Below are positions 1 to 64,000 of a stretch of DNA of 64,000 bases, piece after piece. Under the pieces are notes generated by a model. The model did no database searches. It had not been told where the DNA came from and worked only from the letters and a program-made list of their open reading frames with translations. The first letter of the stretch is position 1. Each line of letters starts with the position of its first letter. Where the stretch lies: IMG/VR virus record IMGVR_UViG_3300045256_000135, positions 1 through 64,000 of that record. One strand, 5' to 3'. The DNA is from a virus. The translations under genes and the position numbers were made by a program.

Positions 1-225
1 ACCGCTGGTTTTGGTGACCCTGGCTTCGTGGGTCAGTGGACCCTCGAGATCAGTGTAGTCCAGATAGTAACATTGAAAATTGGTATGCGTATTGCACAGG
101 TGCGTTTCATGGAGATTGCAGACCACGATCTTGGGTATGATCTCTACCAAGGGCATTACGGAGCAGATGCGATAGGTGCTGTAGAGTCCCGCGTTGACCA
201 GCAGATCAAGGAGCATTTCAAGTGA
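1..225 (+). CDS. dcd: dCTP deaminase, C-terminal part (cut by window edge)
   Basis: The reading frame is already open at base 1, so only the last 74 residues are present. The segment G-F-x-G-Q-W-T-L-E followed by I-G-M-R-I-A-Q matches the C-terminal core of trimeric dCTP deaminase. That enzyme turns dCTP into dUTP and feeds dTMP synthesis, and it shares a fold with dUTPase. The SR dipeptide near the end is also usual in the family. The next gene starts at a GTG overlapping its stop by 4 bases, so they are co-translated. The catalytic Glu lies upstream of the window and could not be checked. Confidence 0.8.
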   Translation, partial: TAGFGDPGFVGQWTLEISVVQIVTLKIGMRIAQVRFMEIADHDLGYDLYQGHYGADAIGAVESRVDQQIKEHFK

Positions 226-455
226 GCATTGAAGAGTTCGCCGTTGAAGCTGGCACATGGACAAGAACTCGAAGCAAGAAGATTCGGTGTGTTTTCTGCG
301 ATCACACCACATGTGATCTTAAGCTTACGTTGAAGCACACTTGGGGAGCACATGCATCTTGCCTGGGTGTAACTCGTCGTAGCTCAAAGGGTGGTGGTTT
401 GACGACCGCGGGTTTATCACGAGCTCTCGCTGGGTACACTCCACATCTTGGGTAG
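222..455 (+). CDS. small C2H2-like zinc-finger protein
   Basis: A 77-residue protein from a GTG overlapping the dcd stop. Residues about 22-45 hold C-x2-C, a hydrophobic stretch, then H-x4-H, the spacing of a C2H2 finger, so nucleic-acid binding is possible. The C-terminal third is low complexity and not recognisable. Function unknown. Confidence 0.55.
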   Translation: MSIEEFAVEAGTWTRTRSKKIRCVFCDHTTCDLKLTLKHTWGAHASCLGVTRRSSKGGGLTTAGLSRALAGYTPHLG

Positions 456-458
456 TCC

Positions 459-1592
459 ATGATTCTTGTTGACTATTCCGACGTACATTTCGCAAACTAT
501 TCCAGTGGCGTTTCACTACAAGATGTGGTAGCTGTAGACCAAGCAGTTACGGCTTGCGCACAGGAAGTGGGGGCGGATGCTATCATCTTTGGCGGGGATC
601 GATTTCTGAGTCACACGCCAACCGATGACGTCAGGCTTGAAGCAGACCGATGTCAACGCGATCGCAACGATCTCGGCATCGTCACGTTCAGCTTGGTAGG
701 AAACCATGACTGGTGGGGTAAAAGCTCAGTTACTGGGCATTCAAACCGTTTTGCACAGGAGCTGTGGAGCCAACGGCATGAGAATCTGGTTGTGATGGAC
801 GCACCCATCACGTATAGACACCCGAAGTTGCCGAAGCTTGCGGTCCACGCACTTCCAGCTGGAACGCACATTTCCGAGGCGCAGTTCGAACTACTGCCAA
901 ATGGTCACAATGTGCTGGTGTTCCATGACCTCCTGATGGGCGCGGTGATCGATGTTCAGACACAATATCGAGCGCCAAAAGGGTTGAACATCGCAGATCT
1001 GGATGACGAGCGTTTTGATTGTGTTTTGGGCGGAGATGTGCATATTCCCCAGAAGCTTCCGTTTGTCAAAACTCGGGGTGGGTATTGTGGGAGTCCAATA
1101 CAGCAAAGCAGGCGCGATCGGGGTGGTGACACAGGCTGGCTAGTTGTTGAGATAGAGTCCGACTTCTCTAAGCCAGTTCAAGCGCGGAAGTTTCAGTCTA
1201 CTTTTGTCTCTTCGCCTTGTCCTCGTTTTGTGGATGCAACGTTTGACCATTTGCCCACTGCACAAGAGCTAGAGGTAGAGGTGAACATTCACTATGGCGA
1301 ATCGTGCAAGGGCAACATTGTTGATGTCTTCATCACTGGTCCTCAGACGATGTTGGATCAGATATCACCAGAATATTCAGAGAGGCTACGGATAGACTTA
1401 GGCGCTAAGCGGGTTAAACTTGTCTTGAAGCTGATTCAGAACAATACAGCTATCATTACTACTCAGCTTCAGCAAACCTCTCTTATAGCCGATTACGCGT
1501 CTTTTCTAGCGACACAGCAACTTGCTGGATTGAGTGAGACATCGTTAATCGAGAAGATCCAAAACGCGATCCGAGGAGCAGGACTGTCATGA
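459..1592 (+). CDS. SbcD/Mre11/gp47-like metallophosphoesterase nuclease subunit
   Basis: A 377-residue calcineurin-like phosphoesterase. Visible metal-binding motifs are D-x-H (residues 8-10), GGD (45-47), GNHD (81-84), a His in V-F-H-D (about 156) and GGDVH (191-195). The order fits SbcD/Mre11 and T4 gp47, the nuclease that works with an SbcC/gp46 ATPase on DNA ends in recombination and phage DNA processing. The SbcC-like partner lies 184 bases downstream in the same run of overlapping genes. The C-terminal 150 residues probably form the capping and partner-binding region. Confidence 0.85.
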   Translation: MILVDYSDVHFANYSSGVSLQDVVAVDQAVTACAQEVGADAIIFGGDRFLSHTPTDDVRLEADRCQRDRNDLGIVTFSLVGNHDWWGKSSVTGHSNRFAQELWSQRHENLVVMDAPITYRHPKLPKLAVHALPAGTHISEAQFELLPNGHNVLVFHDLLMGAVIDVQTQYRAPKGLNIADLDDERFDCVLGGDVHIPQKLPFVKTRGGYCGSPIQQSRRDRGGDTGWLVVEIESDFSKPVQARKFQSTFVSSPCPRFVDATFDHLPTAQELEVEVNIHYGESCKGNIVDVFITGPQTMLDQISPEYSERLRIDLGAKRVKLVLKLIQNNTAIITTQLQQTSLIADYASFLATQQLAGLSETSLIEKIQNAIRGAGLS

Positions 1593-1777
1593 AGGTGTTC
1601 GACTATCACTGCAAGAATGGGCATACGCACGAGAAGCTGTTCCTTTTGTCTGAGCTTCCACCACCTGAATTTGCAAAATGCAATCAGTGTGAGGAGCAAG
1701 CTGAGGTTCAGAGATTCTATGTAGCAAAACCAGTGAACATGCCGATGTCAAATACCACCTACACGCAAGGGCACTGA
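1589..1777 (+). CDS. FmdB-type zinc-ribbon protein
   Basis: A 62-residue protein overlapping its neighbours at both ends (4 bases and 1 base). It begins with F-D-Y-H-C and carries a second C-x2-C at about residues 32-35, the layout of FmdB-family zinc ribbons. Its place between the two nuclease subunits suggests co-expression with them. A role in the complex is inference only. Confidence 0.65.
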   Translation: MKVFDYHCKNGHTHEKLFLLSELPPPEFAKCNQCEEQAEVQRFYVAKPVNMPMSNTTYTQGH

Positions 1778-3777
1778 TGCTTCGTTTGTTGTCGGTTAAC
1801 CCGACAGGGTTTGCAAGCTATGGAATCTGTGAGACGGTACAGATAGACCAGCAGGGCTTGGTAAACCTTCTGGGGAGAAACCTAGACAAGGACAACAGCT
1901 CAAACGGATCAGGGAAGACATCCCTGTTCAATGTGGTAACTGCATGCTTGTTTGGTAAGGTTGAGTCGTACGTTGCAGGTTCGCTTCAGGTAAACGACGC
2001 CCTTGTGAACGAGGTGCTTGGCCTCGGCATGTGTATTCGCACTGAATGGGTCAACACGAATGGTCAGCACTGGCGTGTTACTCTGAGCAGAAAGTGGGAG
2101 GGTGCAACACCCTATCCGAATGACTCAAAGTTGTGGCCATTTCGAGGGACTGATATCTACCTTGAGCAGGAGGTCTCTGGCGCATGGGTGGATCGTCGGA
2201 AAGCTGAGATGCCGAAAACGCGGCACGAGGTCTTAGCAGCAGTAGGGATATCATATGAGCGCTTTCTGTCAACGTCATACCTTACTCAGAGCTCTGGTGG
2301 TCTGGCGTTTATTCGCGGAACAAATGCTCAGCAGATGTCCGGAATCTTTGAGTCACTAGGACTGAGGACGTGGGAACTGGTTTTAGCCGAGTTGAAGACA
2401 AAGCGAGATTACGCTAAGTCAAGAAAAGAGGCTAGTGCTTCAGCATTGGCTGGAGTTCGTACTGCTATCGACCACGTTAAGAAAAGTGCTTCGTTACTGT
2501 CAGATGAGCAAGAAGCCTCTCTGAGCCGGGAGAGAGCGGGTTGTGTTCAGGCTAAAGCTACGGCAGATCAGAAGCTCGCCGAGATTTCGGATCGTATATC
2601 TCAGCTGCTGAAAAAGAAAGCGTTGAGTGACGCTAACATCAATCCGTTTGACAGCGAGCTAGGCAATGTACGCTCACAGCTAAGGACCCTTCGGTCTAAT
2701 CCAAAGCAAGATATTGGGATCTTTCAGCTACAAGCCGAAATCTCAGCCATTGCTAGCAAGGTCGCATCGACCCGAACAGAGATTCAGTCTGTGACCACAA
2801 CCAAGGTGTGCAAGACTTGTGGACAGACGATCAAAACGTCGGATCATCTCCTCTCAAGCCTGATGTCTGCACTCTCAACAGCGGAGAGTGATAAGCTGTC
2901 TTTAGAGAGCAAACTCAAGCAGCTAACCGAGCTGAGAGAGTCTGAGAGGCAGCTCGAGATAGCATCACTTGAGAAGCAAGAACTTCAATTGCAAGCTTCG
3001 TCTACCACCTGGTTGGCGTCGAAAACTATTGACGATCCGGGTCCTGAGATCGTGGTTCTGCAGCAAGAGTCGACGCAAGTTATTGGTGTGCTATCCTTAG
3101 CAAATCAGCGAATTGGAGCGATTGACAGCTCACTTAAGATGTCGGCAGATGGGAAGCAGAAACTACAACAACTTGAGTTTCAAGAAGCCGCACTAGCTGC
3201 AGAGTTCACAGTACTCGAACGAGACTTCCTCGAGTACGAGTGGCTTTATACGCATTCAGGTGACAAGGGGTTCAAGTCGTGGAAGTTGGCAACTTGTGTT
3301 GACCGGTTAAACTCGCTATTAGCTGAGGTGCTCTCGGAGATTGATCCTAGTCTTAAGGTGTGGTGTCAATCGTTCAGAGTCAAAGCTAAGGCCGGCAAAG
3401 AGGTGAAACAAGAGGATCTCATCCACGAGTTCACAATCTTTGTGAAAGACGGTGCAAAGTCTACGGTTCCCATTGAGCTGTACAGTGGTGGTGAATCGAG
3501 TTTGATTGCCATCGCACTGATGGTTGCACAGTGGCGTCTTGGATCAGAGGTTGGCGGAGGGACTAACTTTCTTGCTCTTGATGAAGTAGCCTCAGCTCTA
3601 GATGCCAGAGCAAGCCAGCTCGTTGCCAATTTCATCGAGAGCATGAAAGCTCATGGCAAGACGGTAGTGATGATTAGTCACAACAATCTGATTGACGTGA
3701 TCGACTTTGACCATAAGTGGGTTGTTACGAAACAGCATGATATCTCCACGATCGAAGTTATTGGTGGAGGTAAATAG
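1777..3777 (+). CDS. SbcC/Rad50/gp46-like recombination ATPase
   Basis: A 666-residue SMC-type ATPase. The Walker A loop ends in GSGKT (44-48). Long coiled-coil arms flank a C-K-T-C zinc hook near residues 345-348. An ABC signature Y-S-G-G-E-S lies near 569, Walker B L-A-L-D-E near 600 and the H-loop M-I-S-H near 633. The short arms match phage gp46 rather than bacterial SbcC. With the upstream phosphoesterase it should form the DNA-end processing complex used in phage recombination and replication. Confidence 0.9.
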   Translation: MLRLLSVNPTGFASYGICETVQIDQQGLVNLLGRNLDKDNSSNGSGKTSLFNVVTACLFGKVESYVAGSLQVNDALVNEVLGLGMCIRTEWVNTNGQHWRVTLSRKWEGATPYPNDSKLWPFRGTDIYLEQEVSGAWVDRRKAEMPKTRHEVLAAVGISYERFLSTSYLTQSSGGLAFIRGTNAQQMSGIFESLGLRTWELVLAELKTKRDYAKSRKEASASALAGVRTAIDHVKKSASLLSDEQEASLSRERAGCVQAKATADQKLAEISDRISQLLKKKALSDANINPFDSELGNVRSQLRTLRSNPKQDIGIFQLQAEISAIASKVASTRTEIQSVTTTKVCKTCGQTIKTSDHLLSSLMSALSTAESDKLSLESKLKQLTELRESERQLEIASLEKQELQLQASSTTWLASKTIDDPGPEIVVLQQESTQVIGVLSLANQRIGAIDSSLKMSADGKQKLQQLEFQEAALAAEFTVLERDFLEYEWLYTHSGDKGFKSWKLATCVDRLNSLLAEVLSEIDPSLKVWCQSFRVKAKAGKEVKQEDLIHEFTIFVKDGAKSTVPIELYSGGESSLIAIALMVAQWRLGSEVGGGTNFLALDEVASALDARASQLVANFIESMKAHGKTVVMISHNNLIDVIDFDHKWVVTKQHDISTIEVIGGGK

Positions 3778-3781
3778 ACTC

Positions 3782-4045
3782 ATGCGAAAGCTAACAAGCA
3801 CAATAGCTCAAGCTGAGGCTGCAGCTAACACTGTAGAGCTGTACGAGGGTAAGAAGCAGCGGGAGTTCTCGGGTATTCAGTACACGCTTGAGCAGGATGA
3901 TGCAGTGCTCATCACTGGTCGATTTCCACAAAAGCGAGTCAGTGAGATTGTTCTGTCCAAGGAGGGCAAGGACTATCTCGGAGGCATCTATCGTAATGCG
4001 GGTTCTGAACTTCAAAGAATCATCACCTTCTGGTTCGACAAGTGA
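3782..4045 (+). CDS. small protein of unknown function
   Basis: An 87-residue protein. The ATG at 3782 follows GGAGG about 12 bases upstream, at the end of the ATPase gene. It has a helical N-terminus and a basic centre, with no family recognised. It overlaps the next gene's preferred start by 50 bases. Confidence 0.6.
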   Translation: MRKLTSTIAQAEAAANTVELYEGKKQREFSGIQYTLEQDDAVLITGRFPQKRVSEIVLSKEGKDYLGGIYRNAGSELQRIITFWFDK

Positions 4046-4988
4046 TTCTGTTCAGGTTGAGCCATCTGGCTTGATCTTCAGAGCAGACACTCAATTTCAG
4101 TTCAACTGGGCTATCGAACCATTCCCGTACACCCGCCTGAATCACAACTCACGCTGGACAGCTGGTCCAGGATCGCAAGAGTTTCAGTACATGGCTTGGG
4201 TCGACAAGATTCGAGAGCTCTACGATACCCTTGACTACAATAGCATCACTGGCGTCCCCTTTCATGAACCACTCTCAGTTCGCGGGGACTTTTTTGTCTC
4301 GGAAAATTGCAGTGGCAAGGACCTTGACAATTTGGTTAAGGGGATCATGGACTGCATGAATCCTTCACGAAAGAAGGACTTTAGTGGGCTGAGAACGTTT
4401 GTCTGGGTTGATGATAGACAGATCGTTTCGCATGGACCTTACACGAAGCGCCCACAAAAAGTGCTGCCAAACATCGCAATCACAGTAGCACCATTGTGGT
4501 CAAGGTACAAGCACAATCTGAACTTCGCACCACGCCCGTTGCTTGGCTGGCCACAGTCTGCACAGGGATGGATGTGGCCACACCCAGAGAGTGATCAGTT
4601 TCGGGGGTTCACAAAACTCGAGTTTTTATTGTGGCACAGATTCTGCCATGTAACTCAAGGGATCTCACCTCAGGCATTCCACGAATTGCTAGCGACAGGT
4701 GAAGAGTCAACAAACGAAGCAATTGCTTCAGGTAAAACAAAGCTAGGAGCAAAAGTGCAGCGTGTGGTCTCAGTGATCAAGGAACGTTTGCCAGATCCAA
4801 TTGGGTGGTTTGAGCAGACTCCATTCGACCAGTTGACGTTTGAGTCTACTGCTCGTGAACTGTCTGAAGAGTTACGCGTAGCGTGGTCCAGTATTCGTGC
4901 AAGCTTGATGCATCAGTTCATTGACTGGTCCAGGCCACAGACCGATGACAATCTGAAAGCTTTCGCAAAGCGCTACGAGAAACGATGA
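3996..4988 (+). CDS. RusA-like Holliday junction resolvase with long C-terminal extension
   Basis: Residues about 108-118 read K-D-L-D-N-L-V-K-G-I-M, followed about 30 residues later by D-D-R-Q-I-V. This is the acidic D-x-D-N-hh-K plus DD arrangement of RusA resolvases, which cut four-way DNA junctions. RusA is normally about 120 residues. This protein has a further 170 C-terminal residues of unknown role, mostly helical. The ATG at 3996 is chosen because GGAGG lies 11 bases upstream. The frame is open further back to 3888, but that part overlaps the previous gene. Confidence 0.7.
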   Translation: MRVLNFKESSPSGSTSDSVQVEPSGLIFRADTQFQFNWAIEPFPYTRLNHNSRWTAGPGSQEFQYMAWVDKIRELYDTLDYNSITGVPFHEPLSVRGDFFVSENCSGKDLDNLVKGIMDCMNPSRKKDFSGLRTFVWVDDRQIVSHGPYTKRPQKVLPNIAITVAPLWSRYKHNLNFAPRPLLGWPQSAQGWMWPHPESDQFRGFTKLEFLLWHRFCHVTQGISPQAFHELLATGEESTNEAIASGKTKLGAKVQRVVSVIKERLPDPIGWFEQTPFDQLTFESTARELSEELRVAWSSIRASLMHQFIDWSRPQTDDNLKAFAKRYEKR

Positions 4989-6124
4989 TTTCTGGATCTA
5001 CCGAAGTGCTCGTGCCAACCAACCCCTCGGACTCCAAGGTGTTTGTGTTCACCATTGATACGAGCTCGTCTGAGTACAAGTTTGCGCTCAAGCGTTGGGA
5101 GAAGGACCAAAGCGTTTCTGAACGTACACTAGCGTCTCTTGAAGAGTTTCACAAGACTCTGGTGGTGGACAAGCTTGAGTCTGAGACCTGGCCGTCATTA
5201 ATTCTCCGATTGACAGATTTTGCTTTAACCAAGACTGATGCTGGTACTGAGCTTAGTGTGTGTTTTGATGAGCTCCCAAAGATTGACCTCCCCGCACACT
5301 TGTTGAATCCAACGCAAGACGCTAATTATGGGCATCTACCACCCCTAACTGAAGCCGATTACTCAGCTGCAGTTGAGACTGCTTGGGCATCAATCAAGCA
5401 AAAGCATGCAATGCTTTATGAGGACCCTGAACATCTGGTGGTCGAATTGGGGGATTGGGTAGTGCTTGACTCGATCTCTAAGCGTTCGGGTGATTTGTGG
5501 AAGGCTGGGTGCTTCGTAAACCAGAAGCATCATGTGATTGATGGGGCTCTGAAGCCAAAATCGTTGTTGACTGAGTTGATTGGCAAGTCGAAGGGTAATC
5601 ACAAGCTTGTGCTAGCTCTTGACGAGCAGTTTGGCATACTAGCGGGACAGATGGTTGAAATGGATTTGACGATTAAGTCCATCCTTATCAACAAGATCCC
5701 CACTAACGAAGAGTTGCTTGAGCTTCTCCGAGAGGAAAATCCGAAGCTCACTTTTGCAGAGTTGACTGATAGAATCGTGTCTCAGACCAGAAAGACGGTC
5801 TACGAGAAATGGGAGCGAGATGCTGCTAAGCATCTCTTAACTCAGGTTGTCTCTGAGATCACCATTCCGGAGTTTCCGCGTTCCTGGATTGAGGCTAAAA
5901 AAGACCAGTTGAAAGAGCAGTTAGCCAAAAGCGATCTCCGAATTGCACCGTCCACTGTAGATTCGATTGTACACGAGGAAGTGATGATCGAAGCTATTAC
6001 AGTGGCAGTTCTGTTCAATTACGGGTTGGCGACAGGTATAACTAGACAGCGCAATACGCCTATAGGTGAGTACCTGTACCAATGCATGCGAAGACTTCTG
6101 GAAAGGCACCAACTGGCCCAGTAA
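4985..6124 (+). CDS. protein of unknown function in the recombination operon
   Basis: A 379-residue protein overlapping the RusA-like gene by 4 bases (ATGA). It has a mixed charged and helical composition, with no catalytic motif, zinc site or membrane segment seen. The C-terminal 100 residues are strongly helical. Context suggests DNA metabolism, but the sequence itself does not. Confidence 0.75.
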   Translation: MISGSTEVLVPTNPSDSKVFVFTIDTSSSEYKFALKRWEKDQSVSERTLASLEEFHKTLVVDKLESETWPSLILRLTDFALTKTDAGTELSVCFDELPKIDLPAHLLNPTQDANYGHLPPLTEADYSAAVETAWASIKQKHAMLYEDPEHLVVELGDWVVLDSISKRSGDLWKAGCFVNQKHHVIDGALKPKSLLTELIGKSKGNHKLVLALDEQFGILAGQMVEMDLTIKSILINKIPTNEELLELLREENPKLTFAELTDRIVSQTRKTVYEKWERDAAKHLLTQVVSEITIPEFPRSWIEAKKDQLKEQLAKSDLRIAPSTVDSIVHEEVMIEAITVAVLFNYGLATGITRQRNTPIGEYLYQCMRRLLERHQLAQ

Positions 6125-6699
6125 CCTGCACAGGTTACGGTTGTGATCGCCCGATCGAAGGCGCATTCGAATTTTGTCAACAGTGTCGAGACGAATATTC
6201 GATCAAAGCCCTTGAATTGATGCGTGAGTTTGGCGCACCAATTCAACAGGTGATCATTGAGGCTACCAAGATGTTTCAGGATGCGCAAGGCATTGCTGAT
6301 TATCTTGGTGTGAGCTTGCCGACACTGTACAGTTGGATTCACCGTTTCCAACGTGTGTCATTCAAGCAGTTCAAGCGTAAATACGTGTGTGCCGGGAAGA
6401 CCTGCATCGTTGTTGACCATGGTTCAACTGAATACGCTTGGAAGTACACAATCTCAGATCGTGTGCATAATCGCAAAGGGTGCATTTGCTTTGTCGAAGG
6501 CTCAGATCGACTTTTCCTTACCACCATGAGCGCAGAAGCAGTCTCCGAGGTCTTACACGCTGAGGTTGTACTTGAGCGATCAACCGACATCCACCACATC
6601 CGCTATCCTGTCAGATTACCAATCTTCGGACAGCCAACAGTTAAGCCCAGTAATCCCTACAGCTGGCGAACTAAGAGAAAGACCGAAGACGAGGAGTGA
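6082..6699 (+). CDS. zinc-ribbon and helix-turn-helix protein
   Basis: A 205-residue protein with an N-terminal C-x4-C...C-x2-C cluster (residues 16-36). A helix-turn-helix follows near residues 70-90, where A-D-Y-L-G-V-S-L-P-T-L-Y-S-W resembles an excisionase/MerR-type recognition helix. It is probably a DNA-binding regulator. It overlaps the previous gene by 43 bases and the next open frame by 134 bases, which is unusual here. Confidence 0.65.
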   Translation: MHAKTSGKAPTGPVTCTGYGCDRPIEGAFEFCQQCRDEYSIKALELMREFGAPIQQVIIEATKMFQDAQGIADYLGVSLPTLYSWIHRFQRVSFKQFKRKYVCAGKTCIVVDHGSTEYAWKYTISDRVHNRKGCICFVEGSDRLFLTTMSAEAVSEVLHAEVVLERSTDIHHIRYPVRLPIFGQPTVKPSNPYSWRTKRKTEDEE

Positions 6700-7003
6700 G
6701 TGTGCGGATGTTCTAAGACCCTGCCCATATGTCTCTTGTCGGTACAATACGCAGCTCGACGTCTCCGAGAAGGGTGAGGTGCGGGTCCACTTAGTTGTGT
6801 ACAAAGAGGATCAAGCAGATTCGTCTTGTGCGCTTGATCTAGCTGATGATGATGGTCACTTTGAAGAGAAAGAGATTGCTGATCTGCTGGGGCTTACTCC
6901 GGAAGAAGTCAAGCAAACCCTCGAGAGTGCTTTCCGAAAGCTTCGACACTTCTCCAAGGTCGATCTCATTCGATTCCTGTATACGCAGACTACAGAAGAC
7001 TGA
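6566..7003 (+). CDS. sigma-70 region-4-like DNA-binding regulator
   Basis: The clear part begins near residue 37. R-P-C-P-Y-V-S-C-R-Y is followed by C-A-L-D-L-A-D and then a helix-turn-helix (I-A-D-L-L-G-L-T-P-E-E-V-K-Q). This layout is known from sigma-factor-like proteins of myxobacteria and their mobile elements, where the helix-turn-helix resembles sigma region 4. The only in-frame ATG is at 6566 and gives a 134-base overlap with the previous gene, so the true start is uncertain. It sits just upstream of the late operon and a palindrome at 7018-7042, so it is the obvious candidate regulator. Confidence 0.65.
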   Translation: MYLSDQPTSTTSAILSDYQSSDSQQLSPVIPTAGELRERPKTRSECADVLRPCPYVSCRYNTQLDVSEKGEVRVHLVVYKEDQADSSCALDLADDDGHFEEKEIADLLGLTPEEVKQTLESAFRKLRHFSKVDLIRFLYTQTTED

Positions 7004-7017
7004 AAAGTTCGTGTAAC

Positions 7018-7042
7018 GTTCTCATAGTATGATTGTGAGAAC
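7018..7042. promoter_or_regulatory. operator-like inverted repeat around a TATGAT -10 box
   Basis: The arms GTTCTCA (7018-7024) and TGAGAAC (7036-7042) are perfect complements around an 11-base spacer. That spacer contains TATGAT at 7028-7033, the same -10 hexamer used by the repeated promoter elsewhere in the window. A regulator bound here would cover the promoter of the structural operon beginning at 7074. Confidence 0.55.
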
Positions 7043-7073
7043 AGTCACGTTATCTCTTCTGGAGTGCAAAGTT

Positions 7074-8729
7074 ATGCGTATAACAGATGCTGCTAAGGAC
7101 GGACTCCCACTCGCTCTCAGTTCGGAGGCCTTTAGTCGCATTGCTCAGGCGGTTGATGCACCGCCGGTTGAGCAAGAGCAACCAGTTGAAGAGCCACTTG
7201 CTCCTGTTGCAGGAGATGACAACGTTGATCTTGGGCCTGACTTCAAGTCGGCTCAGGCAAAGGTTGCATCACTCGGGTACAAGCCTATTGGCTCCCTGAT
7301 GTATAAGAAGGCCCATCGTATTTGGACGATGGAGCACAGCCCAAATGGGTTTGCACTTGTTCGGATGGCTGCAGAGCCTGCAGAATTCCCCGAGCAGGAC
7401 GGTGAGTCTCACGAAGCTCCAGACACACTTCACCCAGAAGAAAAGCAAGCTCAGTTTGACGAGGATGAAGAGGACGAAGGAGCTACTGATCCAGATGCGT
7501 GCCCACAGTGTGGATCAGTGCCAGGCAGTGGTGCAACGAGAGGGTGCCCAGGTTGTGACCCGAAACTGCTGTACGGGTACGACGTTCCTGATTCAGCCTA
7601 CAAGAAGGCTAGCGTTCAGTACAGAGATCGCTATGGGGTCCAGCTAAAGGTTGGACAGAAGGTTTCGTACACCCTTGGTGGTGACTATGTTACGGGCAGA
7701 GTCGAGCGTGTCTATGATGGATACGCAGATGTTCGTCTCGCCAATCAGATGGACGAAGGGGTCCCACACGAGATGCTGGTTGTCAAGCGTGCTTCAGACG
7801 ACATGGAGACGAATCCGCTAGAGGATCCTGATGGTGTCCCCGATGACATGTCGATGCACAAGAGCCTCTCAGCCGGCCGGATGATTCTGGCTTTTGCTAC
7901 CTGGGGCGCCCACATCGCAGATCAGGTGGTAGATGCTCCTGGGCTTACCCCACGACTGAAGACTGCAATGCTCCAAGCGGTTCCAGAGCAACACCGCTCG
8001 ATGAAGCGGATTGCCTCACGTGAGGCACTAGTGAAGCATGCAGGTGCTGCTAAGGAATCAGCAGTTCGCCGGATCGTCCTTGAAGGCATCAAGGTGCGAA
8101 AGCTGGCGAAGAAGAACAACCTGCCATTCCTACTGCAGTGGCACCTCCGCAATGATGATTCGCCAAAGGCTCGATTCAAGGCAATCAAGGCCTATCGAGC
8201 TGGTGCTCTTCCTGAGCAGAAGATTCTCAAGCAAGCTGTTGATTCAGTCGCTGAGAACTACTGGGAGCAATACTTCGGCGAGTACGGGCGGATCTGGGTT
8301 CAGGATGTAAAACGCCGGATCAAGGCTGATTACGTTGCTGAGAAGCTTCGCCGCCAGGGTGTTGACAACAAAGCAGTCGACTACTGGTCGAATTACTACG
8401 GTGATTACGGTGGAAAACTGGTTGACGAAGTGAGTCGTTCGCTTGATGAGAAGCCAAAGGCTAGTGGGAAGAAGACAGCAGCTCCTTATGGGGTTGACGC
8501 TCCTCCAATGCCACTTCCACAACCTGTCAACCGCAGAGACATCTTTGCAGGCAAGACGTTTCTGTTCGACGAGTCACTAGGTAACAATCGGGTTGCGTTG
8601 CAGAGAGTTGAGAATGGTTTCAACCTCTTGGTTCGAGTTGCAAATGCGCAGAAAGGCCAATTCATTCGGTCAAAGGATGAAGCCCTAGGCGCTTTCGCTA
8701 GAGAAGTGAAGGCCCACATTACGGGCTGA
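7074..8729 (+). CDS. large probable virion protein with zinc ribbon and tandem Tyr/Trp repeats
   Basis: A 551-residue protein. The ATG at 7074 is preferred over 7029 because 7029 lies inside the promoter palindrome, while GGAG stands 9 bases before 7074. It contains a C-P-Q-C...C-P-G-C ribbon near residue 145, then an SH3/KOW-like beta segment near 190-235. Two similar helical repeats near 395-450 each contain Y-W-x2-Y-(F/Y)-G-(E/D)-Y-G. No family is recognised. Size, acidic linkers and neighbours suggest a structural or packaged protein. Confidence 0.75.
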   Translation: MRITDAAKDGLPLALSSEAFSRIAQAVDAPPVEQEQPVEEPLAPVAGDDNVDLGPDFKSAQAKVASLGYKPIGSLMYKKAHRIWTMEHSPNGFALVRMAAEPAEFPEQDGESHEAPDTLHPEEKQAQFDEDEEDEGATDPDACPQCGSVPGSGATRGCPGCDPKLLYGYDVPDSAYKKASVQYRDRYGVQLKVGQKVSYTLGGDYVTGRVERVYDGYADVRLANQMDEGVPHEMLVVKRASDDMETNPLEDPDGVPDDMSMHKSLSAGRMILAFATWGAHIADQVVDAPGLTPRLKTAMLQAVPEQHRSMKRIASREALVKHAGAAKESAVRRIVLEGIKVRKLAKKNNLPFLLQWHLRNDDSPKARFKAIKAYRAGALPEQKILKQAVDSVAENYWEQYFGEYGRIWVQDVKRRIKADYVAEKLRRQGVDNKAVDYWSNYYGDYGGKLVDEVSRSLDEKPKASGKKTAAPYGVDAPPMPLPQPVNRRDIFAGKTFLFDESLGNNRVALQRVENGFNLLVRVANAQKGQFIRSKDEALGAFAREVKAHITG

Positions 8730-8747
8730 TTCTGAAGGAGAACGAAC

Positions 8748-9359
8748 ATGGCACAGGACGTTGTCAGCGTAAAGAACAACACGAGCTACCCGCTTTCATT
8801 CGAAGCAACAATTGCTCCGAAGGTGGTTCGGGCTAGCATCGCAGCTGGTGCAACTGCATCAGTCCCTCTTCCGATTGGTGTCACTGCAGAAGACCTTGCC
8901 ACTTCTCCAGAGGTCAAGGCGGAGAATGCAAAGGTCTCTCCGAACTTTTCGGTGACCTCGCCTCCCCAGACAGGGTTGGTTGGTAATCTCACGGACGTGG
9001 AGATTCTTCGCGCCTCTCAGGCAGTTGCAGCCACAGTCGCTGCTCCTGGCCTACAGCTCGGCATGGTCAACCGTGGTGGCCAGCTGTACAAGCTCAGAGT
9101 CATTTCGCCGGTTGCTTCAGCGGCGGGTGAGTCCTGGGTCATTACTCAGCTGCGTAAGAACGGAACTAACGTTCTCGCAGCTAACCTTACGCTAGCCGCC
9201 TCGACGGCAGCTAGAACGGTTGTTGAGGTTGATCTCACGTCGCTTGGCCTCACTGCGGCGGATGGCGATGTGTTCGATTGCCTCGTCACCTACACTGCAG
9301 GTGGTGGCCCCACGCCGCTTGCGAACCTCCAGGTGTCTCTCGTTATCGCGAGCATCTGA
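8748..9359 (+). CDS. beta-rich probable virion decoration protein
   Basis: A 203-residue protein with a strong ribosome site (AAGGAG, 8 bases before ATG). It is rich in Ala, Val, Thr and Ser, has no Cys until near the end, and alternates in a beta-strand pattern typical of capsid decoration or tail proteins. It follows the previous structural gene by 18 bases. Assignment rests on composition and context only. Confidence 0.7.
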   Translation: MAQDVVSVKNNTSYPLSFEATIAPKVVRASIAAGATASVPLPIGVTAEDLATSPEVKAENAKVSPNFSVTSPPQTGLVGNLTDVEILRASQAVAATVAAPGLQLGMVNRGGQLYKLRVISPVASAAGESWVITQLRKNGTNVLAANLTLAASTAARTVVEVDLTSLGLTAADGDVFDCLVTYTAGGGPTPLANLQVSLVIASI

Positions 9360-9510
9360 TGCCATCACGGGACAGTGGGGGTAGTAGATATGCTCTCTGC
9401 CCCCTCGGGGATGTGGTGCTGGTTGGCTTTGATTCAAACTCAGACGCCAGAATCCTTGGTTATGATGCGATTTCGTAACTGTTCAGTGCAGATCTGGTTG
9501 GACGAAAGCA

Positions 9511-9729
9511 ATGCAGCGGAAGACGATTTCAAACAGTACAACGAACATCTCAGCCACTGCATGCAAAGACTGCGAAGCCAGACAGTGCCACAAATCGGGA
9601 TGCACAGGAAGGCTAAAACGACTGGCACTAAGTCGTGAGTTACTGTTCAGGTGTACCGACTGTAAGACAGAGTACACTGGGTTCCAGGTTCTGAATAGGC
9701 AACAAGGATCTATCGTCCGCCAGCATTGA
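9511..9729 (+). CDS. small zinc-ribbon protein
   Basis: A 72-residue protein with C-x2-C...C-x3-C near residues 18-30 and a second C-x2-C near 48-51, consistent with two metal sites. No good ribosome site is seen. The 150 bases before it (9360-9510) hold no gene I can support. Confidence 0.5.
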   Translation: MQRKTISNSTTNISATACKDCEARQCHKSGCTGRLKRLALSRELLFRCTDCKTEYTGFQVLNRQQGSIVRQH

Positions 9730-9784
9730 ACAGATGCGTGGTTGATTTACAAAAAGCTCAATACTTGTTGAGACAGGTGAGACA

Positions 9785-11383
9785 ATGAAGACGCGCGAAG
9801 CACTCGGTGAACTGACGGGTCAGAGTTCTACACTGGGTTTCTCAGATCCGAAGGTTGCTGAGCACTTTCGGCGTGTTGCTGAAGCTCAGGAACGAGAGCG
9901 TGACCAAAGAGCTCAAGCTGTTCCTGTTTCTGCCCACCTTGTTGCTCTCGGTCAGAGAGTAGCAGCCCAACAGAATCAGGTATTGGATCAGTCGATGCCA
10001 GTCATCGACAAGTTTTCGGCCTATAAGACGGCGTCTGGAACGAAGGCAGCCACTCCCGCCCTGCGGAACTTCCAGCATCGTTTGAAGACAGCTTGGCTTG
10101 CCGATGAGCTTGGCAGCTATACTGCTAGAGATCTTCATCAGATGGCTGAGTTCTACAAGGCACAGTTCGGGAAGACGGCTGAGCCAGTGCTGAACATCAT
10201 CCGTGATGGGTTTGCCCACAACTCATACGCACAGCTCCCTGTTAGAAAGCTAGCCAATCTTGCTTCCGCAATTCATACTCAAGAAGAGTTTGACTACGCA
10301 ATGCGGAGAGCCGGCCTGGATGGCAATCGTCCAGATCAGGTGAAGGCCCGTCGTTTCATTCTGGCCCTTCTGAACAGAGAAGCTCAGGCTGACGAGTTCC
10401 TCCAGCAGATGCAGGCTGATGATGAGGGTGCTGAGCAGATGGAAGATGCTGCTATCAATCTTCTGACTGACGCGCAGGACATGGAGAAGGAAAGTGCAAG
10501 TTGCGCAGACTGCCAAGGTTCAGGTTGTGCAAACTGCCAGCCCGAAGGAGCTCCTCCGACGGGCAGTGACGTCCTCGTAGGGGTTGATGCTAGTGATGAC
10601 ACGGGATTGAATGTCCCTGTAACCATGCAACTGGAGAATTTCGGTGGCGAACAAGCTCCACCATTTGATGCCCAGGATGCAGCTGAGGCTAGAAAGAAGC
10701 GAGAAGGTCAGCCAGGGATGGCTCCCGTTCAGCCAGGGATGGCTCCCGTTCAGCCAGTTCAAGCTCCACCAATGCTAACTGCACGCCGCAGAGCAGCTGA
10801 AGAGCCAGGCAAAGCGAATTACGAGCCTGCTATTGAAGGGCAACAGGATGATGCAGTGAAGGTCAATGTGTGCCTCGACAAGGTAACTGCTGGGCAGGTG
10901 GTTCGGCATAACGGGTACTCACTGCATGCTGATTTCGGAACTGATGAGTTGGTAATCACTACGCCATCAGGCGCCACCCGCAGGGGCCATATTGTAGCAA
11001 TGCGAAAGATTGCTACAGACTTCGTTAGGGTCTCACAGAAGTCGCCGAACTTCAATCCGAAGGTAAATGCTCAACAGCCAGGCAAAGTGAAGCTACCTGG
11101 CGGTGGCGGAGCGGTGCTTGGAGACGATTCGGGTTCGGATCCGAAGCTGGATGGTGAGTTTGAGGTGTCCGTCTCAAAGAAGCCGAAGGACAAGGTTAGT
11201 GTTGAGAAGACTCCCGGACCAGACACACAGTCCGATGGACTTCAACACTTCAATGTGTCAAACCGTGGTCCCCACACGAACATCCCAAAAGGCAAGATGT
11301 CAGATAAGGATATCTGGGGTGACACTCAGCAAGATGGTCTGAATCTGTTCGACATCAAGATCAACGAGCCCCGGAGCAAGTGA
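9785..11383 (+). CDS. large probable virion protein, disordered acidic C-terminal half
   Basis: A 532-residue protein with a helical N-terminal 230 residues. A C-x2-C-x4-C-x2-C cluster follows near 238-248, then Pro/Gln/Gly-rich linkers including a seven-residue unit Q-P-G-M-A-P-V repeated twice. The segment T-A-R-R-R-A-A near 330 resembles motifs in two neighbouring structural proteins. A small beta domain lies near 360-415. The start is set by the ATG at 9785, eleven bases after an AGGTGA. Probably an inner capsid or scaffold-type protein. Confidence 0.75.
   Translation: MKTREALGELTGQSSTLGFSDPKVAEHFRRVAEAQERERDQRAQAVPVSAHLVALGQRVAAQQNQVLDQSMPVIDKFSAYKTASGTKAATPALRNFQHRLKTAWLADELGSYTARDLHQMAEFYKAQFGKTAEPVLNIIRDGFAHNSYAQLPVRKLANLASAIHTQEEFDYAMRRAGLDGNRPDQVKARRFILALLNREAQADEFLQQMQADDEGAEQMEDAAINLLTDAQDMEKESASCADCQGSGCANCQPEGAPPTGSDVLVGVDASDDTGLNVPVTMQLENFGGEQAPPFDAQDAAEARKKREGQPGMAPVQPGMAPVQPVQAPPMLTARRRAAEEPGKANYEPAIEGQQDDAVKVNVCLDKVTAGQVVRHNGYSLHADFGTDELVITTPSGATRRGHIVAMRKIATDFVRVSQKSPNFNPKVNAQQPGKVKLPGGGGAVLGDDSGSDPKLDGEFEVSVSKKPKDKVSVEKTPGPDTQSDGLQHFNVSNRGPHTNIPKGKMSDKDIWGDTQQDGLNLFDIKINEPRSK
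10709..10750 (+). repeat. 21-base tandem duplication, two exact copies
   Basis: Two back-to-back identical 21-base units encode Q-P-G-M-A-P-V twice, with the start of a third unit following. The repeat keeps the frame and looks like a recent slippage duplication in a linker. Confidence 0.85.
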
Positions 11384-14300
11384 TGAATCGCCGTAAGGCA
11401 GACGAGCTGCAGACTGGTGACTCGCTAATCGAGCCGATTGACTTTACGTCGAACGTTTCGGTAGCCGAAGATACCGAGCCTCCAACGGACGATACCAACG
11501 CTCCTAGAAGGATTAGCAGGATCGTTGATACCTTTGGTGGAGCACGGTCTACAGTGGTAGATCGGGTTGCTCAACGGTTAGCTCAGAGTGAGATCTGTAT
11601 GGTTTGTCACCAACCGATCAGCTCTCAAGAAGCACAGGAGTACATGCAGGAGACGGGTGACAGTGAGCCACCTCTCATCTGCATGAACTGCGCTTCGTCA
11701 CAGGCGCATGATGAGGACCGCAGCGGGGTGAACGCCGTTACGCCGTGGATGTATATGGCGCAGAGAACAGCGAAGCTTCGGGAGCAGAGCATGAACAGAG
11801 TTGCTGTACAGCAGGGCGAACGGTGGTGTAAGTACTGCAAGGTCAACCACCGCAAGAACACAAAGTGCCCTTACCAACAGGGGGCAGCAGCCCACCAACC
11901 AGATTCTGAACAGGACCACGGCCCCGACAAACTTCCTGGTGAGGAAGGTCATGCTGAACAGAACAAAGCTCAGCATAGTGAGGCGAAGCAGAAAGTTGTC
12001 AAAGCTGTCGATAGCTTTCTGAAAGCTCGTGGAATGTCGATAAGTGATGTTCTCAGTAGCCCCAAGAAGGACCGGATTCTCTCTGAGCTGTCTTCTCAAG
12101 TGAACAAAATCGCCCCATCAAACACACTTGGGACGATGAACAAGATTTTGAAGGAGCAGGGTGATGAGGCGTCTAACATTCCAGAACCTCCGGATTACCT
12201 TCCTCCCGGATCAAAGGGTTTGCAGTTCCAGCCACAAAAATCGAAAGAGCCATTAAACCAAGCTAAACCTAAGGAGCAAGCCCAGGTTCCGAAAGGTTCT
12301 GGTTCGTATCTCGATCAACGGAAAAAGGAACATGGTGGGACGTGGACCCCAGAGGACAATGATAAGTTCATCCAGTTCCTTGAACATGGCATGAAGTTGC
12401 CACCAAACCCGTTTGATCCTGATCGCAATGAGCGTTTCAAGAAGACCTTAGACGAAGCGAAGGAGTATAAACGCTCCTTGGAGCAACCAGCAACCTCTCC
12501 GCTTTCTGACACCCAAAAGTCAATCATGGACGACTTGCAGAAGCGTGAGAAGGGTTATGGTACACCTGCCACTCAAAGCCCTGAGCACCAAGCACTGCAG
12601 AGTAAGATTGACGCAATTGAATCGAAGATGGAGAACACTGATCCAAATTCACCAGAATTTGGTAAGATAGATCGTCAACGAGACTATCTCAACGACCAGC
12701 TGGAATCCCTCCCCCAACAGCAGAGCTCAGACGTACCTGATGACGATCCGGCAGAGATTGACGATCTCCTCCAACAGGAAGAGACTCAGAATCAAGCCTA
12801 CGATCAGGCAAACAAAACTCAGCAAGCCAGTGCAGAGCTCAACCAGATGGAGTCATCGTCTGGAGCACTTCCGAGAATGCTTGGAGATGTGCTAACAGCA
12901 GGACCAGACGAATACGCACAGGACGGGTGGGGGCAAGAAGAGTCTTCGGACGCCTACGACCTCATCAACAGTGGGTTTCTCAAGGAAGGTCCAAACTCCC
13001 GCCTCGAACTTACTGACAAGGGCAAGTCAGCATTTGCTGGGTCCCTAGCTGATCAGTTCGGCAATCAAACGGGTGAGAAGCTAGATCAGTACATGTCCCC
13101 ATCGACGCTATTCGTTCTCTCACCAACTTCGAAGCCAGCGAAGTGGATGGCTGAGAATGGGCTGATTAGCACATCGTCAGGGACGGTGCAACCCACTGAG
13201 CTTGGCAAGCAGGTCATGCAAGCGTTTGGACATGACCCCTACCAGCAGATGGAAACACCGTGGGCTCAAGACAAGCCATACAACGTTAATGACGTTCCGG
13301 ATGACGACCCAGATGAGATGGCTGATCTTCTTCAGCAAGAAGAGGATCAGAACCAAGCGTATGATCAGAACCAACAGCAGAAACCCGAGCAAGAAGCAAC
13401 ACCAAAGTACAAGGGACCAGGGTCGTATCTAGCATCAAGACAGGCTCAGAACGATGCCATGAACCCATACGACGACTACTCGGACCCTGACGAGGATTTC
13501 GAGCCGGTTGAAGAGCCCGAGGACTACGACCAGGTTGGTGAGGGAAAGTTCGCCTCTGCTGATGGTCTGATGTCCTATCTGTTCTCGTGGAAGGGTAGAG
13601 GGCTTCCAACGAAGGCTAGCCTCCAGCGCTACATTGACTCTCGCCAGGCTGGTTATGTTGTCATCGCTGTACACCCAGATACGCACAGAAGGGTTGCTAC
13701 AGTTCTGATTCGTGAAGGGCATCCTGACAGCACTTTCTCAAGCAAGCAAGCAGCTGTTAGATACGCTCTGAATGATGCTTGGGGCATGCCAACACCTGAG
13801 AAGGGCAACAACCCAGCTGGAATGGGAGCTGACTACAATGGCACGATCCTGAACAAAGAGGGTCAGGAGATGGACATCCCACAGAATGTGCCATCCGCTG
13901 GAGCAGATAACTCTGGCGGAGAGAAGAACGCTCAGGAGCAGTCTCAGCCTTGCAAGTACTGTGGCTCACCAAACACGAACGTTTACCCGAGTGGCGGAGG
14001 TGTTCAGACTCGACACTGCAACGATTGCTCAATGCAGTGGAGAGATGATTCCACAACGCCACAGCCATACGATCAGGGAGCAGCAAAGAGTGCTAGGAAA
14101 GGAAAGCTGATGAGCAAGAAGCAGGCAGCCCGCATCCACGAGGGCTGGGGTGACCAGAATGAGTACAAGCGAGAACTTGAAGCTGACTCTGCTGAAGACG
14201 TTTGGAAGCTTCACCAGAGCCTCAACGGCCAGGAAGTGACCTGGGCTCAGAAGGTACCTCCAGCAGTTGTTCCGCAGGACCCAGCAGTGACGCCGAATGG

Positions 14301-14478
14301 CGATGTGGAGATGCCTGAAGCCGAGCCGGATGAGCTAAAGGCGCAACAGCAAATGCCAGCAGCTGCTCCGAACCCAGGCGCTTCTCCAATGCCAATGCAG
14401 GCTCGCAAGCGAAACGCTCAAACGATTGACTCAGACTTCCCGGATGGGAAGGACGACCCGGAACTCAAGGGGAACTGA
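11383..14478 (+). CDS. giant multidomain probable virion protein
   Basis: A 1031-residue protein whose ATG overlaps the preceding stop by one base. It has an N-terminal C-x2-C...C-x2-C ribbon (residues 74-105) and a W-C-x2-C-x3-H-x5-C module near 147-160 that recurs in the 29670 gene. Two copies of a D-V-P-D-D-D-P...L-L-Q-Q-E-E segment lie near 449 and 640, and G-S-Y-L-x-x-R occurs twice. A folded alpha/beta region is near 730-810, and a second ribbon C-x2-C...C-x2-C near 865-890. Most of the rest is acidic, Gln-rich and disordered. The layout suggests concatenated small domains in a packaged or structural protein. Confidence 0.75.
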   Translation: MNRRKADELQTGDSLIEPIDFTSNVSVAEDTEPPTDDTNAPRRISRIVDTFGGARSTVVDRVAQRLAQSEICMVCHQPISSQEAQEYMQETGDSEPPLICMNCASSQAHDEDRSGVNAVTPWMYMAQRTAKLREQSMNRVAVQQGERWCKYCKVNHRKNTKCPYQQGAAAHQPDSEQDHGPDKLPGEEGHAEQNKAQHSEAKQKVVKAVDSFLKARGMSISDVLSSPKKDRILSELSSQVNKIAPSNTLGTMNKILKEQGDEASNIPEPPDYLPPGSKGLQFQPQKSKEPLNQAKPKEQAQVPKGSGSYLDQRKKEHGGTWTPEDNDKFIQFLEHGMKLPPNPFDPDRNERFKKTLDEAKEYKRSLEQPATSPLSDTQKSIMDDLQKREKGYGTPATQSPEHQALQSKIDAIESKMENTDPNSPEFGKIDRQRDYLNDQLESLPQQQSSDVPDDDPAEIDDLLQQEETQNQAYDQANKTQQASAELNQMESSSGALPRMLGDVLTAGPDEYAQDGWGQEESSDAYDLINSGFLKEGPNSRLELTDKGKSAFAGSLADQFGNQTGEKLDQYMSPSTLFVLSPTSKPAKWMAENGLISTSSGTVQPTELGKQVMQAFGHDPYQQMETPWAQDKPYNVNDVPDDDPDEMADLLQQEEDQNQAYDQNQQQKPEQEATPKYKGPGSYLASRQAQNDAMNPYDDYSDPDEDFEPVEEPEDYDQVGEGKFASADGLMSYLFSWKGRGLPTKASLQRYIDSRQAGYVVIAVHPDTHRRVATVLIREGHPDSTFSSKQAAVRYALNDAWGMPTPEKGNNPAGMGADYNGTILNKEGQEMDIPQNVPSAGADNSGGEKNAQEQSQPCKYCGSPNTNVYPSGGGVQTRHCNDCSMQWRDDSTTPQPYDQGAAKSARKGKLMSKKQAARIHEGWGDQNEYKRELEADSAEDVWKLHQSLNGQEVTWAQKVPPAVVPQDPAVTPNGDVEMPEAEPDELKAQQQMPAAAPNPGASPMPMQARKRNAQTIDSDFPDGKDDPELKGN

Positions 14479-14480
14479 AC

Positions 14481-14783
14481 ATGGTATATCGTGGATGGGC
14501 ACTGCTTCCGACAGGGAAGTATCTCAACCCTTCAAACCCTGATGGTGAGTACTGGGATCCTCAGTGCTCGATCATCATCTGCTCGAGGTACGGTGCTAGC
14601 AAGCCAGTTGCTCTGACTACATATGGTTCGCCACCCACATCAGTAGGTCAGAAGGCTTTCGGCTTCCACGATCAGAGTGGTGGTCAGATTCTTGAAGGGC
14701 AGGTTATCGGCATTCGTCGTCCAGACGGAACGACTGATGGTGAGGTGCCAAACGCACGCCTGCCACACTGGGTCTTCAAGTGA
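14481..14783 (+). CDS. small protein closing the structural operon, unknown function
   Basis: A 100-residue protein starting 3 bases after the giant gene. It is rich in Gly, Pro and aromatic residues, which suggests a compact beta fold. It ends exactly where the left inverted-repeat arm begins. Confidence 0.7.
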   Translation: MVYRGWALLPTGKYLNPSNPDGEYWDPQCSIIICSRYGASKPVALTTYGSPPTSVGQKAFGFHDQSGGQILEGQVIGIRRPDGTTDGEVPNARLPHWVFK

Positions 14784-14809
14784 CTTAGGCCTGGAGCGGC
14801 ACCGAAGCC
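14784..14809 (+). repeat. left arm of 26-base inverted repeat
   Basis: Bases 14784-14809 are the reverse complement of 15225-15250 at 23 of 26 positions, with 14 perfect bases (14784-14797) at the outer end. The arm starts directly after a stop codon. A small GCGGC/GCCGC hairpin overlaps its inner edge. Confidence 0.85.
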
Positions 14810-14826
14810 GCGAAAGGCAGGACATC

Positions 14827-15186
14827 ATGGAAAGAGCGTTCAAGATCGGTTGCAGAGTTTTCTTCTTTGACAGTCAACGTCAGCCGCATGAAGCCATTGT
14901 TACGAATTGGTTTCATGGTGGACCGGATGGACAGACCCTTGAGGAGTATGCACAGAAGCCTGGGTACACTCCCAACTGGTTGCCTTGCTGCAACGTAGTT
15001 TGGGTTTCGTCTGACACGTCAAAGTCTGACAACTATGGCAGACAGATCGAACGTAACACTTCAGTCGCATATGGGCGTAGCCAAGGCATGATTCCGTTCA
15101 TTGGGATGTGCTGGTGCTGGCCCGACGAGATTGAAGAGGCTACGAAGTTGGCTGAAGAGGCTTACGCCAAATCAGTAGCGAAGTAG
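14827..15186 (+). CDS. unknown protein inside the inverted-repeat cassette
   Basis: A 119-residue protein. The ATG at 14827 follows an AGGCAGG ribosome site. It has a Cys pair in L-P-C-C-N near residue 54, a C-W-C-W motif near 97, many aromatic residues and a helical C-terminus. No family is recognised. It is the only gene between the two 26-base inverted arms. Confidence 0.65.
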   Translation: MERAFKIGCRVFFFDSQRQPHEAIVTNWFHGGPDGQTLEEYAQKPGYTPNWLPCCNVVWVSSDTSKSDNYGRQIERNTSVAYGRSQGMIPFIGMCWCWPDEIEEATKLAEEAYAKSVAK

Positions 15187-15224
15187 CACCCAGCCAGGTG
15201 GAACCCACGAGGAACCACAACCCT

Positions 15225-15250
15225 GGTTTCGATGTCGCTCCAGGCCTAAG
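15225..15250 (-). repeat. right arm of 26-base inverted repeat
   Basis: Reverse complement of 14784-14809 with three mismatches. It lies 38 bases after the stop of the enclosed gene and 12 bases before the next ATG. At RNA level the two arms could pair into a panhandle around the enclosed gene. Confidence 0.85.
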
Positions 15251-15262
15251 GTAAATAGACGT

Positions 15263-15505
15263 ATGCATCCACAACTCTTAGTCAGTTGGTTGTCCAAGAA
15301 GCACTGGGACAAGTTCAAAGTGCCTGGCAGTTGGTTCGGCGGACTTGAAGTAGATCGTGGCGCGGTCTACGTTCGTCTGCTTGGTTTGGAGATGATGTTT
15401 ATCGCCAACGCTGGAATCGGTGTGATGAAGAATCAGGTTTCAGGCACCATGGGCCACGGTTTCGTTGGAGACGAAGACGGTGGAGGTGAGTCGTGCCAGA
15501 ACTAA
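15263..15505 (+). CDS. small protein of unknown function
   Basis: An 80-residue protein with a Trp-rich N-terminus and a hydrophobic centre, and no recognisable motif. It overlaps the next gene by 13 bases. Confidence 0.55.
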   Translation: MHPQLLVSWLSKKHWDKFKVPGSWFGGLEVDRGAVYVRLLGLEMMFIANAGIGVMKNQVSGTMGHGFVGDEDGGGESCQN

Positions 15506-15726
15506 TGCACACCCACGATTGGGGAATGTGGCTAGGGCATGACCCTACGTTCTTCGAGATGGGTGGCACTGGCCCCTATCGTTACTACCGTGTCTGCGAA
15601 GTGTTTGGATGCACTGCCAAGCAGAAGGCAGAAGATCTTCAAGCCACCGGCTTAGTTGCTGTAACCACGGTAGAAGCTGATCGAGAGCACATCAAGCAGA
15701 AGATGGAAAGTTGGAAGACTCGATGA
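15493..15726 (+). CDS. small protein of unknown function
   Basis: A 77-residue protein from a GTG start. Its aromatic N-terminal half has one Cys pair separated by nine residues (near 35 and 40), followed by an acidic helix. The next ATG overlaps its stop. Confidence 0.6.
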   Translation: MPELMHTHDWGMWLGHDPTFFEMGGTGPYRYYRVCEVFGCTAKQKAEDLQATGLVAVTTVEADREHIKQKMESWKTR

Positions 15727-16007
15727 ACCAGCTAGAGATCAGCGGGATTGGGCACAACGCTAAGGTAACAGTTGTAGACGTGTATGGTAACAAACACGAT
15801 ATTGGTTGCGTCCAGCGAGTTGACGTCACCACAGAGGGGACAACTGTTATCTTTCCAAGCTCTGATGGACTGTCACCAGACCTTGAGGATAGGATTGCTC
15901 AGTACATGAGCAAGGTTGCCAGCACTGGTGCCAACGTTATCCGTCTGTCCAGGAAGAAGCTGAAAGTGCTGGAGCGTTTGGCGGACGTTACTCGGAGACT
16001 CGCATGA
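15723..16007 (+). CDS. small protein of unknown function
   Basis: A 94-residue protein. The ATG at 15723 overlaps the previous stop and has GGAAG upstream. It has a beta-rich N-terminus and a basic helical C-terminus. It overlaps the next gene by 4 bases. Confidence 0.65.
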   Translation: MNQLEISGIGHNAKVTVVDVYGNKHDIGCVQRVDVTTEGTTVIFPSSDGLSPDLEDRIAQYMSKVASTGANVIRLSRKKLKVLERLADVTRRLA

Positions 16008-16567
16008 TCCTCCAGAACGTCACCACTAGCGTTGTTACGTTCATCCTGTACAAGACAGCGTCGGATGAACTGATGAGCAGCTACCAGTCTCGTAGACACT
16101 CTCGTAACAACCGAGTGTTTGTGAAGATCGATCCAAACTCTCGAACCGACCTCGTAGCTGATTGGGGTATGACTCCAGAAGAGCTGAAGGGTCAGCCAGA
16201 GCTTCAGAGAATGCTGACAGCAGGTTATGTCAGAGAGCTGAAGGACTCAGAACTTGGGATTGTGTTCGTGGATCCTAAGCCGTTGCTGACAGCTGAGGAT
16301 CTCCTTAGACATAGGCAGCTCCCTGTATTAGTAGTGCATCCACCAGACGAACCTACTCCCAGCTTATTGGATAGCAGTGTCGAACCACCTCCTGTTATAG
16401 ACAGGTTAGATGTGGTTGATGATTTGAAGGTTGAAGCACAGCCTGAGCTAAAGACTGCTCCAGCGCCTGCAGTGCTAAGTGGCCCTGCCAAGTGCCCGTG
16501 TGGGAGAGAGTTCAAGAACGACAAAGGCTTACAGCTTCATCAAAAGTTCTGCAACGCTGCTCCTTGA
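16004..16567 (+). CDS. linker-rich protein ending in a zinc finger
   Basis: A 187-residue protein with an N-terminal alpha/beta part and a Pro-rich linker (about 105-155). It ends in C-x-C-G-R-x-F...L-x-x-H-x3-C, a C2HC-like finger of the kind that ends other proteins here. Its stop codon TGA is part of the -35 box of the next promoter. Confidence 0.65.
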   Translation: MILQNVTTSVVTFILYKTASDELMSSYQSRRHSRNNRVFVKIDPNSRTDLVADWGMTPEELKGQPELQRMLTAGYVRELKDSELGIVFVDPKPLLTAEDLLRHRQLPVLVVHPPDEPTPSLLDSSVEPPPVIDRLDVVDDLKVEAQPELKTAPAPAVLSGPAKCPCGREFKNDKGLQLHQKFCNAAP

Positions 16568-16591
16568 TTTTGTTTTGTTCATCATTATGAT
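16564..16591 (+). promoter_or_regulatory. repeated phage promoter, copy 1 (with leader)
   Basis: TTGATT (16564-16569), 16 bases, then TATGAT (16586-16591). Unlike most copies, the transcript would carry a leader with AGGAG before the ATG at 16615. Confidence 0.75.
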
Positions 16592-16614
16592 GTTCTTTGT
16601 AGGAGCCGAAGACA

Positions 16615-16830
16615 ATGAGCACCAAGAAAACCGAAGGTACTACGACGATCATCGACAAAGAAGTGCTGACAGAGCTGATCCAAGCCATAAAGACTGCTAG
16701 GTACAACCTGCTAGAGATCAGCCGTTCGATGACTTCACAGGGTGTTCGAGCTTCAGCAACACTCGAAGCCATTCGGGATGGAGTCAAAGTGGCTCGCGCT
16801 CTCGATCCGGAAGGATGGGAGTGGAAGTGA
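16615..16830 (+). CDS. small helical protein of unknown function
   Basis: A 71-residue, mostly helical protein with an AGGAG ribosome site 9 bases upstream. It is the first gene after promoter copy 1. Confidence 0.65.
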   Translation: MSTKKTEGTTTIIDKEVLTELIQAIKTARYNLLEISRSMTSQGVRASATLEAIRDGVKVARALDPEGWEWK

Positions 16831-17357
16831 AGGACCTGACATTGGAGCGTGCGGCGATTGAGCATTTGTCGGCACGACTTACTGGCGATCCTATTACGGT
16901 AACTGTTGACGCCTCGTCCGTTGCAACTCTTCTGGAAATGGTGAAGGAGATTGAAGGGTTGCGCCTCTATAAGGCGACTGGTCGGATGATCGCCAAAGCC
17001 GCTGATCGAATGCGTGAACATGAGAAGGTGCAAGACAACATTATCCGGGGTCTTAACTCGCAACTCACTGAAGCGAAGGCTGAGATTGCTCTGTTGACTC
17101 AGGAGATAGACGAGGCCAAGGCCAATGCCTACGCAGATAACGGAGAGCTGTGGGTTGACGAGTGCGAGAGTGCTCGCAAGGAACGCGATGTGGCACGGTT
17201 GGAGGTGGCGGGTCTGAAGGCTGATGCTAAGGTGCTCGCAGATTTCGTTTGCACTGCTCCAGGTCGACTACCGCAGGCGGTAGCTGACGCCGTTAAGCGG
17301 TGTGATGGAGAGTGGTCACCTAGCACTCCAACTCTTCAAAGCCCGAAGGGTGAGTAG
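16815..17357 (+). CDS. coiled-coil protein of unknown function
   Basis: A 180-residue protein with a long heptad-like helical region (about 45-140), suggesting a coiled coil. An alternative GTG at 16827 would overlap the previous stop and has GGAG 6 bases before it. Function unknown. Confidence 0.65.
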   Translation: MGVEVKDLTLERAAIEHLSARLTGDPITVTVDASSVATLLEMVKEIEGLRLYKATGRMIAKAADRMREHEKVQDNIIRGLNSQLTEAKAEIALLTQEIDEAKANAYADNGELWVDECESARKERDVARLEVAGLKADAKVLADFVCTAPGRLPQAVADAVKRCDGEWSPSTPTLQSPKGE

Positions 17358-17361
17358 CGTT

Positions 17362-18096
17362 ATGTACACTCGAAGAGAGCTGAAACGACTTTGCTTGGCC
17401 GAATGCGGCGAGTACATGTTCGGCGAGTACATGTTCGTAACAGTTTCGCTACCAGCGAAGTCCATGGCACGGATTCAAGGTTGGACAGAACAGCCGGTCA
17501 ATCCTAAAACCAAGTTTGGCAGGGCAGACACACTTTCTGGCTTCTACAGCCGCGGATCAACTCTCGTTGGTTTGGTCGTTTTAACTAATGTAGGCAAAGT
17601 GAGTAGTGGTAGAAAACCTCCCCGCACAGCGCAGTTCGTAGAAAAAGACGAGCTAGGCTATTCGTGGTGGGAGGGCACCGAGGCAGTCTGGAAGAAGGCA
17701 GATCTGCGTAAGAGGGGAAGGGTGAAGGGGTTCAACCCAAAACCACTGAATCGTCGTAATCTGACGAAGGCTGAGATCGCTCTAGAGCGTGATTGGCAGA
17801 TGTGGCATTCGAAACTGACTTCGTTTGTGACAAATCCATCAAGCGTTCCTCGGTGCGAATCCTCTGATCCGATGTTTCTGCTACAGCAGTGCTTGCTCGA
17901 GTGTTCGAACGCGTCGAAGACAGTTCACAGCTGGTTTTCTCGGAACAGAGCGCACTATAGGTTCGTTGTGAAGTACTTCTACCCAGAGACGCTCAACCAC
18001 TTTTTGAGTGGTCTGCATAGTGCGCTTCGAATTGAGGGAACTGGGTTGAAGGTACACTGGAGCAAACCAAAGAAAGCGAGTGGAGGGAATGGCTAA
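17362..18096 (+). CDS. basic protein of unknown function
   Basis: A 244-residue protein. The ATG at 17362 is preferred to the upstream in-frame ATG, which lies inside the previous gene. It has a basic central region with several K-P-x and R-R-N-L motifs and a Trp-rich C-terminus. An exact 15-base tandem duplication near 17408-17437 doubles the peptide E-Y-M-F-G/V. No family recognised. Confidence 0.65.
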   Translation: MYTRRELKRLCLAECGEYMFGEYMFVTVSLPAKSMARIQGWTEQPVNPKTKFGRADTLSGFYSRGSTLVGLVVLTNVGKVSSGRKPPRTAQFVEKDELGYSWWEGTEAVWKKADLRKRGRVKGFNPKPLNRRNLTKAEIALERDWQMWHSKLTSFVTNPSSVPRCESSDPMFLLQQCLLECSNASKTVHSWFSRNRAHYRFVVKYFYPETLNHFLSGLHSALRIEGTGLKVHWSKPKKASGGNG

Positions 18097-18304
18097 GCGA
18101 AAAGAAAAGAAGCCTAAGTTTCGAGTCCACGTGTGGTTGATGTCGGCTGGCCAGTGGCGGGTCGCTTTGGCCGGCCGGAACCACTTTGGTCCCGAGTCGT
18201 ACGACGGACAGTTCGTCACGGTGGTGATTGCAGAACGACCAACCCGCGACAAAGCTAATGCGATCGCAAAGTCGTTACGAGCAGCTTTGAAGGGAATTAA
18301 GTGA
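18089..18304 (+). CDS. small basic protein, possibly YegP/DUF1508-like
   Basis: A 71-residue protein with a Lys/Arg-rich first 12 residues. The G-Q-W-R-V-A-L-A segment, followed by a helix of the type D-K-A-N-A-I-A-K, loosely resembles the YegP fold. Good ribosome site GGAGGG. The family link is weak. Confidence 0.55.
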   Translation: MAKRKEKKPKFRVHVWLMSAGQWRVALAGRNHFGPESYDGQFVTVVIAERPTRDKANAIAKSLRAALKGIK

Positions 18305-18804
18305 TGGCAAGGCCTATTCAGATTCGACCGAAGGGAACGACAGACAACTTCACGCTGATCGACGCAGCAAACTTCCCACGCCTGGCACAGGCCACACCGG
18401 AGGAGTTAGATGCTGAAGGGTTTGACGTACGCTACTTCGGTGGGGTGATTCTAACTCGACGTGACTCACGCTGCCCTTGGCAAGTCGGTGATCAAAGCCA
18501 AACTCTTGAAGAGGCTGCAGAGAAGTTTGGCCTTGGGAATGCTCGGTTGCACCCGTATACGGCCGGGAACACTCGAGAGTGGGTGCTGTCAGAGTTCTCG
18601 AACTGGCATGGCTGGGTGGTTGAGCAGCTTCAATCAGGGAGGGCCAGCTGCACCAAGTCAAATCTCGACCCAGATCCAACGCGGAGTTCAGCTCTTTCGG
18701 AGCTGACTATGCCGTGGTTGAGCAAGAGCTGCAGAAGTTGGCAACCGAATCATTCATCTGCCCAGCAACTGATAGCAAAGGTGCGCGCTGTGAGCTTCCG
18801 TTGA
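18304..18804 (+). CDS. unknown protein, C-terminus probably out of frame
   Basis: Residues 1 to about 108 read as a normal protein. From about 18635 the translation becomes Ser- and Arg-rich and loses protein-like character. The -1 frame over the same bases reads smoothly into the next gene (G-A-D-Y-A-V-V-E-Q-E-L). The two frames probably form one gene of about 205 residues split by a one-base change. Confidence 0.5.
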   Translation: MARPIQIRPKGTTDNFTLIDAANFPRLAQATPEELDAEGFDVRYFGGVILTRRDSRCPWQVGDQSQTLEEAAEKFGLGNARLHPYTAGNTREWVLSEFSNWHGWVVEQLQSGRASCTKSNLDPDPTRSSALSELTMPWLSKSCRSWQPNHSSAQQLIAKVRAVSFR

Positions 18805-18923
18805 ACCACCCACCACCATGCAAATGCCCAGCTGCTATGGAGCGGTTTACGAAGCAGCAGAGCTCCCAGTGGGCTACTGAACCAACTTCAACTGATCTGC
18901 TGTACGGAAAGGCCGGGAGATGA
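18714..18923 (+). CDS. Cys-rich protein, probably the 3' part of the 18304 gene
   Basis: 69 residues from a GTG. C-P-A-T-D...C-E-L-P-L-N-H...C-K-C-P looks like a metal-binding region. The frame is open back to 18624 with no ATG, which supports a frameshift join with the preceding frame rather than independent translation. Confidence 0.5.
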   Translation: MVEQELQKLATESFICPATDSKGARCELPLNHPPPCKCPAAMERFTKQQSSQWATEPTSTDLLYGKAGR

Positions 18924-19387
18924 GGGTAGTCTTTCTGGACATCGACGGAGTTCTGAACAGCTCTAAGCTGTGGGAAAGACCGTATAACGAGTCAGAGTCC
19001 CCTCTTCATATGCTTGACGAGGAGAATGTAGCTCGTCTAGCGAAGATCTGCAAGACTGCAGAGGCACACATTGTGATTTCCAGTAGTTGGAGACTCGCGT
19101 ATGGCCTGGCAGACATTCGCGGGTATTTGAAGGCGAAGGGGTTAACCCCAGAGATAGAGCATTCGAACGTGCTTGACAAAACACCCTACCTAGCAACTCG
19201 GAGACGTTCAGACGAGATTGAGGCGTGGCTGAAGGGCACTTTGAACCGACCAGAGTCGTTTGTGATCCTCGACGATGATGAGACAGCTGATGTCGAAGGT
19301 AGGTTGGTCAAGACAGTGTTTTCGGAAGGTGGCTTGCTGGACGAACACGTTGCCAAAGCCTTGGAGATGTTCGGTGTTAAGGATTGA
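18920..19387 (+). CDS. HAD-family phosphatase
   Basis: A 155-residue protein with HAD motif I F-L-D-I-D-G-V-L-N (residues 5-13), motif II-like I-S-S-S-W-R near 53 and motif III/IV L-D-D-D near 116-119. Small HAD proteins of this form include the 3'-phosphatase domains of nucleic-acid repair enzymes. The substrate cannot be told from sequence. It overlaps the previous gene by 4 bases. Confidence 0.8.
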   Translation: MRVVFLDIDGVLNSSKLWERPYNESESPLHMLDEENVARLAKICKTAEAHIVISSSWRLAYGLADIRGYLKAKGLTPEIEHSNVLDKTPYLATRRRSDEIEAWLKGTLNRPESFVILDDDETADVEGRLVKTVFSEGGLLDEHVAKALEMFGVKD

Positions 19388-19472
19388 GTGGTTCGCCATT
19401 GTGATGGCTCTTGTGTTCTCTGGATTTGTGCTTATGCTCGCAGCAATGCGAGATGGAGATGACGATGGATGA
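19374..19472 (+). CDS. 32-residue single-pass membrane peptide
   Basis: Starts at a GTG inside the end of the phosphatase gene, with GGAG upstream. A hydrophobic helix spans residues 5-24 and an acidic tail follows. It heads a run of three small membrane proteins. Confidence 0.5.
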   Translation: MLRIEWFAIVMALVFSGFVLMLAAMRDGDDDG

Positions 19473-19662
19473 AGAACGTCAGCGTGAGCTAAAGATGTAC
19501 GGCCTGGCCTTGGTTTCACTCGTCGTAGTAGTATTGATAGCTTTGTGTACCAAACCAAGCTCAGAGCAGATTCTGCCGTGTTCGGCCTATGCTGAGAAAC
19601 CACTGTCCCAGGTGCCTTACAAGTGCTTCCCTTGGGCGAAGCTGGACGGAGGTGCCGATTGA
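19465..19662 (+). CDS. small membrane protein with Cys-containing exported tail
   Basis: 65 residues: charged N-terminus, one membrane helix (about 10-27), then an outer segment with two Cys. ATG at 19465 overlaps the previous gene by 8 bases. A spanin or holin-accessory role is conceivable but unsupported. Confidence 0.55.
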   Translation: MDEERQRELKMYGLALVSLVVVVLIALCTKPSSEQILPCSAYAEKPLSQVPYKCFPWAKLDGGAD

Positions 19663-20045
19663 GCATTCGTGATATAGGTGCACCGTTCCGCACACCTGGA
19701 GAGGTTCCAGAAGAGGTTGAGATGTCGTTGCCAGAGTCCGACAGAGTCGTTGAAGCGAAGCAGCAGACGAAACAGATTACTTGGATGGGTTTCTTTGCCT
19801 TTCTAACCCTGTCGGTTGTTTGCCTCTGCGGAACCACTTGTTGGATATCGTCAGACCTTCGAGTAATGCAGGAGAAGAAGTGCTCCGAAGTGGAAGCAAC
19901 GTCACATGATGCTGTGAAGATTGCTGAAGCGAGGGCTGATGAGGCGCGTTTGCAATCAGCGGCAGCATATTCTGAAGCTGCTAAAGCACAAGCCGAAGCC
20001 AGCAAGGCATACTGGGACCATGTACCACTCGATGGTGGCAGATGA
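19659..20045 (+). CDS. membrane-anchored coiled-coil protein
   Basis: About 128 residues from a TTG overlapping the previous stop, or 107 from the ATG at 19722. One membrane helix (W-M-G-F-F-A-F-L...) is followed by an Ala/Glu-rich helix (about 80-120). This is the topology of an inner-membrane spanin-like or tethering protein, but no family match is claimed. Confidence 0.6.
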   Translation: MSIRDIGAPFRTPGEVPEEVEMSLPESDRVVEAKQQTKQITWMGFFAFLTLSVVCLCGTTCWISSDLRVMQEKKCSEVEATSHDAVKIAEARADEARLQSAAAYSEAAKAQAEASKAYWDHVPLDGGR

Positions 20046-20227
20046 AAGCAAAAGTGATCATGGTTTCTGCAGAGTCTATTCACGCTGAAGATGGAGAGGT
20101 TTTAGTAAAACCTCCGTCAGATGACAAGGCATTGCTTGTGCTTGAGATGCCAGTTCAGGACGCACAGAAGCTTGCAGCTTTTCTGTATGCTGATGTCAAC
20201 CTGGCAGTTACCAAAGACGAGGGCTGA
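20042..20227 (+). CDS. small protein of unknown function
   Basis: A 61-residue protein overlapping its upstream neighbour by 4 bases. It shows beta-strand and helix alternation and no motif. Confidence 0.55.
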   Translation: MKAKVIMVSAESIHAEDGEVLVKPPSDDKALLVLEMPVQDAQKLAAFLYADVNLAVTKDEG

Positions 20228-20228
20228 C

Positions 20229-20453
20229 ATGTCTTTCGACGCATTGAAAATTGAGTCGTTCTTCACAAGGGTGAAAGTTGCTTCGAAAGCATTCGTGTCC
20301 ATCCTCCGTGGCTGGAGCGTGGCTTACGGAGTGGATGTCACTCCGTACCAATTCAAAACACGATCCAACGCGTTTCTGTCCCAGTGTGCATTCAACGGGG
20401 TCAAGCTACAGATAGGTGAGCCACCTAAGCAACCCGATCTCCGAGTGAATTGA
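20229..20453 (+). CDS. small protein of unknown function
   Basis: A 74-residue basic protein with an amphipathic N-terminal helix. It begins immediately after the previous stop. Not recognised. Confidence 0.55.
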   Translation: MSFDALKIESFFTRVKVASKAFVSILRGWSVAYGVDVTPYQFKTRSNAFLSQCAFNGVKLQIGEPPKQPDLRVN

Positions 20454-20470
20454 TAGGTAAGCAGCAAGTA

Positions 20471-20680
20471 ATGGGCCCAGATGTTGACTGCCCGCACTGT
20501 GGTGCCTACCAGGTGCGCCCTAACGTACAGATGTGCGACGTATGTGAAACGGGTGTCAAAACGGAGGCTGAAGTTCTCCACCGCGTGGCGTGTGAGTTGA
20601 GAGATGATGCTGAGAAGTTGAGTCGTTTTGGCGAGGCGAGAGCTGTACTCATTATGCATGCTGACCGCCTAGTAGCTTGA
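20471..20680 (+). CDS. small zinc-ribbon protein
   Basis: C-P-H-C-G and C-D-V-C, spaced as a classic zinc ribbon, are followed by a helix. The frame is open from a TTG at 20450 that overlaps the previous stop. The ATG at 20471 is the alternative given here. Confidence 0.6.
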   Translation: MGPDVDCPHCGAYQVRPNVQMCDVCETGVKTEAEVLHRVACELRDDAEKLSRFGEARAVLIMHADRLVA

Positions 20681-20699
20681 AGCATCAGAGCTGTTGGTT

Positions 20700-20906
20700 A
20701 TGCTACGCAAAATCAAAGAGGCTGAAGTGTCATTTCGTGATTCAAAACCCGAGATTCAGAACATCCCTGTTCGAACTGAGTCTGTAAATGCTCTGAGACT
20801 TGCTTGGGAGCAGGAGCGGAAGAAGGTCAAGATCGATTCGGACTATGCGGCCCTGGAGTTGCGATTTCTCCAGCGATTCGTCAACAAGGAGTCAGACGAT
20901 GTGTGA
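20700..20906 (+). CDS. small helical protein of unknown function
   Basis: A 68-residue, highly charged protein with a C-terminal helix. It overlaps the next start by 8 bases. Not recognised. Confidence 0.5.
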   Translation: MLRKIKEAEVSFRDSKPEIQNIPVRTESVNALRLAWEQERKKVKIDSDYAALELRFLQRFVNKESDDV

Positions 20907-21012
20907 TCGGAACAAATACAGACTGCTTGCGTGGCCGTTGGCAGTTGGTTTCGGCTTCATCGTTGGAGCAGTGCTGATCACGATCTACGTGGTCCCCGAC
21001 AGGATTGACTGA
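20899..21012 (+). CDS. 37-residue membrane peptide
   Basis: A basic N-terminus is followed by a Gly-rich hydrophobic helix (about 9-30). ATG at 20899 has AGGAG upstream, and the next gene's ATG overlaps its last base. Confidence 0.55.
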   Translation: MCDRNKYRLLAWPLAVGFGFIVGAVLITIYVVPDRID

Positions 21013-21281
21013 TGACTATTCAGCATCCGCATGTAGAGCTTCGTGACGCTACGTGGTACGTCGTTGGCACCAAAGTGCCTGTTCATCGGATGTGGAGCTG
21101 GCATAGACGCGGAACCACTGTGGAGACTTTGCTGAAACGCTACCCACAGATCTCTCCGGGGAAAGTTTTAGACGCGCTTTCGTTCGCTTACGACAACCAA
21201 GACGAGATGGATGCTGCGTTGGAAAGGGAGCAGAAGATGCTTGATGACGCTTCTGTCGGCCAGCGAAAGTTGCCGTTCTGA
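21012..21281 (+). CDS. DUF433-family protein
   Basis: An 89-residue protein in which V-P-V-H-R-M-W...T-V-E-T-L-L-K-R-Y-P...V-L-D-A-L-S-F-A-Y matches the helix-turn-helix-like DUF433 fold. In bacterial genomes that family is often paired with toxins. No toxin partner is obvious beside it, so a stand-alone DNA-binding or antitoxin-mimic role is possible. Confidence 0.7.
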   Translation: MTIQHPHVELRDATWYVVGTKVPVHRMWSWHRRGTTVETLLKRYPQISPGKVLDALSFAYDNQDEMDAALEREQKMLDDASVGQRKLPF

Positions 21282-21284
21282 CGA

Positions 21285-21533
21285 ATGATTTTGTTTGCAC
21301 TTCTGCTTCGTCTGCTCTATCCGGGCTGTAGCATCAGTGTTGAGTGGGGCAGGTTACACGAGCTCTTCGATCACCCTGCTGGTCACGTAATCGAAGAGTG
21401 TGACGAGGCTAGTCCTGATTGGCTGTCGTCAAAGCTGGTATTTGTGAATGTAAGAGAAGCGTATTCAAGCACATTTGTGGTTCGAGCTTTGATCTGCAAG
21501 TGCCAACAAGCGCTACCAGAAAGGTCCAGATGA
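21285..21533 (+). CDS. small protein of unknown function
   Basis: An 82-residue protein with a hydrophobic first 12 residues that could be a membrane or signal segment. Otherwise unrecognised. It overlaps the next start by 4 bases. Confidence 0.45.
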   Translation: MILFALLLRLLYPGCSISVEWGRLHELFDHPAGHVIEECDEASPDWLSSKLVFVNVREAYSSTFVVRALICKCQQALPERSR

Positions 21534-21862
21534 ATCTCAAAGACGCAAAGCTGAAGCTGTCCGTTCTAAAAGAGTGGGTTACTTTGCTTGACGAAATGCT
21601 GAACAACGCTAGGAACAGCTGTCCATGCACCCATGGCGTAGGACAGTGCCAAGCTGCGTGCTCTTGCGCCAACCCGCTAATGAGTGGAGGGTGCGATTTT
21701 TGTTGCACCTATGGTTCTAAGGAACAGCAGAAGGTAGCTGCGGAGCAACTTCTGAGGATTTACAGAGCGTCACGACGAATGCGGCAGTTTGTGCCTGCAG
21801 CAGAGAACCCGGAGCTGTATCATGCACACTGGGAGCTAATTAACGCACTAGACGGAGTTTGA
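21530..21862 (+). CDS. Cys-rich protein of unknown function
   Basis: A 110-residue protein with eight Cys between about residues 31 and 62 (C-P-C...C-x3-C-x-C...C-x2-C-C), suggesting one or two metal clusters between two helical segments. Not recognised. Confidence 0.6.
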   Translation: MNLKDAKLKLSVLKEWVTLLDEMLNNARNSCPCTHGVGQCQAACSCANPLMSGGCDFCCTYGSKEQQKVAAEQLLRIYRASRRMRQFVPAAENPELYHAHWELINALDGV

Positions 21863-21917
21863 CAGTGGCAGAGTTATCGAAGAAGCTGCTAAGTCTGTCT
21901 GACAGCCATCGATTTCC

Positions 21918-21974
21918 CACAGCTAAACTATATAGCTACGTACGGCTAGAACCTGGTCTACGTCAGGTTTACCA
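21918..21974 (+). promoter_or_regulatory. two-part element, copy 1
   Basis: AACTATATA (21926-21934) and CAGGTTTACCA (21964-21974) are separated by 29 bases and end 8 bases before the ATG at 21983. About 57 bases resemble the inverted copy at 51675-51730. TATATA could be a -10 box. Confidence 0.6.
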
Positions 21975-21982
21975 AGAGAAAA

Positions 21983-22597
21983 ATGAGCTCAGAGCTTGCC
22001 AAGTTCACCCGGTTGGAGATGATGACTGTCGAGCTGTCTGAGACCACAGATTTCGTACGAGTCGCACAGATTAGGGACGAGGCTGAGGCATTCAGTGTTT
22101 GGGTCAAAGCTCGAGAAAACGGCAAGGAGCTAGCTCGCAAGGCTAAGGTTATTGTCCTGACGGCTGAGCGTCGGATCGGAGAACTGTCCAGAGAGATTCC
22201 TCGCAAGCCAGGGCGATCACCGGGTCCGTCTAAATCGGCGCAACTTCGATCAGTCGGAATTAATGCCAATCGATCTCAGAGAGCGGAGAAAATCGCTGCT
22301 ATCCCACAAGAGAAGTTTCAAGAGTACATTCAGACTGCTGAGCGCCCTTCCCCGCAGGGCTTGCTGACGAAGTACGGTGGTTTAGAAGTGCGTCCAGCAA
22401 CTATCCAGCACGTTACGGTCTGGCGGGATATTGCTAGGGATGCGATCATTGCTCTTGAGCACGCTCTGAGAGATCCTCGAGAGGTAAGTAGTAGACGAGA
22501 GCTTGCAGATCTGCGAAAGCGGTTCAAGCAGGCAATAGACGACCAAGGTAGAGAAGACAGACGATCAGTTTATTGGAGACGCGAGCATGGCAAGTAA
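21983..22597 (+). CDS. conserved phage helical DNA-binding-type protein
   Basis: A 204-residue protein. The pattern of a short N-terminal helix, A-E-A-F-S-V-W-V-K, then A-E-R-R-I-G-E-L and a Lys/Pro/Gly-rich linker is familiar from a widespread phage and plasmid family of unknown function. The family is often annotated as ParB- or replication-associated. A later region has a possible helix-turn-helix (residues 80-130). It is the first gene after two-part element copy 1. Confidence 0.65.
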   Translation: MSSELAKFTRLEMMTVELSETTDFVRVAQIRDEAEAFSVWVKARENGKELARKAKVIVLTAERRIGELSREIPRKPGRSPGPSKSAQLRSVGINANRSQRAEKIAAIPQEKFQEYIQTAERPSPQGLLTKYGGLEVRPATIQHVTVWRDIARDAIIALEHALRDPREVSSRRELADLRKRFKQAIDDQGREDRRSVYWRREHGK

Positions 22598-22835
22598 GTG
22601 CGAAAAGTGCTCTGATCAGAACTGCTCAGGAGGCTATCAAGGCGGACCAGAACACCGGTGGCGGGAGTGTGATCATGTTGATACTCGTCCGCTCATAGAC
22701 AAGCTGGAAAGTTTGCTGGAAGATGGTTTTGGTATCTCTCCAGAAGTCAAGCTCAAGCTTCGTGAGTGGATCAATGAAGAGCGGCGAGACAAAACATTGC
22801 CACTAGCACCCGGAGGAATCCCGCTTGAACGATAG
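22587..22835 (+). CDS. small zinc-binding protein
   Basis: An 82-residue protein. The N-terminus has C-x2-C...C and then H...C-D-H within 30 residues, followed by a helix. It overlaps genes on both sides, by 11 bases each. Confidence 0.55.
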   Translation: MASKCEKCSDQNCSGGYQGGPEHRWRECDHVDTRPLIDKLESLLEDGFGISPEVKLKLREWINEERRDKTLPLAPGGIPLER

Positions 22836-23322
22836 CAACGAACAGATTCAGGCTTTAAACGAACGTGCAGATAGAGAGTGGGGTGTGTGGCAGTTGTTTC
22901 AGAAACAACTGAAACTATCAAATCTGCTAGCACCTCTGAACCAACTGCTGAAAGTAGCTTTCCCCGGTATTGTCCTGGCTGATGTTCACAACAAAGGACG
23001 CCAGAAGAGGGTGGTAGCTGCTCGGAACGCCTGCTGGAGACTACAGTATGAACGTGGGTTCAGCACTGTAGAGATCGCTGACATGTGGGGACGAGATCAC
23101 ACTACCATCCTGCATGCTCTGAAGCGAACTGGAGTCCAGCGGAGGAAACGTAAGGAGCGGGATCGTCTGCAATTGCTGGAGAATCTTGTTCTGCTGATTG
23201 GCAGCCGAGTGGCACATCTGCAAGACAAACACGTGTCTGTCATTGCTGGAGAGTCTCTACGGATGCAGATTGAAAACTACAAGAAGATGGCGAAGCAGCT
23301 GGAGAAAGCGAATAAAGCATGA
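22825..23322 (+). CDS. DnaA domain-IV-like DNA-binding protein
   Basis: A 165-residue protein from a TTG start. Residues about 64-101 carry the DnaA C-terminal signature: V-V-A-A-R...G-F-S-T-V-E-I-A-D-M-W-G-R-D-H-T-T-I-L-H-A. In DnaA the D-H-T-T segment contacts the DnaA box. No AAA+ domain is present, so it cannot act as a full initiator. It may bind origin-like sites or compete with host DnaA. Confidence 0.75.
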   Translation: MNDSNEQIQALNERADREWGVWQLFQKQLKLSNLLAPLNQLLKVAFPGIVLADVHNKGRQKRVVAARNACWRLQYERGFSTVEIADMWGRDHTTILHALKRTGVQRRKRKERDRLQLLENLVLLIGSRVAHLQDKHVSVIAGESLRMQIENYKKMAKQLEKANKA

Positions 23323-23909
23323 TCACTGATCAAATCCAGGTCCTAGACCACGGTTACGTTAAGCTGATCGAGAGCTGGGGCTCGGATGAGCGAATTATCG
23401 AAGCTGCTCGAATGAGCACTAACAAGAGCTTCAAGGGCTGGGGGTGTCCAGAGCACTGGCAAGCAACTCTGAAGATTCCGGAAGCCGATCAACGGTGGTT
23501 TGATGCCCCGTATGATCTGTACCTCTCAAAACTTCTCGTCACGACCAGCAAGAAAAATCCCAACTGCGAATTTGCCTCAATGGCGGAAGCGACTAGTGCG
23601 GCTGAAATCTATTCTGAGCGTTACAGCATACCGAAGCAGAGCTTCTCAATCACAAAGGTTGACGCTGCCGTCGGTGATGAAAAGCTGCTCTCGTTTCTCT
23701 GGAAGAACCAGCATTACACGCCGTTCGAAATGGCGGGTATGATCATCGAGGTACAGGCGCCAATCTTTGTATTCCGAGAGTGGCACCGTCATCGGACTCA
23801 AAGCTATAATGAGCTTTCCGCGCGCTACACTCTGTTTGCAATTTCAGGATTTGGTATGCATCACACCCAGTCAAGTGTACGAACTGCAGTGGCTCCGGGT
23901 GGGTGCTGA
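23319..23909 (+). pseudogene. thyX: flavin-dependent thymidylate synthase ThyX, C-terminally truncated
   Basis: Residues 1 to about 171 are excellent ThyX, including T-P-F-E-M-A-G, A-P-I-F-V-F-R-E-W-H and the signature R-H-R-T-Q-S-Y-N-E-L-S-A-R-Y. Directly after this the match ends, and about 25 unrelated residues lead to a stop. The C-terminal half, which carries further FAD- and dUMP-contacting residues, is not found in any frame nearby. The enzyme (dUMP to dTMP) is therefore probably dead. Confidence 0.8.
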
Positions 23910-24037
23910 AGGATCCATCGCGCAAGAACTCGTTTTCGGTCGTGCACCAGATCAGGTGTCCAATCTGTCTGCCATTTGCGTATCAAGCTCAACAACAGTG
24001 TTCAATCGCTGGACGACTTCCGGAGGAAAAGAGATGA
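23813..24037 (+). pseudogene. start-less zinc-ribbon gene remnant fused out of frame to thyX
   Basis: In the +2 frame the stretch H-P-V-K-C-T-N-C-S-G-S-G-W...I-R-C-P-I-C-L-P-F-A reads as a typical small zinc ribbon. It stops in the ATGA that starts the next gene, as intact neighbours do. There is no ATG, GTG or TTG before the first Cys pair, and stops lie at 23807 and 23810. A deletion that removed the end of thyX and the start of this gene explains both. Confidence 0.6.
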
Positions 24038-24525
24038 GTTCTGACGCAGCTCGAATGGTTAACGCAACTCTGGTGCTAGAGTCTGATGAGCAGATTAAGG
24101 CTGACTTAGAGGTCGCTAAGAGCCTGGCTGATGACATCGAACACCAGATTAGTCAGCATGCCAACACCCTCCCTGACGTGGCTCGAAAGATGGCGAAAGC
24201 TCTGTCTTGCGTGTCCACCACGGATGATCCAAAGTGGCTTGCGAACGTGCTGGTCGAACACCTCAACGCCTTCGTCAAAGACGAGAACATCCAACCGGAC
24301 ATTCAGATGATGGTTTCAACACGTGCTGAGTGCTCCGATGCGATTGTTGAACACCCGTACATTGTAGCATACGAGGAAGAAGACGGAGAGTACTCCTTAG
24401 GGGTGCTGGGGCTTCTGAACGGGATGATTGCACTGTCAGGCTATCGTATAGCAGCCATCTACAGAGCTGGACGACTGTCCTCGTTTGGTCTGATTAGGAT
24501 TGATTCTGAGGGAGTCGATGCATAG
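24034..24525 (+). CDS. helical protein of unknown function
   Basis: A 163-residue protein with a strong GGAGG ribosome site 8 bases before ATG. A helical N-terminal 100 residues precede a small beta-rich C-terminal part. Not recognised. Confidence 0.65.
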   Translation: MSSDAARMVNATLVLESDEQIKADLEVAKSLADDIEHQISQHANTLPDVARKMAKALSCVSTTDDPKWLANVLVEHLNAFVKDENIQPDIQMMVSTRAECSDAIVEHPYIVAYEEEDGEYSLGVLGLLNGMIALSGYRIAAIYRAGRLSSFGLIRIDSEGVDA

Positions 24526-24751
24526 CGAAGGTTATGATTGGGATCAGAGTTCTCAGCGTCCGTTCGCGTACCTTTACCCGCGTGACACTGCCAGAGATCA
24601 TTGGTGGTTGATCCTGCAGGACATTACGATGGACGAACGGGTGATAGCAACTGGCTCTAAAGCTGGTTGCCAAGCCGCTGGACGACTGCTGGACGTGATT
24701 ATAGTACAGGAATACAGTGTAGTACAAAATCTGAACTCGGGTCTGTTATGA
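24518..24751 (+). CDS. small protein of unknown function
   Basis: A 77-residue Trp-rich protein with GAGGGAG before its ATG. It overlaps both neighbours by a few bases. Confidence 0.55.
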   Translation: MHSEGYDWDQSSQRPFAYLYPRDTARDHWWLILQDITMDERVIATGSKAGCQAAGRLLDVIIVQEYSVVQNLNSGLL

Positions 24752-25056
24752 GCGACGAGACAAAACGCATTGTGGAGAACGAGACCTGGTCGGTGGAGGG
24801 GAATTGCATCCTTAGCGACCGGCAATATTCCTCACCACAGTGCACTATTCCTCACCACAGTCCGATTGTTCTGTATTCTGAGCAGAACGAAGACGTGCTC
24901 CGTGTCGCTGCCTGCGCTCCAGATGCACTGCGTCTGCTAGAGCAGAACAATGGCTACGTGTCTGACATGTGCGTTTGTGGTTGCAGATATGTTGGTGAAC
25001 CACGCCCCGACACCTGTGCTTGGATGGCACTGATGAAGAAAGCTGGACTACGTTGA
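24748..25056 (+). CDS. small Cys-containing protein of unknown function
   Basis: A 102-residue protein with C-V-C-G-C near residue 78 and an isolated Cys near 92. An imperfect 20-base tandem duplication at about 24827-24860 lies inside it. Since 20 is not a multiple of three, the copies are read in different frames. Confidence 0.55.
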   Translation: MSDETKRIVENETWSVEGNCILSDRQYSSPQCTIPHHSPIVLYSEQNEDVLRVAACAPDALRLLEQNNGYVSDMCVCGCRYVGEPRPDTCAWMALMKKAGLR

Positions 25057-25066
25057 GCAGGCAATC

Positions 25067-25276
25067 ATGCACTTGAGCTATTGGATTGTTGTGCCGTTCG
25101 GACTCAGCTGGGGAATTGCAATGCAAGCGGTGCTGGTCGGTGAGACTATCACCGAGCGCATCTTAGGTGCTCTTCTGCTGTTTAGCGTTTTCGCATTCGG
25201 ACATCAATTTTGGCGAGCTGATCAACGCATTCAGAGGCTGAGAAGAACGCTTCGGAAAGTTAAGCGTCATGGGTAG
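25067..25276 (+). CDS. small membrane protein
   Basis: 69 residues with one or two hydrophobic helices (about 5-20 and 33-48) and a very basic C-terminal tail. It overlaps the next gene by 8 bases. Possible holin-like size, but no lysis genes adjoin it. Confidence 0.55.
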   Translation: MHLSYWIVVPFGLSWGIAMQAVLVGETITERILGALLLFSVFAFGHQFWRADQRIQRLRRTLRKVKRHG

Positions 25277-25610
25277 GCGGGTTTACGCTTGTTATACACA
25301 ACTGCTTGGGCTCAATGATGAGGACAAGTGGTGGGAAGACCCAGTCAATCAGCGGAGAGTTGTTGACAAGTTCAAGGAGCTTTCCAACAAGCTCTGGGGT
25401 CCTCGTCCCATCTACCAGTTGAATGAGGTTGTAGGCCCTCGTGGTGGCTATCAGCAGTTTGCTCACATGATCTGGTTCATCGGAGAGAAGAACGGACAGT
25501 TCGCTGATTTGATTGTCCTTGCGTTCAGCAAAAAGTCACAGTCATTTGCTGATTGGTCTGTCTTGCTAACAGACGATTTGTGGAACGAACATGCTAGGGA
25601 AGCGCGATGA
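25269..25610 (+). CDS. protein of unknown function
   Basis: A 113-residue protein rich in Trp and charged residues, with a likely alpha/beta fold and no motif recognised. It overlaps the next gene by 4 bases. Confidence 0.6.
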   Translation: MGRRVYACYTQLLGLNDEDKWWEDPVNQRRVVDKFKELSNKLWGPRPIYQLNEVVGPRGGYQQFAHMIWFIGEKNGQFADLIVLAFSKKSQSFADWSVLLTDDLWNEHAREAR

Positions 25611-26068
25611 AGGGTTATGATCCGCGTCCGAGTGAAGAACACGCCAGACAAACCAAGTCGAAGTTTGAGACCATCTACCCAAGTCTGGTGGAGGTGGCCC
25701 GACGACATGGGTATGCTCTCGCAGTCCATGGCTCACTTGAGCGAGACATTGACTTAGTGGCAGTACCGTGGGTTCCCCAGCCACGTCAGCCACAGGAGTT
25801 AGCTGAAGCGATTTACCGAGCATGTGAAGCCGTGTTTGGCTGGGTTTCGGGTCCTTCGGGTTGGACCGAGCGGGAGAACTTCTCAGCCCCTCCAGGCGCG
25901 TTGCCAAACCCGGCTAAGAAGCCACTCGGTCGGCTAGGGTGGGTCATTCAGCTCGGTGGTCCTTACATCGATCTAAGCATTTTCCCGCCATCACAAGAAT
26001 TGAAGCCGAGTTGCCAACACCAGCGTAACCCTCTGGGTGAGTGTCTGCACTGTGGAGAGCAAGCATGA
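25607..26068 (+). CDS. nucleotidyltransferase-fold protein
   Basis: A 153-residue protein. V-H-G-S-L-E-R-D-I-D-L near residues 41-51 matches the G-S-x(n)-D-x-D core of the polymerase-beta-type nucleotidyltransferase fold. The C-terminus carries C-Q-H-Q...C-L-H-C-G, a small metal site. Similar proteins are common in phages with unknown substrates. It overlaps the next start by 4 bases. Confidence 0.65.
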   Translation: MKGYDPRPSEEHARQTKSKFETIYPSLVEVARRHGYALAVHGSLERDIDLVAVPWVPQPRQPQELAEAIYRACEAVFGWVSGPSGWTERENFSAPPGALPNPAKKPLGRLGWVIQLGGPYIDLSIFPPSQELKPSCQHQRNPLGECLHCGEQA

Positions 26069-26439
26069 GCGAGATTGATTGGTCTCAGCACAAGCCCGAA
26101 GAGATTGCGAGAGCTTGGACAGCTCTGCCGAAGTTAGCTTCAGCTTGGGAGCAGGTGGTAGACGAACTGCTCTTCGGACCCTATAGTGGACACTGGTGTA
26201 GGTACTCATTGGGGCAAGACGGAAAACCGTGCAAGTGGCTAGTGGTAGCCACCATTACTGACATTGGTAGAGTCATTGGTGCGAAAGAGCCAGTGTTACC
26301 AACTAGATATGCTGTTTTGCTTCGGGCTGGCCAAACACCTATGCAGTCCATAGGTATTGTTTCTGATCTGCCAACCGCTCAGAAACTCGCTGATAGTGCA
26401 CTTGTCAAGTGCGGGTATGTATTGCTAAATGACGCATAA
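26065..26439 (+). CDS. protein of unknown function
   Basis: A 124-residue protein that overlaps both neighbours. Mixed alpha/beta composition with no motif. Unrecognised. Confidence 0.6.
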   Translation: MSEIDWSQHKPEEIARAWTALPKLASAWEQVVDELLFGPYSGHWCRYSLGQDGKPCKWLVVATITDIGRVIGAKEPVLPTRYAVLLRAGQTPMQSIGIVSDLPTAQKLADSALVKCGYVLLNDA

Positions 26440-26641
26440 GTGCTATCTGTGCCGATCACGTGAGACCACTACGTCTGTATGCGCGTTGTGCGCAGACGAC
26501 CTATCTCTCCTGCAGATGGAACTACCACCTGATTTCACTGAAGAGCAAGTGAGAGAATGGGCTCTGGCCAACAAGGTGCAGATCTTTTCGTGCACCTTGG
26601 GTGACTACATTGACGAGGCGATGCCAGATGACGGAGTCTGA
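26429..26641 (+). CDS. small zinc-ribbon protein
   Basis: 70 residues. The N-terminal C-x2-C...C-x2-C (residues 5-21) forms a compact ribbon and is followed by an acidic helical tail. Confidence 0.6.
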   Translation: MTHKCYLCRSRETTTSVCALCADDLSLLQMELPPDFTEEQVREWALANKVQIFSCTLGDYIDEAMPDDGV

Positions 26642-26735
26642 CTTTCGAACCTGGCTCGATACAGTTGGGCGCGATCTGCTGAAGGCTCAAGACGAACTAA
26701 AGCGTTACAGACGAACATCCAAGTGGAGTGGTTGA
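26628..26735 (+). CDS. 35-residue basic peptide
   Basis: An ATG overlapping the end of the previous gene by 14 bases opens a 35-codon frame whose product is a charged amphipathic helix. Placement and composition match the tightly packed neighbours. No function can be given. Confidence 0.45.
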   Translation: MTESDFRTWLDTVGRDLLKAQDELKRYRRTSKWSG

Positions 26736-26823
26736 GGAGTGGCTTTCAGCACATCCCGATCAAAGGTGGAAGACCGTCTATTATCGTAGACTCCGATCCT
26801 TTGCTCATCCGAATGACATATAA
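26728..26823 (+). CDS. possible 31-residue peptide
   Basis: A GTG-started frame overlapping the previous peptide by 8 bases. It ends inside the TATAAACT sequence before the next structural gene. Support is limited to continuity and plausible composition. Confidence 0.3.
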   Translation: MVEEWLSAHPDQRWKTVYYRRLRSFAHPNDI

Positions 26824-26832
26824 ACTTGTGCT
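26818..26832 (+). promoter_or_regulatory. possible late promoter (TATAAACTTGTG)
   Basis: TATAAACT followed by TGTG lies about 30 bases before the ATG at 26850. A near copy (TATAAACTGTG) lies before the tail-spike-like gene. It resembles the TATAAATA class of late phage promoters. Confidence 0.35.
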
Positions 26833-26849
26833 ACGAAGGAGATTGACGA

Positions 26850-27791
26850 ATGTTTAGAGCGACTATCGTTGGGTACGAGCTACCCAGCCACAAGCAAGCT
26901 GAGCTACTCGTTCTGGCGGAGGCGCTCCAAGTACAGTTGGACGACATCGCTGACATCTGGGGAGTGAAGAAGGGACGTGTCCGCAGTGTCAACACGTTCT
27001 TCGTCCCTGACGAGGACGACTTCGTCGTGTACGTCACCAGCTCCCCAGTCTACGGTGAGCTCCTGGACAAGACCGGAGCGTACGTGATGGTGGCGGACGA
27101 TATCTTCCAGAGTGTGTCGCTGGAGATCTCCAAGCGTCTTGCGTCTGCGTTCCTCAACCCGAATGAGAGAACATACATTCACGCTGGTGAATCTCTCTAC
27201 CAGTTGGACATCACAGCTCCGGTTGCAAAGTTGTACTACACCCTCCAGATCCGAGGTCTGGGTGTGATGCTATGCAACTGGGTCTACCCAGATTATTTCG
27301 GAGGCGATGGTCCGTTCGATCACATTCGCTCTCTTCAGGAGAAGCTCAGTGGCTCGGACGCGCTATTCAGTGTGGAAGCCGATCTGCCGTTCGCTAAGAA
27401 TAGCAAGGTTCGCGTAATGCATGAAAGCGAGATCAAGGAGCTGGAAGCGGCTCTGAACGACGCACACAAAACTGTTGCACACCAAGCTTTCCACGACCCA
27501 GAACCAATTCCGGAAGCAGTGTCTACACCCGTCTTGGACACTGACCCCGAAGCTGTTCTTGATGATGCTGAGAAGTTGCAGGCGTCAGCCTCAGAACCCG
27601 CTGAGGAGACTTTCGGTCCTCCAGCAGAACCCGAACTGGAGAAGCTGGACCAAGTGCCATCGAGTGTTCCACCTGCAGCTGAGACAAAGCCAGTAGTGGT
27701 ACCTGAGCCAGCTCTGGCTAAAGTGGAATCGCCAGCGAAGGCACCGGTAAAACCAGCAGCCAAAGGTGTTCAGAAGCCTGCTAAGAAGTAG
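26850..27791 (+). CDS. probable virion protein with Pro/Ala/Lys-rich tail
   Basis: A 313-residue protein with ribosome site AAGGAG. Residues 1-190 look like a folded alpha/beta domain. From about 205 the sequence is a disordered Pro/Glu/Ala linker ending in a Lys/Ala/Pro-rich, histone-like tail. It is followed by a terminator, so it ends a transcription unit. Unrecognised. Confidence 0.7.
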   Translation: MFRATIVGYELPSHKQAELLVLAEALQVQLDDIADIWGVKKGRVRSVNTFFVPDEDDFVVYVTSSPVYGELLDKTGAYVMVADDIFQSVSLEISKRLASAFLNPNERTYIHAGESLYQLDITAPVAKLYYTLQIRGLGVMLCNWVYPDYFGGDGPFDHIRSLQEKLSGSDALFSVEADLPFAKNSKVRVMHESEIKELEAALNDAHKTVAHQAFHDPEPIPEAVSTPVLDTDPEAVLDDAEKLQASASEPAEETFGPPAEPELEKLDQVPSSVPPAAETKPVVVPEPALAKVESPAKAPVKPAAKGVQKPAKK

Positions 27792-27805
27792 TATTCGAGC
27801 ATAGC

Positions 27806-27847
27806 AAAACTGCCCTGAGCACTATAAACTGTGTTTAGGGCAGTTTT
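27806..27847 (+). terminator. intrinsic terminator
   Basis: Eleven-base arms AAAACTGCCCT (27806-27816) and AGGGCAGTTTT (27837-27847) pair perfectly and end in a short T run. The loop holds a further CAC/GTG pair and the sequence TATAAACTGTG, so the loop may also host the promoter of the next gene. Confidence 0.8.
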
Positions 27848-27862
27848 CATGTTGGAGTGTAC

Positions 27863-29476
27863 ATGTCACAGGCAACTATCACTCTGATTGGGTCTGGCGT
27901 TTCACAGATCACTCTGTTCGGGGTGACTCTCACGCCAGGACAGCCAACTGGGTCCATTCCGTCGGCTGACATCTTGTACAGCTACCGAATGACGTTTGAT
28001 GGATCCCTAACTCCTGGTAGCCCGGATGGTTATGTGAACCTCAAGCTGGCTCTGAACAGAGGTGAAGTGCAGCTGACCATGGGCTCGGTAGTGATTTTGA
28101 ACGGTGATCAGCTCCGAGTGTATTTGGACAGTATGATCGCCACGGCTGATGCTCAAGACATCACAATCACGAGCTATACCGAACTTGCCTGGACCCAGCC
28201 AGTCTGGGATATTGATCCGATCAATGGGAACGACAATAACACGGGGTTAGAGGGCCAGCCGATCAAAACGTTTCTGGAGCAACATCGTAGGGTTGGCAGA
28301 CACGAAGTGGATTCGGTTATGTCTTCCCAGACTCCAAAGGTGAAAGTCCTCATCAGAAGTTCGCTCTTGCCAACTGACAAGATGGTGATCGATCTCACTT
28401 TCAGATCCCTGCCGGACTACCCATTCGACAACTCGTACATCCCCTACCAGATTCTGGGTACTCCGCAAAAGGTGAACGGAGCAAACGGTACGATCACAAA
28501 CGTTCGCTCTTACAATGCTGGTCTGAATCGCACTTGGGGCATCACTACCAGTACTAATCTGGCTTCACACATCATCCCTGGCAGATATCTGCAACGAACG
28601 AATGTTGTCACTGCATTCCCAAATCGCTGGTGGGTTGCAGCAGATGAGGGCGGAGGTGTTTATCGCGTCTCCTATCCCACCCACTTCGCGTCAGACGACA
28701 TCGTTAATGGGGCGAATGACGGCACGTTTAGCATCAATGACACCTACGACGTGTACGACCTTCCAGTGATTGGGGCGCATGACATCCGGACGTCCCAACC
28801 AGTCGTTCAGAGCATGCTCATAAACAAGCTCAGATTCTCTGGCCTGGGCATTCAAGCAGCTGGTCAGATAGTCTTCACAGAGTGTGCATTCGACAACAGT
28901 GTCTTTTATGGTGATTGGGCAACGTTCTCGAATTGCCAGATGAACGGTCTTGTGACTGCATCCAGAAAGACGTACACATACTACGCGTTCGGCTTGTTTC
29001 TCAACACCACTCGAATCTGGATAGGTCAGCCCACTTTCCAGAACTATGTGATGTTCCAGGGTGGCATGTCCCTACCAACAGACGGTGGTGTTGACTTTCA
29101 CTGCCACACCCGCGGGTTCCAAGTGTTCGATCAGGATGGTGACGGATTCACTCTAAATTCAAACGACACCTTGCTGCTGAATGGTGGTATCATTGGCAGT
29201 GGTAATTCTGGGTATGGGTGGAACATCGAGCGCGGAGCTAGTATGATTCTTAATGGTGGCTTGATGAAGGCTGTTGGTGCACTCGGGGACTTCATGGTTG
29301 GTGGAGCTACATCGGGACCACGAATCACTACCACGTACCCCTACGGGTATGCTAGCAACATCGCGTATACCAACGACAACTTCAACAAGCTTCTGTCGGA
29401 CGGCGGCTTCGGGCAGGTGGTTCCGATGCCGACTTCACCTATTGGTGGAGTGTCTACTAGCTATACTCCAACCTGA
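27863..29476 (+). CDS. tail spike or tail fibre-like beta-helix protein
   Basis: A 537-residue protein with ribosome site GGAG 6 bases before ATG. The N-terminal 110 residues form a beta-rich attachment domain. From about 115, D-I-D-P-I-N-G-N-D-N-N-T-G begins a region of short Gly/Asn/Thr-rich strands typical of right-handed beta-helix spikes and pectate-lyase-like fibres that bind or cut host surface glycans. No catalytic residues can be assigned by eye. Confidence 0.7.
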   Translation: MSQATITLIGSGVSQITLFGVTLTPGQPTGSIPSADILYSYRMTFDGSLTPGSPDGYVNLKLALNRGEVQLTMGSVVILNGDQLRVYLDSMIATADAQDITITSYTELAWTQPVWDIDPINGNDNNTGLEGQPIKTFLEQHRRVGRHEVDSVMSSQTPKVKVLIRSSLLPTDKMVIDLTFRSLPDYPFDNSYIPYQILGTPQKVNGANGTITNVRSYNAGLNRTWGITTSTNLASHIIPGRYLQRTNVVTAFPNRWWVAADEGGGVYRVSYPTHFASDDIVNGANDGTFSINDTYDVYDLPVIGAHDIRTSQPVVQSMLINKLRFSGLGIQAAGQIVFTECAFDNSVFYGDWATFSNCQMNGLVTASRKTYTYYAFGLFLNTTRIWIGQPTFQNYVMFQGGMSLPTDGGVDFHCHTRGFQVFDQDGDGFTLNSNDTLLLNGGIIGSGNSGYGWNIERGASMILNGGLMKAVGALGDFMVGGATSGPRITTTYPYGYASNIAYTNDNFNKLLSDGGFGQVVPMPTSPIGGVSTSYTPT

Positions 29477-29484
29477 GGATGGTT

Positions 29485-29667
29485 ATGTCACAACTAGATC
29501 TGACTCGAAACTACGTTCGCCAACTGCAGAGAATGGTTCAGCAGGCTAAAGAGCCGGTTGCGTTTGTTCCGGGGTTTGCTGAATTTCTGAGAGCAGGTAT
29601 AGCAGCTGCTCCGGACAACGCCTTTGCTAAAGAGTTGAAAGCAGCGCTAGATCCCGAGGTTGAGTAG
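29485..29667 (+). CDS. small helical protein of unknown function
   Basis: 60 residues. ATG 29485 has GAGG 6 bases upstream, and an in-frame ATG at 29479 is the alternative. Amphipathic helices with an acidic end. It lies between the spike-like gene and the next giant gene, so a virion or chaperone role is possible. Confidence 0.55.
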   Translation: MSQLDLTRNYVRQLQRMVQQAKEPVAFVPGFAEFLRAGIAAAPDNAFAKELKAALDPEVE

Positions 29668-29669
29668 CT

Positions 29670-32600
29670 GTGAGAGCTCTGCAACTGAAAGTGGGCAACG
29701 ACACTCTCATCGCCGAGATCTGTGAGACCTCGGATGAGAAGGTACGTGGACTTCAAACACATCCCGAACTGAACGAAGCACAGGCAATGCTATTCCCGTT
29801 CGGTTACGATGAGTCCAACCCACTTTCAGGTCCAGTGTCTACGCATGCGTTTCACATGGGCTCGGTGTCGTTCCCGATCGACATAGTATGGCTTGTGAAC
29901 GGCAAGGCGACTGCTGTGAAAACGGTTTTACCAGGCGATAAACAGACGTACACTGGAACAGCCAACAGTGTATTAGAGCTCCGAGGCAACTGGTGCAAAG
30001 ACCGAGGGCTTGGTGTAGGGATGGAGGTATCAGTGTTTGTACCACAAAGAAACGCGTCCAAGAGATCAGGACAGGTTCGTGATTCTTATCCAAACATCGA
30101 GCTTAACCCGGACCAGAAAGAAACTGAGCAATTCGCAGTTGAAGCCGGAGCTGACAAGCCTAATTGGTGTGAGCACCATAAGCAGAATCACCGTTCTGGG
30201 ACGACTTGTCCCTTTGCTGGTGGTGGTGCCAAAGAAAGCAAACCGTCTGAATCTATTTCAGAAGATGGTAAGAGATCTGTTGGTTTGTCTGATGCGAAGC
30301 TGGCTGAAGTGGACAGCGCTATCGACGCTCTGCCATGTATCGACGAGGAGGATGCTCAGAGTTTCCCTAATCCAGATCCACAGCTCTATGCTGATGCTAG
30401 GGCGGTGTTCAAACAACCTGGGGAGATGCGAATCTTCGGGTTGAAGCCTTCGGACGTAAAAAGAGCGAAAACACTGGAGGTGTCATTAGACAAACTCATT
30501 CCCTCACAGTCGTTTATCCCAAAACAGGGGTTGAAAGCTTACTCTAGACGAGCTCCGACTGAGGAGCCTCTGGTGGTTAGGTTTCAAGGGAAGTATTATC
30601 TGCAGACTGGCCATACTCGATTGGGAGCTGCTATTCTCAGAGGCGACCAAACGGCAAAGGTGAAGGTGCTAGACTTCGATGGCAAATACTTTGACTCGCC
30701 AAGAACAGCCGAGAAGGAAGCAGGGTCGAGCTGGAACCCGCTCCGAAGCATCGTCGAAGCGAATGATGAGGAAGAGGAGCTTCTCTCCCACCAGGTGCTG
30801 GAGAAGGCTGCATACAGAAAACTAGCACAGCAGTTCATACAGATCCAGCTGCCAATGACAGCAGCTAGATCGTTTGTCTCGCTTCTCGATCTGTACGATC
30901 GTAAGGCAGGTAGCTCCACGATCAATTCGGCATGGCTGGATGCTCTACCAACTCTGTCGTTCTGGGATCGGGATGCAGTAGTTCACAGTTTGGTCAGTGC
31001 TGGCTTCGAGCAAGCTACTGACTTGCTGAGAGTTGCTCAGCTAAACGAAGAGCTCGTGATCACAGACAAGCGTACCCCTGGAGCTGTTTCGCACACTCAG
31101 CCACAAGATCGATTTCAAGAGCATCAGATCCCAGCTGATACTCCAGGTGTCGGCACTAACCACCCTGGACCAGAACAGACGATTGGCTACGATGTTAGTC
31201 GAGACCCATTGTTGGATGGACGCGTCCCACCGATTCGGATGAGTGCTCAGCTGGTCGTAGAGGCGGGAGCTGACAAGGCTAACTGGTGTGAGAAGCACCA
31301 ACAGAACCATCGTAAGGGCACCAATTGCCCTTTTATGTCCGGTTCGGAGTCGAAAGATCAGCCTCAGATGATGCCAAAACCTCCGAAGAGCAAGGCGGGC
31401 ATGCCAACCCCCGAAGATAGAGTCACCGCACAACAGCTAGATGACGCAATCAGGGACGCTGAAAGTGATGAAGAGCTAGACCAGGCGAAGGCAGATTACG
31501 AAAGTGCATTTCCGACTGGCCAACGTGTGTATGCAGACGGAATGGGTGCTGGACGGATTGTAGACTACTCGGGTGCTGGCCCCATTGTTGAATGGGACTC
31601 TGAACCTGGCGAGTCCAGTACTGTTGGCTACGGAAATGGCCTCATTGCAATTGAAGACAGTCCTGAACCCAAATCACAACAGAAAAAGAACCAGGTTTCA
31701 CCGGAGGTGCTGAGTCTCTCGGATTCTATTGGGTCAATTGTAAAGTCTTCATACGGTAAACGGCTTAATAGCCCAGCCGCGCAGAGGGCTCTCGTAAAAC
31801 AGGTGGCCGGAAAAGATCCAGCACTCGTTGAGAAAGCGTTGCGTCATTACATGTTCGCAAACGCTCCGAAATTGACGCAATATGAACGTGCTGGTTGGGA
31901 AGGTTTGATCGACTCACAAATGAAGAAGTGGGCTCCGATTCTCGCGGGTGGTCAGCCAGAAGCTGCTTATGTTGAACCCGACTTTGGACCCGAATCACCA
32001 AATGAAGCACAGAACAGACGGACCGCTCTGAATGGGGTTCAATACCAATCTCCAGGAGTCAACATACCAAGTTTGCTGGAGAAGATCCAGAACCAAACCA
32101 AACCAGGAGAGCTGAGTCACGACGATCTTAGCCCCGAAGAATCTAAAGCGATTGACCATTGCATCGAGAATGGGTTGGTTAGACAAGACTTGAACGGCGC
32201 ACTTTATCTCAAAACGTGGGGGAAGCGCACGTTGGATGAAAGCATACCAAAGAAAGCATCCAAAGCAGATCTGATCGAATTTGGCCCACCAAATGAGTGG
32301 TCGGGAGCAGTTGCAGGCATCCTTGGCCCAGAGCGTCGGAAAGCGCTGGAAGCCGAGTGGAACGCTCTGTCCAAGGACGAGAAGCGAAAGATCCAAGAGG
32401 AGTTTAGCAAGAATTTTGACTTCAACTTTGACGTAACAGCAGTGGTTGCTAACCATGGCCCGGGCGATTCCGATGGGTGTGATCTAGACGAAGAGCTTTC
32501 ACCACTTGAGAAGAAGAAGATTTCGGACGAGCTAAAGTACGAGTGGGAGGATTTGTCACCACTTGAGAAGAAGAAGATTTCGGACGAGCTGAAGTACGAG

Positions 32601-33074
32601 GGAGCTAAGCGCGAACCAAAGTTCGCAAGCAACCAGACAGTTGATCAGTTGAAGGAATACGCGAAACAACGCGGACTTCAACCTGGCGATCCGAACTCGT
32701 ACTTAGAGCTAGAAGTTCTGAAGCAGTCCGGCGTTCATTCATCGCAGTGGGATCCGCTGATTCGTGAAACCTTGGGTGCTGGAAACCCTGACTTGTTACC
32801 ACTCACAGCATCTGGAGGTGGTGACCTCAACCCTGGTGATCGCTTCAGTGTCACTGAAGACTGTGATGGGTTGGAGCAAGGTGCCAAGGGTGTTGTGATG
32901 CAAGTCCAAGACAAGTCCGTCAAGATCAAACTTGACGGGGACGATAACACCCGCTGGGTGAAGAAGGATCTCCTGAATCAAGACAAAGACAAAGAGTCTG
33001 TTTTGAAGGAGATCGAACAAGGCGACGAGGGTGGCGGCGACGGTGGTGGGCTAGCTGCTCTGATGGGTGGCTGA
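29670..33074 (+). CDS. giant multidomain protein: DUF192, two zinc modules, ParB-like domain
   Basis: A 1134-residue protein from a GTG start. The first 125 residues match DUF192 (G-L-Q-T...A-M-L-F-P-F...F-P-I-D-I-V-W...V-L-E-L). Zinc modules W-C-x2-H-x3-H-x5-C-P-F follow near 166 and 539, each preceded by E-A-G-A-D-K. Between them, residues about 265-335 resemble a ParB/sulfiredoxin-like fold (V-S-L-D-K-L-I-P-S...T-G-H-T-R-L-G-A-A). SH3-like beta segments lie near 615-650 and 1050-1100, and a 19-residue tandem duplication near 943-980. Probably a virion-associated or packaged polyprotein-like component. Confidence 0.75.
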   Translation: MRALQLKVGNDTLIAEICETSDEKVRGLQTHPELNEAQAMLFPFGYDESNPLSGPVSTHAFHMGSVSFPIDIVWLVNGKATAVKTVLPGDKQTYTGTANSVLELRGNWCKDRGLGVGMEVSVFVPQRNASKRSGQVRDSYPNIELNPDQKETEQFAVEAGADKPNWCEHHKQNHRSGTTCPFAGGGAKESKPSESISEDGKRSVGLSDAKLAEVDSAIDALPCIDEEDAQSFPNPDPQLYADARAVFKQPGEMRIFGLKPSDVKRAKTLEVSLDKLIPSQSFIPKQGLKAYSRRAPTEEPLVVRFQGKYYLQTGHTRLGAAILRGDQTAKVKVLDFDGKYFDSPRTAEKEAGSSWNPLRSIVEANDEEEELLSHQVLEKAAYRKLAQQFIQIQLPMTAARSFVSLLDLYDRKAGSSTINSAWLDALPTLSFWDRDAVVHSLVSAGFEQATDLLRVAQLNEELVITDKRTPGAVSHTQPQDRFQEHQIPADTPGVGTNHPGPEQTIGYDVSRDPLLDGRVPPIRMSAQLVVEAGADKANWCEKHQQNHRKGTNCPFMSGSESKDQPQMMPKPPKSKAGMPTPEDRVTAQQLDDAIRDAESDEELDQAKADYESAFPTGQRVYADGMGAGRIVDYSGAGPIVEWDSEPGESSTVGYGNGLIAIEDSPEPKSQQKKNQVSPEVLSLSDSIGSIVKSSYGKRLNSPAAQRALVKQVAGKDPALVEKALRHYMFANAPKLTQYERAGWEGLIDSQMKKWAPILAGGQPEAAYVEPDFGPESPNEAQNRRTALNGVQYQSPGVNIPSLLEKIQNQTKPGELSHDDLSPEESKAIDHCIENGLVRQDLNGALYLKTWGKRTLDESIPKKASKADLIEFGPPNEWSGAVAGILGPERRKALEAEWNALSKDEKRKIQEEFSKNFDFNFDVTAVVANHGPGDSDGCDLDEELSPLEKKKISDELKYEWEDLSPLEKKKISDELKYEGAKREPKFASNQTVDQLKEYAKQRGLQPGDPNSYLELEVLKQSGVHSSQWDPLIRETLGAGNPDLLPLTASGGGDLNPGDRFSVTEDCDGLEQGAKGVVMQVQDKSVKIKLDGDDNTRWVKKDLLNQDKDKESVLKEIEQGDEGGGDGGGLAALMGG
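32496..32609 (+). repeat. 57-base tandem duplication
   Basis: Two 57-base units, near-identical over most of their length, encode L-S-P-L-E-K-K-K-I-S-D-E-L-K-Y-E plus a variable end, twice. Frame is kept. The very low divergence suggests a recent event. Confidence 0.8.
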
Positions 33075-33092
33075 CAAACTACGGCTAGCTCC

Positions 33093-33120
33093 TTGATTTC
33101 TCGTACTTCATCATTATGAT
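33093..33120 (+). promoter_or_regulatory. repeated phage promoter, copy 2 (leaderless)
   Basis: TTGATT (33093-33098), 16 bases, TATGAT (33115-33120), then 6 bases to the ATG at 33127. No ribosome site fits between them. Confidence 0.85.
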
Positions 33121-33126
33121 CATTGT

Positions 33127-33465
33127 ATGGAGAAGCCGATCAAGACGCCACCGATTAAGCTGGCGTATCACTGGAACCAAGTCGAAGACTACATCAAGTT
33201 CAAGACTGGCAAAGACATTCGCGACTGGTCGGGCAAGTACGGTGCGAATGGTACCGATCTGAGTCGCCCGTACCAGGACATGTGGCACTGGTTGGTGTAT
33301 CGGTACGATCTTCACAACGGGTGCTATTTCTGCTTGGACATCTCTGACGAATCGATCAGCTGGGATGATACCGAGCACCTCTTCATCAAGGAGATCCTTG
33401 CTGTTCTGCGGGAGGAGTTTCCTGGAGACATTAAAACCGGTATGAACTGCTGGGTGTCCTGGTAG
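33127..33465 (+). CDS. protein of unknown function, leaderless start
   Basis: A 112-residue protein rich in Trp and Tyr, unrecognised. Its ATG is 6 bases after the -10 box of promoter copy 2, so transcription should start at or beside the start codon. Confidence 0.7.
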   Translation: MEKPIKTPPIKLAYHWNQVEDYIKFKTGKDIRDWSGKYGANGTDLSRPYQDMWHWLVYRYDLHNGCYFCLDISDESISWDDTEHLFIKEILAVLREEFPGDIKTGMNCWVSW

Positions 33466-33476
33466 AGGTAAACAAC

Positions 33477-33821
33477 ATGAAATACAAGATGGTGATTGAA
33501 ATCGAAGTGGACGACGAGGACAAGGTGTTCGAACGTGCCTCTCTGCTTAGTCTTCTTGCTAAGCAGATGATGGAAGAGTCGCACGCAACTCGTGGTTTGT
33601 TCATTTGGGATCAGTTGGTGCAGAGAGGCCCGCAACTGATCACAGACATCGATGGAGATCGTGCTGGACAGTGGCAGGTCTGGAAAGTCGAGAGACTCGG
33701 TGTTCGATCTGCTTGTCAGCAGCGGATAGCACTGTCAGGAGCCGAGGCACAGGCTCTTGAGCACGCTTTGAGCAACTGTGAACGTGAACTCCGCAGAATT
33801 CAGCGCGGTGGTGTCAGGTGA
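33477..33821 (+). CDS. protein of unknown function
   Basis: A 114-residue protein with a beta-rich N-terminus, helical middle and basic end. It is second in the operon of promoter copy 2. It overlaps the next GTG by 4 bases. Confidence 0.6.
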   Translation: MKYKMVIEIEVDDEDKVFERASLLSLLAKQMMEESHATRGLFIWDQLVQRGPQLITDIDGDRAGQWQVWKVERLGVRSACQQRIALSGAEAQALEHALSNCERELRRIQRGGVR

Positions 33822-34017
33822 AGAAGGGCACTCGAGTCTGGATTTGTGACGGTTGTGGCAAACGCGAAACGTGGCAAAAGGGTTGGGCTATCTACCAGAA
33901 GTTGAGTCCCTGAAGAACAAACACGAGGACCCCAAGAAGTATCTGCCGCTAGCCGGGTGCTCGGAAGCTTGCTTGAGCAAGGCCCTTGACCAGGTTCTGT
34001 TCATAATCAGTCCTTGA
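33818..34017 (+). CDS. small zinc-ribbon protein split by a -1 frame change
   Basis: The GTG frame gives W-I-C-D-G-C-G-K...K-G-W-A-I-Y and stops at 33913. The -1 frame continues with Y-L-P-L-A-G-C-S-E-A-C-L-S-K-A to 34017. Together they form the C-x2-C plus C-x3-C layout of a complete ribbon protein of about 65 residues. The shift must lie between about 33873 and 33910. A CAAAAGGG run sits at 33875-33882. Confidence 0.5.
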
Positions 34018-34041
34018 TTTCTCGATGATCATTATTATGAT
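34014..34041 (+). promoter_or_regulatory. repeated phage promoter, copy 3 (leads to a dead start)
   Basis: TTGATT (34014-34019), 16 bases, TATGAT (34036-34041). It is followed by AGGAG and an ATG at 34057, but the third codon after that ATG is TAG. The transcript would run antisense through the minus-strand gene at 34084-34353. Confidence 0.75.
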
Positions 34042-34083
34042 CATTGTAGGAGAGAAATGACTACGTAGAAATCAATAGCTCCC

Positions 34084-34353
34084 TCAGTCAACATGGAACG
34101 CAATGAGTTCGGCTAATTGCTCCTCCAAGTCATACTTACCTGTTAGCGAATACACCTCTAGCACAACATAGCCCTCGGTGAGCGTGAAGTGCTCCAAACA
34201 GGTCTCCAAGTCCTGCTCTGAAAACGTCAATACGGGGACATCCACGTGCTTGTCAACTTTTGTGACAAGCATCATATGCCGAGCTTCACGCTGTTTCGCA
34301 TACAACAGCAGGTCTCTGATCTCAGCTTTTCCCACGACTAGCTCCATTCGCAA
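34084..34353 (-). CDS. only minus-strand gene in the window, unknown function
   Basis: An 89-residue acidic protein with balanced, protein-like composition. A basic alpha/beta start precedes an acidic helical C-terminus. It begins at a TTG, or at an ATG two codons later. The opposite-strand frame is Ser/Cys-rich and implausible. It lies between two + strand promoters and may be an inverted insertion. Confidence 0.6.
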   Translation of the reverse strand: MRMELVVGKAEIRDLLLYAKQREARHMMLVTKVDKHVDVPVLTFSEQDLETCLEHFTLTEGYVVLEVYSLTGKYDLEEQLAELIAFHVD

Positions 34354-34387
34354 AAAGCTGATTGTCCGAAGTTATGTAAATCGTTCC

Positions 34388-34413
34388 CTGTTTCGTCTTC
34401 ATCTTATTATGAT
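34388..34413 (+). promoter_or_regulatory. repeated phage promoter, degenerate copy 4 (leaderless)
   Basis: TATGAT (34408-34413) lies exactly 6 bases before the ATG at 34420, as in the other copies. The -35 region is degenerate (CCTGTTT in place of CCTTGATTT), and its 14-base spacing to TATGAT differs from the 16 bases of the clear copies. Confidence 0.5.
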
Positions 34414-34419
34414 GATTGT

Positions 34420-34686
34420 ATGAACTTCAAGCAAAGGGTTGCCACTCAACTACAGCGGGTCCGGTCTGTGATGTCGAACTCCCGACAATGGTGGTACGAC
34501 GCCATTTACGGACGAGATTCGAACGGATGCTACCCAGATCTGGAAGTGAGTACCTGGTTGGTCAAAGAGCTGATTGCACGGAACTCTCTCGTGGAGCTTG
34601 ATGCAATGCCGGTTGACCAATTGATCAGCAAGATTCAAGAATTCACTGGGGCGAATGAGCAGAAAACGAAAGAAGCACTGTCCTGA
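34420..34686 (+). CDS. protein of unknown function, leaderless start
   Basis: An 88-residue protein, basic at the N-terminus and helical at the C-terminus. Its ATG is 6 bases after a TATGAT box. Unrecognised. Confidence 0.6.
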   Translation: MNFKQRVATQLQRVRSVMSNSRQWWYDAIYGRDSNGCYPDLEVSTWLVKELIARNSLVELDAMPVDQLISKIQEFTGANEQKTKEALS

Positions 34687-34852
34687 CACCTGCCTTTGTT
34701 TGTGTCACGACGGGTTCGGGGGAGCTCACCCTGGTAAGAAGTGTCCAGGGAAGGACAAACCACCACCGGAGACGAGCAATGCTGGTTGTCGAAATGATGT
34801 GGGAGTGCACCTACTGCCATCAAGCATCCCGAGGTCGGTTCAAGACCTGTGA
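34655..34852 (+). CDS. small Cys-rich protein
   Basis: 65 residues. C-P-D-T-C-L-C-L-C-H near residues 9-18 and a later Cys suggest metal binding. It overlaps the next gene by 74 bases, so its last 25 residues may matter little. Confidence 0.45.
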   Translation: MSRKRKKHCPDTCLCLCHDGFGGAHPGKKCPGKDKPPPETSNAGCRNDVGVHLLPSSIPRSVQDL

Positions 34853-35963
34853 GAACTGCAAAGCTCCTCGACATGCAGAAGCCAAAGAATGGATTGCTAA
34901 GGACACCCCTGTTCAAGATACGAAGCTCCTGAAGAAGTTCAAGGCTGGCAAGGACTGGACTTGCCCCTATTGCATGACAGAGCAATTTCGGGCTGATCAG
35001 GTCTGCACTAGTTGTGGTGCAGATTTCAGTCTTGCGGATCCGCAGAAAAAAGCTACCAGCCACACTCCTAAGAAGAAGCAAGAATCCGCGTACCGATCAA
35101 ATGCCCGACCAGCTGAGCAACAGCATAAGGAGAGGCGATCGGTTGCTCCGACAGTCACTGACTGGCCGAAGAAGCCACTCCCACCACTACAGCTCCGCTG
35201 GAAATGTCCCACATGGGTTTTGGTGGCCGCAGGGTCGATCGCACTGATTGGTTTGGCGTTGTTCCTCGGATTTCGAGAGCAGTCCTACACCACTACAGTC
35301 ACTGCAGTTCACTGGGTGCGAACTACAAACGTTGAGAGATATGCTCGAAGGTATTACGAGGGGTGGAGCCCCGACTTTGACGCTGAGGACATTCGGAGCG
35401 AAGGGCAGAGGATCCATCACTACGACCATGTCCTGGTAGGGTACCATTCGGAAACCTACCAGGAGTCTTATTCTTGCGGTCAGGATTGTACGACTCCAGC
35501 TTGCTACACAACCCCTCGGAACTGCACGAGTAACAAGAACGGATCTGCGACTTGCACCGGCGGCGACACTATCTGTCCGCCACGCACTTGCACACCCCGA
35601 ACGTGTTACCGTCCAGCCACCCGACAAGTCGCAGACTACGAAGACCAACCTCGCTACCAAACATGGTATAGCTGGTACAGCTGGAGGTGGGGTTTTCAGC
35701 GAGCAGTGAAGGTCGAGGGATTTGACTCCGACCCGTACTGGCCATCGGACTCTAGTGTGGCTTTGAACCAGTCCACCACTCGCGGGGAGACCGAGCGTGT
35801 TTCTGGCCAGGTTGAGACCTACGAAGTGTTCATGGCTTCCGGAGACAAGGCTTTCACTTACAAGCCCACCTCAGAGTCTGTCTTTAAACAGTTTCCGATC
35901 GGCTCTAAACATAGGATCAAGTACAGTATCCTGATGGGTGTAAGACCGATTACGAGTGAGTGA
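34779..35963 (+). CDS. membrane protein with two RanBP2-type zinc fingers
   Basis: A 394-residue protein. Two fingers of the W-x-C-x2-C-x10-C-x2-C type lie at about 8-28 and 64-84, followed by a basic linker. A membrane helix near 144-163 precedes a large outer domain with a Cys-rich cluster (about 225-275: C-T-T-P-A-C...C-P-P-R-T-C-x3-T-C) and a beta-rich end. RanBP2 fingers usually bind single-stranded RNA or ubiquitin-like folds. In a phage the partner is unknown. Confidence 0.7.
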   Translation: MLVVEMMWECTYCHQASRGRFKTCENCKAPRHAEAKEWIAKDTPVQDTKLLKKFKAGKDWTCPYCMTEQFRADQVCTSCGADFSLADPQKKATSHTPKKKQESAYRSNARPAEQQHKERRSVAPTVTDWPKKPLPPLQLRWKCPTWVLVAAGSIALIGLALFLGFREQSYTTTVTAVHWVRTTNVERYARRYYEGWSPDFDAEDIRSEGQRIHHYDHVLVGYHSETYQESYSCGQDCTTPACYTTPRNCTSNKNGSATCTGGDTICPPRTCTPRTCYRPATRQVADYEDQPRYQTWYSWYSWRWGFQRAVKVEGFDSDPYWPSDSSVALNQSTTRGETERVSGQVETYEVFMASGDKAFTYKPTSESVFKQFPIGSKHRIKYSILMGVRPITSE

Positions 35964-35967
35964 CTCA

Positions 35968-36657
35968 ATGAAGCTAGTTTGCATCTCTGATACGCATGGG
36001 AAACACCGAGAGCTCGAAATGCCTCCGGGTGACGTGCTAATTCATTGCGGGGACGCTACTGGCAGTGGCGAGCTGGACATCATTCGCGACATGGCCAGGT
36101 GGGGCTTAACACTTCCGTACAAACGAAAGATCTTTGTGCCGGGCAACCACGACTTCTGTTTTGACATCTCGAAGTCACTGTTCAAACGTGATGCAGTAAA
36201 GGTGCTGGAGTCAAAGGGCTGGACCGTGTTGATCGACGGAGTCACCTACCTCCAGCAACCCGGAGAACGAGAGCTCAAGGTGTTTGGCAGTCCTTGGATC
36301 CCAAACCTAACCAACTGGGCATTCTACGACCGGAATCGTGACCAGTTCAGCACTGCTCCCCAGGACATTGACATCCTCGTCACTCACGGACCACCCTTCG
36401 GCATTCGTGATGGTGAAGAAGATGCGGGAGAGTCCGACGGGTGGTGTCACTACGGTAGCAAGCATCTGTTAGCGTATGTGAACCGTTGCTCGCGGTTGCT
36501 ACTGCATACGTTTGGGCATGTCCACCCAATGGGTGGACTAACACGGAACATGGTCCCATGGTTTTGCAATTGTGCTGTTATGGATGCTGAGTACAGGGTT
36601 GCTCGGAATCCAACGGTAATTGATTTGGACGAACTGAGAGGTGGGAATGTGCCTTGA
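35968..36657 (+). CDS. calcineurin-like metallophosphoesterase
   Basis: A 229-residue protein with I-S-D-T-H-G near residue 6, C-G-D near 29, P-G-N-H-D near 57 and T-H-G-P-P plus G-H-V-H near the C-terminus, a complete phosphoesterase metal site. It resembles small UDG/YfcE-type phosphodiesterases rather than the nuclease at 459. A GTG at 35956 is the alternative start. Confidence 0.8.
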   Translation: MKLVCISDTHGKHRELEMPPGDVLIHCGDATGSGELDIIRDMARWGLTLPYKRKIFVPGNHDFCFDISKSLFKRDAVKVLESKGWTVLIDGVTYLQQPGERELKVFGSPWIPNLTNWAFYDRNRDQFSTAPQDIDILVTHGPPFGIRDGEEDAGESDGWCHYGSKHLLAYVNRCSRLLLHTFGHVHPMGGLTRNMVPWFCNCAVMDAEYRVARNPTVIDLDELRGGNVP

Positions 36658-36772
36658 AGACGTTTGTAGACACATCCCAGATGTTCCGGTAGTAGACATC
36701 ATGTCTGGTGGTGTGCTTGGTTTCAGGTGTGTCTGTGGAGCAGTTGTGAGTTCGCTACAAAAGGAGTTGAAC

Positions 36773-37228
36773 ATGAGCGGGATGATGGAGCATGGAGCCA
36801 AGGGTCACGTGGCGGACCAACCGGTCAGTCTCACCCGTGAGTACATGAAGCTGGTGATCGAGCTGTCGTCTGTTGATAGCTTTGCCGTGGTTGTGGAGCA
36901 GAACGCAGTTAAGAAGGGCTTCCGTACACTGGAACCACTTCCGAACAAGGAGAATACTGCTACATTCTGCATTAACGAAGTGGCTGAAGTGGTCGAGTTT
37001 TGGGAAGCATTCAGAACAGATTCGCTCACCAAGCCGTGCGACAAGGCGGAGAAGATGAAGGCACTAGGTTTGCCAGAGCTCACTTGCGCTGAAGAAGAGG
37101 TTGCGGATCTGATCATCAGAGCACTTGATCGGGCTCGTGCGTATAAGGTGGACATCCCCCGAGCGCTCGCCACCAAGCACCTCTACAACACCACCCGAGA
37201 AGAGCTGCATGGCGGAAAGAAAGCCTGA
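36773..37228 (+). CDS. MazG-like nucleotide pyrophosphohydrolase
   Basis: 151 residues from an ATG with AAAGGAG 7 bases upstream. N-E-V-A-E-V-V-E-F-W-E near residue 69 and A-E-E-E-V-A-D-L-I-I-R-A-L-D near 109 match the E-x2-E...E-x2-D metal motif of MazG-type NTP pyrophosphatases, which clean dNTP pools or degrade alarmones. The frame is open upstream to 36641 with C-V-C-G, possibly a fused or separate small protein. Confidence 0.7.
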   Translation: MSGMMEHGAKGHVADQPVSLTREYMKLVIELSSVDSFAVVVEQNAVKKGFRTLEPLPNKENTATFCINEVAEVVEFWEAFRTDSLTKPCDKAEKMKALGLPELTCAEEEVADLIIRALDRARAYKVDIPRALATKHLYNTTREELHGGKKA

Positions 37229-37742
37229 CGCTCCCTTGGTTGATGTTAGGTACGTTCAAGCGTATCAGCGCTTTCTCGCCACTTCATTTGACGGGTGGAA
37301 GAAGCAGGCACTTGACGCAAAGACGGACCTCTACCAGTGGATCGCCAACCAGCACGCGTTTAGTACACTGTGTAGACGTCACCCGTGTTTCGTATTAGGT
37401 CTAGACGATTGTCACAGTCAGCTCAGTCTGCCAGCTCGGAGACCCGATCCGGCATTTCCGCATTGCTTGGATGCACTCTTGACTCCTGTGTTCAGGTATT
37501 GTTTGCCTGAGATTCAAGAGAAGCTCGATACCTTTAGTGGTTACCGAACGTTTAACAGCACTGACGAAGTTTGGGATGCTGCGAAAGTTTTGCCACCCGC
37601 TTGGGCAACCGCTATGTACATGTTGCATAAGCGAGGTTACGCTGGATGCAACATCCACCAAATCTTTGAAGAGCTCGTAGGCTACCCAAGCTTCGAGGCT
37701 AGTAGTCGGTGTGGGGAGACCGAACGGAGCTGGTTAACGTAA
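37209..37742 (+). CDS. protein of unknown function
   Basis: A 177-residue protein with several scattered Cys and His and no clear motif. It overlaps the MazG-like gene by 20 bases and ends the transcription unit before two-part element copy 3. Confidence 0.65.
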   Translation: MAERKPDAPLVDVRYVQAYQRFLATSFDGWKKQALDAKTDLYQWIANQHAFSTLCRRHPCFVLGLDDCHSQLSLPARRPDPAFPHCLDALLTPVFRYCLPEIQEKLDTFSGYRTFNSTDEVWDAAKVLPPAWATAMYMLHKRGYAGCNIHQIFEELVGYPSFEASSRCGETERSWLT

Positions 37743-37757
37743 GATTTTCGAAAGCAT

Positions 37758-37805
37758 AACTATATACTCGTATTGACTGTTCCTTGGTTAGAGACAGGTT
37801 TACCA
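37758..37805 (+). promoter_or_regulatory. two-part element, copy 3
   Basis: AACTATATA (37758-37766), 28 bases, CAGGTTTACCA (37795-37805). It precedes the structural gene at 37825. Confidence 0.6.
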
Positions 37806-37824
37806 GTCGAGATCGGTGAATACG

Positions 37825-39426
37825 ATGAACGCCTACACTCAGTTCAAGAATCGGAAGCGGGCAGAGCGCGAAGTTCTTTTCGAGAAAGTTCGAGACGTTC
37901 TTCACAAGCAAGGGTCTGCCTGGGATCTTGCCGATCGAACGAAGGGCATTGGTAGACCAGGGTCGATGCCAGAGTCGATCACTGCGGCTCTGAACACCAC
38001 ACGTGAATTGCTGAACACGTTTCCGTTTCCGTCCACCCCACGCATTGAGTATGTGGGATCGAAGGTGTTCAAGACTGCGTCTGAAGATCGCTACGCAGCT
38101 ATTGATGAGGGGATCATCATGCTGACAGCTAGCTTCCGAACCCTCTCGGGTGTTCGGAACGAGATCGACATCCCTGTCTACATCAAAGAGGGTCAAGTTG
38201 TTCAGCCATCAGTGTTCCTGAGTGATGGTGTTATTCGCGTGATTGCTCCGAGTAGCATTGATGAGATGGTTCGAAAGGGTACCTTCACCCAGAAGATTCC
38301 AGAGCGGGCTATGTTCTCGCCACCTCTGGCGGGTGTTGCCCCACAGCAGGACATCAAGCAGAGAGTTCGTCTCAACCCCGGGATGTTCACAACGTCAGCT
38401 ACTCGTAAGCTGCTTGCAGCTGCTGTCCGTGGTGATGAGCGAGAGTTCCAGGCAGCTGCAAAGACTGTTTGGCAACTACCTGACCAAATCCCCTGCCCTA
38501 CTTGTGGCAATCGGGCACAGCAAACAATCAGCCTGCAAAGCCCAAACACTCCAACGTACTTTTGCGACATCTGCGATGACTACGTCCCAGAGGACAAGCT
38601 ACCAGAAGAAGCGCGGATTGCTTCGCTGAAGACTGCAGGCGAAGATGAGGAAGACGTTGAGGAGCACAACCTCCCGCCTGCCAAGGGTGACATGGTGTTC
38701 CAGGTCGGGGATCTTGAGACCATCGGAGATCGGGCCTTCGTTGACATCAGCTGGGATCCAGAGATCGCAGAAGGGTTCAGCAACAACGGGCTCAAGCAAG
38801 CGATTCTAAGCTTTGTCAACCAGCGGAGCACGCATAAGGAGCATCGTGACTGGGGAATGGTTGCGGACGTGCAGCTTGAGGAGTTGGACACAGACAAGGG
38901 AGAAGCAATTGTCAGTTTCAAGTCAAGTGAAATTGCTGCTCCACAGCTCGCTCCAGCGAAGTTGGAAGCACGTAAGGTTGCCGAAGAGAAACCAGAAGAC
39001 GGAGCTCTACTTAGTCAGGTAGACAGTGAACATCAGCCAGCTGAAAGAGATCACACAGACGACTTTCATGTTGGAGATGAGGTGAAGCTATCAGAGAAGT
39101 ACACAGTCAAGGGCCGTGGTGGTGGGATGGTGACATTAGACGCCAGCTCTAAGGGAGTGGTTATCACCGACAAGTTCGGTGATGGTCAGGTGTTCACTGT
39201 CGACTTCGATGGCGTGAAGGCTGATGTGAAGAAGGACTTCCTCAAGAAGGCTTCTGCTGGTGTAGACGTTCGAAAGATTGTTGCAGAGATCAAGTCATTG
39301 CGAGAGTATGGCTACAGCCCCATTGACGTGATCCAGGTTGCTCGGGAGCGCTACGGAACGCTTGGAGAGCAAGCCTTGAAGCAAGCGAAGGCAAAGGGCC
39401 TTCTGCAGTGGAACATGGAAGGGTGA
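37825..39426 (+). CDS. large probable virion protein
   Basis: 533 residues from the ATG at 37825 (a GTG at 37816 is in frame). It has a helical and beta N-terminal 215 residues, a C-P-T-C-G...C-D-I-C-D ribbon near 220-250 and an acidic linker. A folded part near 285-370 is followed by E-A-R-K-V-A near 383. An SH3-like segment near 415-465 and a helical C-terminus complete it. The mosaic of ribbon, SH3-like and disordered parts resembles the other giant structural genes. No named family. Confidence 0.75.
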   Translation: MNAYTQFKNRKRAEREVLFEKVRDVLHKQGSAWDLADRTKGIGRPGSMPESITAALNTTRELLNTFPFPSTPRIEYVGSKVFKTASEDRYAAIDEGIIMLTASFRTLSGVRNEIDIPVYIKEGQVVQPSVFLSDGVIRVIAPSSIDEMVRKGTFTQKIPERAMFSPPLAGVAPQQDIKQRVRLNPGMFTTSATRKLLAAAVRGDEREFQAAAKTVWQLPDQIPCPTCGNRAQQTISLQSPNTPTYFCDICDDYVPEDKLPEEARIASLKTAGEDEEDVEEHNLPPAKGDMVFQVGDLETIGDRAFVDISWDPEIAEGFSNNGLKQAILSFVNQRSTHKEHRDWGMVADVQLEELDTDKGEAIVSFKSSEIAAPQLAPAKLEARKVAEEKPEDGALLSQVDSEHQPAERDHTDDFHVGDEVKLSEKYTVKGRGGGMVTLDASSKGVVITDKFGDGQVFTVDFDGVKADVKKDFLKKASAGVDVRKIVAEIKSLREYGYSPIDVIQVARERYGTLGEQALKQAKAKGLLQWNMEG

Positions 39427-39427
39427 G

Positions 39428-40207
39428 ATGCTACTTCAAGTCGGAGCAAAAGGTCCTGAGGTGCTAGCTTGGCAGGTTTTCCTTAACCAGCTCGGCTACG
39501 CAGTACCACCCCTTACTGCTGACGGGGACTTTGGACAGAAGACTAAGCTAGCTACTATCGAGTTTCAGAAGCGATTCAAGCTAGATGCTGATGGTATCGT
39601 GGGTCCGACCACGAGAGCTGTTGCTGCTGGGCTCGGATTCGCTGATACAAAACCAGCCCTCAGCAAGTACCCTTTCGTCCAATCCCTATACTTCACACCA
39701 GCCAATCGACAGACTGTAGACCTGGTAGTCATCCACACGATGGAGAATCAAGAGACTCCAGGACAGGCGATGAATGTTGCGAACTGGTTTGCGAATAAGT
39801 ACGCACCGAAGTTCCCTTCTCCAAGAGCTTCGTGTCACTACTGCGTAGACAACAAAGAGATTGTCCAATGCGTACTTGAACGCGATGTTGCTTGGCATGC
39901 AGACGCGGCGAACAGGAACGGGATTGGGATTGAGCATTCCGGGCGGGCAGCCCAATCAGTCACCGATTGGGCAGACGACTACTCTACTGCTCAACTACAG
40001 CTGAGCGCAAAGCTTACTGCTGAGATTTGCAAGCGGTACAACATTCCTGTTGTTTGGTTGAAAGCAGCTGAGCTGAAAGCTGGAAAGCGTGGGATCACTG
40101 GGCACGGCGATGTCACGCAAGCTTACCGAATCGGAAATCACACAGATCCTGGACCCAACTTCCCCATCGTTGGGTATCTAGATCTTGTGAAGGCTCAAAT
40201 GGGGTGA
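39428..40207 (+). CDS. endolysin: peptidoglycan-binding plus N-acetylmuramoyl-L-alanine amidase
   Basis: A 259-residue protein. Residues 4-70 match a PG-binding-1 repeat (G-P-E-V-L-A-W-Q...D-G-D-F-G...V-G-P-T-T). Residues about 95-250 are an Amidase_2/PGRP fold: first zinc His in V-V-I-H-T, T-G-H-G-D with the later D-P-G-P-N supplying the other ligands. It cuts the peptide-sugar amide bond of peptidoglycan. No signal peptide is seen, so a holin is probably needed. Confidence 0.9.
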   Translation: MLLQVGAKGPEVLAWQVFLNQLGYAVPPLTADGDFGQKTKLATIEFQKRFKLDADGIVGPTTRAVAAGLGFADTKPALSKYPFVQSLYFTPANRQTVDLVVIHTMENQETPGQAMNVANWFANKYAPKFPSPRASCHYCVDNKEIVQCVLERDVAWHADAANRNGIGIEHSGRAAQSVTDWADDYSTAQLQLSAKLTAEICKRYNIPVVWLKAAELKAGKRGITGHGDVTQAYRIGNHTDPGPNFPIVGYLDLVKAQMG

Positions 40208-40210
40208 GCT

Positions 40211-40414
40211 GTGGAACGTCGAGCTCCAAGTGGTGGTTATCGACTTGGCTTGGCTGACTGTCCACATTGCAAAGCTACTGGGGTGGAGCCACCGCCAGAG
40301 GGTTTTTCAGTTACGTCCGAAGGGACTGTTAACGGTGGCACAAAGTGTACGTTTTGTGGCGGTGCTAAGCGTGTTGAATTGTCTAGGTTCAACACGTACA
40401 TAGGGCTGAAATAG
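40211..40414 (+). CDS. small DnaJ-like zinc-ribbon protein
   Basis: 67 residues from a GTG. C-P-H-C-K-A-T-G and C-T-F-C-G-G-A-K form two half sites similar to DnaJ-type zinc repeats. Confidence 0.6.
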   Translation: MERRAPSGGYRLGLADCPHCKATGVEPPPEGFSVTSEGTVNGGTKCTFCGGAKRVELSRFNTYIGLK

Positions 40415-40424
40415 GGAGCAACTC

Positions 40425-41198
40425 ATGAGCTTTGGACGAGGGTGGTGCCAAGACCCACCGATAGCAAGATTCAGACGGTTCGGATCGCCTTTGTCAACCT
40501 CCAGCTTGCCACTGAGCTCGCCAACCCGATTGTTTGAAGCTGCTAAGATCGGGAATCAGAAGCAAACTTCAAGCTGTGTTGGCTGGGCAGCTGCTCAAGC
40601 TATGTACACCTTCATGAAGGTGCATCATCAAGTTGACATCTTTCCCTCAGTACTGGGGCTGTACGGGTTAGGTCGGATTAGAGGTGGGGAGAGTATTCAG
40701 CACGGGAAACTTGTAGATGCTGGGAGCTTCCCAATTGCAGTGGTTGAAGCTAGCATGGACTGGGGTGTTCTAAGTTCGGAAGATCTCGAATTTGACGATG
40801 AGAAGATCAATGAACCTGTACCATGGGATTTGGTACAAAAAGCCTCAGTTCAACTGTCGAGTTGGCAAAGGTTTGGTTGGGATCTGTCTACCCGCGAAGC
40901 TGAGATCAAGTCCTATCTAGCTGCTGAAACACCGGTAATGTTCGGCATGCAGGTTACGGATGAGTACGAGCGCCTTAGAAGCGACCAGGTCTATGATGGC
41001 GATTCTGGCTTTTATAAGGGCGGTCACATGCAATGCATTGTCGCGTATGAAGAGGGTGTGGCAGTGGTTGCAGGTAGCTGGGGAACGAGTTTCGCGAACA
41101 AAGGTTTTGCACGAATCACATTCAGGGAGCTTTGTAGCTCACATCAGTACTCGGACTTCTACGCAATCAACAGCGCTCCACAATTAGGTAAGTCATGA
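40425..41198 (+). CDS. papain-like (C1) cysteine protease
   Basis: A 257-residue protein with ribosome site GGGAG. Candidate nucleophile C51 in Q-x-S-S-C-V-G-W-A-A and candidate His 201 in G-G-H-M-Q-C fit the C1A fold. The usual K-N-S-W-G motif reads A-G-S-W-G near residue 219, so the catalytic Asn is replaced by Gly. The protein may be a weak protease, a pseudoenzyme, or use another polar residue. It sits between the endolysin and a HEVLE protein. Confidence 0.75.
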   Translation: MSFGRGWCQDPPIARFRRFGSPLSTSSLPLSSPTRLFEAAKIGNQKQTSSCVGWAAAQAMYTFMKVHHQVDIFPSVLGLYGLGRIRGGESIQHGKLVDAGSFPIAVVEASMDWGVLSSEDLEFDDEKINEPVPWDLVQKASVQLSSWQRFGWDLSTREAEIKSYLAAETPVMFGMQVTDEYERLRSDQVYDGDSGFYKGGHMQCIVAYEEGVAVVAGSWGTSFANKGFARITFRELCSSHQYSDFYAINSAPQLGKS

Positions 41199-41881
41199 GC
41201 TCATCAGACATCTGGGTTGTTATCCATCCCGAAGTTACAGCACTTTCGGTAGTGCAAGTGCGACAGATGATGTCGGCAGTGCAAAAGCAACTCACACGGG
41301 ACTTTTGCCCTGCTTGGGATTTGAAATCTGTGAAGCTACACGGTCCGACAACTCCAAAACTCGTACCGTCTGGCGTTCGACAACTGGTGTTTCTCAATGA
41401 CGCAGACTCACCTGGGGCGCTTGGGTACCATTCGGACGACACCAGCGATGCTCCTGTGGGGAAGGTTTTTGTCAAAACCATCATGAAGTACAACGCGTCT
41501 GTCTCTGTCACCTTCTCGCACGAGGTGTTAGAGATGGTTGCAGACGCTTGGGCAAACTACTGGGCGGACAATGGCAAATCGACTCTGTACGCTCTGGAGG
41601 TCTGTGATCCTGTAGAGGAGCAAACCTACAAGGTGGGGACTGTGGATGTCTCCAACTTCGTTTTGCCCAGCTATTTTGATGCTACAGTTGAGGCGGGCTG
41701 TTCCAAGTTTGATTTCCTATCAAGCTTGAAGGCACCGTTTAGCCTAGCGTCTGGCGGGTACGTGATAAAGCAAGCGGGTGGGAAGATCACCCAGCAGTTT
41801 GCCAAAGCGTATCCAGCATGGCGAAAGCGGATGAAGAAGTTGGGCAAGAGTCGATCTGCTAAGCGAGGAGCTTTGAAATGA
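41195..41881 (+). CDS. HEVLE-motif protein, possible metallopeptidase
   Basis: A 228-residue protein with S-H-E-V-L-E-M near residues 108-114, which could be a HExxE-type metal-binding helix. It is followed by V-C-D-P-V-E near 138. The C-terminus is Lys/Arg-rich. Proteins like this often accompany C1-type proteases in my knowledge of phage genomes, but no activity is established. It overlaps the protease gene by 4 bases. Confidence 0.55.
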   Translation: MSSSDIWVVIHPEVTALSVVQVRQMMSAVQKQLTRDFCPAWDLKSVKLHGPTTPKLVPSGVRQLVFLNDADSPGALGYHSDDTSDAPVGKVFVKTIMKYNASVSVTFSHEVLEMVADAWANYWADNGKSTLYALEVCDPVEEQTYKVGTVDVSNFVLPSYFDATVEAGCSKFDFLSSLKAPFSLASGGYVIKQAGGKITQQFAKAYPAWRKRMKKLGKSRSAKRGALK

Positions 41882-42147
41882 AGTGGGCAATTGCTATAGT
41901 CGCATTTCTCATTGCTTGTGAAGGCCCGGCGGTAAAGCCAGCTACCGGGCCAGGCACTGAGTACCCCTGCGGAGTTCGTGGCATCTCTTGCGGCAATCAC
42001 ATGTGTTGCTGGGAAGGAGACGAATGTGGCTCCGACAGACCTGGTAGCACATGTCCAGCCGATATGTGCTGTTGGGTAGGCACACCCGGTGGATTTTCAG
42101 CGCGGAGAACAGTTACACCCTACCACCAGATTCAGGACAAACGATGA
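41878..42147 (+). CDS. Cys-rich lipoprotein
   Basis: An 89-residue protein with a signal peptide of about 13 residues and lipobox L-I-A-C. The mature part has eight further Cys including two C-C-W units, so it is a disulfide-stabilised surface protein. Possible roles are superinfection exclusion or lysis. This is inference from location only. Confidence 0.65.
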   Translation: MKWAIAIVAFLIACEGPAVKPATGPGTEYPCGVRGISCGNHMCCWEGDECGSDRPGSTCPADMCCWVGTPGGFSARRTVTPYHQIQDKR

Positions 42148-42488
42148 TTGACGAAGCGACATTAGCAGAGGTTTCTCCAGGGGTTCGGCAGCTCGTTAAG
42201 TTGCTGAACGAACTTGACTTCGAAACCACTGACAGTGGAGATGGCTCGAACTACCTCGAGGGGATGGAAGGCGCTCTTCCTGAACCAAACGTAGCGATGG
42301 TTGTCAAACCAGAGCAGCTGATCTCTGAATCCGAGAGGCTAAAAGAGGTCCTTGAACGCCGAGGGGTTCGGTTTGGCTTCGGAGACGATGATCTCCCAGT
42401 GATCTCTGCTTCGTACAACCCCGTTGATAAGACTTGCGTTATTCTGCTGCTCGGAGTAAATGACAAGTCTCTTCAGCAACTGTCATGA
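42144..42488 (+). CDS. protein of unknown function
   Basis: A 114-residue acidic alpha/beta protein overlapping both neighbours by 4 bases. Not recognised. Confidence 0.6.
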   Translation: MIDEATLAEVSPGVRQLVKLLNELDFETTDSGDGSNYLEGMEGALPEPNVAMVVKPEQLISESERLKEVLERRGVRFGFGDDDLPVISASYNPVDKTCVILLLGVNDKSLQQLS

Positions 42489-42688
42489 TCCGCATCGACG
42501 ATCGCACGCGTTATCAAGTGATCGTCGTAAATCAGACAGTGCACATTGTTGTTGAGGAGCATCTGCAACTCAAGCGTTTAGAGGGGTGGTTTGCATCTGA
42601 CGAGAAGGGCTTGTGCATGTCTAAGAAGCAAGCTCGAGAATTGTTAGCCGAACTTGTGGAGAAACTCGATGCGGATGATGCTGATTAG
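42485..42688 (+). CDS. small protein of unknown function
   Basis: 67 residues. A beta-rich N-terminus precedes an acidic helix. It overlaps the next lipoprotein gene by 20 bases. Confidence 0.55.
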   Translation: MIRIDDRTRYQVIVVNQTVHIVVEEHLQLKRLEGWFASDEKGLCMSKKQARELLAELVEKLDADDAD

Positions 42689-42974
42689 TTTGGTTGTTGT
42701 CACTCTGGCTTGTGGAGCTTCGCCTCCAGCGCCCCAGGACCCATCACGGAAACCACAAGATCAGTGGCCCGATGAGTCCGGTGGGGTGATGGATTCTTGT
42801 GCTAGAGCTTGCCGGGTTTTGTGGCAGTACAACTGCCCTGAAGCCTTGCCTCCCCGCTCTGCTAAGAATTGCACAGAACTTTGTCGAAGCAGACCTCAAC
42901 TTTTCATGGCGGATTGTGTAGCTGAGGTAACTACCAAAGCTGAGCTTTCTGAATGTGCAGTTCGATGCCAGTGA
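42669..42974 (+). CDS. lipoprotein with Cys-rich mature domain
   Basis: A 101-residue protein with a hydrophobic signal and lipobox T-L-A-C at residues 12-15. A Pro-rich spacer is followed by seven Cys in the remaining 60 residues. It is the second lipoprotein of this island. Confidence 0.65.
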   Translation: MRMMLISLVVVTLACGASPPAPQDPSRKPQDQWPDESGGVMDSCARACRVLWQYNCPEALPPRSAKNCTELCRSRPQLFMADCVAEVTTKAELSECAVRCQ

Positions 42975-43123
42975 TGTGGTATTCACGTCTGCTTGGAGTT
43001 GGCGTTGTTGCCAGTTGGAAAAATCGACGAGTGATCATCTGCACTGACACTCACGTAATCGATTTGTCTCCGTGGACAGTGCAGATCTTCACACCCGAAT
43101 GCGGCTCGGAAGATACACACTAA
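42974..43123 (+). CDS. 49-residue peptide of unknown function
   Basis: An ATG overlapping the previous stop opens 49 codons with hydrophobic, Val-rich composition and two Cys. It fits the packing of neighbouring genes. Confidence 0.45.
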   Translation: MWYSRLLGVGVVASWKNRRVIICTDTHVIDLSPWTVQIFTPECGSEDTH

Positions 43124-43263
43124 GCAAAGCGTCGACCCCAAACCTCCTGAGATTCGCTAGGTGGTTAGGGTTGGATCTACGCAAAGTCAACACACGAATG
43201 AAGTTAATCGATAAGGTAGTTCGACATCTAGATTCACTAGACCTCCATGAACATCGTCGCTAA
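43099..43263 (+). CDS. small basic protein, SAP-like helix pair
   Basis: 54 residues from ATG 43099. L-L-R-F-A-R-W-L-G-L-D...R-M-K-L-I-D-K-V-V resembles the two helices of SAP/Rho-N-like nucleic-acid-binding motifs. An in-frame GTG at 43072 would extend it by 9 residues. Confidence 0.5.
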   Translation: MRLGRYTLSKASTPNLLRFARWLGLDLRKVNTRMKLIDKVVRHLDSLDLHEHRR

Positions 43264-44056
43264 CGAACACGTCATGAACCCCTACGACAGCATGCTGTTC
43301 AACATTCCGTTTCCCCAGAACCCTATCACTGGGACAGAGTTTGCTAAGCAAATCTGGGATGTGAACGGGCAATTTCGCGAGGATCGGATCTGCCAGGCAC
43401 TACTTGACGGACATGTTCCAGCATGGCTCAGAACACCTGTAGAGCTGGATTTGAACGAGCATGTGCAGATTCTGGTGCTTCCAGATGTGCTGTGTATTGG
43501 TACGTCGGACGACTATCTCTACATTCCCGCTTGGCCAGCAACGTACCAGAAGGTAGCTAACGCTTGGAATGCCTGTCTGATCACTCAGAAACTTTCTGAC
43601 CTGATCTGGTCCAAGGCTACGCATCTAGCTCCAAACCCGCTCCCACCTTCGGTGAGAATGTCATCAACTGAATACTACGTGATGCATAGTCGTGTTCAGC
43701 AGAAGCAGTATGGTGACGTGTCAGGCATTGGAAAGGGTGATTTCGTTGCAGGTCACAAGAAAGATGTAGTGGTGACTCCGTCATTGCTAACGCACCCAAA
43801 GAACGTTGCAATCTATGGCTGGCACCAAAGCAATGGCATCCCAATTCAGGGTGGCTCCAAGCACGTGGTTCAGGTGGACGCACACAGCAACACGTATGTC
43901 GACTATAGTCATGGTTGCAGACTGCTATGCAATACTGTATACATCGACAATGAGCCAATTGATATAAGTCAGGTATACCAACGGCAAGACCTTCATTCGC
44001 TCTTTGCCTCAGAGCCATTCACCCCCGATAAGGTTTGGTGGCGGTATCCACTGTGA
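43247..44056 (+). CDS. conserved phage/bacterial protein, YADYSHG-like family of unknown function
   Basis: A 269-residue protein. The C-terminal half has K-K-D-V-V-V, V-A-I-Y-G-W-H and Y-V-D-Y-S-H-G-C-R-L. I recall this motif series from a widespread conserved family of unknown activity in bacteria and phages. Conserved His, Asp and Ser suggest an enzyme. It lies in the exported/lysis island. Confidence 0.6.
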   Translation: MNIVANEHVMNPYDSMLFNIPFPQNPITGTEFAKQIWDVNGQFREDRICQALLDGHVPAWLRTPVELDLNEHVQILVLPDVLCIGTSDDYLYIPAWPATYQKVANAWNACLITQKLSDLIWSKATHLAPNPLPPSVRMSSTEYYVMHSRVQQKQYGDVSGIGKGDFVAGHKKDVVVTPSLLTHPKNVAIYGWHQSNGIPIQGGSKHVVQVDAHSNTYVDYSHGCRLLCNTVYIDNEPIDISQVYQRQDLHSLFASEPFTPDKVWWRYPL

Positions 44057-44148
44057 AGAAAGCGTGGCGACAACGAGTGTTTGAGTTGCTGCTGTATCTG
44101 ACAGTGGCATTCGAGCTACTGTGCCTTGTTCGAGAATTCCCACCATGA
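44053..44148 (+). CDS. 31-residue membrane peptide
   Basis: A GTG start overlapping the previous stop, a basic first ten residues, then a hydrophobic helix. The next gene's ATG overlaps its stop, which supports coupled translation. Confidence 0.5.
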   Translation: MKKAWRQRVFELLLYLTVAFELLCLVREFPP

Positions 44149-44369
44149 CACATGCTTTCTGCTCCTCACTAACCACCAAGGGTCGAAAGTACCACATTCG
44201 CAAACTAGACTCGGATGGGTATCGCTTTCAGGGTGGGGTAACCACTTCAAGCCTTTGCGGGTTTATACAACCTGGTGACGGCTACGACATCTCTCTGCCA
44301 ATCACATCTGATGAGTTGCTCTGGTGTTGTCCAAAGTGCCGTGATGCCTACAAGGTAAATAGCAAATGA
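44145..44369 (+). CDS. small Cys-containing protein
   Basis: 74 residues. The C-terminal C-C-P-K-C near 61-65 plus an earlier Cys suggests a metal site. It overlaps both neighbours by 4 bases. Confidence 0.55.
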   Translation: MTHAFCSSLTTKGRKYHIRKLDSDGYRFQGGVTTSSLCGFIQPGDGYDISLPITSDELLWCCPKCRDAYKVNSK

Positions 44370-45091
44370 TGAAGGACATGCGGTGCAAAATCTGCAACCT
44401 AGAGAAGTGGAACCCCACGCTCTATACACAGGTGCACACTCAACGTGCAAAGGGCTTCTCTATCCAGGTGATCTTCAGCTGGCTGAATACCGAGATTCAG
44501 CACTGGAACGCAGCAAACCCTAAGGATCAGAAGCACGCAATCTCTGACACGAGTATCCAGAACCACTTCGCCAAACACGTCCCAGTGGAGCTTCAGACAG
44601 CTGCTAAGGTTGCTCCTGTTCTTCAGCTAGTTACGAATACTCAATCGCCGAATTCGAACAAGCTTGAGGCACTTGCCTCAGCAGCATCTGTTTTGGACGC
44701 GGACCTGTCAGACTTCCAGAAGTATCATGCATTGGTAGAGACCGTCGAGAAACGCTTTCAAGAGATCAATGAGGGCATTGATACTGCAACCGAAACTGAA
44801 ACCCGGATTGCATTTTTGAATGCGTTCCGCAGTTTGGCTGATCTCCTTGGGAGATTGCGGAAGGACGCAATTCAAGTCAGACAGCAAGACAACTTGCTCA
44901 GTAAAGCGATTGAGTCTGCGATGCTTACGTATTCGCAGACGTCCATTACTGAGATGTTGAAAGCAGTTGACAAGCTTGCTGGTAAAGATCAGGAGCTTGT
45001 AGCAAAGATGAAAGAGGAGATCGCTAGAATTCTCCGCGATAGCGCTAAGGTAACGATTGACGCGATTAAAGAGCAGTTCAAGGTAGCATGA
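44366..45091 (+). CDS. zinc-knuckle and coiled-coil protein, possibly DNA-binding
   Basis: 241 residues. M-R-C-K-I-C near residue 5 begins a fold with a helix-turn-helix-like stretch (about 28-70, ending S-I-Q-N-H-F-A-K-H). A long helical region follows. This layout is seen in phage DNA-binding proteins, including some small terminase-like subunits, but the identity is not established. Confidence 0.55.
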   Translation: MMKDMRCKICNLEKWNPTLYTQVHTQRAKGFSIQVIFSWLNTEIQHWNAANPKDQKHAISDTSIQNHFAKHVPVELQTAAKVAPVLQLVTNTQSPNSNKLEALASAASVLDADLSDFQKYHALVETVEKRFQEINEGIDTATETETRIAFLNAFRSLADLLGRLRKDAIQVRQQDNLLSKAIESAMLTYSQTSITEMLKAVDKLAGKDQELVAKMKEEIARILRDSAKVTIDAIKEQFKVA

Positions 45092-45471
45092 TGGAGGCAA
45101 GCTTGGCTCACAAGGTAAAGACGAATCCACTTCCGGTTAATGACACTTGGGAGACTGTCGAGATTCTTCCGACAAACCTCAAGAAGGACACGACTCACGT
45201 CGTTGTTCACATGTTAGAGGACGTGGTGTTTGAGAACGATGGAGCTGATGGTCCACTGCTCCTCGAGAAGAATTTCGCCTATGAGCTGTACGTTGAGACT
45301 TGTGGTGGGACAATGACGCCAAACTTCTACGTCCCAAGTCAGTCAAAACACCCAGCTCGAAAAGGAGTCGAAATCATTGTTCCAACTGGGTCTTTTGTGA
45401 TCATAGCTGAACGTGATCCACGTGAGCACCCACCTGTGATTGAGGACTGGTCCAAGGGATTCAAGCGTTGA
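45088..45471 (+). CDS. protein of unknown function
   Basis: A 127-residue beta-rich protein overlapping the previous gene by 4 bases. It ends directly before promoter copy 5. Unrecognised. Confidence 0.6.
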   Translation: MMEASLAHKVKTNPLPVNDTWETVEILPTNLKKDTTHVVVHMLEDVVFENDGADGPLLLEKNFAYELYVETCGGTMTPNFYVPSQSKHPARKGVEIIVPTGSFVIIAERDPREHPPVIEDWSKGFKR

Positions 45472-45474
45472 TCC

Positions 45475-45502
45475 TTGATTTCTCTGAGTCCATCATTATG
45501 AT
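45475..45502 (+). promoter_or_regulatory. repeated phage promoter, copy 5 (leaderless)
   Basis: TTGATT (45475-45480), 16 bases, TATGAT (45497-45502), 6 bases, ATG 45509. Confidence 0.85.
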
Positions 45503-45508
45503 CATTGT

Positions 45509-45787
45509 ATGAAGAAGAAATCTTCCGAAACAATTACGTTCAGTGACTACGGGCGCTCTACTGTCTGGGATCAGTTTTACCAGATGGGATTGCAGGCTGG
45601 TCTTCAGCAGCTGGGGAGCACCGGCAAGCTCGAGGAGGTCGACGAAGGGACTGTCAAGGCAGTTACCAAGTTTGCTTCTCAGTTTGCTTCGGCTGCTTAC
45701 GCAACCCGTAAGAAGTCTCGTGATGAGTACAACAAGTCCAAGGCTGTTGTTGACGAGTTCGGCGAAGATGACGAGGACAGCGAATGA
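45509..45787 (+). CDS. protein of unknown function, leaderless start
   Basis: A 92-residue, mostly helical, highly charged protein with an acidic tail. First gene of the operon of promoter copy 5, upstream of two tRNA genes. Confidence 0.65.
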   Translation: MKKKSSETITFSDYGRSTVWDQFYQMGLQAGLQQLGSTGKLEEVDEGTVKAVTKFASQFASAAYATRKKSRDEYNKSKAVVDEFGEDDEDSE

Positions 45788-46026
45788 TCAAGCACACAAT
45801 CAGTGCTCTGAGCAAACGAAGGGATGAGGTCAAGGCCAAGATTGATCTCCTGCTCGAGCGGTCAGCGAAACTCAATGTACGCGTTGGCTTCGCGCCTCGG
45901 ATCAACGCTGGTAAGACTCACGTTAGTGAGTTGAGAGAAGAGGTTCTGATTCTGCAAAGGCTGACTACTGACACTTTGGTAGCTCTGGCCATTCTCGAGG
46001 AGTTAGAAGAGGAGCTTGCGGGATGA
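45784..46026 (+). CDS. small helical protein of unknown function
   Basis: 80 residues, almost wholly helical with a heptad-like pattern. It overlaps both neighbours by 4 bases. Confidence 0.6.
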   Translation: MIKHTISALSKRRDEVKAKIDLLLERSAKLNVRVGFAPRINAGKTHVSELREEVLILQRLTTDTLVALAILEELEEELAG

Positions 46027-46205
46027 AGCTCACAAAACAAGGTGTCAGAAACCTGGACCATCTCCCGTCGATCTCAAAGGGTGTTCGATTGCCAGAGCCT
46101 CCTGTTCCAGTTGCTTGCAAACACAAAAGTAAGCGTGAGGTTGATTTTTACGGGTTGTGTCTGACAATCTGTAATGATTGTGACAAAACGCTTAGCGAAT
46201 ACTAA
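46023..46205 (+). CDS. small zinc-binding protein
   Basis: 60 residues. C-K-H-K near 32 and C-L-T-I-C-N-D-C near 45-52 form a likely zinc site. It ends 6 bases before tRNA-Asn. Confidence 0.55.
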   Translation: MKLTKQGVRNLDHLPSISKGVRLPEPPVPVACKHKSKREVDFYGLCLTICNDCDKTLSEY

Positions 46206-46211
46206 TAGTTT

Positions 46212-46283
46212 TCTGGTGTAGCTCAGTGGAAGAGCAATCGGCTGTTAACCGATCGGTCGTAGGTTCGACCCCTACCACCAGAG
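46212..46283 (+). tRNA. tRNA-Asn (anticodon GTT)
   Basis: The cloverleaf closes. Acceptor TCTGGTG pairs with CACCAGA, the D arm is GCTC/GAGC, the anticodon loop is CTGTTAA and the T arm is GTAGG-TTCGACC-CCTAC. CCA is not encoded. Confidence 0.92.
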
Positions 46284-46288
46284 CAAAT

Positions 46289-46362
<74 letters not shown>

Positions 46363-46373
46363 CGGAGGACTTT

Positions 46374-46748
46374 ATGGACGAAACTCTTCGTAAACCTTAC
46401 GACCAGCGTCTGTCGTACATTGCTGGTCTGAAAGATGGATGGTTCAAAGAAGGGGAGGGTCGTGCACCTTCTCTGGCAGCCATTGCGTATGCTCGAGCGC
46501 TGCTTGATCGGCTCAACCTGAACACCAATTTCGGTGTTTACCCCATGGGCGATGGTGGTATCCAGTTCGAATTACACTCAACCAAGTGTGTGATCTCACT
46601 TGAGATCCCCTACTCCGCAGATTCCGAGCACGCTCAGATCAATGTGGCTATGTCATCCGCTGATGTTGATGTCGAAGTCAGAGTCAAGGTACAGGCTATT
46701 GATCGGGTGGCGAAGTGGTGGGAGCGCTTGTCGATTGTCCAGGAGTAA
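46374..46748 (+). CDS. protein of unknown function
   Basis: A 124-residue protein that starts 11 bases after tRNA-Arg with GGAGG 7 bases before ATG. Helical N-terminus and beta-rich C-terminus. Unrecognised. Confidence 0.65.
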   Translation: MDETLRKPYDQRLSYIAGLKDGWFKEGEGRAPSLAAIAYARALLDRLNLNTNFGVYPMGDGGIQFELHSTKCVISLEIPYSADSEHAQINVAMSSADVDVEVRVKVQAIDRVAKWWERLSIVQE

Positions 46749-46751
46749 GTA

Positions 46752-47264
46752 ATGAAATCGGTCTACGTTGCAGCTCGGTCGAAAGAGTTGGTTCGTGCTA
46801 AGGAAGTGATGCGTGGTCTCGAAAAGATCGGGTTTAGCATCACGTTTGACTGGACAGAAGAGATTCTGAAAAACCGTGCAAAATACGGGAAGTTCGAAAC
46901 TACTCCCGAGCGCGTGCACAGGGCAAACGCTAGACAAGATGTGTTAGGTGTGCTCAGGGCGTCAACTCTCGTGCTACTTCTTCCGCAGACGCCTGAGAAT
47001 CTACCGGTCTATGAGACGACCCCAGGTAGTTGGGTGGAGCTTGGAGTCAAGATCGGGCAGATGTACGAAGCTCGACCGTTTGGTGGTAGCAATTTCCGTG
47101 AACAATCTCTTCGCTGGTCAGATGTAAAGAGCCTGAGTCCGTATCAGATTCTGATCAGTGGACCTGACCCGAAGTCGATTTTCACATCGTTTTCAACCAA
47201 GAAACGGTTCGCAACAGATGCGGCGCTCATCAAGCACCTTGACAGACTCGAGCGTGGCCAATGA
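46752..47264 (+). CDS. nucleoside 2-deoxyribosyltransferase-like protein
   Basis: 170 residues. V-Y-V-A-A-R-S at the N-terminus, F-D-W-T near 35, an R-x-D pair near 58-62, S-T-L-V-L-L-L-P near 70 and G-S-W-V-E-L-G near 92 follow the order of the deoxyribosyltransferase/DUF4406 fold. These proteins act on N-glycosidic bonds of nucleosides or nucleotides. It overlaps the SLOG gene by 4 bases. Confidence 0.65.
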   Translation: MKSVYVAARSKELVRAKEVMRGLEKIGFSITFDWTEEILKNRAKYGKFETTPERVHRANARQDVLGVLRASTLVLLLPQTPENLPVYETTPGSWVELGVKIGQMYEARPFGGSNFREQSLRWSDVKSLSPYQILISGPDPKSIFTSFSTKKRFATDAALIKHLDRLERGQ

Positions 47265-47662
47265 AGGTTGTGGTCGGCGGAGGTCGAACCTTTGGTGACG
47301 AACGGAACCCGTCCGGTGGTCTGACTGACAAGGCTATCAATGAACGAGCTTTGCTGAAGCAGACGCTGGATCAGATTCATCGAGAGACACCAATCACATT
47401 GCTGATCCACGGTGGAGCTATGGGTGCTGATCACCACGCAGTACAGTGGGCGATGGAACGAAACGTACCACGCAAAGAGTTCCCTGCTAATTGGTTGATT
47501 GGACGTCAAGCTGGCCCAATCCGCAACCGCAGGATGATTCGCGAAGGCCAACCTGATTTGGTAGTGGTGTTCCCAGGTGGTACGGGAACTGCTCATCTGA
47601 CGAATGAGGCAAAACTAGCATCGGTTCCCGTTCAAACTGTACTAAGCACCGGAGAAGGCTGA
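47261..47662 (+). CDS. SLOG-fold protein (DUF2493 / YspA-like)
   Basis: 133 residues. V-V-V-G-G-G-R-T at the start, H-G-G-A-M-G-A-D near 46, a basic P-I-R-N-R-R-M near 84 and V-V-F-P-G-G-T-G-T near 99 are the conserved loops of SLOG proteins. The family binds or cleaves nucleotide-derived ligands. The 4-base overlap with the deoxyribosyltransferase-like gene suggests a shared substrate. Confidence 0.75.
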   Translation: MKVVVGGGRTFGDERNPSGGLTDKAINERALLKQTLDQIHRETPITLLIHGGAMGADHHAVQWAMERNVPRKEFPANWLIGRQAGPIRNRRMIREGQPDLVVVFPGGTGTAHLTNEAKLASVPVQTVLSTGEG

Positions 47663-48009
47663 TGGTGACAAAGAGGGTGCTTGACGACTTGAAGCTCATT
47701 CGTGAGCAAGCCCATGGTGGTGTTGCAAGGTGGGCTGATTATACGTCTTTGTCGGATGCGCTGTTACCTCAGTTGATACAAGCAGCGCAAGAGTTGCTTG
47801 ATCTTAAAGCCGCTACGCAACTCTGTCCCCAACACAAACCTTCCGGCGGCTACATTGCGCGATGCCTGGTTTGCACGGTAACAGAACAACATCGGGCGCT
47901 ATCAGCAATTGGATGCATCCTCGAGAAGACTGAGGTGTGTCTGTACGATTTGAGCGGAGATGTGAACGACGTAGTGAAACTGGCATCCGAGAAAGTGAGC
48001 GCACCATGA
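47662..48009 (+). CDS. protein with C..H and C-x2-C site, unknown function
   Basis: A 115-residue protein with Cys/His at C-P-Q-H near 54 and C-L-V-C near 68, a possible metal site between two helical parts. It overlaps the next gene by 4 bases. Confidence 0.55.
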   Translation: MVTKRVLDDLKLIREQAHGGVARWADYTSLSDALLPQLIQAAQELLDLKAATQLCPQHKPSGGYIARCLVCTVTEQHRALSAIGCILEKTEVCLYDLSGDVNDVVKLASEKVSAP

Positions 48010-48212
48010 CTGACGCTGAACGAGAAGCAGAGACTAAGCGGATTGCCCTAGGCCTTCGAGCTAAGGATCCGAAGCTGGCTGAGATCTGGTTTTGGTCTTT
48101 CACACCTTTGCCAATTGGCTTGCCAAGCGACGAACAGCTGGAAGAGGGTAGGCAGCTGCTCAGTGGCGAACTGACTCTTGCCCAACTTTCCGAGAAGCAT
48201 CCGGGGGTTTAA
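48006..48212 (+). CDS. small protein of unknown function
   Basis: 68 residues, basic N-terminal helix and an acidic C-terminal helix. Unrecognised. Confidence 0.5.
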   Translation: MTDAEREAETKRIALGLRAKDPKLAEIWFWSFTPLPIGLPSDEQLEEGRQLLSGELTLAQLSEKHPGV

Positions 48213-48213
48213 C

Positions 48214-48411
48214 GTGGCAGTTGCATGCGAAATCTGCAAAGCTGGGTTGGACATTCACGAAGATGCTGGCTATGGTTATGCAAGTGCTCAGGAACTTCCA
48301 ACGCATCTCTGCGATAGATGCAGAAAGAATGTATCCTCGGGCATTCGAAAGATTGTGGAATGCTTGAAGCGTTCCAACGAAGTTGTTCGCGCCGATAGCT
48401 CCAACGGTTAG
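48214..48411 (+). CDS. small zinc-binding protein whose end overlaps tRNA-Ile
   Basis: 65 residues from a GTG. C-E-I-C near 5-8 and C-D-R-C near 33-36 form a ribbon. Its last 23 bases lie inside the tRNA-Ile gene, so tRNA maturation would cut this mRNA. Confidence 0.55.
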   Translation: MAVACEICKAGLDIHEDAGYGYASAQELPTHLCDRCRKNVSSGIRKIVECLKRSNEVVRADSSNG

Positions 48412-48462
48412 AGCAAAGGCCTTATAAGCCTGAGGTTGCTGGTTCAAGTCCAGCTCGGCGTA
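48389..48462 (+). tRNA. tRNA-Ile (anticodon TAT, reads AUA)
   Basis: Acceptor GCGCCGA/TCGGCGT (one G-U pair), D arm GCTC/GAGC, anticodon loop CTTATAA, T arm GCTGG-TTCAAGT-CCAGC. The top pair of the anticodon stem is mismatched (A and G). The anticodon reads AUA directly, without needing lysidine. Confidence 0.85.
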
Positions 48463-48503
48463 CTATGGTGTTGACAGTAGTTCCACGATCTTTGCTCAGA
48501 TCC

Positions 48504-48531
48504 TTGATTTTTGGATGGTCATTATTATGAT
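48504..48531 (+). promoter_or_regulatory. repeated phage promoter, copy 6 (leaderless)
   Basis: TTGATT (48504-48509), 16 bases, TATGAT (48526-48531), 6 bases, ATG 48538. Confidence 0.85.
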
Positions 48532-48537
48532 CATTGT

Positions 48538-48723
48538 ATGGAAGCCAAAGTAGCAAAGATCATTTCGGAGTTGGAGAGCAACGCTGATAGCAAGCTCCGA
48601 GATGTTGGAGCAAAGCTTCGAGAGCTCTACGCAATGGCTCCGTTCACTGCTTACGAACTCCGAGATATCGCGAAGCAGATGCTGATCGAGGCACGGGCCA
48701 AAGAGGCGAAAACTACGACCTAG
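48538..48723 (+). CDS. small helical protein, leaderless start
   Basis: 61 residues, almost entirely helical and charged. First gene after promoter copy 6. Unrecognised. Confidence 0.6.
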   Translation: MEAKVAKIISELESNADSKLRDVGAKLRELYAMAPFTAYELRDIAKQMLIEARAKEAKTTT

Positions 48724-48738
48724 CGAAGGGGGCGAGAG

Positions 48739-48975
48739 ATGACAATGGATGAATCGATTCGAGCTGTTGCTGAGGCGTTTCCTGGAGCAGAGATCCACCT
48801 CTGCTATAGCGGAAAGCAGTTTCAGGTATCTATCATTGTCGGACCGTTTCTAGTGCTTGGTTCGGGTGCAAGTCTAGCGGATGCTATGAACTGCGCTCTC
48901 GACGACGCTCGTCGGACTAAGTGGTGGACTGGTACACCGGCGGTTTTGAGGTTGCGGAAAGCGAAGGTAGCATGA
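48739..48975 (+). CDS. small protein of unknown function
   Basis: 78 residues, alpha/beta, preceded by AAGGGGG. It overlaps the next gene by 4 bases. Confidence 0.55.
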   Translation: MTMDESIRAVAEAFPGAEIHLCYSGKQFQVSIIVGPFLVLGSGASLADAMNCALDDARRTKWWTGTPAVLRLRKAKVA

Positions 48976-49322
48976 AGAAGCCACCGAGCAAGGTGTATGT
49001 GGACGTCGCCAATCCCGAGAATCCAGGGTTTGCTTACACAGAGGAGGAGCACTCCCATCCTGCCAACGCCGAACGGCGAGCGTTCCGCGTGCTTTACGTC
49101 CTCGCACCCCGCCCAAAGCGAAAGGTACTTTGTTGGGTGTTGAGGGATAACGATGATGATGAATTCGTCTGCCCTAAGACGGTCTCTGATCGTGGAACCC
49201 ATCCCAACAGAACGTTTGCTTTGCGTTTCCCCACTAAGCACCACGCACGAGAGTATCGTGAAAGTGAAGGCTTCCTCGAAAACATCTGCCCCGAACCCAT
49301 CTATCGTAAGGAGAGTAAGTGA
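48972..49322 (+). CDS. basic protein of unknown function
   Basis: A 116-residue Arg/Lys/Pro-rich protein, beta-rich in the middle. Its stop overlaps the next ATG by one base. Unrecognised. Confidence 0.6.
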   Translation: MKKPPSKVYVDVANPENPGFAYTEEEHSHPANAERRAFRVLYVLAPRPKRKVLCWVLRDNDDDEFVCPKTVSDRGTHPNRTFALRFPTKHHAREYRESEGFLENICPEPIYRKESK

Positions 49323-49585
49323 TGACTCAGAAAATGACTCGAGCTCAGTGGCTAGAAGGGATGAAGTTGGCTAAGACTGCAGTTGCCGAGTGCAGTAAAG
49401 TGATCGAGCAACATCGTCAAAGCAAAGCAATGCTGGAAAACCAGATTTACACTACGGAACAAGCTTTGGCCAAGGCTAAAGAACGCATCGTAGCTCTGGT
49501 GATGTCGGAACCAGCCGAAGACGACGAAGACGACTTGGACAAAGAGCCGGGTCCTCCTGCGGATGACTCGTTCGGGTTTCGTTGA
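49322..49585 (+). CDS. helical protein with acidic tail
   Basis: 87 residues. A coiled-coil-like helix (20-60) precedes an Asp/Glu-rich tail. A GTG directly before the ATG is an alternative start. Followed by tRNA-Leu. Confidence 0.55.
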   Translation: MTQKMTRAQWLEGMKLAKTAVAECSKVIEQHRQSKAMLENQIYTTEQALAKAKERIVALVMSEPAEDDEDDLDKEPGPPADDSFGFR

Positions 49586-49591
49586 TACAAT

Positions 49592-49677
49592 GGCCCCTTG
49601 GCGGAACAGGCAGACGCAAGGGACTTAAAATCTCTAGTCGAAATGACGTGAGGGTTCAAATCCCTCAGGGGCTACCA
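49592..49677 (+). tRNA. tRNA-Leu (anticodon TAA), CCA encoded
   Basis: Acceptor GGCCCCT/AGGGGCT, D arm GCG/CGC, anticodon loop CTTAAAA, an AGTCGAAATGACGT variable arm and T arm GAGGG-TTCAAAT-CCCTC. ACCA follows at 49674-49677. The last A of CCA is also the A of the next gene's ATG. Confidence 0.92.
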
Positions 49678-49889
49678 TGGAAAAGCAGGTTGATAAACGC
49701 GAGTTTTGGTGGGTTTGGGAGTGGGACCACCAATCGGTAAAGGACTGCCGACTCGATTTCACTTCAGTGTCTAGATGGAGACGAGGGTGGGTGACGCTGT
49801 ACAAGCTCACCACCGAAGGGGACTCACAATGGTGGGTTTACCTCCCGTTTAACATCGGTTTCGGATTTTCTTTCCCAAAGGGCAAATGA
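49677..49889 (+). CDS. Trp-rich protein starting on the tRNA CCA
   Basis: 70 residues with nine Trp and a beta-rich pattern. The start codon shares its A with the end of tRNA-Leu and has no ribosome site. It overlaps the next gene by 4 bases. Confidence 0.55.
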   Translation: MEKQVDKREFWWVWEWDHQSVKDCRLDFTSVSRWRRGWVTLYKLTTEGDSQWWVYLPFNIGFGFSFPKGK

Positions 49890-50089
49890 AGCTTCACATC
49901 ACGTTTTCGATCGAAGTTCCAGATGGCACACGAGTCAGTGACTTTCATCAGATTGTGCAAGAAGCTAAGCAGCTTCTACTTAGAGGGTCGTGGCCACACG
50001 TCGGAGTTGTTCAGGTAAGTAGGGAGCCTCGAGAGTCTGGGGCTAGGGCGATTCAAGATGCATCCTCTCCGCGCATTCAAACTGGCTGA
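49886..50089 (+). CDS. small protein of unknown function
   Basis: 67 residues. A beta strand, helix, beta strand N-terminus precedes a less structured end that overlaps the deaminase gene by 32 bases. Confidence 0.5.
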   Translation: MKLHITFSIEVPDGTRVSDFHQIVQEAKQLLLRGSWPHVGVVQVSREPRESGARAIQDASSPRIQTG

Positions 50090-50396
50090 TGAGCACGTTG
50101 GTAGCCCTGATCAGAGGAACTACCGACTAGCAGCAATTGCCATACGCAAGGACGGGTGCTTAGTAACCGCTCGGAATATCTCGAATTCGAGTCCGACGAT
50201 TGCTTGCCATGCTGAGGGGCGCCTTATGCGTAAGGCTGGAGCAGGCGCTACGGTATTTGTTCTTAGACGCAATCAAAAAGGCTGGGCAAATGCTAGACCT
50301 TGTCCGCGTTGTGAAGCTCTGATGCGGGCTCGAAAGGTTCTTCGGTGCTTCTATACGGTTGGCCCCAACGAATGGGGTTGCATCGAAATGAGGTGA
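50058..50396 (+). CDS. cytidine/deoxycytidylate deaminase-family protein
   Basis: 112 residues. C-H-A-E-G near 49-53 and P-C-P-R-C-E near 80-85 are the zinc and proton-shuttle motifs [HC]-A-E...P-C-x2-C of the deaminase fold. The substrate could be dCMP, cytidine or a base in RNA/DNA. With dCTP deaminase at the window start, a role in dUMP supply is plausible. Confidence 0.75.
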   Translation: MHPLRAFKLADEHVGSPDQRNYRLAAIAIRKDGCLVTARNISNSSPTIACHAEGRLMRKAGAGATVFVLRRNQKGWANARPCPRCEALMRARKVLRCFYTVGPNEWGCIEMR

Positions 50397-50399
50397 ACA

Positions 50400-50765
50400 G
50401 TGTTTAAGCTGACTACGTCCAAGGCTGAGATTACGCAAGACCAACTGCTTGAAACCGCTAGGTTTGCACTGCCAAAGTGGCCAGCTCTTGTGGTTGGCGG
50501 AGAGCGTGTTTCTCGAGAACAGGCACAAGAGATCCTCATTCGAACTGACGACTGGGACCACTTTACAAACGATCACGAATTCCGGTCGCAGATCTTGACG
50601 ACAGTGGGGATTCCGTTTAAGGTTGAGCATGGCCACGTCCAGCCAGATTGGGAGCACATGTTTCGAGCTGGGTTGGTGGTCCAAAAGGGTGGTGCGATTG
50701 GGATGGAAACATTGGTTGCAACACTTACAACATCGGCAAGTACCCTTCAGCAGCTGACGTGCTAG
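50400..50765 (+). CDS. 5' part of a frame-split conserved phage protein
   Basis: A GTG-started frame. Residues 1-96 read normally, but the last 25 are low-quality and Thr-rich. At CAAAAGGGT (50682-50690) a -1 shift moves to the frame of the next entry, giving K-G-W-C-D-W-D-G-N, which is protein-like. Confidence 0.55.
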   Translation: MFKLTTSKAEITQDQLLETARFALPKWPALVVGGERVSREQAQEILIRTDDWDHFTNDHEFRSQILTTVGIPFKVEHGHVQPDWEHMFRAGLVVQKGGAIGMETLVATLTTSASTLQQLTC

Positions 50766-51061
50766 AAGATTGGCTAACTATTGCTGCAGAGTTCCCGTTC
50801 TTGAACCTGTTTGCTCAGCTGTATTCTGGCGAAAGCGGCGAAGACAACATCGAACCAGTGGTGGAATACCTAGTGTCGGAGGGTAGGGTTACGATACAGA
50901 CGCCAGATAAGTCGATCAGTATCAGACACCTCCGCCCTACCTCAACACTCACAGCTGACCTTATGCAAATCTTCGGCAACCCACACCGTGAGCGAGGTGT
51001 TGCTCTCCCAATGCTCAAAGAAGCTGTAGACCTGGTTCGACGTAAGAGAGCAGCTGCATGA
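50648..51061 (+). CDS. 3' part of a frame-split conserved phage protein
   Basis: From about 50684 this frame encodes G-W-C-D-W...N-T-Y-N-I-G-K-Y-P-S...F-P-F-L-N-L-F-A-Q-L, a series I recognise from a common phage family of unknown function. Its first 12 codons overlap the upstream frame and are probably not used as a start. The whole protein would be about 220 residues. Confidence 0.55.
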   Translation: MGAHVSSWVGGPKGWCDWDGNIGCNTYNIGKYPSAADVLEDWLTIAAEFPFLNLFAQLYSGESGEDNIEPVVEYLVSEGRVTIQTPDKSISIRHLRPTSTLTADLMQIFGNPHRERGVALPMLKEAVDLVRRKRAAA

Positions 51062-51696
51062 GCCCTTTGGAGCAAGCAGCTGGTACACTTGGAGCTCTTG
51101 GTGTCACCATGTACTACAAAGCGCTTTCGACGTCAGGTACTGCAACTATACCGAGTACTTGGCATTCAGCAGATTGGCATTCAGCAACTTGGGACATCGA
51201 TCCTCCGACTGGGGAATCAGTTTCAATGTCAGTGCAGCTGGTTGATGACACAGATGGCAACGTGCACGAAGTGTCACCAGTATTTCCAACTGAGATGGAA
51301 AAGGTCACACCAGACTTGATGGTGGTGAACGGTGAGTGGACTCAGCTAGTTGAGTCACTGATAAAGTGGATTTCGTACAACACACCAAAGTTCTCTGGTA
51401 TGGTAACGGCTCGTCTCAAAGCTGACGAGAGGTGGTTTAGTTTCTCTATCGAGCCACCGTATCACGGAGCAACTTTGATCCGGTTCAGGTGGATTGAGGA
51501 GGATGGTGGAGGGTCTCTGCGGGAGCTTCGCGAACTCCCACCTGAAGCTCGATCAGCTTTTGTGGAGTCCATCGACGACTTGATCGAGACTCTGGTCCAA
51601 ACCCACCACGAGCAGGTACAGTCGGGGTTGCTCGCAAACAGTCTGTTGAAGGACAAGATTCAGCAACTAACCATTGGTAAACCTGTCTCCAAATGA
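51058..51696 (+). CDS. protein of unknown function
   Basis: A 212-residue protein. An in-frame 15-base tandem duplication near 51164-51193 gives repeated W-H-S-A units. It is beta-rich to residue 150 with a helical end. Two-part element copy 2 overlaps its stop. It overlaps the upstream gene by 4 bases. Confidence 0.65.
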   Translation: MSPLEQAAGTLGALGVTMYYKALSTSGTATIPSTWHSADWHSATWDIDPPTGESVSMSVQLVDDTDGNVHEVSPVFPTEMEKVTPDLMVVNGEWTQLVESLIKWISYNTPKFSGMVTARLKADERWFSFSIEPPYHGATLIRFRWIEEDGGGSLRELRELPPEARSAFVESIDDLIETLVQTHHEQVQSGLLANSLLKDKIQQLTIGKPVSK

Positions 51697-51730
51697 GTTC
51701 TAGGTGTACGTAGCTATATAGTTAGCTGTG
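51675..51730 (-). promoter_or_regulatory. two-part element, copy 2 (inverted)
   Basis: Read on the minus strand: AACTATATA (complement of 51715-51723), 29 bases, CAGGTTTACCA (complement of 51675-51685). Most of it matches copy 1 base for base. It points back into the upstream + strand gene. Confidence 0.6.
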
Positions 51731-51764
51731 AGAAATCGACATCTGATAGCATTGATCCGACTCC

Positions 51765-51792
51765 TTGATTTCTGATCGATCATCATTATGAT
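51765..51792 (+). promoter_or_regulatory. repeated phage promoter, copy 7 (leaderless)
   Basis: TTGATT (51765-51770), 16 bases, TATGAT (51787-51792), 6 bases, ATG 51799. Confidence 0.85.
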
Positions 51793-51798
51793 CATTGT

Positions 51799-51978
51799 AT
51801 GAGCGATCCAAAAGTGAAGTGCCGGATCTGCAAAAACGAAACCCCGTGGTCTCAGTGGTTGTACGTTGGCGAGCAACCATCTGCGGATGACGGATTCAAA
51901 CTCGTTCTGAAGAACTGTCCGAAATGTCCAGACGGGCGCTCCAACACTCAGTCTATGACGGTGGTTGATGAGAACTAA
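51799..51978 (+). CDS. 59-residue zinc-ribbon protein, leaderless start
   Basis: C-R-I-C near residues 8-11 and C-P-K-C near 40-43, with a Trp-rich loop between, form a complete ribbon. It overlaps the next gene by 11 bases. The promoter places the transcript start at the ATG. Confidence 0.65.
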   Translation: MSDPKVKCRICKNETPWSQWLYVGEQPSADDGFKLVLKNCPKCPDGRSNTQSMTVVDEN

Positions 51979-53590
51979 GACCAGCTCGTTGCTCGAGAAG
52001 TATCTTCCGTCGTCCTCGCCCTTTTCGACTTCGTCAGTTCTGAACCCAACCCCAGGTGCAGCAGCAGTATACGCACCGGCATCAGAACGCGAATCCGAAT
52101 TGTCGCTCAAAGATCGCATGCTTCAAGTCATGCGAGTTCGACACCCAATGGGCATCTCGATCAAGATCAAAGGAAGCGCGGAAGAAAGTCAAGAAACGTT
52201 TGAAGGGTATTTCCCACCACCCACTTGGGAGCTGAAAGAGACTCCGATGCAGGTGGTGATGTCGACGATCAATTCAGTCATTGAGCGTCACCCTGTACCG
52301 AAACAGAAAACTCATGCACCAATTGCTGAAGAGATGCAGCTGGTACGTGAGATCTTAGACTGGATGGATGCAACCAACGCTAAGATCAATGTTCATCAGC
52401 TGCATTCGTTCACACTCTTCAAGGACATGTTCATTGAAGCAATCGCGAAGCGATCGAAGGAACCAAACACGGATCTTGATCGTGCTCTTCGTTTTTGCTC
52501 AGACGAAGTTTGGCAGGTAGTTCAGGATGCTGAGTGGCAGTCTGACATCACGCCGTTGGTCATTCGTCAGAATCCAGAGACCACTCTGTTTAGCCGAACG
52601 GTTCTGACAGGGTACTTGCATCAACGCATCTGTCTGGACGTTATGTCCAAGGCTGCTCATGACGCTAAGGAAAACAGATCAGCCAAGCCTCAAGTAACAC
52701 AGCCTGAATTGCCTGAAGACAAGTGGTTGATGCAGTATGGTTCAAGGCTCTGGTCTCGAGTTCACCGTGATCAAATGCGACTGATCGATGCTGTCCATCA
52801 GGAGAGTCATACGTCACCAGACGACCCACAGTTCAGGTTCGTTAAGCTTGTTTCGGGTTTCGCGTATCAGTGGGCTGACTCAGCCTTCCAGAAGCTGGTT
52901 ACAAGCCACACTTTCGCCGCAGCGCTGATGTCAACTAAGGTTGATGCAGAGTCCATCGAAGATCTGCAGCTACAGTGGAAAGCGTTCATGGTGGTCCTAC
53001 CAGAGAAGTTGGTTGATCACTGGGACCGACTGTACTTCTGGATTACTGGTGACGGCGGACAAGAACCATTCACCTATCACTTACTGGTGAGGGCTCAGAA
53101 CCATGAAGACGGATCGGTGTTAGTTAGCGGAAGCAACGTAGCTGAGTTGTTCAACGAGGCCGAAGAGATCGAACCCGTTGGCGAACTGTCGATCGCTCCT
53201 TATCATCAACGAGTGGTTCTACTTGCTAAGCGATTGATTGTTGGTTTGCTTCTGACCATGCAGAACACCAACAACTTCAAGAACAAAGAGTACGGTGGAC
53301 GAAACGCGGAGAAGGGTGAGCCACGTGGTGAGCCTAACCATCGAGTCTGCATGATCGGTAGGGCGATCAAAGTGGACTGTCGTCCAGCGATTCGGAAGTT
53401 TCTGGTTGGCACTGATCGACGCGGAAAGAGAGAAGTCGCTCCGCCATCAGTGCAGGTTCTGGTCCGTGGACACTACAAACGGCAAGTGCTTGGCGTTGGT
53501 CGGAAGCAGCGCAAAGTGATTTGGATCGAACCGTACTGGCGTGGACCCGAAGACGCTCCAATTCTCACTCGACCGAAGGAGTTTTCCTGA
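51968..53590 (+). CDS. large conserved phage protein of unknown function
   Basis: A 540-residue protein with a mostly helical body. The C-terminal 60 residues carry V-R-G-H-Y-K-R-Q-V-L-G-V-G-R and I-W-I-E-P-Y-W-R-G-P, a basic/aromatic motif that I recall from several unrelated phage and plasmid proteins of unknown role. No ATPase or nuclease motif seen. Confidence 0.65.
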   Translation: MRTKTSSLLEKYLPSSSPFSTSSVLNPTPGAAAVYAPASERESELSLKDRMLQVMRVRHPMGISIKIKGSAEESQETFEGYFPPPTWELKETPMQVVMSTINSVIERHPVPKQKTHAPIAEEMQLVREILDWMDATNAKINVHQLHSFTLFKDMFIEAIAKRSKEPNTDLDRALRFCSDEVWQVVQDAEWQSDITPLVIRQNPETTLFSRTVLTGYLHQRICLDVMSKAAHDAKENRSAKPQVTQPELPEDKWLMQYGSRLWSRVHRDQMRLIDAVHQESHTSPDDPQFRFVKLVSGFAYQWADSAFQKLVTSHTFAAALMSTKVDAESIEDLQLQWKAFMVVLPEKLVDHWDRLYFWITGDGGQEPFTYHLLVRAQNHEDGSVLVSGSNVAELFNEAEEIEPVGELSIAPYHQRVVLLAKRLIVGLLLTMQNTNNFKNKEYGGRNAEKGEPRGEPNHRVCMIGRAIKVDCRPAIRKFLVGTDRRGKREVAPPSVQVLVRGHYKRQVLGVGRKQRKVIWIEPYWRGPEDAPILTRPKEFS

Positions 53591-53782
53591 TGAAAGTTAG
53601 CATTTACGTTACCATCGCACCCAACGCCGATCGGCCTTATGTCACAACTTTTCCGCCTCCAGAAGACCTTGCGGAACATCGCAAGCAACTTGGGATTCGT
53701 GTGTTTTAGGGTTGACGCTGATCTTCCAGTGTCTGCTACGGACGTGGTTACTGTCCAGCCAAAAGCGGTGGAACCGATCTGA
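53590..53782 (+). CDS. small conserved phage protein split by a +1 frame change
   Basis: The ATG frame ends at a TAG at 53707-53709, right after a TTTT run (53704-53707). Skipping one T continues as R-V-D-A-D-L-P-V-S-A-T-D and ends at 53782, giving a plausible 63-residue protein. Start overlaps the previous stop. Confidence 0.5.
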
Positions 53783-53813
53783 GAAGATCGAGTATTTTCA
53801 TTAGAATAGAGGT

Positions 53814-54041
53814 ATGTCGTACTCTATTCCGCCCGGTATCTCTTTGCGTGACATGCAAGAAGCAACCGAGCAGGCTTTGAAGGACGGAAACATTGCAGCA
53901 GTCCTCGCGTTCCTGCACGCTAGATTGATGTTGTTGGAAGACACACCAACCCGCCCTGGTTTCACCCCACAACGGAAGCCTACTCCACCCGGGTTCTATC
54001 GGGTGCTCCTTGAAGACTTGAAGAAGGACACAGACAAATGA
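53814..54041 (+). CDS. small protein of unknown function
   Basis: 75 residues, helical with a Pro-rich end. TAGAAT lies exactly 6 bases before its ATG, the geometry of the leaderless promoters, but no -35 box is visible. An AGAGG may serve as ribosome site. Confidence 0.55.
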   Translation: MSYSIPPGISLRDMQEATEQALKDGNIAAVLAFLHARLMLLEDTPTRPGFTPQRKPTPPGFYRVLLEDLKKDTDK

Positions 54042-54460
54042 GTGATGGGCCCGTTTCAACAAAGTTTGCAATTGGCGCTGAAGTCTTTTGGTTGAAGTTT
54101 CATGAGATAACGCCGTACCGATCACTTGCGGGGTTCTTGGGAGAGGTGGTTGGCGTACGCGAGTCTCCGGAAGGGTTTCTGTACGATGTGGAGTTCTGGA
54201 ACGGCGAGTTGGTCAGGGACATTGCAGAGCACTGGTTGTCCCCTAACGATGACGAGATCAATCCTTGTGATACGCAGTGCTCGGCATGCAAGTATCTGGT
54301 GATCGACCAGGCACAGTTTCGCAGTTGTTCGGAATGCAGCTCTGACATCTGTGTTGAGTGTGGCCTGTTCTCAGGAGACCGAGATGACTGGCTTTGTGAC
54401 GAGTGCTTTGCAAAAGAAACTCAGCCAGCACCCTTGATTTCCGACTCCACATCATTATGA
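54038..54460 (+). CDS. zinc-binding protein with cross-brace-like Cys pattern
   Basis: 140 residues. A beta-rich first 80 residues precede C-S-A-C, C-S-E-C, C-V-E-C and C-D-E-C pairs between about 82 and 125, like RING/ZZ-type cross-braced fingers. The gene reads through promoter copy 8, and its TGA stop is part of the -10 box. Confidence 0.6.
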   Translation: MSDGPVSTKFAIGAEVFWLKFHEITPYRSLAGFLGEVVGVRESPEGFLYDVEFWNGELVRDIAEHWLSPNDDEINPCDTQCSACKYLVIDQAQFRSCSECSSDICVECGLFSGDRDDWLCDECFAKETQPAPLISDSTSL

Positions 54461-54461
54461 T
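54434..54461 (+). promoter_or_regulatory. repeated phage promoter, copy 8 (leaderless)
   Basis: TTGATT (54434-54439), 16 bases, TATGAT (54456-54461), 6 bases, ATG 54468. It overlaps the end of the upstream gene. Confidence 0.85.
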
Positions 54462-54467
54462 CATTGT

Positions 54468-55115
54468 ATGGATGAATACACACTACTCGGCTATGAAGGG
54501 TACTGGGACCCGAGAAAGCATCTGACGTGGGGAGCTGCGGCATACTCACACAATGGGATGCTTGTGAATGGCATCTCGAGGCTCACATCACCTCTCGACT
54601 TCTTCGAGGGAGGCTGCGACAAACGTGTAATCCAGAAGGTACTCAAGCAGCCAATCCATGCTCCTCTCTACTCGGTGGTGCAAATGTCCCATCTGATCAA
54701 GTGGGAGCTGCTCGCCTCTCTCCCACCGGATGGTCACGTTGATAACACTTGCTACCGATTGGAGACCGAGAACAGTGGTGCTTTGATCGGTTGTGGATCA
54801 CAGTCGGCTTTCAACAGTTGGCGAGCAGTTGCGATCAGTAGGATGCTGGAGAGGGTTGACCTGGCAGTGTTTGATCCGATCCCGACTGAGCTCAAGCTCT
54901 CTGAAGCTAAAGCCCGAATCGAATCAGCGTTGACTCTTAGCGTACATGATCCTCACGCTAGGGCATACGCTCACGTATTCTTCAAACTCAGTCGCAGGCA
55001 TAGTGTCGCCATGCTGCGCGGAGATCTGAAGGCAGCCGAAGCTGAGTTTGATCGCACTGTGGATCAGTTGGAGAAGCGCTTGGTAAGGAAGCGCCTTTCG
55101 CTCCTTGATCTCTGA
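54468..55115 (+). CDS. protein of unknown function, leaderless start
   Basis: A 215-residue protein with an aromatic N-terminal half and a helical, basic C-terminal half. No motif recognised. Its stop lies just after the -35 box of promoter copy 9. Confidence 0.65.
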   Translation: MDEYTLLGYEGYWDPRKHLTWGAAAYSHNGMLVNGISRLTSPLDFFEGGCDKRVIQKVLKQPIHAPLYSVVQMSHLIKWELLASLPPDGHVDNTCYRLETENSGALIGCGSQSAFNSWRAVAISRMLERVDLAVFDPIPTELKLSEAKARIESALTLSVHDPHARAYAHVFFKLSRRHSVAMLRGDLKAAEAEFDRTVDQLEKRLVRKRLSLLDL

Positions 55116-55132
55116 ATCATCATTATTATGAT
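55105..55132 (+). promoter_or_regulatory. repeated phage promoter, copy 9 (leaderless)
   Basis: TTGATC (55105-55110), 16 bases, TATGAT (55127-55132), 6 bases, ATG 55139. Confidence 0.83.
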
Positions 55133-55138
55133 CATTGT

Positions 55139-55414
55139 ATGACGACCTGGATTTTCGAATCGGAGTTTCGGTATCGTGGACGGATGTACGAAGTCAAGAT
55201 TTCCGACGCTCCCGAGAACGTTGGGATCATCGGTCTGGTTCGTGATGGAGACAATCGCGGAGTCCGCGCCCTGTTTCGCAAAATGCACCACGATGACGTG
55301 GAGAGCGGATGCAGAGTGGTTGGTAGTCAGACGTTGATCGTTGAGCGTCCAGACGGAGTTGACGTCAAGTTGTTGGAAGCTGCTCAGAAGCTCTGTCTGG
55401 GTTGGCCACAGTAG
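55139..55414 (+). CDS. protein of unknown function, leaderless start
   Basis: 91 residues, beta-rich then helical. Single gene between promoter copy 9 and tRNA-Ser. Confidence 0.62.
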   Translation: MTTWIFESEFRYRGRMYEVKISDAPENVGIIGLVRDGDNRGVRALFRKMHHDDVESGCRVVGSQTLIVERPDGVDVKLLEAAQKLCLGWPQ

Positions 55415-55428
55415 GTAAATGATCGTAG

Positions 55429-55513
55429 GGAAGGTTGGCCGAGTGGTTTAAGGCAGCGGTTTTGAAAACCGCCGTTGGGCAACCAACCGGGGGTTCGAAT
55501 CCCTCACCTTCCG
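55429..55513 (+). tRNA. tRNA-Ser (anticodon TGA)
   Basis: Acceptor GGAAGGT/ACCTTCC, anticodon stem GCGGT/ACCGC with loop TTTGAAA, long variable arm (CGTTGGGCAACCAACCG) and T arm with TTCGAAT. It reads UCA. Confidence 0.93.
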
Positions 55514-55517
55514 CGAA

Positions 55518-55778
55518 ATGCTATCGAAGCAGAAGCGTATCGTTCGAAACGCTTTGGATCGTGAATACCAGCGGGACCTGATTAAGCGCAAGCTGAAAGT
55601 TTCGTGCCCTCGATGTAGGGCCGCTCGTGGCAACCCGTGTATTCACGACCAAGGTCCGCGTCGTGGCCAGCCAATGGCTGGAGTACACAGGGATCGTTCT
55701 GACCTTGCTAACCGTGTTGGCTTGGTTAAGGGTCCACATTTCTGGGGAGGGCAAAGGTACAAGCGGAGGACGAGATGA
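55518..55778 (+). CDS. small zinc-finger protein
   Basis: 86 residues. C-P-R-C-R-A-A-R-G-N-P-C then H-x4-R resembles the C-x2-C-x(n)-G-x-P-C...H family common in actinobacterial phages and plasmids. Very basic throughout. It starts 5 bases after tRNA-Ser. Confidence 0.6.
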   Translation: MLSKQKRIVRNALDREYQRDLIKRKLKVSCPRCRAARGNPCIHDQGPRRGQPMAGVHRDRSDLANRVGLVKGPHFWGGQRYKRRTR

Positions 55779-56039
55779 CGTTCACAATTGAACCTGGAAC
55801 AGTATTCTACGATCAGCTCGAAGACGGTAGGTTTGAGAAGTGCGTTTTTGCAACCCACTGACGAAGATACGCCCAACCGGAAGGAAGCAGCCCGCGGTGG
55901 CACAGGTGAGTTCTACAGAGAGATCAGCACAGAGGCATTCATGGCTCTCTCAGACGTAGAACAGGACGAAGTAGTGCTTATTCAAATGCCACGGGAAGGG
56001 ACGTTCCCAAGGCTTGTTACGCTGGAGAAGATCAAGTGA
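55775..56039 (+). CDS. small protein split by a +1 frame change at a T5 run
   Basis: The ATG at 55775 overlaps the previous stop and reads 24 good residues to T5 (55845-55849), then stops at 55859-55861. Removing one T joins it to the frame ending at 56039 (T-D-E-D-T-P-N-R...E-F-Y-R-E), for about 87 residues. A frame from ATG 55788 covers the 3' part alone, but its first 19 residues are a shadow. Confidence 0.55.
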
Positions 56040-56920
56040 GCATCATCGGGTTTTGTGGGTTTGCTGGTTCTGGTAAGGACACAGCTGCTGACATCTTCTG
56101 TTCACATTTCAATTCTAGTAAGGTAGCGTTGGCGGATCCGCTGAAACGAATCTGCATGGAGGTGTTTGACTTCACTCCAAAGCAGCTGTGGGGCCCAAGT
56201 GAAGAGCGGAACAAAGAAGATTCTCGTTATCTGCGGGTGAAAAAGGGTGCAAATGGGTGGGCTGACGTTCGACCACTGGTTGAGTATAGCAAGGCGAACG
56301 GAACACCATACATCCCAGAGGAGAAGTACCCGCAGTACGCTGGGCTAGATCATGAGTTGACGTGGTACGGTAGTCCAGAGAATTTCGGTTATCTGCCGTC
56401 TCCTCCAAGAGATGAGTACCTTACTCCACGCCTGGCTCTTCAACAGCTCGGAACCGAATGGGGCCGCAACTGCTACCCTGACATCTGGGTTGAGAAAACA
56501 ATCCGCATTGCTCAGAATTTGCTCCAAGCTGAACGGATGCATCCAAAGCTGGTGACACTTCGTGCACGTTACCCAATGATCTACACAGCACGTGATGGCG
56601 CATATCAGTGGGATGACGTGGTTCAGCATCTCTGGGTACCATCAGGTAGTGAACCGTGGGGCAACACCTGGTACAGCAGACACGAGCATGTGGTGATTCC
56701 AGACGTCAGGTTTGTGAATGAGATCAACGCCATTCGCAAAGCTGGTGGGAAGGTGATCAGAATCCGTCGACCAGATATTGGCCAGGTGTACAACCACCAA
56801 TCGGAGTCCGAGCAAGCTGGAATTGAAGATGACGTCTTTGACAAGGTAATTGATAATGACGGAACCCTAGAGGATCTCGCCACAAAGGTGAGAGAGCTAG
56901 AGTCGATCCTGAAGGGGTAG
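56036..56920 (+). CDS. deoxynucleoside monophosphate kinase (T4 gp1-like)
   Basis: A 294-residue protein from a GTG. P-loop G-F-A-G-S-G-K-D-T lies at residues 8-16. V-I-P-D-V-R-F-V-N-E near 222 is the conserved substrate-side segment of phage dNMP kinases, and Arg-rich I-R-I-R-R-P follows. The enzyme phosphorylates dNMPs for phage DNA synthesis. The central insert (about 65-130) is longer than in T4. Confidence 0.8.
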   Translation: MSIIGFCGFAGSGKDTAADIFCSHFNSSKVALADPLKRICMEVFDFTPKQLWGPSEERNKEDSRYLRVKKGANGWADVRPLVEYSKANGTPYIPEEKYPQYAGLDHELTWYGSPENFGYLPSPPRDEYLTPRLALQQLGTEWGRNCYPDIWVEKTIRIAQNLLQAERMHPKLVTLRARYPMIYTARDGAYQWDDVVQHLWVPSGSEPWGNTWYSRHEHVVIPDVRFVNEINAIRKAGGKVIRIRRPDIGQVYNHQSESEQAGIEDDVFDKVIDNDGTLEDLATKVRELESILKG

Positions 56921-56922
56921 AG

Positions 56923-57228
56923 ATGGGATACACAACTGATGACAGTTGCGTTCGAGTTGACTTTTTCAAGCCTTCCGGTAAGTGGTACACAACCGAGTCG
57001 GTAACATGGACTGGTCCCTATGAAGGTGATATTATCTTCTCGTTCGCAAAGAGTCTTCTCGATCACTTGAAGTTTCGGGAGACAGATCGGAAGCATCAGC
57101 ACCCAAGTCACGTGAATGTTCGACTGAGTGGTCTGACTGCTGTATGCCTCGATCCCTACCACCAACACAGCTTTCCGTTAATGCTTGAAGTGGACCGAGT
57201 TGAGTCCATTGTCCAAGCAAAGAGGTGA
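56923..57228 (+). CDS. protein of unknown function
   Basis: A 101-residue protein rich in His, Phe and Tyr. It lies between the kinase and DenV genes. Unrecognised. Confidence 0.6.
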   Translation: MGYTTDDSCVRVDFFKPSGKWYTTESVTWTGPYEGDIIFSFAKSLLDHLKFRETDRKHQHPSHVNVRLSGLTAVCLDPYHQHSFPLMLEVDRVESIVQAKR

Positions 57229-57229
57229 T

Positions 57230-57730
57230 ATGCGAGTTTGGACTGTTCCGCTATCTGAGCTCTCTGATCAGCACGTTCTTGGTCAGCACCAAGAGTGGCA
57301 TATGCTTGAAGCAATGATGCGAAACAAGCAATTTGTTCGCCATCCGCTGGTGAAGTTCTTCAAGGACAAAAAGCCGTGGCTAGTTCAGTTCCATGCTGAG
57401 CTAGTCGAAGAGATACGTGTTCGGTTCGGATCGGAGCCGTCTAAGCACCAATCGCCGGTTCCATCAGCCTGGCGAGAGTCGTTGGATCCAGCAAAAGTGC
57501 AAGAGATCCTGTGGCCAGAGAGTTGGCTAGAGTTCGATCGTGAGGATCTGCGTCGCCGGTCGTTTGAAAAGCCAAAGCTTAGGTTTAAGGCGACTCAGCC
57601 ACCACCCTGGTGGCGAAAGGATTCTGATCTCCAATTTCCGTTGGGAGTGATCCCAATTCACTCGTACGCAAATCCCGAAACGTTTGGCAAATACATCTAC
57701 GAAGGAGAGCCAGCAGTTGTCTGGCGTTGA
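57230..57730 (+). CDS. denV: T4 endonuclease V-like pyrimidine dimer glycosylase
   Basis: 166 residues. E-L-S-D-Q-H-V-L-G-Q-H-Q-E aligns with the E-L-A-D-Q-H-L-M-A-E-Y-R-E region of T4 DenV, and Glu22 matches catalytic Glu23. F-F-K-D-K...H-A-E-L-V-E-E-I-R matches the second conserved helix. The T4 catalytic N-terminal Thr2 has no counterpart: the sequence begins M-R-V-W-T. Chemistry at the N-terminus may therefore differ. Confidence 0.72.
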   Translation: MRVWTVPLSELSDQHVLGQHQEWHMLEAMMRNKQFVRHPLVKFFKDKKPWLVQFHAELVEEIRVRFGSEPSKHQSPVPSAWRESLDPAKVQEILWPESWLEFDREDLRRRSFEKPKLRFKATQPPPWWRKDSDLQFPLGVIPIHSYANPETFGKYIYEGEPAVVWR

Positions 57731-57734
57731 ACAC

Positions 57735-58796
57735 ATGGCTAAGAAACTCGCTAAGAAGAAGTCTAAGAAGCAATCGAATCTCAAGAAGATCATGCACATT
57801 GCATTCTGCATTGATGCATCGGGTTCGATGCATAACATTCTCGCACCCACCGAGAAGGCTTTTAAACAGTATGCCTCAGATCTCCGCAAGATCGAGTCAG
57901 ACACTGGCGTTGAGACCCGAACTAGCATCTACCGATTCGGCTGCGGCGGTACGAGTGGTGTGGAGAAGACTCACGCCAATCTCGAAATCATGGAGCTTCT
58001 GAAGGCAAAGATCCCATTTACAGCGGAAGGCCAAACGCCCCTGCTCGATTGTGTTGGAGACGCCACTAAGGGGTTTGACGGCATCCGGCCGAAGACCGGT
58101 GAGAAGGTAACGTTTCTCGTCGTCTGCTTGTCAGACGGTGGTGAGAACTTCTCTCGTCGGTTCAACAAGGAGACTCTGAAGAACCTGATGCAGGAGAAGA
58201 TGCAGACGGATTTGTGGACGTTCGTCTTCCTCGGTCCGAGAGGTAGCAGAGGCTACTTCGAGCAACTCGGGATCTCGACTGACAACATCAAGGAGTGGGA
58301 CCAGACGGAGAAGGGCGTAACCGAAGCCGTCTCTGCTGTTACTCGAGGAACCCAGTTGTACGCTAGCAACTATGCTAGCAAGGGCATCACAAAGTCTACG
58401 AGCTTCTTCTCCGACGCTTCGAAGATCTCCGTTAGCAAGGCCAAGAAGGCCTTGGACAAGCTCAACGGGAAGTTCTTCGAATGGAAGGTCCCGACGGAGT
58501 GCGAGATCAAGGAGCTGGTGGAACAGAAAGGCTACGAGTACGAGAAGGGCAAGGGCTTCTATCAGCTCACCAAGGATGAAAAGGCAATCCAAGATTACAA
58601 GCAGCTGATGCTCCGTGACAAGAAGACGGGTGACCTCTTCGGTGGAGAAGATGCACGCTCCCTGCTTGGCTTTCCGAGCACTGGTAGCATCAAGGTCAAG
58701 CCAGGTAATCACGGTAACTGGGACATTTTCGTCCAGAGCACGTCCGTGAATCGGAAGCTCGTTCGCGGTACGATTCTGCTCTACGCCAAGAACTAA
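57735..58796 (+). CDS. VWA-domain protein
   Basis: A 353-residue protein with a Lys-rich start, then C-I-D-A-S-G-S-M at about residues 25-32. This is the D-x-S-x-S MIDAS motif of von Willebrand A domains, with later T-P-L and L-S-D-G-G-E completing the metal site. The C-terminal 130 residues are helical and basic. VWA proteins assemble complexes or act with MoxR-type ATPases. No such ATPase is nearby. Confidence 0.8.
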   Translation: MAKKLAKKKSKKQSNLKKIMHIAFCIDASGSMHNILAPTEKAFKQYASDLRKIESDTGVETRTSIYRFGCGGTSGVEKTHANLEIMELLKAKIPFTAEGQTPLLDCVGDATKGFDGIRPKTGEKVTFLVVCLSDGGENFSRRFNKETLKNLMQEKMQTDLWTFVFLGPRGSRGYFEQLGISTDNIKEWDQTEKGVTEAVSAVTRGTQLYASNYASKGITKSTSFFSDASKISVSKAKKALDKLNGKFFEWKVPTECEIKELVEQKGYEYEKGKGFYQLTKDEKAIQDYKQLMLRDKKTGDLFGGEDARSLLGFPSTGSIKVKPGNHGNWDIFVQSTSVNRKLVRGTILLYAKN

Positions 58797-58801
58797 GTGC
58801 T

Positions 58802-58969
58802 ATGATTCCCTCAAGAAAGCGTGCTCTGCGTCGAGAGTGGTTTCGAATCGCCAGTGGGTATAATTCGAACATGTACTCACGTGCTGATCGTAAACTGATC
58901 AATCGACGCAGAGCACGGAGGGATTCCGCAAGACGTATGCGTAGACGCCAGAATCAGAGGATGGGATGA
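58802..58969 (+). CDS. 55-residue Arg-rich peptide
   Basis: About 20 of the 55 residues are Arg. The ATG is 5 bases after the VWA stop, and the ATGA overlap with nusG supports translation. A nucleic-acid or RNA-polymerase binding role is a guess from charge alone. Confidence 0.6.
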   Translation: MIPSRKRALRREWFRIASGYNSNMYSRADRKLINRRRARRDSARRMRRRQNQRMG

Positions 58970-59601
58970 ATACTACAGCACCAGTGAAGAAGCCACGAAA
59001 GAAGTCGAATCTTCCGCCCGAGCTAGCTCCCGTAGATCCGTCTTCGGTCTGGAGGTGGTACTGTGTTGTCACTGGTTCTGCGTCTGAGGGCAAGGTTGTA
59101 CTCAGACTTCGAAAGTATCTCGAGCTGATGGGAATGCAGAGTGCAGTTAAGGCTACGCTTATACCCATCGGATTCATTCCAGTGATAGATGCTAAGGGTG
59201 TCAGAGAGATCAAGAGGGAGCGTTTGTTTGCAGGCTACTTGTTTCTGCTAGCCAAGATGACTCCATCTCTGAGAGACTTGGTTCTGTCGATTGAGTCAGT
59301 GTCACAGTTCATCTGCGATTCGAATGATCGCTTGTTGCACATTCCTGACAGGCAGATGGAACAGATTCTGGTTAGCATGATGCAAGCAACCAACCCGACA
59401 GCAGCGAAACCTAAGTTTGCAAAAGCCTCAGCAGTTGCTATCACTGGTGGTGGATTCCAGAACTTCCACGGAACGGTAGTCGATCATGTTGGCGACAAGG
59501 TTTCGGTAAGCGTAAGCATCTTCGGACGAAAGACCACAGTAGTCTTCCATGAAAACATGGTAGTGCCAGCAAAGCAAGAAGATTTCTCTAGTACTCCTTG
59601 A
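58966..59601 (+). CDS. nusG: NusG-like transcription factor
   Basis: A 211-residue protein. After a basic/Pro-rich first 28 residues, W-Y-C-V-V-T-G...K-R-E-R-L-F-A-G-Y-L-F fits the NusG N-terminal domain that binds RNA polymerase. From about 150, V-A-I-T-G-G-G-F-Q-N-F-H-G-T-V and V-S-I-F-G-R-K-T form the KOW domain. It could act as a pausing or antitermination factor. Its TGA stop lies within the -35 box of promoter copy 10. Confidence 0.82.
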   Translation: MNTTAPVKKPRKKSNLPPELAPVDPSSVWRWYCVVTGSASEGKVVLRLRKYLELMGMQSAVKATLIPIGFIPVIDAKGVREIKRERLFAGYLFLLAKMTPSLRDLVLSIESVSQFICDSNDRLLHIPDRQMEQILVSMMQATNPTAAKPKFAKASAVAITGGGFQNFHGTVVDHVGDKVSVSVSIFGRKTTVVFHENMVVPAKQEDFSSTP

Positions 59602-59625
59602 TTTCTCTACAAGCATCATTATGAT
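59598..59625 (+). promoter_or_regulatory. repeated phage promoter, copy 10 (with leader)
   Basis: TTGATT (59598-59603), 16 bases, TATGAT (59620-59625), then a leader with AAGGAGG before ATG 59650. Confidence 0.78.
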
Positions 59626-59649
59626 TGATGATGTAAGGAGGAAGGGAAG

Positions 59650-59817
59650 ATGATCTCCAACAAAAAGCTGATCGCTGAGAAGGACAAGCTGATCGCTGAT
59701 TTTCTGGCAACGAAGGCTGGTTGGGTTGCTCTCGGAGCTGACCCTGCCCTCTTCGACGAACAGATCAACAAGCTTCAAACCGAGCGAGCACAGCTCACAT
59801 CGAAGATTGGCAAGTGA
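59650..59817 (+). CDS. 55-residue helical protein
   Basis: Strong AAGGAGG ribosome site. Two amphipathic helices with a short repeat (K-L-I-A-E-K-D-K-L-I-A-D). First gene after promoter copy 10. Confidence 0.65.
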   Translation: MISNKKLIAEKDKLIADFLATKAGWVALGADPALFDEQINKLQTERAQLTSKIGK

Positions 59818-59822
59818 AGACA

Positions 59823-59978
59823 ATGAGCAAGCTTCAAAGGAAGATCCGTCGGGAGCGGAAGATGGATGCGTGGCTGGAACGCCGTGCCACCCGATCGAAG
59901 TTTGCTCGGAAGCAGTTCGAGAAGGAGAACGGCCGGGCTCCCCGACCTGATGCTCTCAGTGAGGCGTCGAAGAAGTGA
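59823..59978 (+). CDS. 51-residue basic helical protein
   Basis: A Lys/Arg-rich amphipathic helix makes up most of the protein. It overlaps the next GTG by 4 bases. Confidence 0.55.
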   Translation: MSKLQRKIRRERKMDAWLERRATRSKFARKQFEKENGRAPRPDALSEASKK

Positions 59979-60157
59979 AAAAGACTCTGGTAGACCTTAC
60001 TTGGATTCGTCGGCAACCGGAAACAGCTACATTCTTTGTTCCCGACGTCACTGCCGCGCCTGTCAAAAAGCTAGTAGCCATTTTCCATGCTACCAACGGG
60101 CGTCTGGTATTTATCGAACAAGATCAACTCAGGAGAATCGATTATGGCAACGCGTAA
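59975..60157 (+). CDS. small protein of unknown function
   Basis: 60 residues from a GTG, beta-rich, overlapping the next gene by 14 bases. Unrecognised. Confidence 0.55.
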   Translation: MKKTLVDLTWIRRQPETATFFVPDVTAAPVKKLVAIFHATNGRLVFIEQDQLRRIDYGNA

Positions 60158-60479
60158 GAAGACGGTTAAGCGCACTGTGAAGCGGGTTCAGAAGACGCGG
60201 AAGCCCGCGCGGGTGAAGGAGCAGGTGATCTGGAAGCTCAGTGGTCACGGAAACCATGAACTCCCGAAGGGGTACAAGATCCTGTTTGGCAAGGACCGAA
60301 GCGGGACTCCCAAGGTCTGGGCTTTGGTCGATCCCACTGCCAAGAAGGTGACGGTCGAGTTGCGGGTGATTCGGACGGGAGCTCCCTTTCCGAAGGGGTT
60401 CGAGTACGTCGGTAGCTACGATTCGTCGCCGACGTCCCACATCCTCGTCGGTCCTGCCAGCAACCACTCCGAAGACTGA
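60144..60479 (+). CDS. basic protein with histone-like N-terminal tail
   Basis: A 111-residue protein whose first 26 residues are almost all Lys, Arg and Thr. A compact beta-rich domain follows (about 27-100). It may bind nucleic acid. Its stop overlaps the first paired base of the RNA structure that follows. Confidence 0.6.
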   Translation: MATRKKTVKRTVKRVQKTRKPARVKEQVIWKLSGHGNHELPKGYKILFGKDRSGTPKVWALVDPTAKKVTVELRVIRTGAPFPKGFEYVGSYDSSPTSHILVGPASNHSED

Positions 60480-60603
60480 CTTCAGCTAGCTCTCATTGAG
60501 AGCGGACAACCACGAACTGCCGTGGAGCTGAAGTCGCAGTAGAGACATTTGACTCGGTGTCTCCGGTTCCTCCTCTGATACGGCGAAGAGATCAGAGGAG
60601 GAA
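60478..60603 (+). ncRNA. structured RNA: three-way junction plus two hairpins
   Basis: Stem 1 pairs 60478-60487 with 60526-60535 (10 perfect pairs). Inside are hairpin 60489-60503 (six pairs, three-base loop) and hairpin 60510-60525 (five pairs, six-base loop). A GAGACA/TGTCTC hairpin (60542-60563) follows, then a 13-pair hairpin at 60567-60603. The last could end transcription, although only a weak T run follows. Confidence 0.6.
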
Positions 60604-60879
60604 TTGTTTGCTGCTCTGATCATTGAGGAGGCTAGTGTTTTCGATTTTGGGGTTCGACTGGATGGCGATCAGGAGTCACAACTTAATTAGACCCTGGGAC
60701 CCAAAGCTATCGGCGTAAATCGGTAGTGTACACAGTTCATCAAAGAGAAACCTCTCGCTTACGTAGCAAGAGCAGCCTCGAACCAGCCTGGCCAGCTGGG
60801 TTCTGTGACCAGTCACCATATACTCCCCACTTCAAAGACACTAGTCTCCTCAAGGACCAGAGAAGTTACTTCGAGCTCC
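60604..60879 (+). other. 276-base non-coding stretch
   Basis: No convincing gene in either strand. It contains further hairpins: CTATCG/CGGTAG near 60707-60726, and GAACCAGC paired with GCTGG-GTTC near 60779-60803. Lies between the structured RNA and promoter copy 11. Confidence 0.5.
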
Positions 60880-60907
60880 TTGATTTCTGATCGATCATTA
60901 TTATGAT
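60880..60907 (+). promoter_or_regulatory. repeated phage promoter, copy 11 (leaderless)
   Basis: TTGATT (60880-60885), 16 bases, TATGAT (60902-60907), 6 bases, ATG 60914. Confidence 0.85.
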
Positions 60908-60913
60908 CATTGT

Positions 60914-61522
60914 ATGAGGAACATGGAACACAGACTTTTGGGAATGGGATCTGGTCCGTCCGTTGATAAGCCGTTGGGAGTCAATTGGATTGATCAGAAG
61001 TACACTGGTACGCCTGGTCTGGTCGGAATGACCCTGTGCCCCGGTCGAAAGGGCCACGGTGCTTCCCAAATCCACAATCGCTCGGTCGACGCAGATGTTA
61101 CGACGATGCTGGAAATGGATCCCAAGGTTGATGCCCTCCTTGGTTTGATGGAAGCGTTCGAGTATCGGATGCTTCAGGCGGATACGCTGGCACATAAGTG
61201 TCGGGAGCAGTCGATCGACTATCTCTGGTATCCGATGCCCGATGGGGGCACCCCGCGGGATATGCGATCAGCCAGGTCGGTGGTCAACGCTGTGGTCCAG
61301 AAGCTCCGTTACGGTGAGAACATTGTGATCCACTGCAAGGCGGGTTTGGGTCGAACCGGGCTCCTTGCTAGCTGCATTCTGATTCGCCTCGGCTGGTCTG
61401 CTGAAGACGCGATGCGAATTGTCCGCCAAACTCGAAAGGGTACGATCGAGAACAAGCGCCAAGAGGCCTTCGTCAACGACTTTGGTGGACGTCAGTCCCA
61501 GTTCCGCAACCTGCCGGGTTGA
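60914..61522 (+). CDS. dual-specificity protein phosphatase
   Basis: A 202-residue protein with H-C-K-A-G-L-G-R-T-G at residues 140-149, the C-x5-R phosphatase signature. The nucleophile is Cys141 and the phosphate-binding residue Arg147. Asp110 or Asp116 in the loop before it could be the general acid. The fold should be a CDKN3/DUSP-like phosphatase acting on phosphoproteins, RNA 5' ends or phospholipids. Leaderless start from promoter copy 11. Confidence 0.85.
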   Translation: MRNMEHRLLGMGSGPSVDKPLGVNWIDQKYTGTPGLVGMTLCPGRKGHGASQIHNRSVDADVTTMLEMDPKVDALLGLMEAFEYRMLQADTLAHKCREQSIDYLWYPMPDGGTPRDMRSARSVVNAVVQKLRYGENIVIHCKAGLGRTGLLASCILIRLGWSAEDAMRIVRQTRKGTIENKRQEAFVNDFGGRQSQFRNLPG

Positions 61523-62073
61523 CAGTGTTGACCTCGGGGTGGTGTATCGTATACTCTAAGAGTGGAGAGCCACCTGGATCTCCGTACATTGACGTGTACT
61601 GGTCCAGCTTTGATGAGGCGGAGTACGAGTACTTCAACCTGCTGAAGCCCTACCCCAGCTCCTCCCCGTGGTGGAAGTTGCTATGGATAGAGTTCAGATT
61701 CTACGATTCGGGGTGCAAGATGATCTCTCTCGAGCAAGTTCGACGATCACTGGATCAAGCATATCCACAAGACTTTGCCGTGGGCAGCCTGGCTGCCCAG
61801 TTTAACGCGTCTATCCAAGACACTCAGACTGCACTGGACTTTCTCGCAGCGAAGAGGTTCACGTACGTCACGGAGATGAACACGTATCTCGGTGCAATCA
61901 AGTACACCGAACTCGCTCTCACCACCACCCCTCAGAACAGTTCCACGATTTCAAACGCTGTTGCATTCAGTCTCCAGTTGGTCGAGAGTCATCTCGAAAG
62001 ATTAGTACTTCTCAAGAGAGCAACTTTGATCCTAGCACCGATTACCGGTGAGAAGACGTATGTTTCAGTATGA
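61519..62073 (+). CDS. protein of unknown function
   Basis: A 184-residue protein from a TTG overlapping the phosphatase stop (GTG 61525 is an alternative). Aromatic N-terminal domain and a helical C-terminal half. Unrecognised. Confidence 0.6.
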   Translation: MTVLTSGWCIVYSKSGEPPGSPYIDVYWSSFDEAEYEYFNLLKPYPSSSPWWKLLWIEFRFYDSGCKMISLEQVRRSLDQAYPQDFAVGSLAAQFNASIQDTQTALDFLAAKRFTYVTEMNTYLGAIKYTELALTTTPQNSSTISNAVAFSLQLVESHLERLVLLKRATLILAPITGEKTYVSV

Positions 62074-62270
62074 TCAAGGTACTGAAACACCATCTGGTTG
62101 ATTGGATCAGTGGTACGGCGACGGTGGTGTCTGATAGAACAACGAAGCTGTCGGCTACTTGCTCCAAGTGTTCTGATCAAACCCTGCGATTCTATTGCTG
62201 CTTGAAGATTGCTGAAGAGTATGGTTGGCGGAATTATGCATATCTCCACTCTGCCTGTGATCGAAAGTGA
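62070..62270 (+). CDS. small zinc-binding protein
   Basis: 66 residues. C-S-K-C near 31-34 and C-C near 43, with a final C-D near 63, may form one site. It overlaps the next gene by 35 bases. Confidence 0.55.
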   Translation: MIKVLKHHLVDWISGTATVVSDRTTKLSATCSKCSDQTLRFYCCLKIAEEYGWRNYAYLHSACDRK

Positions 62271-62478
62271 GTTTGTCACCCACTGGTGCCCTCTTTGTGG
62301 TGGTGTCAGTCACCCCGCCACGGGATGCGCCTACACACCTACATTCATCGTCTGCTGGCGATGCACTAGAGCCGCTTGCACGTGGATCGAAAGCTGGACC
62401 AATTCAAAGGGGCGGAGACGAGGCTTGTCGTTTTATCAACATGCCGGAGCTCGCGATGTCGAACACGAAGCGGTATAG
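62236..62478 (+). CDS. phage zinc-ribbon protein
   Basis: 80 residues. W-C-P-L-C-G-G near 17 and C-W-R-C near 39, then N-S-K-G-R-R-R-G-L-S-F-Y, form a pattern I recognise from small zinc ribbons in other phages. The start is uncertain; ATG 62236 is given. Confidence 0.6.
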   Translation: MHISTLPVIESEFVTHWCPLCGGVSHPATGCAYTPTFIVCWRCTRAACTWIESWTNSKGRRRGLSFYQHAGARDVEHEAV

Positions 62479-62719
62479 ATTGACAGCTGAAGGTCGTAGG
62501 CAGGTGTTCGAGATTCGACAGCGTCTGAAAAACAACGACCTTGAATGGCCTCCGACTGTTGATCAATTGCATCTGTTCTTCGACCTCATACCGGAAAAGG
62601 TTCGGTACGACATCGAGTCAGAGGCCAAGTCGCTTGGGCTGAACGCGGATCGAGTCAAAACGTCATACCTTCGGCAGCTGGTTGATATTGCTATTGCATC
62701 CGAGGAACGCCTGCATTGA
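62456..62719 (+). CDS. small protein of unknown function
   Basis: 87 residues. ATG 62456 is chosen for GGAG 7 bases upstream; the frame is open further back. Helical, basic start. Unrecognised. Confidence 0.55.
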   Translation: MSNTKRYRLTAEGRRQVFEIRQRLKNNDLEWPPTVDQLHLFFDLIPEKVRYDIESEAKSLGLNADRVKTSYLRQLVDIAIASEERLH

Positions 62720-62730
62720 AAGGCTAGAAC

Positions 62731-63327
62731 ATGATCTACACACTCGACTGCGAATTCTTCGAAGACGGTTACAAGCGAATCGACCTCATCTCGATTGCTC
62801 TTGTCTGTGAGGACGGGCGTGAGTTCTACGCTGTAGCGTCTGATGGCTGGGACCCCCGGGGTGTATCTGATTGGTTGAAAGCGAACGTATTACCGTTTTT
62901 GTCACCTGACGGTCAAAGAGTTGATCTCTTCGATGGGATCATTGCGTCTGAAGCAGCCAAGGTGATACCGTTCCGCTCCAGGGAGCAGATCAAAGAGGAT
63001 CTGTGGAAGTTCGTCAAACCCGAAGCTCCACCCGTTGTCAAAGAGCTCGAGTACATCAGAGGACGATCCTTCCACAATCAGCCAGAGTTCTGGGGATACT
63101 TTGCAGACTACGACTGGGTTTTACTGTGCCAGCTTTTTGGTCGCATGCTCGATCTTCCATCACATTTTCCGAAGTATTGTCGAGATATCAAACAGAAGAT
63201 GGATGACCACCAGATCGAGAAGGTTGGTATGCCGAAGCAAGAAAGCGGGCATCACAACGCTTTGATGGATGCTCGTCACATGCAAAAGATGCTCCTGCGT
63301 CTCGCAGAGATGGAAGAAGCTCGTTAG
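62731..63327 (+). CDS. Rv2179c-like 3'-5' exoribonuclease (DEDD fold)
   Basis: A 198-residue protein. D-C-E-F-F-E-D-G at residues 5-12 gives the first Asp/Glu pair. W-G-Y-F-A-D-Y-D-W-V-L near 120 gives the second acidic motif and H-N-A-L-M-D-A-R-H near 175-183 the third. The order and the G-Y-F-A-D-Y-D-W-V motif match the Rv2179c family of DEDD exonucleases, which trim RNA 3' ends. Likely role is degrading or processing host or phage RNA. Confidence 0.82.
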   Translation: MIYTLDCEFFEDGYKRIDLISIALVCEDGREFYAVASDGWDPRGVSDWLKANVLPFLSPDGQRVDLFDGIIASEAAKVIPFRSREQIKEDLWKFVKPEAPPVVKELEYIRGRSFHNQPEFWGYFADYDWVLLCQLFGRMLDLPSHFPKYCRDIKQKMDDHQIEKVGMPKQESGHHNALMDARHMQKMLLRLAEMEEAR

Positions 63328-63336
63328 GAGGACACC

Positions 63337-63636
63337 ATGGCAGATTATCGAAATGGCTTACACCTGATCCCGGAGCACATGCACGACTCGGTTACACAGT
63401 GGATCGAGGAGGGTTTTCCGCATCCAAGAATGATGGGAACATTCTTCAAGGCGATTCTGTCGAACCAGTTCGTTGAGACAATATCTCAAGCTGACGAAGC
63501 AAACTACCATAGCTTGAAGGGTTGGGCAACGTTCTTGTACAACTACATGCCTTCACCTGCGTATGGATCGTATGAGAATCTTCTCAAGTGGTATAGTTTC
63601 CATCATCCTGAGTCGGAGCAAGTCAATGAAGGTTGA
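63337..63636 (+). CDS. conserved small phage protein
   Basis: 99 residues. I-P-E-H-M-H-D-S-V-T-Q-W-I-E-E-G, L-S-N-Q-F, A-D-E-A-N and F-L-Y-N-Y-M-P form a pattern I recognise as a common phage family without known function. Good ribosome site (AGGAGG). Confidence 0.6.
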   Translation: MADYRNGLHLIPEHMHDSVTQWIEEGFPHPRMMGTFFKAILSNQFVETISQADEANYHSLKGWATFLYNYMPSPAYGSYENLLKWYSFHHPESEQVNEG

Positions 63637-63829
63637 GATTCAGATTCAGCATGCTTACTCAGACAGTAAGCCAAACGAAACCCGCCCTGTCATGGTCATC
63701 AGTGACACACCTATTCACGACGGAGCTTACCCAAAGCTTCAGATTGAACTTGAAGGCAAGAAGATCGTGCTCAATATTCGTGATCTGAAAGCAGCGATCG
63801 AAGCGATTGAGCACGTCAATAACGCTTAG
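63626..63829 (+). CDS. small protein of unknown function
   Basis: 67 residues, beta-rich then helical. It overlaps the previous gene by 11 bases. Confidence 0.55.
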   Translation: MKVEIQIQHAYSDSKPNETRPVMVISDTPIHDGAYPKLQIELEGKKIVLNIRDLKAAIEAIEHVNNA

Positions 63830-63877
63830 TCCAACGTCAGTTCGTAGACGCTTCTTTTAGAATCGTTACGAACTGCT

Positions 63878-64000
63878 ATGTCGAATCTGTCCGACCTAGA
63901 GACGAAGCTTAACGCGAAGATTGATGCTCACGTCTATCAGACAGCCGATGACGAATTTATTGAGGATGGTGTTGACCTTAGAGTCAGAGCACCAAACGCA
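63878..64000 (+). CDS. unknown protein, cut by window end
   Basis: An ATG opens a frame that runs to the last base with at least 41 codons of acidic, protein-like sequence. TAGAAT at 63858-63863 may be a -10 box, about 15 bases before the start. Confidence 0.55.
   Translation, partial: MSNLSDLETKLNAKIDAHVYQTADDEFIEDGVDLRVRAPNA

What the first reader, a model, noticed from the sequence alone, without database searches (positions are those of the whole stretch)
60478..60879. Structured non-coding RNA candidate upstream of the phosphatase operon
A perfect 10-pair closing stem with two internal hairpins forms a three-way junction. A 6-pair hairpin and a perfect 13-pair hairpin follow. Together with the next 276 non-coding bases, this is the longest gene-free stretch in a very compact genome. 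It does not match a tRNA, and no known ribozyme core was recognised by eye. It could be a riboregulator, packaging signal, NusG target or a decoy RNA.
Basis: partly seen in the sequence, partly recalled or inferred. Interest (0 to 1): 0.68.

Follow-up and report, generated by a model that had tools for sequence, protein, structure and literature searches.

The report
Orphan two-domain structured phage RNA
A 400-base gene-free stretch of an uncultivated 183-kb phage genome can fold into two unusually stable, adjoining RNA domains that match no known RNA family; it is probably a functional RNA element, but its job is unknown and no relative was found to prove the fold by covariation.

Summary
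The three-way junction (60478-60535), the 6+2-pair hairpin (60542-60563) and the 13-pair hairpin (60567-60603) are real. The "next 276 bases" are structured too: a 28-nt-arm inverted repeat (60614-60641/60835-60862) closes a multibranched second domain. It is the best-scoring inverted repeat found in the 183-kb virus record and its 152-kb relative. The + strand of 60478-60865 folds at -166.9 kcal/mol, z = -8.0 against 300 shuffles. 60480-60865 is the longest ORF-free gap in the record. No protein remnant, Rfam family, second copy or homologue was found. The one collinear relative (G001) lacks it between NusG and the phosphatase, so covariation could not be tested. A recurrent promoter (16 strict-pattern copies in G000, 11 in G001) sits at 59598, likely driving the upstream small genes plus this RNA, and at 60880, directly downstream, driving the phosphatase. 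Best reading: a lineage-specific structured RNA at the 3' end of a small operon, acting as 3'-UTR/stable RNA and boundary between transcription units. A DNA element (decayed MITE, packaging or replication site) is a live rival.

The parts
59595..59625 (+). Copy of the phage's recurrent promoter (CTCCTTGATTT...TCATTATGAT) followed by a leader with AAGGAGG; nearest recognised promoter upstream of the RNA
59650..60479 (+). Small genes 59650-59817, 59814-59978, 59975-60157, 60144-60479 (the last with a DUF7352 match); the UGA stop of the last gene lies at the base of the three-way junction stem
60458..60613 (+). Domain 1 if the outer stem CAGCAA/UUGCUG (60458-60463/60608-60613) forms; that outer stem competes with GCAGUA/UGCUGC (60536-60541/60608-60613)
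   Evidence: pair probability 0.9; inferred
60478..60535 (+). Three-way junction: perfect 10-bp closing stem, hairpins 60489-60503 (6 bp) and 60510-60525 (5 bp)
60542..60563 (+). Hairpin, 6 Watson-Crick + 2 G-U pairs
60564..60606 (+). Hairpin with perfect 13-bp core (60567-60579/60591-60603), 16 bp with the G-U extension; no U-run after it
60614..60862 (+). Domain 2: 5-bp plus 19-bp closing stem (60614-60618/60858-60862 and 60623-60641/60835-60853) around a multibranched interior
60866..60913 (+). Recurrent promoter module (TTGATT, 16-nt spacer, TATGAT) ending at the ATG of the phosphatase gene; abuts domain 2
60914..61522 (+). Dual-specificity-phosphatase-like gene downstream

Best explanation
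A lineage-specific structured non-coding RNA of the phage. Transcription starting at the promoter copy at 59598 runs through four small genes and into two stable, directly adjoining RNA domains (about 60478-60613 and 60614-60862), which end where the next promoter (60880) begins. The most likely working mode is a structured 3' end: the folded domains protect the upstream message or are left behind as a stable RNA, and they separate that unit from the phosphatase-terminase unit. Shown: the fold statistics, the absence of a gene, the two promoter-like modules, lack of any detected relative. Inferred: that it is transcribed, that the RNA rather than the DNA is the active form, and the protective or boundary role.
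For: Fold stability far beyond shuffles; top-ranked 388-nt window of 560 and top inverted repeat. Longest ORF-free gap of the record, with no protein-family match in nine translated stretches and codon scores near zero. Well-defined pairing, most main helices at probability 0.9 or more. + strand folds more strongly than - (z -8.0 vs -6.4 for the whole; -6.7 vs -5.8 and -5.5 vs -4.7 for the domains). Domain 1 stems hold G-U pairs (2 in 60542-60563, 2 in 60564-60606) that would be A-C mismatches on the other strand. Promoter-like modules on the same strand at 59598 and 60880.
Against: No homologue by blastn, nhmmer or single-sequence covariance models, so no covariation. The collinear relative G001 has no matching element. 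In the long domain-2 repeat, G-U and A-C positions are equally frequent (2 each, counted by hand on the arms), which gives no preference for RNA over DNA. No expression data. Another copy of this promoter (55105) overlaps the end of the preceding gene with no comparable structure before it, so a boundary element is not generally needed.
Confidence: 0.5

Rival explanations
1. A stand-alone trans-acting phage RNA gene (host-factor or defence decoy, or an RNA-only particle) released by processing from the operon transcript or made from its own promoter.
For: Large size (about 390-405 nt), two compact junction domains that abut at 60613/60614, strong + strand fold. Phages are known to carry large structured RNAs of unknown function such as ROOL and GOLLD (PMC12286853).
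Against: No dedicated promoter was found directly before 60478. No tRNA array directly beside it (nearest tRNA-Ser at 55429). No relatives found, whereas ROOL occurs in a wide variety of phages and prophages.
Confidence: 0.25
2. A DNA element: a decayed mobile element whose 41-nt imperfect inverted repeats (60611-60651/60825-60865) are terminal repeats, or a packaging or replication site near the terminase gene.
For: Arms of 41 nt at 78% complementarity, 173 nt apart; absent from the relative; terminase gene about 3 kb downstream; G-U and A-C mismatches equally frequent in the arms.
Against: No second copy in the genome or in phage, plasmid or E. coli collections. No target-site duplication seen by eye. 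GC skew stays positive across the site. Domain 1 lies outside the repeat yet is just as structured. + strand folds better than -.
Confidence: 0.17
3. A remnant of decayed coding sequence whose structure is fortuitous.
For: The longest ORF-free gap could be a pseudogene; long hairpins also seem to occur inside coding regions of G001 (32 perfect repeats against 3 expected).
Against: No protein-family match in nine translated stretches; codon scores near zero; fold ranks first of 560 windows; G000 itself has few such hairpins (9 against 3.1).
Confidence: 0.06

Closest known systems
ROOL RNA
   Same: Large, multi-junction RNA encoded by phages, function unknown (PMC12286853)
   Different: No Rfam match; about 390 nt here; not in a tRNA array; no relatives found; pseudoknots not tested
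GOLLD RNA
   Same: Large structured RNA of phages and prophages with no known function (PMC12286853)
   Different: No Rfam match; many GOLLD members exceed 800 nt and have a conserved 3' region, which was not seen here
Bacteriophage T4 stable RNAs C and D (own knowledge)
   Same: Phage-encoded stable RNAs of unknown function
   Different: T4's are made within a tRNA cluster; this element is at the end of a small-gene operon; expression unknown
tmRNA (RF00023)
   Same: A structured RNA of about 360 nt, also encoded by this phage
   Different: The phage's tmRNA is elsewhere (170542-170901); the element has no tRNA-like domain found by ARAGORN or Rfam
NusG-paralogue (LoaP-type) and put-type antitermination leader RNAs (own knowledge)
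   Same: Structured RNA near a NusG-like gene
   Different: Those sit in the leader just after a promoter; here a promoter lies after the structure, and none of this type directly before it

Membership tests
Any Rfam 15 family (incl. ROOL, GOLLD, OLE, tmRNA, group I introns, small ribozymes) | Covariance-model match | tested here: not met
   Whole window at gathering threshold: only five tRNAs; region at E up to 10: only a snoU25 match on the minus strand at 60854-60914, 18 bits against a 50-bit cut-off
tRNA / tmRNA | ARAGORN-recognisable tRNA or tmRNA domain | tested here: not met
   No call in 60478-60913; the phage's tmRNA is at 170542-170901
ROOL / GOLLD RNAs | Location near tRNA islands (frequent, not universal) | tested here: not met
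   Five scattered tRNA genes at 46212-55514; nearest is 5 kb upstream
ROOL / GOLLD RNAs | Homo-oligomeric RNA particle | not testable with these tools
   Needs biochemistry or cryo-EM
Intrinsic transcription terminator | GC-rich hairpin followed by a T run | tested here: not met
   Scan found no + strand terminator in the element; the 13-bp hairpin is followed by TTGTTTGC
Conserved structured RNA | Covariation across relatives | tested here: inconclusive
   No relatives found
MITE / transposon-end remnant | Multiple copies with terminal inverted repeats and target-site duplication | tested here: not met
   Inverted repeat present, but a single copy and no duplication seen by eye

The most novel reading that the evidence does not exclude
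A new class of large phage RNA: two junction domains whose closing helices abut, one of them overlapping the stop codon of the preceding gene, made as a stable trans-acting RNA in infection.
Probability: 0.25. Interest if true: 0.72.

Novelty: new variant of a known kind. Interest (0 to 1): 0.45.

Why it matters
Large structured RNAs in phages are rare and mostly of unknown function. This one has clear module boundaries between two copies of a recurrent, probably leaderless, promoter, so a single RNA-seq experiment or a few closer genomes would settle whether it is a discrete RNA. If true it adds an orphan RNA class to a phage lineage for which no cultured close relative was found here.

Tried and rejected
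blastn against phages, plasmids and E. coli genomes: no match, or only chance matches of 32-36 nt in plasmids. Viral-contig scans with the phosphatase, the DUF7352 protein and the von Willebrand-type protein alone: no relatives. One scan was wasted on a promoter pattern with wrong spacing (seen); the relaxed, correctly spaced pattern also found nothing. Alignment-based scans found 80 distant loci and 8 terminase loci; among them only G001 is a clear collinear relative. Single-sequence covariance models R1 and R2 matched only the window itself (one chance hit in L072 at E = 9); such models reach only close structural relatives. tmRNA, group I intron, ribozyme and 6S-like readings were considered by eye and dropped for lack of any Rfam signal. 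Terminator reading dropped: no T run. A pseudogene was tested with family scans of translated stretches. Replication-origin reading: no skew change. The gene caller was too strict to define gaps, so one search was used instead. The 388-nt scan reached 560 of 981 windows before its time limit. Literature searches for phage leaderless promoters and T4-like stable RNAs gave nothing usable.

Full report
What is there. The window is the first 64 kb of a 183,244-base virus record. Between the stop codon of a small gene with a DUF7352 match (60144-60479) and the ATG of a dual-specificity-phosphatase-like gene (60914) there is no convincing ORF. 60480-60865 is the longest stretch of the record without an ORF of 60 aa or more on either strand (386 nt). 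The short ORFs in it score near zero on codon usage, and nine translated stretches match no Pfam family and only chance-level PHROG hits.

The fold. The 13-pair hairpin is one of only four perfect inverted repeats with arms of 11 or more (loop up to 80) in the window. Folded together, 60478-60865 reaches -166.9 kcal/mol, z = -8.0, on the + strand and z = -6.4 on the - strand (300 shuffles each). Most main helices have pair probability 0.9 or more. An outer stem 60458-60463/60608-60613, whose 5' strand lies in the end of the upstream gene, would close domain 1 flush against domain 2, which starts at 60614; this 6-bp stem could be chance and competes with another pairing.

Strand evidence. Folding is better on the + strand, the coding strand of the neighbouring genes. 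The two domain-1 hairpins each contain two G-U pairs. In the domain-2 arms, counted by hand, G-U and A-C positions are two each, so that repeat alone does not say whether RNA or DNA is selected.

Surroundings. A recurrent promoter-like module (CTCCTTGATTT, N, TCATYATTATGATCATTGT) occurs in 16 copies that match a strict pattern, all on the + strand, in this record, and a close variant in 11 copies in the relative G001; further variants exist (for example near 85771). In most copies the next bases are an ATG, at the distance where transcription would start, which suggests leaderless messages; this is inference from sequence. One copy lies at 59598, with a leader and AAGGAGG, and is the nearest such module upstream of the RNA. 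Another lies at 60880 and ends at the phosphatase ATG. Domain 2 ends at about 60865, just where the second module begins.

Relatives. Nothing similar to the RNA was found by blastn, by nhmmer and blastn over fetched loci, or by covariance models built from the single sequence, over fetched loci and 36 phage records. G001 (IMGVR_UViG_3300009553_000019) was found through a shared protein and shared promoters; it is collinear with this phage, with terminases 56% identical. It carries the NusG-like gene, the phosphatase and the terminase in the same order, but its phosphatase follows a Nudix-like gene directly (Nudix named by eye) and no counterpart of the RNA is detectable. The element is thus a lineage-specific addition, or has diverged beyond recognition.

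Interpretation. A fold of this size in the largest gene-free gap of a compact phage genome argues for function. Position argues for the 3' end of the small operon begun at 59598. I commit to a structured 3' RNA that stabilises or survives from that message and marks the boundary to the phosphatase-terminase unit (0.5). A trans-acting stable RNA (0.25) and a DNA element (0.17) are live rivals. Transcription itself is not shown.

Membership. It belongs to no Rfam family tested and is not the phage's tmRNA, which ARAGORN and Rfam both place at 170542-170901. It resembles ROOL and GOLLD only in being a large structured phage RNA of unknown function.

Noticed in passing
window 16564, 33093, 34014, 45475, 48504, 51765, 54434, 55105, 59598, 60880; also 141831-149677 of the record and 11 copies in G001: Recurrent promoter-like module TTGATT-N16-TATGAT, mostly followed at once by ATG, all on the + strand; conserved in a relative with terminase only 56% identical. 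Looks like a phage-wide leaderless promoter.
   Followed up: partly
G000 170542-170901 (L128:9042-9401), outside the window: Phage-encoded tmRNA with tag ANDNVELSEAAEAA*, found by ARAGORN and Rfam.
   Followed up: partly
G001 127.7-132.7 kb (L120:14200-19200): Several ORF-free stretches of 430-600 nt, with direct and long-range inverted repeats, one just upstream of a promoter copy; possible further non-coding RNAs.
   Followed up: partly
G001, whole record: 32 perfect inverted repeats (arms 11 or more, loop up to 60) against 3 expected, some of them apparently within coding regions.
   Followed up: no
window 58820-58917: Perfect 15-bp inverted repeat with a 68-nt loop between the von Willebrand-type gene and the NusG-like gene.
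   Followed up: no
window 51712, record 141774; also 51735 and 85729: Short repeats AGCTATATAGTTAGCT and ATCGACATCTnATAG just upstream of promoter copies.
   Followed up: no
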